A program made the translations under genes and the position numbers. The notes under the pieces are model-generated. The model worked only from the letters and a program-made list of their open reading frames with translations, searched no databases and was not told the DNA's origin. A DNA stretch of 21,429 nucleotides from a virus: IMG/VR virus record IMGVR_UViG_3300004369_000179, positions 1-21,429 of that record; one strand, written 5' to 3'. This document shows, piece after piece, positions 1 through 21,429 of the stretch (the first letter of the stretch is position 1; each line of letters opens with the position of its first letter).

Positions 1-24
1 CTTGCTGATGGGCTTGCGGGCCAT
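1..24 (-). CDS. 5' end of a gene running off the left edge (product unknown)
   Basis: A start codon overlaps the stop of the upstream basic small gene (TGATG, sharing one base), so translation is probably coupled. Only eight codons are inside the window, reading MARKPISK. That N-terminus is common in phage HNH endonucleases, where it is often followed by a K-x-R-F-E-V-F-K-R-D stretch, but eight residues cannot decide this. The junction is what supports a real gene: same strand and one-base overlap, as at several other gene borders here. Confidence 0.45.
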
Positions 25-167
25 CAACGCTTCTTCCGTTTCTTTTTCGCCGAGCGAGCGGTTGATAGCGCGATTGCCACGGCTTGCCTCTGAGACTTGC
101 CAGCCTTTCTTTCGCGCTTGATGTTCTCGCTTATCGACTTGGCCGAGTAGCCCTTAATCAGTGGCAT
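24..167 (-). CDS. Small basic helical protein, DUF6496-like
   Basis: A 47-residue protein starting MPLIKGYS, with the core K-x-I-S-x-N-I-K followed by GKSQRQAVAIALSTAR and a lysine/arginine-only tail (KKKRKKR). This pattern matches the small phage and bacterial DUF6496 proteins, whose function is unknown. I chose the ATG at 167 because family members start at MPL and because it places the gene 14 nt inside the preceding acidic gene. A longer frame runs up to 224 but would cover most of that gene. The very basic tail suggests nucleic-acid or acidic-protein binding (inference). Confidence 0.7.
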   Translation of the reverse strand: MPLIKGYSAKSISENIKRERKAGKSQRQAVAIALSTARSAKKKRKKR

Positions 168-294
168 CGTCTTCGTCTTCGCCCTCATCCAAGAACTCAG
201 CTTCTTCGGCCTCAATGTCCGCAATGTAAGGCGGCGGGGTCATGGCTTCGCGTAGGCTCATACCAGCACGGATTTTGTCAGCGATTGTTTTCAT
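154..294 (-). CDS. Small acidic protein, unknown function
   Basis: A 46-residue protein starting MKTIADKIRAGMSLREAM, with a Pro-Pro-Pro turn and a strongly acidic C-terminus (EAEEAEFLDEGEDEDDATD). A GAGGTG ribosome site sits 5 nt before the ATG. The gene overlaps the basic 47-residue gene by 14 nt, so the two are probably co-translated. A minus-strand promoter (TTGTTA, 17 nt, TATATT) lies just upstream at 321-349. I do not recognise a family. Opposite charge of two overlapping genes may mean their products interact (inference). Confidence 0.6.
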   Translation of the reverse strand: MKTIADKIRAGMSLREAMTPPPYIADIEAEEAEFLDEGEDEDDATD

Positions 295-320
295 GGTTCA
301 CCTCATGGAATAGCTGCCGC

Positions 321-349
321 AATATACACGAAAGCGTGTTTTTTAACAA
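321..349 (-). promoter_or_regulatory. Minus-strand sigma-70-type promoter with an inverted repeat in its spacer
   Basis: Read on the minus strand: -35 TTGTTA, a 17-nt spacer, and -10 TATATT (5 of 6 consensus). The spacer holds an inverted repeat, ACACG-4 nt-CGTGT, at 326-339, which looks like an operator. It would drive the acidic/basic pair to the left and is divergent from the plus-strand promoter at 365-393, only 15 nt away. Confidence 0.5.
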
Positions 350-364
350 AGGTGAAAAAAGGTG

Positions 365-393
365 TTGACACCCCCACGGTCGTAATGTAAAAG
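365..393 (+). promoter_or_regulatory. Plus-strand promoter P1 (shared cassette)
   Basis: TTGACA at 365-370, a 17-nt spacer and TAAAAG (4 of 6) at 388-393, preceded by an A-rich stretch (GGTGAAAAAAGGTG). TTGACACCCCC is identical in promoter P2 at 2686. In both cases the first base of TTGACA lies exactly 56 nt before the start codon, and an AAGGAGA ribosome site follows. Confidence 0.7.
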
Positions 394-420
394 GGTGACA
401 TCAACCAAGGAGAAAACGAA

Positions 421-627
421 ATGACAATTATTGACCAACTTGAAAACTACTCACAGCAGATCAAAAACCTTGAGAGCTGTGTAATGCTTATCGCAGATAA
501 CATAGTATCTGCCGAAGCAGACCAACTCTTACAACACGCAGACGAGGCACTGGCGCAAGCCGCTAAGTATCTCAAAGACGCTGTTACCGCAGAAATTGGT
601 CAGGCTATTTTCGAAGGCGCACTTTAA
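421..627 (+). CDS. Small helical protein, unknown function
   Basis: A 68-residue protein preceded by AAGGAG at a good distance and directly driven by promoter P1. The sequence is rich in Leu, Ala, Gln and Glu and looks fully helical, with one Cys (residue 20) and a C-terminal AIGQAIFEGAL-type hydrophobic helix. No family recognised. It is the first gene of a plus-strand island opposed to the surrounding late genes, which is the position expected of a small accessory or early-expressed gene. An antisense frame over 529-1086 shows no protein-like features and no ribosome site. Confidence 0.65.
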   Translation: MTIIDQLENYSQQIKNLESCVMLIADNIVSAEADQLLQHADEALAQAAKYLKDAVTAEIGQAIFEGAL

Positions 628-633
628 CCCCAA

Positions 634-651
634 GGGGAGCTTCGGCTCCCC
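634..651 (+). other. Intergenic C(UUCG)G hairpin without a U tract
   Basis: GGGGAGC-TTCG-GCTCCCC, a perfect 7-bp stem capped by a UUCG tetraloop, between two co-oriented small genes. It is followed by CACACAACAAGGAG rather than Ts, so it is a poor terminator. It may stabilise or process the mRNA. The same stem arms occur at 12346-12363 on the other strand. Confidence 0.6.
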
Positions 652-671
652 ACACAACAAGGAGAGATGAA

Positions 672-881
672 ATGGCACACAGACTAAACATAGGCCCGAC
701 AACACCAGCCGAATGCGGCTCTGCTGACTCCTATTACAGCGGAGGTCGATGGTATGGATACAAACCACATTGCTATCGTGATGGAGCATATATTCCCGAT
801 TGCGACATGACAGACAAGGAACTGCGTGAGTATCGACAGGCGTTTCTAGCTGAAGATGACAGAAAGGATTGGGGGAGATGA
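672..881 (+). CDS. Small Tyr/Gly/Cys-containing protein, unknown function
   Basis: A 69-residue protein with an AAGGAGA ribosome site just before the ATG. The N-terminal half is rich in Tyr, Gly and Ser with three Cys (residues 15, 34, 44: AECGS, HCYRD, DCDM), and the C-terminal half is a charged helix (MTDKELREYRQAF). Few cysteines and no clear CxxC make a zinc finger uncertain. It follows the 68-residue gene across the UUCG hairpin and is probably co-transcribed from P1. No family recognised. Confidence 0.6.
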   Translation: MAHRLNIGPTTPAECGSADSYYSGGRWYGYKPHCYRDGAYIPDCDMTDKELREYRQAFLAEDDRKDWGR

Positions 882-884
882 TTA

Positions 885-1187
885 TTGGAGCAGCAAAACC
901 ACAGACGCAAAGGCGGATCAGTTCGGATAGCGTCTGGCCTTTACGTCGAGCCGATGGCAGAACATGGGCCGAGGCTAGCAAGGAGCAAAGCAATGATGGA
1001 CAAAGAAAGCCCAGCCGGATCATGGAAGCAGGCAATAGAATGGATGAAGCAAGTGAAGAATGACGCGCCAGTGGCCGACAGGCCAAACGCCGAAGACTAC
1101 CGCAATCGTGCGGAACGTGCCGAGGCTGAGTGCCAAGAAATCAGGCGCAAGCTAGATGTCGTTGCAGCTATTCTGCGCGATCTATAG
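885..1187 (+). CDS. Small protein with C-terminal coiled coil, unknown; start uncertain
   Basis: A frame of up to 100 residues from a TTG at 885, preceded by GGGGGAG at 7 nt. An equally good start is the ATG at 993, with AAGGAG 7 nt upstream, giving 64 residues (MMDKESPAGSWKQAIEWMKQ...). The C-terminal part (AEDYRNRAERAEAECQEIRRKLDVVAAILRDL region) is a strong heptad-patterned helix, which favours this frame. A competing frame from an ATG at 878 overlapping the previous stop ends at 1063; it looks less protein-like and I left it out. The 3' end overlaps the convergent o-spanin gene by 20 nt, with no terminator visible between them. Confidence 0.5.
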   Translation: MEQQNHRRKGGSVRIASGLYVEPMAEHGPRLARSKAMMDKESPAGSWKQAIEWMKQVKNDAPVADRPNAEDYRNRAERAEAECQEIRRKLDVVAAILRDL

Positions 1188-1482
1188 CCGCCCGCCAAGC
1201 CTCTACTGTCAAGCGATGCTTGACACTGCACTCCATATAGCGAGCAATCAGGTGGCTTTCCCAAATGGCCCGTTCTGGATCGATGAGCGGGTCAGGCACA
1301 TCGTCTAGGGGGCGGCAGTTACTCTCTAGGTTCGCCGGAGGCGGCGGCATTGGCGCTATCGATACCGCCTTGGAGCAACCCGACAACATTATCAGGAGCA
1401 GCACAGCTAGGGGCAGGAGCAGGAACTTCACGATAAATCTCGCGAATACTCGTTCCTCTACTGGCTCCCAGCCCATCGGCAT
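1168..1482 (-). CDS. Outer-membrane spanin lipoprotein (Rz1-like o-spanin)
   Basis: The spanin complex joins inner and outer membranes and destroys the outer membrane at the end of lysis. This 104-residue frame contains a basic segment, a hydrophobic run (KFLLLPLAVLLLIMLSGC) and a lipobox L-S-G-C with the lipid-modified Cys at residue 36. A Pro-rich linker (MPPPPAN) follows, then a C-terminal domain with two more Cys. It lies in another frame overlapping the i-spanin gene (1319-1675), the classical Rz/Rz1 arrangement, and runs 151 nt past its end. The start is uncertain: ATG at 1482 or 1476, or a GTG at 1431 that would give a short, ideal signal peptide (87 residues). Confidence 0.8.
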   Translation of the reverse strand: MPMGWEPVEERVFARFIVKFLLLPLAVLLLIMLSGCSKAVSIAPMPPPPANLESNCRPLDDVPDPLIDPERAIWESHLIARYMECSVKHRLTVEAWRAAIDRAE

Positions 1483-1675
1483 AATCTCTGAGCGTCTCGT
1501 AGGCTCTAGCTTGTTGTTCCAGTTCATCTTGCATCTCCTGTTGGCGTTCCGCAGCCTCTTCCAAAGCGTTCGCAAGTGCTGCATCACATTGCCAATCTCT
1601 TATCTTGTAGCCCGCAGCTAGGCTCGCAAGCAAGGCCGCGCCAGCGATATAGGGCATGAATGGTCTAAGTATCAT
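1319..1675 (-). CDS. Inner-membrane spanin (Rz-like i-spanin)
   Basis: A 118-residue protein: an N-terminal transmembrane helix (about residues 5-22, MPYIAGAALLASLAAGY), a periplasmic Gln/Glu-rich coiled coil (about 35-68), and a Pro/Cys-containing tail. This is the i-spanin plan, a periplasmic coiled coil anchored in the inner membrane that binds the lipoprotein partner encoded in the overlapping frame. The ATG at 1675 overlaps the end of the holin-like gene by 11 nt. An in-frame ATG further upstream (1708) would add a non-hydrophobic N-terminus and deeper overlap, so I rejected it. Confidence 0.8.
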   Translation of the reverse strand: MILRPFMPYIAGAALLASLAAGYKIRDWQCDAALANALEEAAERQQEMQDELEQQARAYETLRDYADGLGASRGTSIREIYREVPAPAPSCAAPDNVVGLLQGGIDSANAAASGEPRE

Positions 1676-1889
1676 TGCTGTCGGCCCCCTTAATCTTGCC
1701 CCATTCACGAACCCCGAACGCCGTGGCGCAAGCCGTAATAACCGCAGCCCAGCCCATTAACTCAACAGGCTGATTGTTCATAAGCGGAAGAGCAACGCCA
1801 TTAACCGCAACACTCGCGGCAATACCAACGCAAGTTAGCGGCCTCCACCAGACACGGATTGCCTCTCGGAACTTAGCGGCCCACTTCAT
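1665..1889 (-). CDS. Holin-like protein, 3TM / GTA-release holin type
   Basis: A 74-residue protein with a basic, Trp-rich start (MKWAAKFREAIRVWWRPLT), a hydrophobic segment (about 19-36) and a second one (about 43-60), then REWGKIKG. The WRPLT...N...LP....REWGK.KG pattern resembles phage and gene-transfer-agent holins of the 3TM family. A holin makes the inner-membrane lesion that releases the endolysin. The ATG at 1889 has AGGAAG 8 nt upstream and overlaps the preceding gene by 17 nt. It lies between the endolysin and the spanins, the usual place for a holin. Confidence 0.7.
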   Translation of the reverse strand: MKWAAKFREAIRVWWRPLTCVGIAASVAVNGVALPLMNNQPVELMGWAAVITACATAFGVREWGKIKGADSNDT

Positions 1890-2112
1890 TGCGGGCTTCC
1901 TGCTTTCGTTTGGCACGTTTATCTTTGGCTGAAGCGCGGAACACCTTGGCCTTGAAGTGACGTAGCGCACTTGCGTGTGGATTGCGTTTTACAGCCTTCA
2001 CGATTTGTTGCTCCAAAAAGAAGGCAACATACCACATCGCAACAAAGCCGAACACCCAAACCGAACCAGTGCAGGCAAGAAATACCGCCGCAAAGATCGG
2101 CGGCAGGATCAC
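1873..2112 (-). CDS. Small membrane protein of the lysis cassette
   Basis: A 79-residue protein from a GTG start that overlaps the endolysin stop (GTGA). Residues 2-34 are almost continuously hydrophobic (ILPPIFAAVFLACTGSVWVF...), enough for one long or two short membrane helices. The remaining half is strongly basic (KAVKRN... KDKRAKRKQEARNE). It could be a second holin, an antiholin, or a membrane-associated regulator of lysis. I do not recognise a specific family. Confidence 0.65.
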   Translation of the reverse strand: MILPPIFAAVFLACTGSVWVFGFVAMWYVAFFLEQQIVKAVKRNPHASALRHFKAKVFRASAKDKRAKRKQEARNEVGR

Positions 2113-2495
2113 GCCGGATAGTCACGCCAAGGTAGTTGCCAATGCGGGCCATCTTTGAAGCTGCGCCAGTCACCGCCCCATTCAATCTTCACGCCAACAT
2201 CCTGCGCTGCCTTTTTGATCGTAGGAGCAAGGCGATGGTAAATCGGCCAATCCCAAGACACCTTCCCGTCAACTAACGGAGCAATGTCTACAGCGTGACC
2301 TGTCAGGTGGCGTGAACGCAACGTGCGACTAGCGCCAGAGGCTACCAGCTTCCGCTGGCGGCTCATGGTTCTCATGCCCTCCAGAACAGTGAAGTCAATG
2401 TCGGTTGTGGCGATGGCCCTGTCCATGACCTTGCGAAGATCAGGGTGTATGCCCTGTAAACGCCCCAGAGAACGCGATCCGAATGAGTATGGCAT
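2109..2495 (-). CDS. Endolysin, M15-type (VanY/L-Ala-D-Glu-like) peptidase
   Basis: A 128-residue zinc peptidase predicted to cut peptide cross-links of peptidoglycan. It shows the family motifs SRHLTGHAVD (residues 61-70; zinc ligands His63 and Asp70) and GPHWQ (116-120; third ligand His118), with the WGGDW element at 106-110 between them. The N-terminal LEGMRTMSRQ segment (38-47) is also typical. The length suits a single-domain endolysin without a cell-wall-binding domain, as is common in Gram-negative hosts. The ATG at 2495 has GAGAGG 6 nt upstream and follows a 44-residue gene. No signal peptide is visible, so export depends on a holin. Confidence 0.88.
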   Translation of the reverse strand: MPYSFGSRSLGRLQGIHPDLRKVMDRAIATTDIDFTVLEGMRTMSRQRKLVASGASRTLRSRHLTGHAVDIAPLVDGKVSWDWPIYHRLAPTIKKAAQDVGVKIEWGGDWRSFKDGPHWQLPWRDYPA

Positions 2496-2498
2496 AAA

Positions 2499-2633
2499 CT
2501 ACCTCTCGCGCCCTTCTTGCGCTTCACGGGCCATCTGAGAGCAAGCCTCGCGCATTGCTACACCCAAGGCTTCGGCCAGCCTATCTTTGCGTGGCTGAAT
2601 ACCGAAGAAAGCGAGGATGCGACCGACTAGCAT
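2499..2633 (-). CDS. Small protein (44 aa), unknown, first gene of the lysis cassette
   Basis: The frame encodes MLVGRILAFFGIQPRKDRLA... with a hydrophobic N-terminus and a charged helical tail (MREACSQMAREAQEGRER). It stops 3 nt before the endolysin ATG, so the two are probably co-transcribed. There is no visible ribosome site before the ATG. Instead a promoter-like TTGACG, 17 nt, TACTTT pair places the expected transcription start at or very near the ATG, so the message may be leaderless. No family recognised. Confidence 0.5.
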   Translation of the reverse strand: MLVGRILAFFGIQPRKDRLAEALGVAMREACSQMAREAQEGRER

Positions 2634-2639
2634 GAGCGA

Positions 2640-2668
2640 AAAGTAACTTTTTTTGCATAAATCGTCAA
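2640..2668 (-). promoter_or_regulatory. Candidate minus-strand promoter for the lysis cassette
   Basis: Minus strand: TTGACG (5 of 6), 17-nt spacer, TACTTT (weak -10). Only 6 nt separate the -10 element from the ATG of the 44-residue gene, which implies a leaderless transcript if it is used. It is divergent from promoter P2, whose -35 starts 18 nt away. Confidence 0.35.
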
Positions 2669-2685
2669 TTGAGTGCAAAAAGCGT

Positions 2686-2714
2686 TTGACACCCCCGAAG
2701 GGTTGGGTTATCTA
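2686..2714 (+). promoter_or_regulatory. Plus-strand promoter P2 (shared cassette)
   Basis: TTGACA at 2686-2691, 17-nt spacer, TATCTA at 2709-2714. It is preceded by GTGCAAAAAGCGT, which matches GTGCAAAAAGTGC before promoter P3 near 12.73 kb. TTGACACCCCC is shared with P1, as is the 56-nt distance from TTGACA to the ATG. Confidence 0.75.
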
Positions 2715-2741
2715 GGGCGTATAGAGACAAGGAGATACAAA

Positions 2742-2993
2742 ATGAAAACGCAAATTGCACCGCTAACCAAAGAACAGCGCAGCATCCTAGATCGTGCTGA
2801 CGCCCATTGGGGTGAAAGAGTGTATTTTGACATGGAACGCTTCAGCACTCACTACAGTGAGACAGTTTGCGATGCTGGCCCCAGCTACAAATACTGCGAA
2901 GCAACGCTCGACACGCTACGCAAGATCACCGAGGAGCGCGACGAGTTGATCGAGTATTGGGACGAGCGCATCAAAGACTGGGCGACCGACTAA
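2742..2993 (+). CDS. Small acidic helical protein, unknown function
   Basis: An 83-residue protein with ACAAGGAGATACAAA directly before its ATG, almost identical to the leader of the 92-residue gene at 12370-12648. The start at 2742 is favoured over an upstream in-frame ATG because that would lie upstream of the promoter. The sequence is rich in charged and aromatic residues, with a mid-section (RFSTHYSETVCDAGPSYKYC) and a C-terminal helix (LRKITEERDELIEYWDERIKDW). It is a single plus-strand gene with its own promoter and terminator, inserted between two minus-strand late genes. No family recognised. Confidence 0.7.
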   Translation: MKTQIAPLTKEQRSILDRADAHWGERVYFDMERFSTHYSETVCDAGPSYKYCEATLDTLRKITEERDELIEYWDERIKDWATD

Positions 2994-3004
2994 CGCCTAA
3001 CCTC

Positions 3005-3028
3005 AGAGGGGCTTCGGCCCCTCTTTTT
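3005..3028 (+). terminator. Rho-independent terminator
   Basis: AGAGGGGC-TTCG-GCCCCTCT followed by TTTT: an 8-bp stem with a UUCG tetraloop and a U tract, 11 nt after the stop of the 83-residue gene. The U tract also forms part of the stop codon of the convergent exonuclease gene. Confidence 0.88.
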
Positions 3029-3758
3029 ATATGTCCCTCGTGGCCCTTTTGGTTCGCTTACCCTGATACCAGTGAGCGCAGTCCCTGCACTGTAAACGCT
3101 GAGTGGTGAATTGACGGGTATAGGCAAGGCCACGCTTTTGGACGTTAAGCGAGCCACAGGCGGGGCAAGCCTCGCTATTGCCAATCCCAAGATGCGGATG
3201 GTTTCTAATGTAGGGCCGGAGTTTCTTATATAGCTTTTCTGTCAGTTGAGTGTCTTGCCTGTTATAGCGTTCCATCAGGCGCTGTGCCTTCTCGTCGCCA
3301 GCAAGAACTTCAGTCCATAGCGAATGACCTTGATGCTGCACCTTGCTGCCGATACCTAGCAACTGGCTCACATGGTCTAGCTTATGGCTATCGAAACGGA
3401 ACTGCTGGCGGACTACTTTGTAAAGATCGATGGAGGCAGTAGGTGGGGGCGGCTCCATGTTGTTCCTGACGAACTCGCCGCGCATATATTTGTTGTCAAA
3501 GCCATCGTTGTTGTAGCCGCACACCGCATCAGCCTCGTTCCAGAGGTCGTGCATGGCCTGAAGCATTCCCTCGTGGCCGTCTGTCCAATCTGAGTGGAAG
3601 TAAACCTTGCTCTTGCCATACCACTTAGCAGCAAAGCAGATCACGCCACCGAACTCACGAATTTGCGCCAAGCCGAGGTTCTGATCGCGCATACCCCAGA
3701 CCTCCGCGACCATAGGGCGAGTTTCTATATCGTAAAACAAAATCTTTGGATGGGCCAT
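3027..3758 (-). CDS. DEDD-superfamily 3'-5' exonuclease-like protein with C-terminal zinc ribbon
   Basis: A 243-residue protein with an RNase H-fold exonuclease pattern. FYDIET (Asp10, Glu12) is motif I, GYNNDGFDNKY (about 81-91) is motif II, and YNRQD (165-169) is motif III with Tyr and Asp, which suggests the DEDDy type. It resembles predicted PolB-like exonuclease domains. The C-terminal 50 residues hold a four-Cys ribbon, CPAC (198-201) and CRDC (224-227), probably for nucleic-acid binding. AAGGGGG precedes the ATG. It sits between a holin-like gene and the lysis cassette, an odd place for a nuclease in a late operon. Its role could be DNA processing during packaging, host DNA or RNA turnover, or defence; the sequence does not decide. 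Confidence 0.75.
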   Translation of the reverse strand: MAHPKILFYDIETRPMVAEVWGMRDQNLGLAQIREFGGVICFAAKWYGKSKVYFHSDWTDGHEGMLQAMHDLWNEADAVCGYNNDGFDNKYMRGEFVRNNMEPPPPTASIDLYKVVRQQFRFDSHKLDHVSQLLGIGSKVQHQGHSLWTEVLAGDEKAQRLMERYNRQDTQLTEKLYKKLRPYIRNHPHLGIGNSEACPACGSLNVQKRGLAYTRQFTTQRLQCRDCAHWYQGKRTKRATRDI

Positions 3759-3776
3759 TTACCCCCCTTGCCTGCG

Positions 3777-3965
3777 CTACTTTTCCCGTTTTAGTAGGCG
3801 CTGGACTGTCTCTGTTTCATAAATGCGGATGAATGTCCACACTATCGTCAGGATTGCAGCAACAGATGGCAAGAAGTTCACTAGGCTTCCTAACAAAGTC
3901 GAGATTGAAGCAAAGTCCATCAGGTGCTTGGCCTCTGAACTCATTTCGGTTAGTGGGTTTTTCAT
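3777..3965 (-). CDS. Small one-helix membrane protein, putative class II/T7-like holin
   Basis: A 62-residue protein from the ATG at 3965: a polar, amphipathic N-terminus (MKNPLTEMSSEAKHLMDFAS), one membrane helix at about 28-47 (LVNFLPSVAAILTIVWTFIR), and a basic tail. Small phage proteins with this plan are often annotated as holins. The start follows the upstream stop after 1 nt (TAATATG), so a longer frame reaching 4031 is rejected. It lies just after the tail-fibre genes and about 1.3 kb before the endolysin, apart from the other lysis membrane proteins. Confidence 0.6.
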   Translation of the reverse strand: MKNPLTEMSSEAKHLMDFASISTLLGSLVNFLPSVAAILTIVWTFIRIYETETVQRLLKREK

Positions 3966-3966
3966 A

Positions 3967-4380
3967 TTACACCGCCGATGCAAACAATGTGATGCGCCCC
4001 GTGCCGCGAATGGTTTGGGTGGCACTGTCACGAATGTCTATGTCGAAAACGCCTTGCGCGAACGTAGTCGTTGCAAGCGACCATGTTTTCGCTGACGCTA
4101 GGCTGTGCCAAGAGCCGTAGGCTGGCCCGCTCGCAGTTGAGCCAGATACATAAGTGGCACGGGCCTCGTAGTTGTTTGCTTCGTCAGTCGGGATCACCCA
4201 CTCCTCGACTTGGCTTTGTCCGCTAGAAGATGTGTATTGATACACAAACCCGTCACCGCTCAGGGTATAGCGGGCTTCAGCCGTTCCGAAAGGCACACTG
4301 TCAAATACCGTCAGATCATTGACGATAATCTGAGCCGAACCCGCGCCCATGCCAGCCAGAACGGTTAGGATGCCGGACAT
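3967..4380 (-). CDS. Virion-associated tail appendage protein, unknown
   Basis: A 137-residue protein starting MSGILTVLAGMGAG at an ATG that shares one base with the preceding stop (TGATG). The core (GTAEARYTLSGDGFVYQYT...VEEWVIP...NNYEARATYVSG...GSWHSLASAKTWSL) is beta-rich with regular aromatic residues. It is similar in style to small proteins placed after fibre genes in marine siphoviruses. A hydrophobic N-terminus of about 20 residues is present but is not a clear signal peptide. Probably a tail-tip or fibre-linked component, inferred from position. Confidence 0.6.
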   Translation of the reverse strand: MSGILTVLAGMGAGSAQIIVNDLTVFDSVPFGTAEARYTLSGDGFVYQYTSSSGQSQVEEWVIPTDEANNYEARATYVSGSTASGPAYGSWHSLASAKTWSLATTTFAQGVFDIDIRDSATQTIRGTGRITLFASAV

Positions 4381-5075
4381 CAGCTTAGACCCGCTCCAGA
4401 GATGACCCACACGTTAGAGGCTACCTTGACGCAAGTCGCTAGGCCATATTGCGCCAATGTGCGCGAACCAGTGTCAGCCGTTCCGGCCAGCCGGAGGGTG
4501 TCACTCGTGATGCCGATTGCCTGATTGCTTCCGCTGTTGTTGAAAATTGCGATGGTCGTGCCAATCGGAAACGCTACCGATCCGTTTGCCGGAATAGTCA
4601 CGCCGCCCGTGGTAATGCTGATGTGCTTGCCAGCGTCAGAAAGGGCCAGCGTATAGGCGCTTGTCTTGGCGTTTTGCGGGACACCGCGATAGCCGATGCT
4701 GTTCGCCGCAATTGTCCCTGTCGCCGTTACTGTGACATCTTGGTCAAGAGCCGTGATGTCAGTGTTAGCGCCTGACGCAGCCGCACCCAAATTCGACCGA
4801 GCGTCAGAGGGGTTTGTCGCGCCAGTGCCGCCGTCAGCTACCGCGAGAGTGCTGCTGATGCTGGTCGCAGTCGCAGCGTTACCGCTAATGCTGATCCCCC
4901 AAGTTCCAGACGCATTTGACCCATCAGCGCGAGCCGTAGCGATCCCGCCAACTGTCGAGCCGTTGTGAACACGCAAGGCGATATTAGTCGTGTCAACTGT
5001 AACCTCACCCACGACCCCAGTGAAGGAAGCGTGTTCTGTGGCTGTGCCGCGCCGGATTTTTACTTGTTTACTCAT
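4380..5075 (-). CDS. Tail fibre protein with Mtd-like N-terminal domain
   Basis: A 231-residue protein. Residues 1-45 (KQVKIRRGT...EHASFTG..GEVTVDTT...RVHNGSTVGG) match the short N-terminal module shared by many phage fibres and tropism-determinant proteins. Residues 75-96 (TLAVADGGTGATNPSDARSNLG) are the typical collar-like fibre repeat. The rest is a Ser/Thr/Gly/Ala-rich beta region ending in a small C-terminal knob-like segment. It overlaps the previous gene by 4 nt (ATGA). It probably contributes to receptor binding at the tail tip. Confidence 0.75.
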   Translation of the reverse strand: MSKQVKIRRGTATEHASFTGVVGEVTVDTTNIALRVHNGSTVGGIATARADGSNASGTWGISISGNAATATSISSTLAVADGGTGATNPSDARSNLGAAASGANTDITALDQDVTVTATGTIAANSIGYRGVPQNAKTSAYTLALSDAGKHISITTGGVTIPANGSVAFPIGTTIAIFNNSGSNQAIGITSDTLRLAGTADTGSRTLAQYGLATCVKVASNVWVISGAGLS

Positions 5076-5674
5076 ACGATAGAACCCCAGTCATCAGTCG
5101 CTGTGATAGCCGCCGTGATAGTTGACCAATCTTCAGTGCCAGCCAGATAGTCTGTAACATAATTGCTGAAATCGTTCAAAGTATATGCGAAGGTTCGCGC
5201 CCCGTTGTGGAACGCAACAGCTTTTGAATTGAAAGTTGATTGCTGGTCTGTCCTTGTCGGGCTTGCCGGAATAGTCGGCACTGTTGGCCTTTCAGGATCA
5301 CTTACAACAGGGGCTGATGGGTCATCTCTTGTGTCGATATACGCCGCAACGGCGTTCGCGTCAGCCACGAAATCGGACAGGCTGCCGAGCAGGCTATCTA
5401 TAGCGCCGATCAGTTCCAAGCCTGTCAGCCCCGTAGGTGATGCGTCAGGGAAGTTTGTGATGTTACTTCCGCTGCCGCCAGATGGGCTTTGAGTTATCAA
5501 GCCCCAATCGTTAATGTTGAAATTGAACCCGTTCAATTCCCCCGCAAGGCTATTGCATTGGCTGACAAATGTCGGTTGCGCCTCTAGGAACGCGAGGCTT
5601 TCAGCGTAAAAGTTTGTCGGATCGCCTAGCCGCGATGGCGTTGCAGGAAAGGCGGAGATAGTCGTGACAGCCAT
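5072..5674 (-). CDS. Tail-tip/appendage structural protein
   Basis: A 200-residue protein starting MAVTTISAFPATPSRLGDPTN. The N-terminal part (NFYAESLAFLEAQPTFVSQCN) is helical, followed by a Gly/Ser-rich linker, a hydrophobic helix (GLELIGAIDSLLGSLSDFVA), a Pro-rich hinge, and a C-terminal helical segment. Proteins with this F-P-x-x-P-x-R-x-D/G-P-x-x-F start are common as virion proteins next to fibres in marine phages. Its ATG shares one base with the stop of the upstream gene. Function is inferred from position. Confidence 0.6.
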   Translation of the reverse strand: MAVTTISAFPATPSRLGDPTNFYAESLAFLEAQPTFVSQCNSLAGELNGFNFNINDWGLITQSPSGGSGSNITNFPDASPTGLTGLELIGAIDSLLGSLSDFVADANAVAAYIDTRDDPSAPVVSDPERPTVPTIPASPTRTDQQSTFNSKAVAFHNGARTFAYTLNDFSNYVTDYLAGTEDWSTITAAITATDDWGSIV

Positions 5675-6576
5675 TAGGTTAGCCCCTCAATGGTTAGCGC
5701 ACAGCTAGATATAGATGGATTGCTCAGAACGACATTGAAGTCACGATAGTAGCCGTAGACAATTGTCTCCTCGCGGTTGCGGTCGCCGATATAAACGCAG
5801 GGAGTGGCACGAATGCCAGCCAAGAACCGATTGAACACGCCGACCTCAGACGTTTCGATTGTTAAGTCAAACTCGGCCCGCTTGCTGTAAGGGCGCTGAA
5901 CTATGGTAATGTTTCCGAAGTCATCGACCTGCTTGACGCTATAATCCTTAATGCCGACACTCGTTCCGAAGTTGGTCACGGCCAACTCCGACTGCACACC
6001 GAACGCAGCTTCGGCGCAAAGAGCAGTCCCAGTGCCTGCGTCAATAATTAGCTGATAGGTCGCGCCAGTGTAGAATGGGATGTCCAAGAAAGCGACTTCC
6101 GCTTGAGCATCCAGAGGCATTGCCCCGAAATAGTAACTGTAGAAGCCCGTGACGTTCGTGTAGTCAGCGAGCGTCCGTGTCTCGTTGTAGACAATGGTCG
6201 AGCCGCTATCGCGCACAATAAGCTGCGCTGTGGCTCCCTCAACGCCGAACAACACGAGGGCGTTGTAGGGCGTGGATGGTGTGACTGTGACGTTAATGGT
6301 GCTAGGATTGCTCGTTGCGCTGCCGACAGTCGCGTCAAACATCTTGAAGCGGTTCGTGGCGCTGACAAAAAGCCACGTTGGCGGGTTCGCAGCAGCGCCC
6401 GTGTCAGGCTGCACGTTCAGCGTTGTGCTGACAGCTTCATAGACGTTGTGATCGTAAATAACCCTGTCGCCCTGATTGTAGGTCGTCGAACTACTCCAAG
6501 CAGAATAGTCGTTCTCAGGGACGTTAGTGCTGGTTAGGGTCGCTGCCGTTACTGCATCCGGCTTAATAATAATCAC
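5674..6576 (-). CDS. Minor tail / tail-tip protein with carbohydrate-binding-like module
   Basis: A 300-residue protein read from a GTG at 6576, with CGGGAG 7 nt upstream and a 14-nt overlap with the tape measure. An upstream ATG at 6612 lacks a comparable site and would extend the overlap to 50 nt. Residues about 24-69 (YSAWSSSTTYNQGDRVIYDHNVYEA...) form the W-x(4-6)-Y-x-x-G-D-x-V-x-Y-x-x-x-x-Y-x-A pattern of chitin-binding/CBM5-12-like domains. The rest is beta-rich, ending in a domain with RAEFDLTIETSEVGVFNRFLAGI. Following the tape measure directly, it probably builds the distal tail and may touch surface glycans. Confidence 0.7.
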   Translation of the reverse strand: MIIIKPDAVTAATLTSTNVPENDYSAWSSSTTYNQGDRVIYDHNVYEAVSTTLNVQPDTGAAANPPTWLFVSATNRFKMFDATVGSATSNPSTINVTVTPSTPYNALVLFGVEGATAQLIVRDSGSTIVYNETRTLADYTNVTGFYSYYFGAMPLDAQAEVAFLDIPFYTGATYQLIIDAGTGTALCAEAAFGVQSELAVTNFGTSVGIKDYSVKQVDDFGNITIVQRPYSKRAEFDLTIETSEVGVFNRFLAGIRATPCVYIGDRNREETIVYGYYRDFNVVLSNPSISSCALTIEGLT

Positions 6577-9500
6577 TCTGCAACTCCCGAATATCTGGCT
6601 GTCCGTCACCATCCCAGCGATCTAGCAGCTTCGCAGTGTTACCCGTGTGTTTCGTGATGTTATAGAGCGCGTCACGGATCATCGCCTCCATGTCGGAAGT
6701 GTTCTCACCGAACACACCGCTAGTATTACCGCCGCCTCCTCCGGCAATGTTGGCGTTCCAGCTTGGGTCAATTGCAACGTCAGGCGCGGTCGGTTGCTCT
6801 AGCAAAGCTGCGATATTCACGAGTTCGTCTAGCTGTCGCTGCAAGAGGTCAATCTGCTGCTCCGCCGCGCTCACCTGTTCGTCAGCCGCCGCAATGCCCT
6901 GATCGACGTAGGAAGCCACCAGAGCGACATCCTTCTGGTAATCAAACAGAGAGCGGGCGTTAGCCTTGCTTGATGCAAGGAATGTCTGCGACACGCCCTG
7001 TAACTGGCCGAGAGCCTCAACGTCACCCGTAGAGGCCAGAGAGCCGACACGGATAAGATCAACCAAAGCCTGCTTGTAGTTTATGACGCTTTGATCTGCG
7101 CCATACAAACCCTCACGGAAAGCCCGCAGCGACCCCGCCAATTGCGTCATCGTTGCAATCGTATCCTCAAGCGTTGATACTTCTTCGACCCGCGCTTTGT
7201 TAAAGTCCTCAAGAGCATAAATCTGGTCTAAGATTGCCCGCTCTGCCTCAGTGGCGGCATCGCGCTCCATCTTGCGAGTTAGGGCCAGTTCTTCAGCTTC
7301 CTTGCCCTGCTCGCGGTATATACGCAAAATGAGGTCGTTGATTTTGTTAGCCTCATCCATTTGGCGCTGTTGTTCCTCTTTCAGAATATCGGCCCGCTCA
7401 AGGTCATAGAGCCTTTGAAGTTCAGCGTATTCTTCAGTGGTAGCGCCAGCCTTCTCAAATATCTTGTTCAGGCGATTAAACTCCTTGTCGAGTTCTTTTA
7501 GCCCGTGCGTAAGCGGATCGGTTTTCTCCAGAAGGCGGTCAAATACACCCTCAAAGTCCATAGCGTCTTGAAGTGCGGCCTCTAAGTCATCGCCAGCTTG
7601 CAGCAAGTTTTGTGTTGATTGGCGAATGCCTTCAATCGCGCCACGCTCAAGCGCCAGCTTGATGGCATAGCGGATCGCTTCCTCTTCTGTGTCAAACGCA
7701 ATCATGCCTTTCGTGCGGCCAAGGCCGAGCGGATCGACACGGAAGGTCTTCTTGCGAACGCCGATGCTTATCTTCAACCCGTCAGCAATCGTGCCGCTGA
7801 ACTCTTCAGCAATCCTTTGCAGTCCGTTTACAACGCTGCCCGCCAAGCCCTCGGCCATCTTTTTAAGCTGCCCGCTGCTGCCACGAACACTGGAGACCAT
7901 CGCGTTGCCGGAGATCGTTTCAATGGTGGCTGAAGCGCGAGGCGTGCTCTTCACCATCCCGCCGATCACGCCGCCAAGCAGCCCGCCCGCTATGCTGCCG
8001 ATTGGCCCTGCGAAGTCGCCTAGCCCCTTGAATACGCTCTCCAAGCCTTTCGTCAGGAACTTTTCACCCAACTTGCCCCCGATGGCCCCGCCAATAGAAC
8101 CGCCCAACGCACTGCCAGCAGCACCCCCGACAAGCCCGCCAGTAGCGGCATATTGCATCGCAGTCACGAAGGTATCACCCAAGTCGCCCAGCCCATCAAG
8201 TATCCTGTCGCCCAGAGAAACAAGCTGGTTGTCATCACCCCTAACTTGCATACGGAAAACTCCGCCGAGAACGCCGCCGATGCCATTGCGACCCAACATA
8301 TCAAAAACAGATTCGAAGCCTTCACGGAGTTTTTCAACTCGCTGAACGTCAGCCTCCACTTCGGCGTTGGCAGTTATTCCTTGAGTGCGTAAGTTCTTGT
8401 AGTGTTCCCAAGCCGCATTTAACTCTTCAGTCCCCATAGCTGCGTGTCTTACGCGAAAATCATGCTCTTCCAACTGCAAGTTGTGCAACTCAAGCGCCTT
8501 GCCGCTGAGGCCAAGCGCGGCATTTTGATGCTCAATCTGCCTGATAAGAGATTGATAAGAAAGCCGTGTTTCATCCAGCTTTTTGTTTTGCTCTGAAAGC
8601 CTGTCTATAGCCTCTTTTTGCTTCGATGCTTGGTCAAGTTCATCACGAACTTGGATCAGGGCCGCAGCTAAATCCTTGTTGTGCTTTGCTGCCTCAGCGG
8701 CAGCCTCCGTAAGTTCACGGAAACGTGTCTGCTCTGACGTTTCATTTAAGGCCAAGAGTTGCTGTTGTGCGCCGCCAAGAACGCCTTCAAGGCGTTTCAG
8801 CTCGTCGCTCTGCCTTTTAACCTCGTCGTTTGTGGCGCTGATCTGCCCCCCAGCGCCCGCTTGGACTTCGTTCATTTGACCCGTTTTATCAATGGCGTTT
8901 ATATAAGCCAGATCAACTCTAGCAAGACCAGTGTTCAGCTCTAAAATTTGCTTGTCTAGGTCTTCAATTTTCTTTTTAATCCCCGCAACTGGAAGCCCCT
9001 TGCTGGGGTCATCTGTGCTGATCTTCAGGGATCGCTCTAGTGTTCTTTTCTTTGCGACCAGATCGTTTAGGTCTTGCTCTCCCTGCGCCCTTCTAACCGC
9101 AAAATCTGCCGATCTAGCTTGCGCGAGTGATCTCAATTCAGCCAGAAGCAGGCTTGTGGATGCAGTCGTGTCTTCCACCTCCTCCCTGAAGCCGACCATG
9201 TAGGTCGTTAATGCGGCTAAAGCCACCGCCACAATGCCAAACGGGTTACGCATAAGGGACAAGGTGAAGCGCGTCATCGCACCAGTTGCGGCGGTCGTAG
9301 CCGTCACAAAGGCAAACTTGGCTGCTGTCGCAAAGCCCAGCCGAGCGGTCATAGTCAGCAGAGTTGCCACATACGGAACCATTGCTAAATTCACTAACGC
9401 CAGCTTTGCAGCATAAAGTGCAGTCGCAGTAGCAATGCCAGAAAGAACCCCAGCTATCTCTCGGCCATTCTTCAACACCCAATCTAATGCAGGGATCAAC

Positions 9501-10555
9501 AGCCTAGCGAGTGCGTCGCCTAAAGTGAGCATGGCTTCCCCAAGCAAGGCCGCAGCCTGCCTCGTCTTGAAACCTAGCGACTGCTCCATCTTCTCGACGG
9601 CCTCAGCGGCGGCCCCGCTCTTTTCCTCCATTTGTTCCAGAATTTCGTTAAAACTCTGCCCAGCCGTTCCCATCAAAGCCATGACAGGAACCAACGCCTC
9701 AACGCCCCCAAACAATTTTGCCAGCTCATCCTGATTGTCGCCAGCCTTCTCGCGCAAATCATCTAGGAAGCCAGCCAAGCCCTTCGACTGAAGTGCCGCA
9801 CTATTAAACTCAAGACCAAGAGATTTAGCTGTGTCGGCGGCCTCTTTTGTCGGCTTTGCTACGGAGGCAAGAACAGCTCTCATGCCTTGAACCGCAATGC
9901 TGGTTCTGATGCCGCCCTTCGTTAGCGCGGCAACGGAGCCAACTAATTCGTCAACGCTAACGCCCATTTCGGAGGCCAATGGAGCAGCTAGACCGAGGGT
10001 TCTAGAGAGTTCTTCGATTGTTGTTTTACCAGCCCTCATGCCAACAAACAGAGCATCCGAAACTTGCCCAGCGTCCTCAGCGGCAATTCCGAAAGCGTTG
10101 ACAACAGTTGTCAGACCATCAGCAGCGGTCGCTACATCCGTAACACCGCCAACGGCCAGCTTGTTAGCCTCTGTGAGCAAACCAATCGCACCCGCCGAAG
10201 TTGTCGCACCTGCTGAGATGATGCTATAAAGGGCGTTGGCTTGTTCTGGGGCCGTCGAACCAAAAGCGATTGCCTGTTCACGAGCCGCCCTTGAGAGTTC
10301 ATCCATGCTAATAACGGCTGTGTCCACTAGTGTGGAAACCTCCGCCATCGCATCGCCAAATTGTATTGTTGCCCCAAGAACCTTACTGATGCCAGCATAA
10401 GCGGCAGCAAAACTCAGCGCCTTAACCGCCACGCCCATAAGGTTGGCCTCGCGGGTCGCGCCTTTTGAAGCACGGGAGAAAGCGCCGAGATCGCGTGAAG
10501 CGCCCCGAACATCCGTGCTATCGACTGCAATGCGAAGTTTAGCTAAATCGGCCAC
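6563..10555 (-). CDS. Tail tape measure protein, TP901 type
   Basis: A 1330-residue protein that sets tail length and is ejected with the DNA. Residues about 60-290 form the TP901-type core, including GMRAGKTTIEELSRTLG at 172-188. Hydrophobic membrane-active segments lie at about 370-450, long Gln/Glu/Lys coiled coils at about 460-660 and 1050-1150, and a Gly/Ala-rich hydrophobic stretch at about 800-868. The start is GTG, with AGGGG 6 nt upstream. At the usual 1.5 angstrom per residue the tail would be about 200 nm (inference). It follows the G/T chaperones, as in most siphoviruses. Confidence 0.93.
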   Translation of the reverse strand: MADLAKLRIAVDSTDVRGASRDLGAFSRASKGATREANLMGVAVKALSFAAAYAGISKVLGATIQFGDAMAEVSTLVDTAVISMDELSRAAREQAIAFGSTAPEQANALYSIISAGATTSAGAIGLLTEANKLAVGGVTDVATAADGLTTVVNAFGIAAEDAGQVSDALFVGMRAGKTTIEELSRTLGLAAPLASEMGVSVDELVGSVAALTKGGIRTSIAVQGMRAVLASVAKPTKEAADTAKSLGLEFNSAALQSKGLAGFLDDLREKAGDNQDELAKLFGGVEALVPVMALMGTAGQSFNEILEQMEEKSGAAAEAVEKMEQSLGFKTRQAAALLGEAMLTLGDALARLLIPALDWVLKNGREIAGVLSGIATATALYAAKLALVNLAMVPYVATLLTMTARLGFATAAKFAFVTATTAATGAMTRFTLSLMRNPFGIVAVALAALTTYMVGFREEVEDTTASTSLLLAELRSLAQARSADFAVRRAQGEQDLNDLVAKKRTLERSLKISTDDPSKGLPVAGIKKKIEDLDKQILELNTGLARVDLAYINAIDKTGQMNEVQAGAGGQISATNDEVKRQSDELKRLEGVLGGAQQQLLALNETSEQTRFRELTEAAAEAAKHNKDLAAALIQVRDELDQASKQKEAIDRLSEQNKKLDETRLSYQSLIRQIEHQNAALGLSGKALELHNLQLEEHDFRVRHAAMGTEELNAAWEHYKNLRTQGITANAEVEADVQRVEKLREGFESVFDMLGRNGIGGVLGGVFRMQVRGDDNQLVSLGDRILDGLGDLGDTFVTAMQYAATGGLVGGAAGSALGGSIGGAIGGKLGEKFLTKGLESVFKGLGDFAGPIGSIAGGLLGGVIGGMVKSTPRASATIETISGNAMVSSVRGSSGQLKKMAEGLAGSVVNGLQRIAEEFSGTIADGLKISIGVRKKTFRVDPLGLGRTKGMIAFDTEEEAIRYAIKLALERGAIEGIRQSTQNLLQAGDDLEAALQDAMDFEGVFDRLLEKTDPLTHGLKELDKEFNRLNKIFEKAGATTEEYAELQRLYDLERADILKEEQQRQMDEANKINDLILRIYREQGKEAEELALTRKMERDAATEAERAILDQIYALEDFNKARVEEVSTLEDTIATMTQLAGSLRAFREGLYGADQSVINYKQALVDLIRVGSLASTGDVEALGQLQGVSQTFLASSKANARSLFDYQKDVALVASYVDQGIAAADEQVSAAEQQIDLLQRQLDELVNIAALLEQPTAPDVAIDPSWNANIAGGGGGNTSGVFGENTSDMEAMIRDALYNITKHTGNTAKLLDRWDGDGQPDIRELQSDYY

Positions 10556-10607
10556 ACCTTACCCCTGAAGCGAAGCCGGAGTATGCCTTAAAACAGGCAG
10601 AAAGTCA

Positions 10608-11048
10608 CTACTGACCAGCCCGCTTTCCATTCACCTTGTTGGCCCAATCAGCCATAGCCGCTGAAATGCGCTCTCGTTGCTGCTGTGTGATTGTTTGCTT
10701 TGTTGGGGCGTATGGGGGCGGGCAGTCTGGTTTCCGCGCCCTGTGGGCCTCTCCGGCGTATTCAGCGGACAATCGCTTGATTATGTCAGCCTCCCAACCT
10801 TCGAATTCTATCCCTCGGTTATATTGCCACGCGAAAAGTTCAAGTTCGCTAATAGGGGCCATGCTGCCCATGCCGACCACCTGTGTCGGGCCGACCTCAA
10901 ACAAGGCTTCAATAAGGTGCGCCCCGCCGCTTACAGGCGGCAGGGTTGTCACGCTTGTTTTCATGCGAGGCTGCTTGGCTTTGTCGGGAGTCGCTTGAAG
11001 CCAAGCTAGCTGCCTGACGTATAGCGCAAGTTCCTCAATCAGTTCTTC
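10608..11048 (-). CDS. Tail assembly chaperone T domain (frameshift extension of G)
   Basis: This frame is open from the run of seven T at the end of G. It begins EELIEELALYVRQLAWLQAT and continues through an internal Met at 10964 into a conserved-looking region (GPTQVVGMG...ELELFAWQYNRGIEFEGWEADIIKRLS...ARKPDCPPPY). Phage chaperone C-terminal halves often show this W-x-x-x-x-G-I-x-x-x-x-W-E...L-S...D-C-P-x-P pattern. The Met at 10964 has no ribosome site, so the product is probably made only as a fusion to G by +1 or -2 frameshifting. That gives about 275 residues. G and GT together coat the tape measure and recruit tube subunits. Confidence 0.75.
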   Translation of the reverse strand, partial: EELIEELALYVRQLAWLQATPDKAKQPRMKTSVTTLPPVSGGAHLIEALFEVGPTQVVGMGSMAPISELELFAWQYNRGIEFEGWEADIIKRLSAEYAGEAHRARKPDCPPPYAPTKQTITQQQRERISAAMADWANKVNGKRAGQ

Positions 11049-11436
11049 AAAAAAAGTTTGAGCGGTTAGCTACAAACTCCTGCGCCTGTTGCATGAGCCA
11101 TTCATGCTCGCTGTAAACCATGCGGGCATTCTCTTCATTGAACGACAGCTTTTTGCCATCCAGTTCGAAGCCCTTCCAGTCAACAGTCAAAGCCACGACC
11201 TCATCCAAGGCATCGCGCTCAAGGGTATCTGCGTCCATTGAAACGGCTTTCTTACCCTTTGACATACGGGTAAGCATCGCGTTCTGCTTGCGGCGCTTGA
11301 GGTTCTTGAACACAGAACTATCCTGACCCAAGAGCGTGACGGTCATGCCCTCAATGACTTCTTCCGTGTCGGGGTGTAGAACTTCCATCACAGCGCCCTC
11401 TTCAGCGCGTGTCGGCTTTAGATTATTCAAATCCAT
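11047..11436 (-). CDS. Tail assembly chaperone (G-like)
   Basis: A 129-residue protein between the tail tube and tape measure genes. Its mixed charged composition and the segment GMTVTLLGQDSSVFKNLKRRKQNAMLTRM are typical of small tail assembly chaperones. The C-terminal WKGFELDGKKLSFNEENARMVY region resembles family members that end near the frameshift site. It has AGGA 7 nt before the ATG. The gene ends AAC-TTT-TTT-TGA, where a +1 or -2 shift enters the T frame. Confidence 0.75.
   Translation of the reverse strand: MDLNNLKPTRAEEGAVMEVLHPDTEEVIEGMTVTLLGQDSSVFKNLKRRKQNAMLTRMSKGKKAVSMDADTLERDALDEVVALTVDWKGFELDGKKLSFNEENARMVYSEHEWLMQQAQEFVANRSNFF
11049..11055 (-). other. Programmed frameshift site (T7 run before UGA)
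   Basis: On the message, UCA AAC UUU UUU UGA A. A slip of +1 (UUU re-pairing one base on, next codon GAA) or -2 enters the open T frame. The -1 frame closes after six codons. In the T frame a TAG lies just upstream at 11070-11072, which confines the shift to this short window. Confidence 0.7.
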
Positions 11437-11461
11437 GATAGCATCCTATCTATCGCACCCG

Positions 11462-11512
11462 AATACAAAGCGGGCCTGAAGCTAGTCGGATGCTTACTAG
11501 CCTCAAGCCCGC
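11462..11512 (-). terminator. Long-stem terminator after the tail tube gene
   Basis: On the minus strand, GCGGGC...GCCCGC extends through TTGAGGCTAGT against ACTAGCTTCAG, giving a 17-bp stem with two G-U pairs and a 9-nt loop (AAGCATCCG), followed by TTTGTATT. It lies between the tail tube gene and the G chaperone and probably lowers downstream transcription. Confidence 0.75.
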
Positions 11513-11555
11513 ACTGTATAGCCGCGCTAATCAGCCGCGACAAGGGTGTGTCAAA

Positions 11556-12008
11556 TTAGACCTTGACGATGCTGTTGTCGATTTCGAGAACAACTTCAGC
11601 CATCGTGATGCTGTCGGCGTTAGCGACATTCACGCGATAACTCATGACCTGTGCTGTGAAATACTGGATAGAACCATCCACGAGTGCAACCTTCACAGAC
11701 ACAGTTGCGTCTGAACCAGCGGCAGCGTCAGCCTTGGTCTCAAAGATAGCCTGACCCGCATCGGTAGCCGATACAGCCATTGTCAGGGTGACAGAGCCAT
11801 AGTTTACGGAACCACGGCGCTTTGCAACGATACCAGTTGCAAGAGGTGTGTGCGTGGCAAGGGCAGCTTCCGAACCGAAAGCTGGCAAGTCTGCCAGTTC
11901 ACCGCATGAAGCCCAAGTAAGTGCGGCAAAGCCTGTTGTGTCATAGGTTGCAGGTGCTTGATCGTCTACAGAGACAACCGTTCCCACTGATGAAAATACG
12001 TCCGACAT
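11556..12008 (-). CDS. Major tail tube protein
   Basis: A 150-residue beta-rich protein. It starts MSDVFSSVGTVVSVDDQAPATYDTTGFAAL, the usual opening of one tail tube family (thin N-terminal arm, then P-A-T-Y-D-x-x-G-F). It continues through LTWASCGELADLPAFGSE and an alternating-strand core ending in VEVVLEIDN-type strands. It assembles into the tube that DNA passes through. CAGGAG precedes the ATG, and a terminator follows, as expected for a highly expressed gene. Its position between tail completion genes and G/T fits. Confidence 0.85.
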   Translation of the reverse strand: MSDVFSSVGTVVSVDDQAPATYDTTGFAALTWASCGELADLPAFGSEAALATHTPLATGIVAKRRGSVNYGSVTLTMAVSATDAGQAIFETKADAAAGSDATVSVKVALVDGSIQYFTAQVMSYRVNVANADSITMAEVVLEIDNSIVKV

Positions 12009-12038
12009 TATTAACTCCTGTTGCTGAACAGCCCCGCC

Positions 12039-12067
12039 CTTTTATCACAAAGAGCGAGGCCGCACAA
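12039..12067 (-). promoter_or_regulatory. Weak candidate promoter for the tail tube gene
   Basis: Minus strand: TTGTGC, 17-nt spacer, TAAAAG. The -10 is the same hexamer as in P1, but the -35 is poor. It lies about 30 nt before the tail tube ATG, after a hairpin. Confidence 0.25.
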
Positions 12068-12090
12068 ATTAGGGTTATTGTCGGTTGGCT

Positions 12091-12106
12091 GGGGGCCGAA
12101 ACCCCC
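12091..12106 (-). other. Intergenic UUCG hairpin without U tract
   Basis: Minus strand GGGGGT-TTCG-GCCCCC: a 6-bp stem closed by a U-G pair, located 7 nt after the stop of the 69-residue gene. It is followed by AGCCAACC, not Ts, so it is more likely an mRNA structure or processing element than a terminator. Confidence 0.5.
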
Positions 12107-12113
12107 GTTGGGG

Positions 12114-12323
12114 TTAGGCGATGATTTGGGCGGCGCTTGCCTTGGCAGCTACGACTTTGAAATATGCCGCCATTGCTTTAGGGTCTGCGCCAATTTCCAA
12201 AGCGTGTGCGCCGTCCTGCACCGCCGCCATCAAGCCTCGCGCCGCCTCCACCGCCTCATTTAAGTCTCTAAGCGCCCCTTCGGTGATTTCGACGGGAACT
12301 TGATAGGGGTCATAATTGCTCAT
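12114..12323 (-). CDS. Small Ala-rich helical protein, unknown function
   Basis: A 69-residue protein starting MSNYDPYQVPVEITEGAL, with GAGGAG 8 nt before its ATG. A frame continuing upstream to 12434 would cross the intergenic hairpin and the previous gene's end, so it is not used. The sequence is almost entirely helical and Ala-rich (LNEAVEAARGLMAAVQDGAHALE, MAAYFKVVAAKASAAQ). It is the second gene of a two-gene insertion between tail completion and tail tube genes. No family recognised. Confidence 0.65.
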   Translation of the reverse strand: MSNYDPYQVPVEITEGALRDLNEAVEAARGLMAAVQDGAHALEIGADPKAMAAYFKVVAAKASAAQIIA

Positions 12324-12345
12324 GTTCGTATCTCCTCGAAGGGAT

Positions 12346-12363
12346 GGGGAGCCGAGGCTCCCC
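12346..12363 (-). other. Intergenic hairpin with the same stem as at 634-651
   Basis: Minus strand GGGGAGC-CTCG-GCTCCCC, located between the 92- and 69-residue genes and directly before the GAGGAG ribosome site. The stem arms are identical to those of the plus-strand hairpin at 634-651. It has no U tract. Confidence 0.55.
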
Positions 12364-12369
12364 TTGTGT

Positions 12370-12648
12370 TTAGGCCCAGATAGTGTCGAGAAAGCGATAA
12401 CCTTCTTCTGACATTGCCCATTCGTTGTGGTCATATTCGCAAATCATACCTTTTTCGAGAAGTGCGCCCCAAGTGCCTGCGGCCTCGTTTTTGTTGTAGC
12501 CCTCCTTTATGAGGTCTTCGGGGGAAACCCAAGTGTATGGGTCATGGTCAAGATCAGCAGGGCGGCTGCCACCCATGCCGTTGAGGCATGATTTGACAAG
12601 GATCAGCGCGGCGCGGGTTTCGTTGTCGGTCAGATTGAAAGTGGTCAT
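12370..12648 (-). CDS. Small protein with winged-helix-like fold pattern, possible regulator
   Basis: A 92-residue protein from the ATG at 12648, with ACAAGGAGATACGAA directly upstream. A longer frame to 12909 only shadows the tail completion gene. The pattern fits a winged helix-turn-helix: N-terminal helix (TDNETRAALILVKSCL), SPEDLIKEGYNKNEAAGTWGAL-type helices at about 42-63, an LLEKGMI turn, then a wing (CEYDHNEWAMSEEGYRFL). This is similarity by pattern only. It has its own promoter inside the tail operon, and it could act on the related promoters P1-P3 (speculation). Confidence 0.65.
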   Translation of the reverse strand: MTTFNLTDNETRAALILVKSCLNGMGGSRPADLDHDPYTWVSPEDLIKEGYNKNEAAGTWGALLEKGMICEYDHNEWAMSEEGYRFLDTIWA

Positions 12649-12691
12649 TTCGTATCTCCTTGTTGGCGGGCCTTCGTTGGCCCATGCACAT

Positions 12692-12720
12692 CTAATGCCA
12701 CACCTCCATAAGAGTGTCAA
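12692..12720 (-). promoter_or_regulatory. Minus-strand promoter P3 (shared cassette)
   Basis: Minus strand: GTGCAAAAAGTGC then TTGACA, a 17-nt spacer and CATTAG, or TTAGAT at 19 nt; the -10 is weak. The upstream GTGCAAAAAG and the TTGACAC match P2. The leader is longer than in P1 and P2 (72 nt from TTGACA to ATG) and holds a small hairpin, GGGCC-6 nt-GGCCC. Confidence 0.6.
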
Positions 12721-12745
12721 GCACTTTTTGCACCTATTTGTTGAT

Positions 12746-13135
12746 TTAGGAGCGAGGCATCTTAGCGGCGATCTGCTTTGTCCGCTCAATTGCAGTGCGA
12801 ACCCAGCCGCTAGGCGCTTGCTTAGACCAGCCTTCGAACTCAAGCCGATAGATGTAGGGCAGGTTGTTCGTGATATAAAACACGTTCCCGACAGCTTGGC
12901 TAACCGCATTGCTTCCAGCCGCGATTGTCGCGCCGCCCTGCTTATCCGTTTCTTCTTTAATTCCAGTCGCGGGCGTGTTGATCGTGGCCTGCCAGTTGCC
13001 TCGCGCCCTACCCGTATCGACAGGCGTTCCCTGCACTACGTTCTTGAAAAGGTCTAGGCAAAGGTAGCGGATTTGCTTTTCTTGTAATCCGTTCGCCTTG
13101 ATTACAAAATCCCTAACATCACTTTCAAAACTCAT
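12746..13135 (-). CDS. Tail completion / head-tail joining protein, HK97 gp10-like
   Basis: A 129-residue protein with the hallmark TPVDTGRARGNWQ (about 37-49) of HK97 gp10-type proteins, and LPYIYRLEFEGWSKQAPSGWVR (about 93-114) near the C-terminus. These proteins cap the tail or join it to the head. Its start overlaps the stop of the tail terminator gene by 4 nt (ATGA). It ends 98 nt before the next gene, and that gap holds promoter P3. Confidence 0.85.
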   Translation of the reverse strand: MSFESDVRDFVIKANGLQEKQIRYLCLDLFKNVVQGTPVDTGRARGNWQATINTPATGIKEETDKQGGATIAAGSNAVSQAVGNVFYITNNLPYIYRLEFEGWSKQAPSGWVRTAIERTKQIAAKMPRS

Positions 13136-13533
13136 ACCAGCGCCCGATAGTAAATGCTGATGGGAACAACGAACCTGTCACCGGATCGGTAGCCGCCAGA
13201 ACGCTCAACCCGCAGCACCGCCACTGTGGTCGTGCTGTGCGTCAATCGCAGCCCACGGGGAAACTGCGCCTCCACAGCGTCAGCAGCAGCAAAGGCCCGC
13301 CCCTTGTTTAGACCAGCCGGAGCGTAACAAAGCACCTGATAGAAGCCTTCTAGGCTCTCAGTGCCACTTGAGGCGATAGCCATAGGCACAACGCCTGTCG
13401 GGTTCAGGCTTTCAGCTAAATAAGCTGCGTCAGCAGGCGGGTCAAAACTCTGGTTCTCAAACTGGATAGCGTAAGAGCCAGCTAGGCCGTTCAATTGGGT
13501 CGCAAGGGCCGCAGAGATGTCAGTGTAACTCAC
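13132..13533 (-). CDS. Tail terminator protein (gpU-like/DUF4128-like)
   Basis: A 133-residue alpha/beta protein starting MSYTDISAALATQLNGLA. The order of elements (N-terminal helix, FENQSFDPP, LNPTGVVPMAIASSGTESLEGFYQVLCYAPAG, ADAVEAQFPRGL, YRSGDRFVVPISIYYRAL) is that of tail terminator proteins of the gpU/DUF4128 group. The protein forms the ring ending tube growth. It overlaps the preceding small gene by 14 nt and the following one by 4 nt. Confidence 0.78.
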   Translation of the reverse strand: MSYTDISAALATQLNGLAGSYAIQFENQSFDPPADAAYLAESLNPTGVVPMAIASSGTESLEGFYQVLCYAPAGLNKGRAFAAADAVEAQFPRGLRLTHSTTTVAVLRVERSGGYRSGDRFVVPISIYYRALV

Positions 13534-13717
13534 CAGAGAACCCCTCTATTTCACGCATCTGCATATCAATTGCCACCAAAGTCCCGTCCTTGCGGCGAAG
13601 GATGTAGGCGATCACATCGTCACCATGTCCAGTTAAAATGCTATCGACCTCGGCCTCTTCCCACTCAACCGGAAACCAGACCTTTTTTCCGATCAGATCG
13701 TCATGGTCAAACATCAA
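13520..13717 (-). CDS. Small protein in the head-tail joining cluster, unknown
   Basis: A 65-residue protein starting MMFDHDDLIGKKVWFPVEWEEAEVDSIL. Short beta strands (GKKVWFPV, VIAYILRRKDGTLVAIDM) suggest a small barrel such as an SH3-like fold. It overlaps the head closure gene by 4 nt (ATGA) and the tail terminator gene by 14 nt, which supports real translation. No family recognised; a minor connector role is possible from position. Confidence 0.65.
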   Translation of the reverse strand: MMFDHDDLIGKKVWFPVEWEEAEVDSILTGHGDDVIAYILRRKDGTLVAIDMQMREIEGFSGELH

Positions 13718-14067
13718 TTGGCCCTCAGTTGGCAGATATAGATAATATCAGCGCCCGCCTTGCGAACTAGCTGAACGTCTTGGATGCGATAAGTCTTTGC
13801 GTCAACCGTGGCTGTCGCGCCCACCTCTGGCCGCTGCGTGACTTTCTCAAGGATCAGCTTGATGTCACCCGCCTTGATAACCTCGCCGTCAATCTCGGTT
13901 TTCTTGTAGCCGGATGGGTAGCCGTTGCCCGTTACAGTCGCTGACGCACTAGGCGTTTGCGCCGCGCCAGTGATGGGGTCGAAGGCTGGTGTGCTAGGCG
14001 GGAAGGTAAGCGTAACCGCCTCACCATTGCTTGCCAGCAGCTTGGAAGCGGTATTGGCTAGGCTCAT
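13714..14067 (-). CDS. Head closure / head-tail joining protein
   Basis: A 117-residue beta-rich protein following the connector gene by a 4-nt overlap (ATGA). It shows PSTPAFDPITGAAQTPS, a central G-D-I-K-L-I-L strand, an R-P-E-V-G turn, and a C-terminal TYRIQDVQLVRKAGADIIYICQLR segment. These are typical of small phage head closure or stopper proteins that seal DNA in the capsid. Assignment rests on pattern and gene order. Confidence 0.7.
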   Translation of the reverse strand: MSLANTASKLLASNGEAVTLTFPPSTPAFDPITGAAQTPSASATVTGNGYPSGYKKTEIDGEVIKAGDIKLILEKVTQRPEVGATATVDAKTYRIQDVQLVRKAGADIIYICQLRAN

Positions 14068-14573
14068 GTGCGGAGAACCCTTGTCGAGAACGCCCCGCCT
14101 TCAGCAGAGCCTCCGTAAATATAGGGCGAGAGCATACGACCTACAAACGGATAACGCTTTGTCGCGTCTGATCCGTCCGCATACTCAATCTCTAGCACAT
14201 CGACCTTCTCACGCTTAACACGCTGCGTCTGGTCAGCCAGTAAGTCCTCTGTGAGCGCCCTGATCGCCATTTCAATTGTGGCGCTCTTAACCGCAACAGG
14301 AACTTCATCGGCAGGGATGGGATACAGGTCAACCTCGACATTCGTGCGCGGCCAGCTAAGGGCTTGCGTCTGTGTTGCGCGATACCCAAGCCAAGCCTCA
14401 CGATAAGTCGCTTCTAGGTAATCTGTGGCCCTGATTAGTGCAGCTTCTTTCGTAGCAGTGTCGCCCGTCCATGCAGAAAGCCCGCGATCAGAGGCGTAGG
14501 TGTCAGCTTGCGCCGCTGTGGCGTAACTATTGGCTCCGCTGAGACCGCTACCATCTTCGACTACCAGAGCCAT
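14064..14573 (-). CDS. Head-tail connector, DnaT-like domain protein
   Basis: A 169-residue protein with the A-N-S-Y-A-T-x-A-x-A-D-x-Y start (14-27), W-T-G-D near 35, KEAALIRATDYLEATYREAWLGYRAT (42-67) and QALSWPRTNV (69-78). These are the defining stretches of the 'DnaT-like ssDNA-binding' phage domain, whose members sit at the adaptor position and most likely act as head-tail connectors rather than replication proteins. GAGGTGA precedes the ATG. The position after capsid and before head closure supports this. Confidence 0.82.
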   Translation of the reverse strand: MALVVEDGSGLSGANSYATAAQADTYASDRGLSAWTGDTATKEAALIRATDYLEATYREAWLGYRATQTQALSWPRTNVEVDLYPIPADEVPVAVKSATIEMAIRALTEDLLADQTQRVKREKVDVLEIEYADGSDATKRYPFVGRMLSPYIYGGSAEGGAFSTRVLRT

Positions 14574-14581
14574 AGATCACC

Positions 14582-14782
14582 TCACTTTTTGAATTTACGG
14601 CGAACTTGCCGCTTTGGCTTCTCTTCTACTACATTTTGCGGCTCTGCGATAGGTGCAGGCTCTGGGGCGTAACCCTTTGGCGCGAAACGTGCGTCAACAA
14701 TACGCTCGCCAGCAGCAAGATGCTTGGCTTTCGTTTCTGGCGATACAGGGTGCGGCAGATAGACTATTTTACGCTCAGGCAT
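14582..14782 (-). CDS. Small basic protein after the capsid gene, unknown
   Basis: A 66-residue protein: MPERKIVYLPHPVSPETKAKH, then AGERIVDARFAPKGYAPEPAP, ending in KRQVRRKFKK. Similar small I-V-Y-L-P-H-P-V...I-V-D-A-R-F-A-P proteins lie next to capsid genes in other phages, without known function. GGGAG precedes the ATG. It lies just downstream of the capsid terminator, so it depends on read-through. The Pro-rich middle and basic tail suggest a flexible protein. Confidence 0.65.
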   Translation of the reverse strand: MPERKIVYLPHPVSPETKAKHLAAGERIVDARFAPKGYAPEPAPIAEPQNVVEEKPKRQVRRKFKK

Positions 14783-14810
14783 TTCAAACTCCCGTTTTTC
14801 CTAAACTACA

Positions 14811-14840
14811 AAAGAAAAGGGGCGACTGTAAAGCCGCCCC
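14811..14840 (-). terminator. Strong terminator after the major capsid gene
   Basis: Minus strand GGGGCGGCT-TTAC-AGTCGCCCC, a 9-bp stem with one G-U pair and a 4-nt loop, followed by TTTTCTTT. It begins 23 nt after the capsid stop codon. Confidence 0.88.
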
Positions 14841-14863
14841 CTCCCCCGTTCGAATGGGCGCAA

Positions 14864-15835
14864 TTAAGCGTCCGCATCACCGATGGCGATAACGCCGGAG
14901 GTGTGCTTGATGTCGGTCGCGACTTTATCCCAGTTAGTGCCAGTTGCCAGTTCAGCGTCAGTTGGCGACTTGCCGCCGTTTACGCTGTCCCAGCTATAGC
15001 CCTTGAGAGCCACGCCGAAGCTGTAGTCAACCTGCATAGTGGTTTCAATGCGGGTCTGACCGTTAGTGGTTTCGATGTTGCTGATTACATCACCGCCATC
15101 ATAAACGATAGCCGATCCGTCAACGAGGCCGAGAACCTTGTTCTTGTTAGGAGTTCCAGCAACAAAGAGTGCTGGTGCGTCCGTAACAACTACAGGGCGG
15201 CCAAGGATGTCAACAACCTGCACGTTACCAGCCACGAACAACTGAGCGCCGTTAGCGAGGTTCTGGCTAATCAGCTTGTGATACTGTGAGCCGTTCATGA
15301 CGTTTGCGACGATGTTTGACGAGCTATCGCCGAACAGGGCGTGAGCCGTGTTCATCGTGCCGTAGGTGCAAGCACCAGTAGAAGAAACGTCAACAGTCGT
15401 TGCAGCGCCTTGGTTTTCGATACCAGCAACCAAGCAAGCAACAGCAGTGTTCAACTGATCTTTCAGCAGTGCTTCAGCGAAGTTACGCGATGCAACTTCG
15501 ATGCCTTCAGCGGTTGGCTTCTGGAGCCAAGTAAGCTGCGAAGGTTCAAAGCGGATCGGGCCAAAGCCGCCAGCCACTTTAACGCCATTCTTCTGAAGCT
15601 GTGACAGGTCAGTTGCCGAAGCAGCGCCTTGAGCAGCGTAACGGTCAACACGGCGCTGTGCGCTGTGGATCGCGGCGAAGAAAGACTCTTGATAGAAATC
15701 ACCATCAAAGCCTTCAGTTGTCAAACGGATAGCGCCACCGCTTTCGCCGTTGAACTTCTCAACCATCTGGCCGAGAGTTTCAATGGTAGCTGGCATGACG
15801 TATTCGTTGAATACTTTCATATCAGAGAGAGCCAT
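14864..15835 (-). CDS. Major capsid protein, HK97-fold type
   Basis: A 323-residue protein starting MALSDMKVFNEYVMPATIETLGQ. Following elements include FNGESGGAIRLTTEGFDGDFYQESFF (about 29-54), a conserved-looking R-R-V-D-R-Y, and a long central domain with ALFGDSSSNIVANVMNGSQYHKLI and VVDILGRPVVVTDAPALF (about 207-224). Matches by pattern to phage capsid proteins starting D-x-x-V-F-N-E-Y. The scaffold gene is directly upstream, and a terminator plus connector genes lie downstream. GAGGT precedes the ATG. No long N-terminal delta domain is evident, consistent with a separate scaffold. Confidence 0.88.
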   Translation of the reverse strand: MALSDMKVFNEYVMPATIETLGQMVEKFNGESGGAIRLTTEGFDGDFYQESFFAAIHSAQRRVDRYAAQGAASATDLSQLQKNGVKVAGGFGPIRFEPSQLTWLQKPTAEGIEVASRNFAEALLKDQLNTAVACLVAGIENQGAATTVDVSSTGACTYGTMNTAHALFGDSSSNIVANVMNGSQYHKLISQNLANGAQLFVAGNVQVVDILGRPVVVTDAPALFVAGTPNKNKVLGLVDGSAIVYDGGDVISNIETTNGQTRIETTMQVDYSFGVALKGYSWDSVNGGKSPTDAELATGTNWDKVATDIKHTSGVIAIGDADA

Positions 15836-15846
15836 AAGATTTTACC

Positions 15847-16464
15847 TCAGTTTAATTCAGGAAAACGATTTTTCAGTGCGTTGACGCGCTGCTCCTTCGT
15901 CCCGCCCAAATTGCCTTTTGGCGTAGGGCCAGAGTTATTAGCAGCACCTCCAGCGGCCCCACCGCCAGAGTTATCGGGAGCCATGACGAACGGTTTACCC
16001 GCATCGCTTTGCGCCCATTCAGTAACCGCCTCAAGAAGCGGTTTCTCACCCATTAGTGCCTGATACTCCGATCCGTCTGCCTTGACGCTTGTTTGCTGCC
16101 TAAGCATTGCTTTGACCGCTGGCATCATATCCGGCCTAACATTGGCCTTCAACATGGCATCAGCTAATCCGTTGTCGATGAGGTAGCTTTGAATTGCCCC
16201 GTCCTTTTCAGACAGTGCTTTCTGTAGCTTCTCAACTTCTCCGGCGCTGAGTTTTTGCGTCTTTTCCAAACTTTCACGCAGATTTTCGACTTCTTGCTGA
16301 AGCTGGGCGTGTTCCTCTGGGTCAATTTCCAACCCTTTGGCCCTTGCCTTAGCTGCCTTTGCTTCACCCAAAAGCTGCCTGTTCTTCTTTTGCAAGGCAT
16401 CGTTTACTGCGATCAATTCGTCAATTTGCGCTTGAACGTCCGTTTCGTTGTTGTCGTCACTCAT
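15847..16464 (-). CDS. Capsid scaffolding protein
   Basis: A 205-residue protein with a long acidic coiled coil (about residues 8-95), a helical domain (IDNGLADAMLKANVRPDMMPAVKAMLRQ...), a Gly/Ala/Asn-rich linker (SGGGAAGGAANNSG), and a short basic C-terminus (GGTKEQRVNALKNRFPELN). Coiled coil plus basic C-terminal hook immediately before the capsid gene is the hallmark of scaffolds that are removed on maturation. GAGGA lies 8 nt before the ATG. Confidence 0.82.
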   Translation of the reverse strand: MSDDNNETDVQAQIDELIAVNDALQKKNRQLLGEAKAAKARAKGLEIDPEEHAQLQQEVENLRESLEKTQKLSAGEVEKLQKALSEKDGAIQSYLIDNGLADAMLKANVRPDMMPAVKAMLRQQTSVKADGSEYQALMGEKPLLEAVTEWAQSDAGKPFVMAPDNSGGGAAGGAANNSGPTPKGNLGGTKEQRVNALKNRFPELN

Positions 16465-16567
16465 GGTTTTGTCCTCTGGACTATGGTGGCCTCTGGCCGA
16501 TACGCGCCCGCCACTAGCGGTTGCAGGTTGTTATATACATCAAAATTGCTCGCGGGTCTAACCCCCC

Positions 16568-16801
16568 TCAATAAATCAAGCCCTCTTCTGCTGGCTCTAT
16601 GATTAAAGGTGCGTCCACACCCAACTCTAAAGCCACATAATGCTCCACGGCATTTGCGTCAAAAAAGAATTCAGTAGAGGCAATTCTGTCCATTGTGACT
16701 TTCAGGACATCCTCAAGCCCCTTTGACTTGGGCTGCACCAAAAAGCCGCCCTGTTCATATGCAACGCTGTGCTTTTCTCCAGCAAAAATGATCTCAAACA
16801 T
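16568..16801 (-). CDS. Small acidic protein downstream of the MuF-peptidase; possible partner or immunity protein
   Basis: A 77-residue protein starting MFEIIFAGEKHSVAYEQGGF. Simple counting gives 14 Asp/Glu against 5 Lys/Arg, so it is clearly acidic. It begins 2 nt after the stop of the MuF-metallopeptidase gene (TAG-AG-ATG), so it is very likely co-translated. It resembles no structural family I know. Small acidic genes tightly linked to a fused effector domain are often immunity proteins, but a maturation cofactor is equally possible. Confidence 0.6.
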   Translation of the reverse strand: MFEIIFAGEKHSVAYEQGGFLVQPKSKGLEDVLKVTMDRIASTEFFFDANAVEHYVALELGVDAPLIIEPAEEGLIY

Positions 16802-16803
16802 CT

Positions 16804-18909
16804 CTAGAATGCCCCGTAAAAAATCTTCATGATGAACTCAAAATATTCCCTATCCTGCTCTAGAAATAGTTTCGGGTTTTTGAGCAACCTTTCTATTCCG
16901 ACAGTCAAAAGTTCTGTGGCTGGCGTTGTTGAGGCCTCTGACGAGTAAATTCTTCCGACATAATGGTTGCCGCCCTTTTCTTTCCATTTGTCTTTGTAGG
17001 CTATCTCGTCAAATGGCAATCCGCGCTCAATCTGGCTCATTGGGACTGGCCCAACACCACCTGATCTCTTTTCCAGAAACCTTCTTGTTTGCGTTAAAAC
17101 TTCAGGGTATCGTTTTTCAAGATCGTGAACTATCTCATGCACATAAGAAGAAACATCACTGCTAGAGTGCATATTGATTGTTGCAGTTTTAGGGTTGTAT
17201 GATGCCCTGCTTCGCTTGTTTGTTGCAACTGCAACATTCGGCGTTAAGTCCTTGTGAACGATGCGCGAAATCAAGGCCGTAGCCTCCTCGACTTTCTCTT
17301 TGTGCATCGCAGTGACCTTACCCCTAATCATATCTCTTGGATTGGAGCGCATCGCTTTGGGTAAGGAAATAAGATCTAATTGCTGCTCAAGGTCGCGCTT
17401 ACCTGCTTTTATCAGGCTTGCGCTAGCAGTCGCCAATTTGTTGTCTAAATCTTTAAAGACTTCACGCGCTGCATCTAATTTACTCTGCCTCCTTTCAAGC
17501 TCCTCGATCTGACTTATCGCAACCGCCCTTTGCCGATCAGACAGTTGACCTTTTCTGGATTTTTCAGCCGCCTTGTTTAATCTATTGTAAATAGGTCTAA
17601 AATCTCTTTCCGCATCATTGTAATTTAAAAGTGCCGTTCTGCGCTGCTCAGTGATTGCTGCAACCTTAGCTGACTGATCCCTGATTTCTTGCGGTAGTCT
17701 GTAGCTATCAAGACGCTGAAGTGCAGCGGCCAAAGCCTCACCCGAACTAGAAGAAAGTCTGCCCGCTTGCCTTGTTTCCTTGGCTGCTTCAGCCGCCCTC
17801 AGCTCTGCTAGTCTTTTTTGGATTTCAGTGGGAGAGGGGGCTACCTCTATGGTCTTTGGCCTCACTCGCTCAACTGTTCTAGTTGAGCCGTATTGAGTGC
17901 TTAACTGAGCAAGCGTCAGAGGATTGCCACGCTGGTCTAGCAGTTGGCTCAATGTGATCTTGTTGTCTCTCCAAAGCTGCGCTCTGCCCTTGCCTAACAT
18001 CTCGTCAGCAAAACTAGCTGGCTTGCTCCTTAGAAAGTCATCGAAGGTCAGGTCAGCGGCCACCTGCCCATCCATGCTTGAGCGCATCTCTGGGGGTATG
18101 TCATTCCGATCAACGCCCATCTCCTCTAGCGATTTCAGCACGGGGATAGTGGTGGATCGGCAGTTCCAGTGAGCGGGCGGCCCTCCGCTCCAGCCTATGC
18201 TGTGGCCCTTGGGTTTGTAGTCGGGCAACTCCCAAACCAGCCCCGCACGAGCAATGCAGATGTCACTAGTGCGCCCGTCAAGAGTGGCTAGCCACTGAAC
18301 CCCGTCAACCAGATCGGTATTTTCTTGGAAGGTCGCCTGACGCGCCTCATTCGAGACTGTTTGAACGCTTGTGCGAACGATTGCCATGCCGTTGCGGCGT
18401 GTTTTTGCGAGAACTTGCGTTCCCTTTTCATTTGCTGACTTGATGCGATTGAGTATTTCCCCGTTCGTTTCGCCAAGACTAACTCCCAGTTTGACAGCGC
18501 GTGACAACTCAAAGCGTGTTGTCTCTTGCAGACTACCAAACCATTGCCCAATTGTCGCCCCTTCGATCAGGCTTGTCGCAGCAATTCTTTCTAAAGTTTT
18601 CGCTGTAGGCAGAGCAGTGGTTAGTCCAACTTGAGAGAAAGCGTCCTTAGCAAACTCCGCCTCAAGCGCGGCCAGCGGCTTTACGTCTGGAGCCTTCAAA
18701 TTGACTATTGAAGCCATCTCAGAGATGGCCTTGTTTAGCCTAGCGGCCTTGTAGCCAGTAAGCGGCTTGGCGCTGACCAGCATCCTCTCCAGTTCTGCCG
18801 ATATTTCATCGACCAGCTTATTGAAGGCGCGTTGCTCCCCGCCAATAAGCCTTTGCAAAATTAGCTGTCGGATAACATACAGATCAGCAAGGCGATCAGA
18901 GGCGTTCAT
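16804..18909 (-). CDS. MuF-type head morphogenesis protein fused to HExxH metallopeptidase-like domain
   Basis: A 701-residue protein; classical MuF/SPP1 gp7 proteins are shorter and lack the C-terminal part. Residues about 100-260 are the MuF domain, with NGMAIVRTSVQTVSNEARQ (173-191), WLATLDGRTSDIC (206-218) and HWNCRS (247-252). Residues 360-500 are charged coiled coil. The C-terminal domain (about 540-701) has VHEIVHDLE, with HEIVH at 591-595, the zinc peptidase HExxH motif. TELLTVGIE (665-673) is a candidate for the third ligand. DNA coding for the C-terminal part is more AT-rich (19 G+C of 60 at 17581-17640) than for the MuF part (36 of 60 at 18241-18300). The ATG follows the previous stop with no gap. 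Confidence 0.85.
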   Translation of the reverse strand: MNASDRLADLYVIRQLILQRLIGGEQRAFNKLVDEISAELERMLVSAKPLTGYKAARLNKAISEMASIVNLKAPDVKPLAALEAEFAKDAFSQVGLTTALPTAKTLERIAATSLIEGATIGQWFGSLQETTRFELSRAVKLGVSLGETNGEILNRIKSANEKGTQVLAKTRRNGMAIVRTSVQTVSNEARQATFQENTDLVDGVQWLATLDGRTSDICIARAGLVWELPDYKPKGHSIGWSGGPPAHWNCRSTTIPVLKSLEEMGVDRNDIPPEMRSSMDGQVAADLTFDDFLRSKPASFADEMLGKGRAQLWRDNKITLSQLLDQRGNPLTLAQLSTQYGSTRTVERVRPKTIEVAPSPTEIQKRLAELRAAEAAKETRQAGRLSSSSGEALAAALQRLDSYRLPQEIRDQSAKVAAITEQRRTALLNYNDAERDFRPIYNRLNKAAEKSRKGQLSDRQRAVAISQIEELERRQSKLDAAREVFKDLDNKLATASASLIKAGKRDLEQQLDLISLPKAMRSNPRDMIRGKVTAMHKEKVEEATALISRIVHKDLTPNVAVATNKRSRASYNPKTATINMHSSSDVSSYVHEIVHDLEKRYPEVLTQTRRFLEKRSGGVGPVPMSQIERGLPFDEIAYKDKWKEKGGNHYVGRIYSSEASTTPATELLTVGIERLLKNPKLFLEQDREYFEFIMKIFYGAF

Positions 18910-19434
18910 TTAAGGACTGAAGCCACCGCCACCGCTAGGAGGCCCACCACCGCCACCGCCGGTTATAAAGTAACTCAGAAAGCAGTTGGCGGTTTTTGTC
19001 TCGTCAACAAAAGTGACTGTGCAAATCAATGTCCCGCTACAGCTATCGACCACGCCACTGACCGAAGGAGTGGCAGTCAAACCGCCGTTGCTGGTCGTAT
19101 AGCTAAAAGTTCCGCCGCTTGTCAGGCCAAAACTCCAAACCACGCTTGAGGGTATGCCGCCGGAGTAGGTGACAGTGACGGGGTTCCATGTGTGACTTGA
19201 GCCAGTCCCATTCGCGCTTTGCGTTGTGGGGCTAACTGTGACTGTTCTCTGCGCCTCAGCACCGTAGAAATTGCTCAACGCAATCTGACCGCCAGTCGGA
19301 ATGCCAGAGTTGGCAGCAATGTTAGGGACGAACGTGCCGCCCCTGTAGAAGTCAGACATACCGCGAGTTCCACCAGCCCCGAAGAATATCTTCAAGTCCT
19401 GAATACTAATCTCGCCGGATGTCTGCATTGCCAT
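18910..19434 (-). CDS. Virion protein with Ig-like region and Gly-rich tail
   Basis: A 174-residue protein starting MAMQTSGEISIQDLKIFFGAGG, an N-terminal motif seen in many tail-associated proteins. It has a second GQIALSNFYGA motif at about 48-58, a Ser/Thr/Gly beta region resembling an Ig-like domain (VTVSPTTQSAN...VVWSFGLTSGGTFSYTT...CSGTLICTVTF), and a C-terminal Gly/Pro tail (GGGGGGPPSGGGG). It probably decorates the virion or the fibre. There is no strong ribosome site; it starts 2 nt after the previous stop, which suggests coupled translation. Confidence 0.65.
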   Translation of the reverse strand: MAMQTSGEISIQDLKIFFGAGGTRGMSDFYRGGTFVPNIAANSGIPTGGQIALSNFYGAEAQRTVTVSPTTQSANGTGSSHTWNPVTVTYSGGIPSSVVWSFGLTSGGTFSYTTSNGGLTATPSVSGVVDSCSGTLICTVTFVDETKTANCFLSYFITGGGGGGPPSGGGGFSP

Positions 19435-19436
19435 TG

Positions 19437-19613
19437 CTAGTTCACTTGTTTTTGTGCCTGCTCGACGACCTTACGCAAGATGGGGTCGGCCACGCGATGC
19501 GGCAGTTCACCCAAGGCGGCTAGGATCGTGTTCACTTCCTGCACATTAAGTTCAATGTTGATTGTCGGTTGCTCGTTGTTCATTACGAGATTGTCTAGTT
19601 CTGGATTACTCAC
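19437..19613 (-). CDS. Small conserved-looking phage protein (58 aa)
   Basis: The frame from a GTG at 19613 has GGAGG 6 nt upstream and overlaps the preceding stop by 8 nt. It encodes MSNPELDNLVMNNEQPTI and continues with NIELNVQEVNTILAALGELPHRVADPILRKV. An internal ATG (19583, 48 residues) lacks a ribosome site. The L-x-V-x-E-V-N-x-I-L-x-A-L-x-E-L-P pattern recurs in short proteins of marine tailed phages near fibre genes; function is unknown. The helical C-terminus may be an oligomerisation segment. Confidence 0.65.
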   Translation of the reverse strand: MSNPELDNLVMNNEQPTINIELNVQEVNTILAALGELPHRVADPILRKVVEQAQKQVN

Positions 19614-19998
19614 TTGCTTCCTCCACTACTGGTTCGTCTGCCGATGTGTCAGCAGGAGGCGACCATGGGAAGTCACCTTCATTAACTTCAGTTTCAGGCG
19701 CGATCTGCTGGACAATCTGCTTTTCGATCTGCTCGTTGATGTGATCCATGTAGGACGCAGCAGCGGCTTCAATCCAGCCAAGCACCTGTGCTTCAGTGAG
19801 GTCTTCGTAAGGCGTGAAGTTGTCGGGGTCGATGGTAGCAATATCGAACGGCGTTGCGCCGCTGAACGTGCCAACAAAGTCAGGCAAGTCTTCAGTATGC
19901 CCGTTGCACTTCCAATAAGTCTGGACAACCGCATTGGTAAGTCCGTCACCGCTTTGGAGCTTCATGCCCGTCAATTCCCAAGTGTGAACCATAGTCAT
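19606..19998 (-). CDS. DUF7936-like phage protein
   Basis: A 130-residue protein: an N-terminal beta segment (MVHTWELTGMKLQ..DGLTNAVVQTYWKCNG), then FSGATPFDI...NFTPYEDLTEAQVLGWIEA, a helix and a Pro-rich acidic end (PETEVNEGDFPWSPP). The F-x-P-Y-x-D-L-T-E-A-x-V-x-G-W signature is common in small proteins beside fibre genes of marine phages. AAGAAAGG lies 8 nt upstream. It may be a fibre chaperone or accessory, by neighbourhood only. Confidence 0.68.
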   Translation of the reverse strand: MTMVHTWELTGMKLQSGDGLTNAVVQTYWKCNGHTEDLPDFVGTFSGATPFDIATIDPDNFTPYEDLTEAQVLGWIEAAAASYMDHINEQIEKQIVQQIAPETEVNEGDFPWSPPADTSADEPVVEEASE

Positions 19999-20002
19999 GT
20001 CA

Positions 20003-21429
20003 TTAACCTTTCTTGAGTGTTTCTACTTCAGCTTTTAGTTCTTTAATGGCTTCAATCAATAGCCCAATAGTGGCGTTGTAGTCCACAGCCTTGCGGTCGT
20101 CCCGCTCGAACACCGCCTCCGGCAGAACCTGCTCGATCTCTTGGGCGATCACACCAGCATATCGGCGCTCCTTGTCCTCAAGATCGTTGCGGGTATACGT
20201 CACACCACGGATGGCTTGTAAGCGTTCTAACGCACCGCCAATTTGCTCCACGTTTTCCTTGACTCGGATGTCGGAGAACGCTGTGACGTTAGCAGAGGCG
20301 GTGAGGTTGCCGCTGGCGTCGATGCTGATCCCATTCCCACCGAAGCCCACACCCGCTTGGATTTTCCAAGTGTTATCGGTCTGAACCCCCCACGACCACC
20401 ATTGGTCGGCGTTCCCAGAACTCCGTGAGGCCATGATGTTAAGAGCAGGCTTAGAGGCGGCGTTGGGGCTGATCTGGGTAAGGCGGTCGTAGCCGCCCTG
20501 CGAGCCGATAATATGCAGGGTTGCATCAAACCCAGAGCCGCCGCCGAGGTTCAGGTTACGAAGGCGGTTGCTGCCTTCTGCGTTGATGTAGTAAGCGGTG
20601 TCTGCGCTATCGTAGAAAATAGGAGCGCGGAATTGAACGTGCGATAGGTTGTAGCCAGACGAGTAAAGCGTCAGGCGAGCGGTTCCACTAGTGCTGTTGG
20701 GCGTGGCTCCTGTAGTAAAGTTTAGATGCCCGCTGCCATTATAAATAGCGTTACCTTGACCAGACGTTCCATTCGTCCAGAACATACGAGCAGAGTTTAC
20801 GGAGTTTGTAGTGTCTACCTGTAACTCAATTCCATCAACGCCTGCCGCACCCGCAACAGTAAGCTGAACAGCGGAAGATGTAGTTCCTACACTTACAGGG
20901 CCAGCGGTGCGGATAGACGAAGAAGTGCTGCTCAGATCGGCGTAGTAAGCAGTGTTATTGTAGTCGTAGAAGATAGGCGCACGGAGGTCGCTCTCGACCC
21001 TGACGCTATCCCACATACGAACAACACGCAGGCCTTCGCCGCTAGCCGTGTTGCCGACAATCATCAGGGCGTTGTAGCTACCGCTTTCGTTGACGATGGC
21101 CGAACCGCCAGCCGCGCCACCGCTCCAAGACCCGTAGGTGTCGAATTGAAGCCCGCTGCCCACATATTTTCCAGCAACTTTTACGGAGTTGCCTGTGTCT
21201 GAGCCGTCAAAGTAATACGCAGTGTTGTTGCTGTCGTAGAAGATAGGTGCGCGGAGCGACCCGTTGTGCTGGCCGAGACTATCAGTGAACTGCCAGTTGC
21301 CGGAATAGTCGTTTATACCACTGTCAAACTGGACTTCTTTGTCGAAGTAGTAACGCGGCCTGTCCGTGTTGAAGTGGCAATAGCTGGTGTTCATCGGGCC
21401 AGCGCGGAGATAGCCCGTAGGAGTTTGTA
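20003..21429 (-). CDS. Tail fibre protein with S74 intramolecular chaperone domain (5' end outside window)
   Basis: A long trimeric-type fibre. The frame stays open through the right edge: eleven codons (QTPTGYLRAGP) precede the Met at 21394, so the gene is partial. Numbering from that Met, three copies of RAPIFYD-x-x-x-TAYY lie near 48, 138 and 256. The last 90 residues form a peptidase S74 domain: FSDIRVKENVEQI (373-385), with Ser374 and Lys379 as the likely self-cleavage pair, then RYAGVIAQEIEQVLPEAV and a C-terminal helix. The domain helps trimerisation and then cuts itself off. Its place upstream of the head genes is unusual. Confidence 0.88.
   Translation of the reverse strand, partial: QTPTGYLRAGPMNTSYCHFNTDRPRYYFDKEVQFDSGINDYSGNWQFTDSLGQHNGSLRAPIFYDSNNTAYYFDGSDTGNSVKVAGKYVGSGLQFDTYGSWSGGAAGGSAIVNESGSYNALMIVGNTASGEGLRVVRMWDSVRVESDLRAPIFYDYNNTAYYADLSSTSSSIRTAGPVSVGTTSSAVQLTVAGAAGVDGIELQVDTTNSVNSARMFWTNGTSGQGNAIYNGSGHLNFTTGATPNSTSGTARLTLYSSGYNLSHVQFRAPIFYDSADTAYYINAEGSNRLRNLNLGGGSGFDATLHIIGSQGGYDRLTQISPNAASKPALNIMASRSSGNADQWWSWGVQTDNTWKIQAGVGFGGNGISIDASGNLTASANVTAFSDIRVKENVEQIGGALERLQAIRGVTYTRNDLEDKERRYAGVIAQEIEQVLPEAVFERDDRKAVDYNATIGLLIEAIKELKAEVETLKKG
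20588..21256 (-). repeat. Three dispersed repeats in the tail fibre gene
   Basis: Three related units of about 45 nt at 20588-20631, 20942-20986 and 21211-21256 encode RAPIFYD-x-x-x-TAYY. They share the core GTAGAAGATAGG or a close variant (GTAGAAAATAGG) on the plus strand. They mark repeated structural modules of the fibre and are possible recombination points. Confidence 0.75.

What the first reader, a model, noticed from the sequence alone, without database searches (positions are those of the whole stretch)
10608..11436. Unusual +1 or -2 programmed frameshift joining tail chaperones G and T
G ends AAC-UUU-UUU-UGA. The T frame is open from this point to 10608, and the Met inside it has no ribosome site. 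The classical -1 frame closes after six codons, so the lambda-like -1 mechanism does not work here. The site UUU-UGA resembles the +1 logic of the RF2 gene (slip at a slowly read UGA), and -2 shifting on U7 is also possible. The T-frame stop at 11070-11072 limits the window to about seven codons.
Basis: partly seen in the sequence, partly recalled or inferred. Interest (0 to 1): 0.72.

Follow-up and report, generated by a model that had tools for sequence, protein, structure and literature searches.

The report
Forward ribosomal frameshift makes tail chaperone
This phage appears to make its long tail-assembly chaperone by letting some ribosomes skip forward one base at a UUU codon just before a stop; dozens of related phages keep that slip site unchanged, while more distant relatives reach the same fused protein by slipping backwards instead.

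Summary
Gene G (11047-11436, minus strand) ends AAC-UUU-UUU-UGA. The T frame (10608-11069) lies +1 to it, has no usable start before residue 29, and overlaps G by only 23 nt. Relatives settle the mechanism. In every +1 relative examined the junction is UUY_UUU_YRN. The A-site codon is CGC (most), CGA, CGU, CAA, CAC or UGA (window and its twin L002). The P-site codon was UUU, never UUC, in 40 of 40 95%-identity representatives, and in 56 of 56 distinct loci from a pattern scan that left that base free. T-frame substitutions are third-position biased upstream of any start codon. About a third of representatives read UUC_UUU, ruling out -2 slippage and poly-U slippage as the conserved mechanism. 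UGA is not essential, so the RF2 analogy is only partial. Homologous G/T pairs in prophages and cultured phages use ordinary -1 sites at the same residue; the +1 fusion aligns with theirs without a gap, the -2 fusion does not. A second, distant group (Curvibacter P26059A, Limnohabitans DC31) also has UUU_CGA or UUU_CAA. UUU_Y is a known +1-prone site (PMC5009743); I found no report of it in tail chaperones. No fusion protein has been detected.

The parts
11047..11436 (-). gene G: short tail assembly chaperone, 129 aa, ending ...NRSNFF*
   Evidence: phrog_313 'Tail assembly chaperone', E=1.8e-16; lies between the major tail protein (11556-12008, phrog_158) and the tape measure (6563-10555, phrog_991 and PF10145)
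10608..11048 (-). T domain, 146 aa in the +1 frame, joined to G by the frameshift (...SNFF-EELIEELALYVRQLAWL...)
   Evidence: weak PF23812 Phage_TAC_18, 21.5 bits against a 27-bit cutoff; conserved as protein in +1-clade relatives; no ATG/GTG/TTG before 10964
11047..11052 (-). proposed shift site UUU_UGA (P-site UUU 11052-11050, A-site UGA 11049-11047); P-site tRNA-Phe re-pairs UUU to UUU (11051-11049), next codon GAA
   Evidence: UUU_Y invariant in 40/40 95%-identity representatives and 56/56 distinct loci of a wobble-free pattern scan
11049..11055 (-). U7 run, the only T7 on the coding strand; not conserved (UUCUUUU in L002, UUYUUUC elsewhere)
11053..11055 (-). E-site Phe codon UUU, free to be UUC in relatives (26 UUU and 14 UUC of 40)
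11047..11069 (-). 23-nt G/T overlap in which the shift must occur; bounded upstream by the T-frame TAG at 11070-11072

Best explanation
G and T encode a lambda-like tail-assembly chaperone pair. Most ribosomes stop at the UGA of G and make gpG. [quoted passage not shown] They then continue in the T frame and make gpGT (...N-F-F-E-E-L...). The required element is UUU_Y followed by a purine. The A-site codon varies: UGA in the window and its twin, CGN, CAA or CAC in relatives. No downstream structure or upstream Shine-Dalgarno-like stimulator is evident. Shown by sequence: the frame relation, the invariant UUU_YRN, coding constraint on T upstream of any start, and homologous -1 fusions with the same junction register. 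Inferred: that the shift happens, its efficiency (probably a few percent), the P-site slippage step, and the chaperone role.
For: 1) T lies +1 to G in the window, L002-L024, L037-L104, the +1-clade T loci and L186. 2) P-site Phe codon 129 is UUU in 40/40 95%-identity representatives, while the adjacent Phe 128 is 26 UUU and 14 UUC and other G Phe codons are 106 UUU and 25 UUC. 3) A pattern scan leaving that wobble base free found UUU in 56/56 distinct G/T loci, followed by CGC 50, CAC 3, CAA 2, CGU 1. 4) T codons 6-20, before the first ATG/GTG/TTG in nearly all representatives, show third-position-biased substitutions (2101/1260/5906 at positions 1/2/3 over all pairs), so they are translated without an independent start. 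5) The +1 fusion aligns gap-free with -1 fusions of homologues (SNFFEEL against WANFYEE); the -2 fusion needs a one-residue insertion. 6) A distant group with cultured members, P26059A, DC31 and L227-L230, has T in +1 at AAC_UUU_CGA or AAC_UUU_CAA. 7) UUU_Ynn is described as +1-prone in bacteria (PMC5009743), and UUU_CGU was shown by mass spectrometry to shift +1 in influenza PA-X (PMC3498833).
Against: No protein evidence. The host is unknown, so tRNA and codon supply are untested; CGC is the commonest Arg codon in this window, so a hungry A-site codon is not obvious for most relatives. Downstream folding is unremarkable (z=-0.46). The T domain is only a sub-threshold Pfam match. The UUU statistics are not phylogenetically independent (12 of 12 at 80% identity).
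Confidence: 0.9

Rival explanations
1. -2 frameshift on U7, as in phage Mu: tRNA-Phe slips back two bases, giving N-F-F-F-E-E-L.
For: In the window alone the U7 run permits UUU to UUU re-pairing two bases back. Phage Mu uses -2 frameshifting (PMC5009743).
Against: L002 and 14 of 40 representatives have UUC_UUU, where -2 re-pairing meets UCU. P26059A has AAC_UUU. The product would be one residue longer than homologous -1 fusions.
Confidence: 0.03
2. RNA polymerase slippage on T7 yields mRNAs with one U fewer, fusing G and T without ribosomal frameshifting.
For: T7 is the only such run on the coding strand of the window.
Against: The near-identical L002 has TTCTTTT and other relatives have TTYTTTC, with the same frame relation. 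The longest run there is 4 or 6.
Confidence: 0.03
3. T is a separate gene with its own start, and the overlap is incidental.
For: ATG 10964 exists in the T frame, and annotators of relatives call T from internal starts.
Against: Residues 1-28 of T (including YVRQLAWLQATPDKAKQPR) are conserved and under coding constraint upstream of any ATG/GTG/TTG. The ATG lacks a ribosome site.
Confidence: 0.03
4. The G-T split is a sequencing error or a pseudogene.
For: A T7 homopolymer can be miscalled (inference).
Against: The same frame relation occurs in independent contigs with different base sequence at the site, and both parts are under coding constraint.
Confidence: 0.01

Closest known systems
Phage lambda G/GT (and P2, HK97, L5) -1 frameshifted tail chaperones
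   Same: Gene order, a chaperone made as a short form plus a rare fused form, junction near the end of G; homologous G/T pairs exist in -1 form
   Different: Direction is +1, by P-site slippage on UUU_Y, with no X_XXY_YYZ heptamer
UUU_CGN +1 sites of influenza A PA-X and plant amalgaviruses (PMC3498833, PMC5052127)
   Same: UUU in the P site, Y as fourth base, mostly CGN in the A site; re-pairing of a single tRNA-Phe isoacceptor
   Different: Bacterial ribosome, phage tail gene, A site also UGA, CAA or CAC; no UCC E-site codon (Phe instead)
Bacterial UUU_Ynn +1 sites (YopN-TyeA and others, reviewed in PMC5009743)
   Same: Same tetranucleotide, no adjacent stop needed
   Different: Different gene; conservation across a phage clade documented here
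RF2 (prfB) autoregulatory +1 site CUU_UGA
   Same: UGA in the A site and UUU as re-paired codon, in the window and L002 only
   Different: P-site codon UUU; no Shine-Dalgarno-like stimulator; stop not conserved; no autoregulatory logic
Phage Mu -2 frameshift; Listeria phage PSA/A118/A500 CCC_UGA +1; haloarchaeal HSTV-2 (likely +1); Mycobacterium phage Karhdo (TAC annotated +1, PMC10793310)
   Same: Precedents for non-(-1) frameshifts in phage structural or tail genes
   Different: Mu is -2; the Listeria cases are capsid and tail-tube extensions on CCC; the HSTV-2 and Karhdo sites were not read here. In Che8, examined as a presumed relative of Karhdo from memory, no UUU_Y lies in the overlap

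Membership tests
Siphophage G/GT tail assembly chaperones | Two short ORFs between major tail protein and tape measure, the first homologous to known chaperones | tested here: met
   phrog_313 E=1.8e-16; neighbours phrog_158 and phrog_991
Siphophage G/GT tail assembly chaperones | Second ORF lacks its own start and is reached by a frameshift from the first | tested here: met
Siphophage G/GT tail assembly chaperones | -1 slippery heptamer X_XXY_YYZ (commonest form, not universal) | tested here: not met
   -1 frame closes within a few codons; T is in +1
Siphophage G/GT tail assembly chaperones | Fusion product present and needed for tail assembly | not testable with these tools
   needs mass spectrometry and mutants
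UUU_Y (UUU_Ynn) +1 frameshift sites | Zero-frame UUU followed by a pyrimidine, conserved at the synonymous site | tested here: met
   40/40 and 56/56
UUU_Y (UUU_Ynn) +1 frameshift sites | Junction peptide consistent with +1 | not testable with these tools
   no proteomics; +1 register supported by alignment to -1 fusions
Strict UUU_CGN motif (PA-X, amalgaviruses) | A-site codon CGN | tested here: not met
   window and L002 have UGA; L123, L137 have CAA; L241 CAC; most relatives CGN
RF2-type programmed +1 | CUU_UGA with an AGGGGG-like element just upstream | tested here: not met
   P-site UUU; no GGAG/AGGA/GAGG/AGGG/GGGG within 25 nt in any of 40 representatives
Mu-type -2 chaperone frameshift | Site allowing -2 re-pairing, conserved in relatives | tested here: not met
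   UUC_UUU in 14/40 representatives

The most novel reading that the evidence does not exclude
UUU_YRN is a self-sufficient bacterial +1 frameshift cassette that phages have adopted at least twice in place of the -1 heptamer for tail chaperones. The fused protein's register is preserved while the slip direction reverses, and the A-site codon is free to be a stop (UGA) or a sense codon (CGN, CAN), so the shift would not depend on a rare codon, a stop or an RNA structure.
Probability: 0.6. Interest if true: 0.68.

Novelty: new variant of a known kind. Interest (0 to 1): 0.57.

Why it matters
Known tail-chaperone frameshifts are mostly -1, with a few -2 or presumed +1 cases, and +1 sites are hard to recognise. 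Here a synonymous-site-invariant UUU_Y marks a +1 site across about 60 distinct phage sequences and recurs in a distant cultured group. Annotation could therefore join these genes: in P26059A and DC31 they are unjoined or missing. It gives a natural series of A-site codons (CGC, CGA, CGU, CAA, CAC, UGA) to test what makes UUU_Y slip. It also shows homologous genes changing slip direction while keeping the fused protein in register.

Tried and rejected
DNA search of the locus against phage records gave no match. Rfam: no hit. RNA folding downstream: z=-0.46, no evidence of a stimulator. Shine-Dalgarno-like stimulator within 25 nt: none. PDB search with the G profile: no convincing hit. AlphaFold of the fused protein from a single sequence: pLDDT 38, unusable. 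GTDB genome scan with the G alignment: none; with T: 33 loci, of which L186 (an Actinomycetota MAG contig, perhaps misbinned phage) shows the +1 site, the rest being distant and mostly -1. In one search the automatic longest-frame choice labelled L188, L201, L203, L211 and L212 'T=+1'; in GC-rich DNA I read this as a spurious long frame, since their sequence shows the same -1 type junction (AAUUUUACG or AUUUUACG) in register. A first DNA pattern had one N too few and was rerun. Mycobacterium phage Che8 has T in +1 but no UUU_Y in the overlap, so it is not the same site. Considered and rejected: -2, transcriptional slippage, independent T start, sequencing error.

Full report
What is there. The window is a 21.4 kb viral record carrying a siphophage head-tail module on the minus strand: head morphogenesis (16804-18909), scaffold, major capsid (14864-15835), connectors, tail terminator, major tail protein (11556-12008), G (11047-11436), T (10608-11069 frame), tape measure (6563-10555) and tail-tip/fibre genes. 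G matches the tail assembly chaperone family phrog_313 (E=1.8e-16). T is a sub-threshold match to Phage_TAC_18.

Observation check. G ends AAC-UUU-UUU-UGA. T is in the +1 (equivalently -2) frame, open from just after a TAG at 11072-11070, so the overlap is 23 nt. The -1 frame closes at once. The first ATG/GTG/TTG in T is at 10964, 28 codons past the junction, without a ribosome site.

Relatives. G relatives were found in 24 viral contigs by single sequence and 69 by profile, overlapping sets; T relatives in 12 and 80 and in 33 genome contigs. In the close clade T is always in +1. After removing duplicates, 64 distinct sequences reduce to 40 at 95% nucleotide identity. All 40 have UUU as the last Phe codon before the shift, followed by C or U and then a purine: CGC 35, UGA 2, CAA 2, CGA 1. 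The Phe codon one place upstream is UUU in 26 and UUC in 14, and Phe elsewhere in G is 106 UUU and 25 UUC. To avoid searching for what I expected, I scanned the viral collection with a DNA pattern that leaves the wobble base of this codon free. The sequences are related, so these counts are not independent; at 80% identity it is 12 of 12.

T is translated from the junction. In T codons 6-20, past the shift site and mostly before any start codon, substitutions over all pairs fall 2101/1260/5906 on codon positions 1/2/3, the mark of a translated frame. Most representatives have no ATG/GTG/TTG there, and the conserved motif (Y/F)V(R/K)Q.AWL lies upstream of the first one. T must therefore be entered from G.

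Direction. -2 slippage could use the U7 of this window but not UUC_UUU (L002 and about a third of relatives), nor AAC_UUU of P26059A. +1 re-pairing UUU to UUU/UUC works in every case and needs only the normal tRNA-Phe (GAA). More distant T homologues (L026-L035, Duganella, Sphingomonas and other prophages) use -1, mostly on A_AAU_UUU, at the same residue. Aligning the predicted fusions...SNFFEELIEELALYVRQLAWL (+1) and ...WANFYEELGRELILYVRQLAWL (-1) match without a gap, while the -2 version needs an inserted residue. Relative L242 (DRTNFF) has A_AAU_UUU_UUU with T in -1, and L217 has AAUUUUUUCGCG with T in -1, one base from AACUUUUUUCGC in +1. A one-base change in the U run is therefore a plausible route between the two systems (inference).

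A second group. Window G also finds Curvibacter phage P26059A and Limnohabitans phage DC31. Both have T in +1 with AAC_UUU_CGA, and relative L230 has AAC_UUU_CAA. In a G tree this group sits with -1 phages of Pasteurella and Mannheimia (99/97 support) and the label needs at least two changes on well supported branches, though long branches make the deep order unsure. Their T is annotated as a separate hypothetical ORF with an internal start, or not at all.

Mechanism. The A-site codon varies, no downstream structure or nearby Shine-Dalgarno-like element is apparent, and UUU_Y is constant. The simplest model is P-site slippage of tRNA-Phe from UUU to UUY while the A site is empty, as argued for influenza PA-X at UCC_UUU_CGU (PMC3498833) and described for bacterial UUU_Ynn (PMC5009743). 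A lambda-like system needs only a low fusion level (molar ratio about 30:1 in lambda, PMC5009743), so a weak, unstimulated site could suffice (inference). In the window and L002 the A-site codon is UGA, which one C-to-U change could make from the CGA seen in L040; there the shift would compete with RF2 termination.

Novelty. Tail chaperones using -1, -2 or +1 are known in principle (PMC5009743); a mycobacteriophage is annotated +1 (PMC10793310) and HSTV-2 is thought to be +1. UUU_CGN is a known +1 motif of eukaryotic viruses (PMC5052127). In the papers I could search I found no report of UUU_Y as the conserved tail-chaperone shift site; Sencilo et al. 2013 was not held here and Xu et al. 2004 was not read. 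I rate it a new variant of a known kind.

Noticed in passing
L224 (KY981271, Curvibacter phage P26059A) 1462-2233; L226 (PQ492658, Limnohabitans phage DC31): G and T are unjoined: the P26059A T is annotated from an internal start and the DC31 T is not annotated, although both show AAC_UUU_CGA with T in +1. Cultured systems in which to test the shift.
   Followed up: yes
L217 (Rhodobacteraceae MAG) around 4985-5010 and L242: -1 relatives whose U-rich junction (AAUUUUUUCGCG; ACAAAUUUUUUUACC) differs by about a base from the +1 site, suggesting a one-indel route between -1 and +1.
   Followed up: partly
L021-L023, L086-L101, L119, L132, L162: In one subclade G continues 17 codons past UUU_CGC before its stop, so the shift site is not close to any zero-frame stop.
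   Followed up: partly
L036 around 3970-4060: A close T relative (LYVRHLAWLQATPDK) joined to G by a different -1 site, C_CCA_AAA.
   Followed up: partly
window 3027-3758 (-): DNA polymerase exonuclease subunit-like gene (phrog_403, E=1.6e-76) downstream of the tail genes.
   Followed up: no
window 5674-6612 and 6563-10555 (-): The tape measure gene and the next gene (phrog_6278, with a weak carbohydrate-binding module match) overlap by 50 nt.
   Followed up: no
L186 (RFTO01000003.1): A contig binned as Actinomycetota carries the +1 G/T pair with CAC_UUC_UUU_CGC; it may be a misbinned phage, so the host of this clade stays unknown.
   Followed up: no
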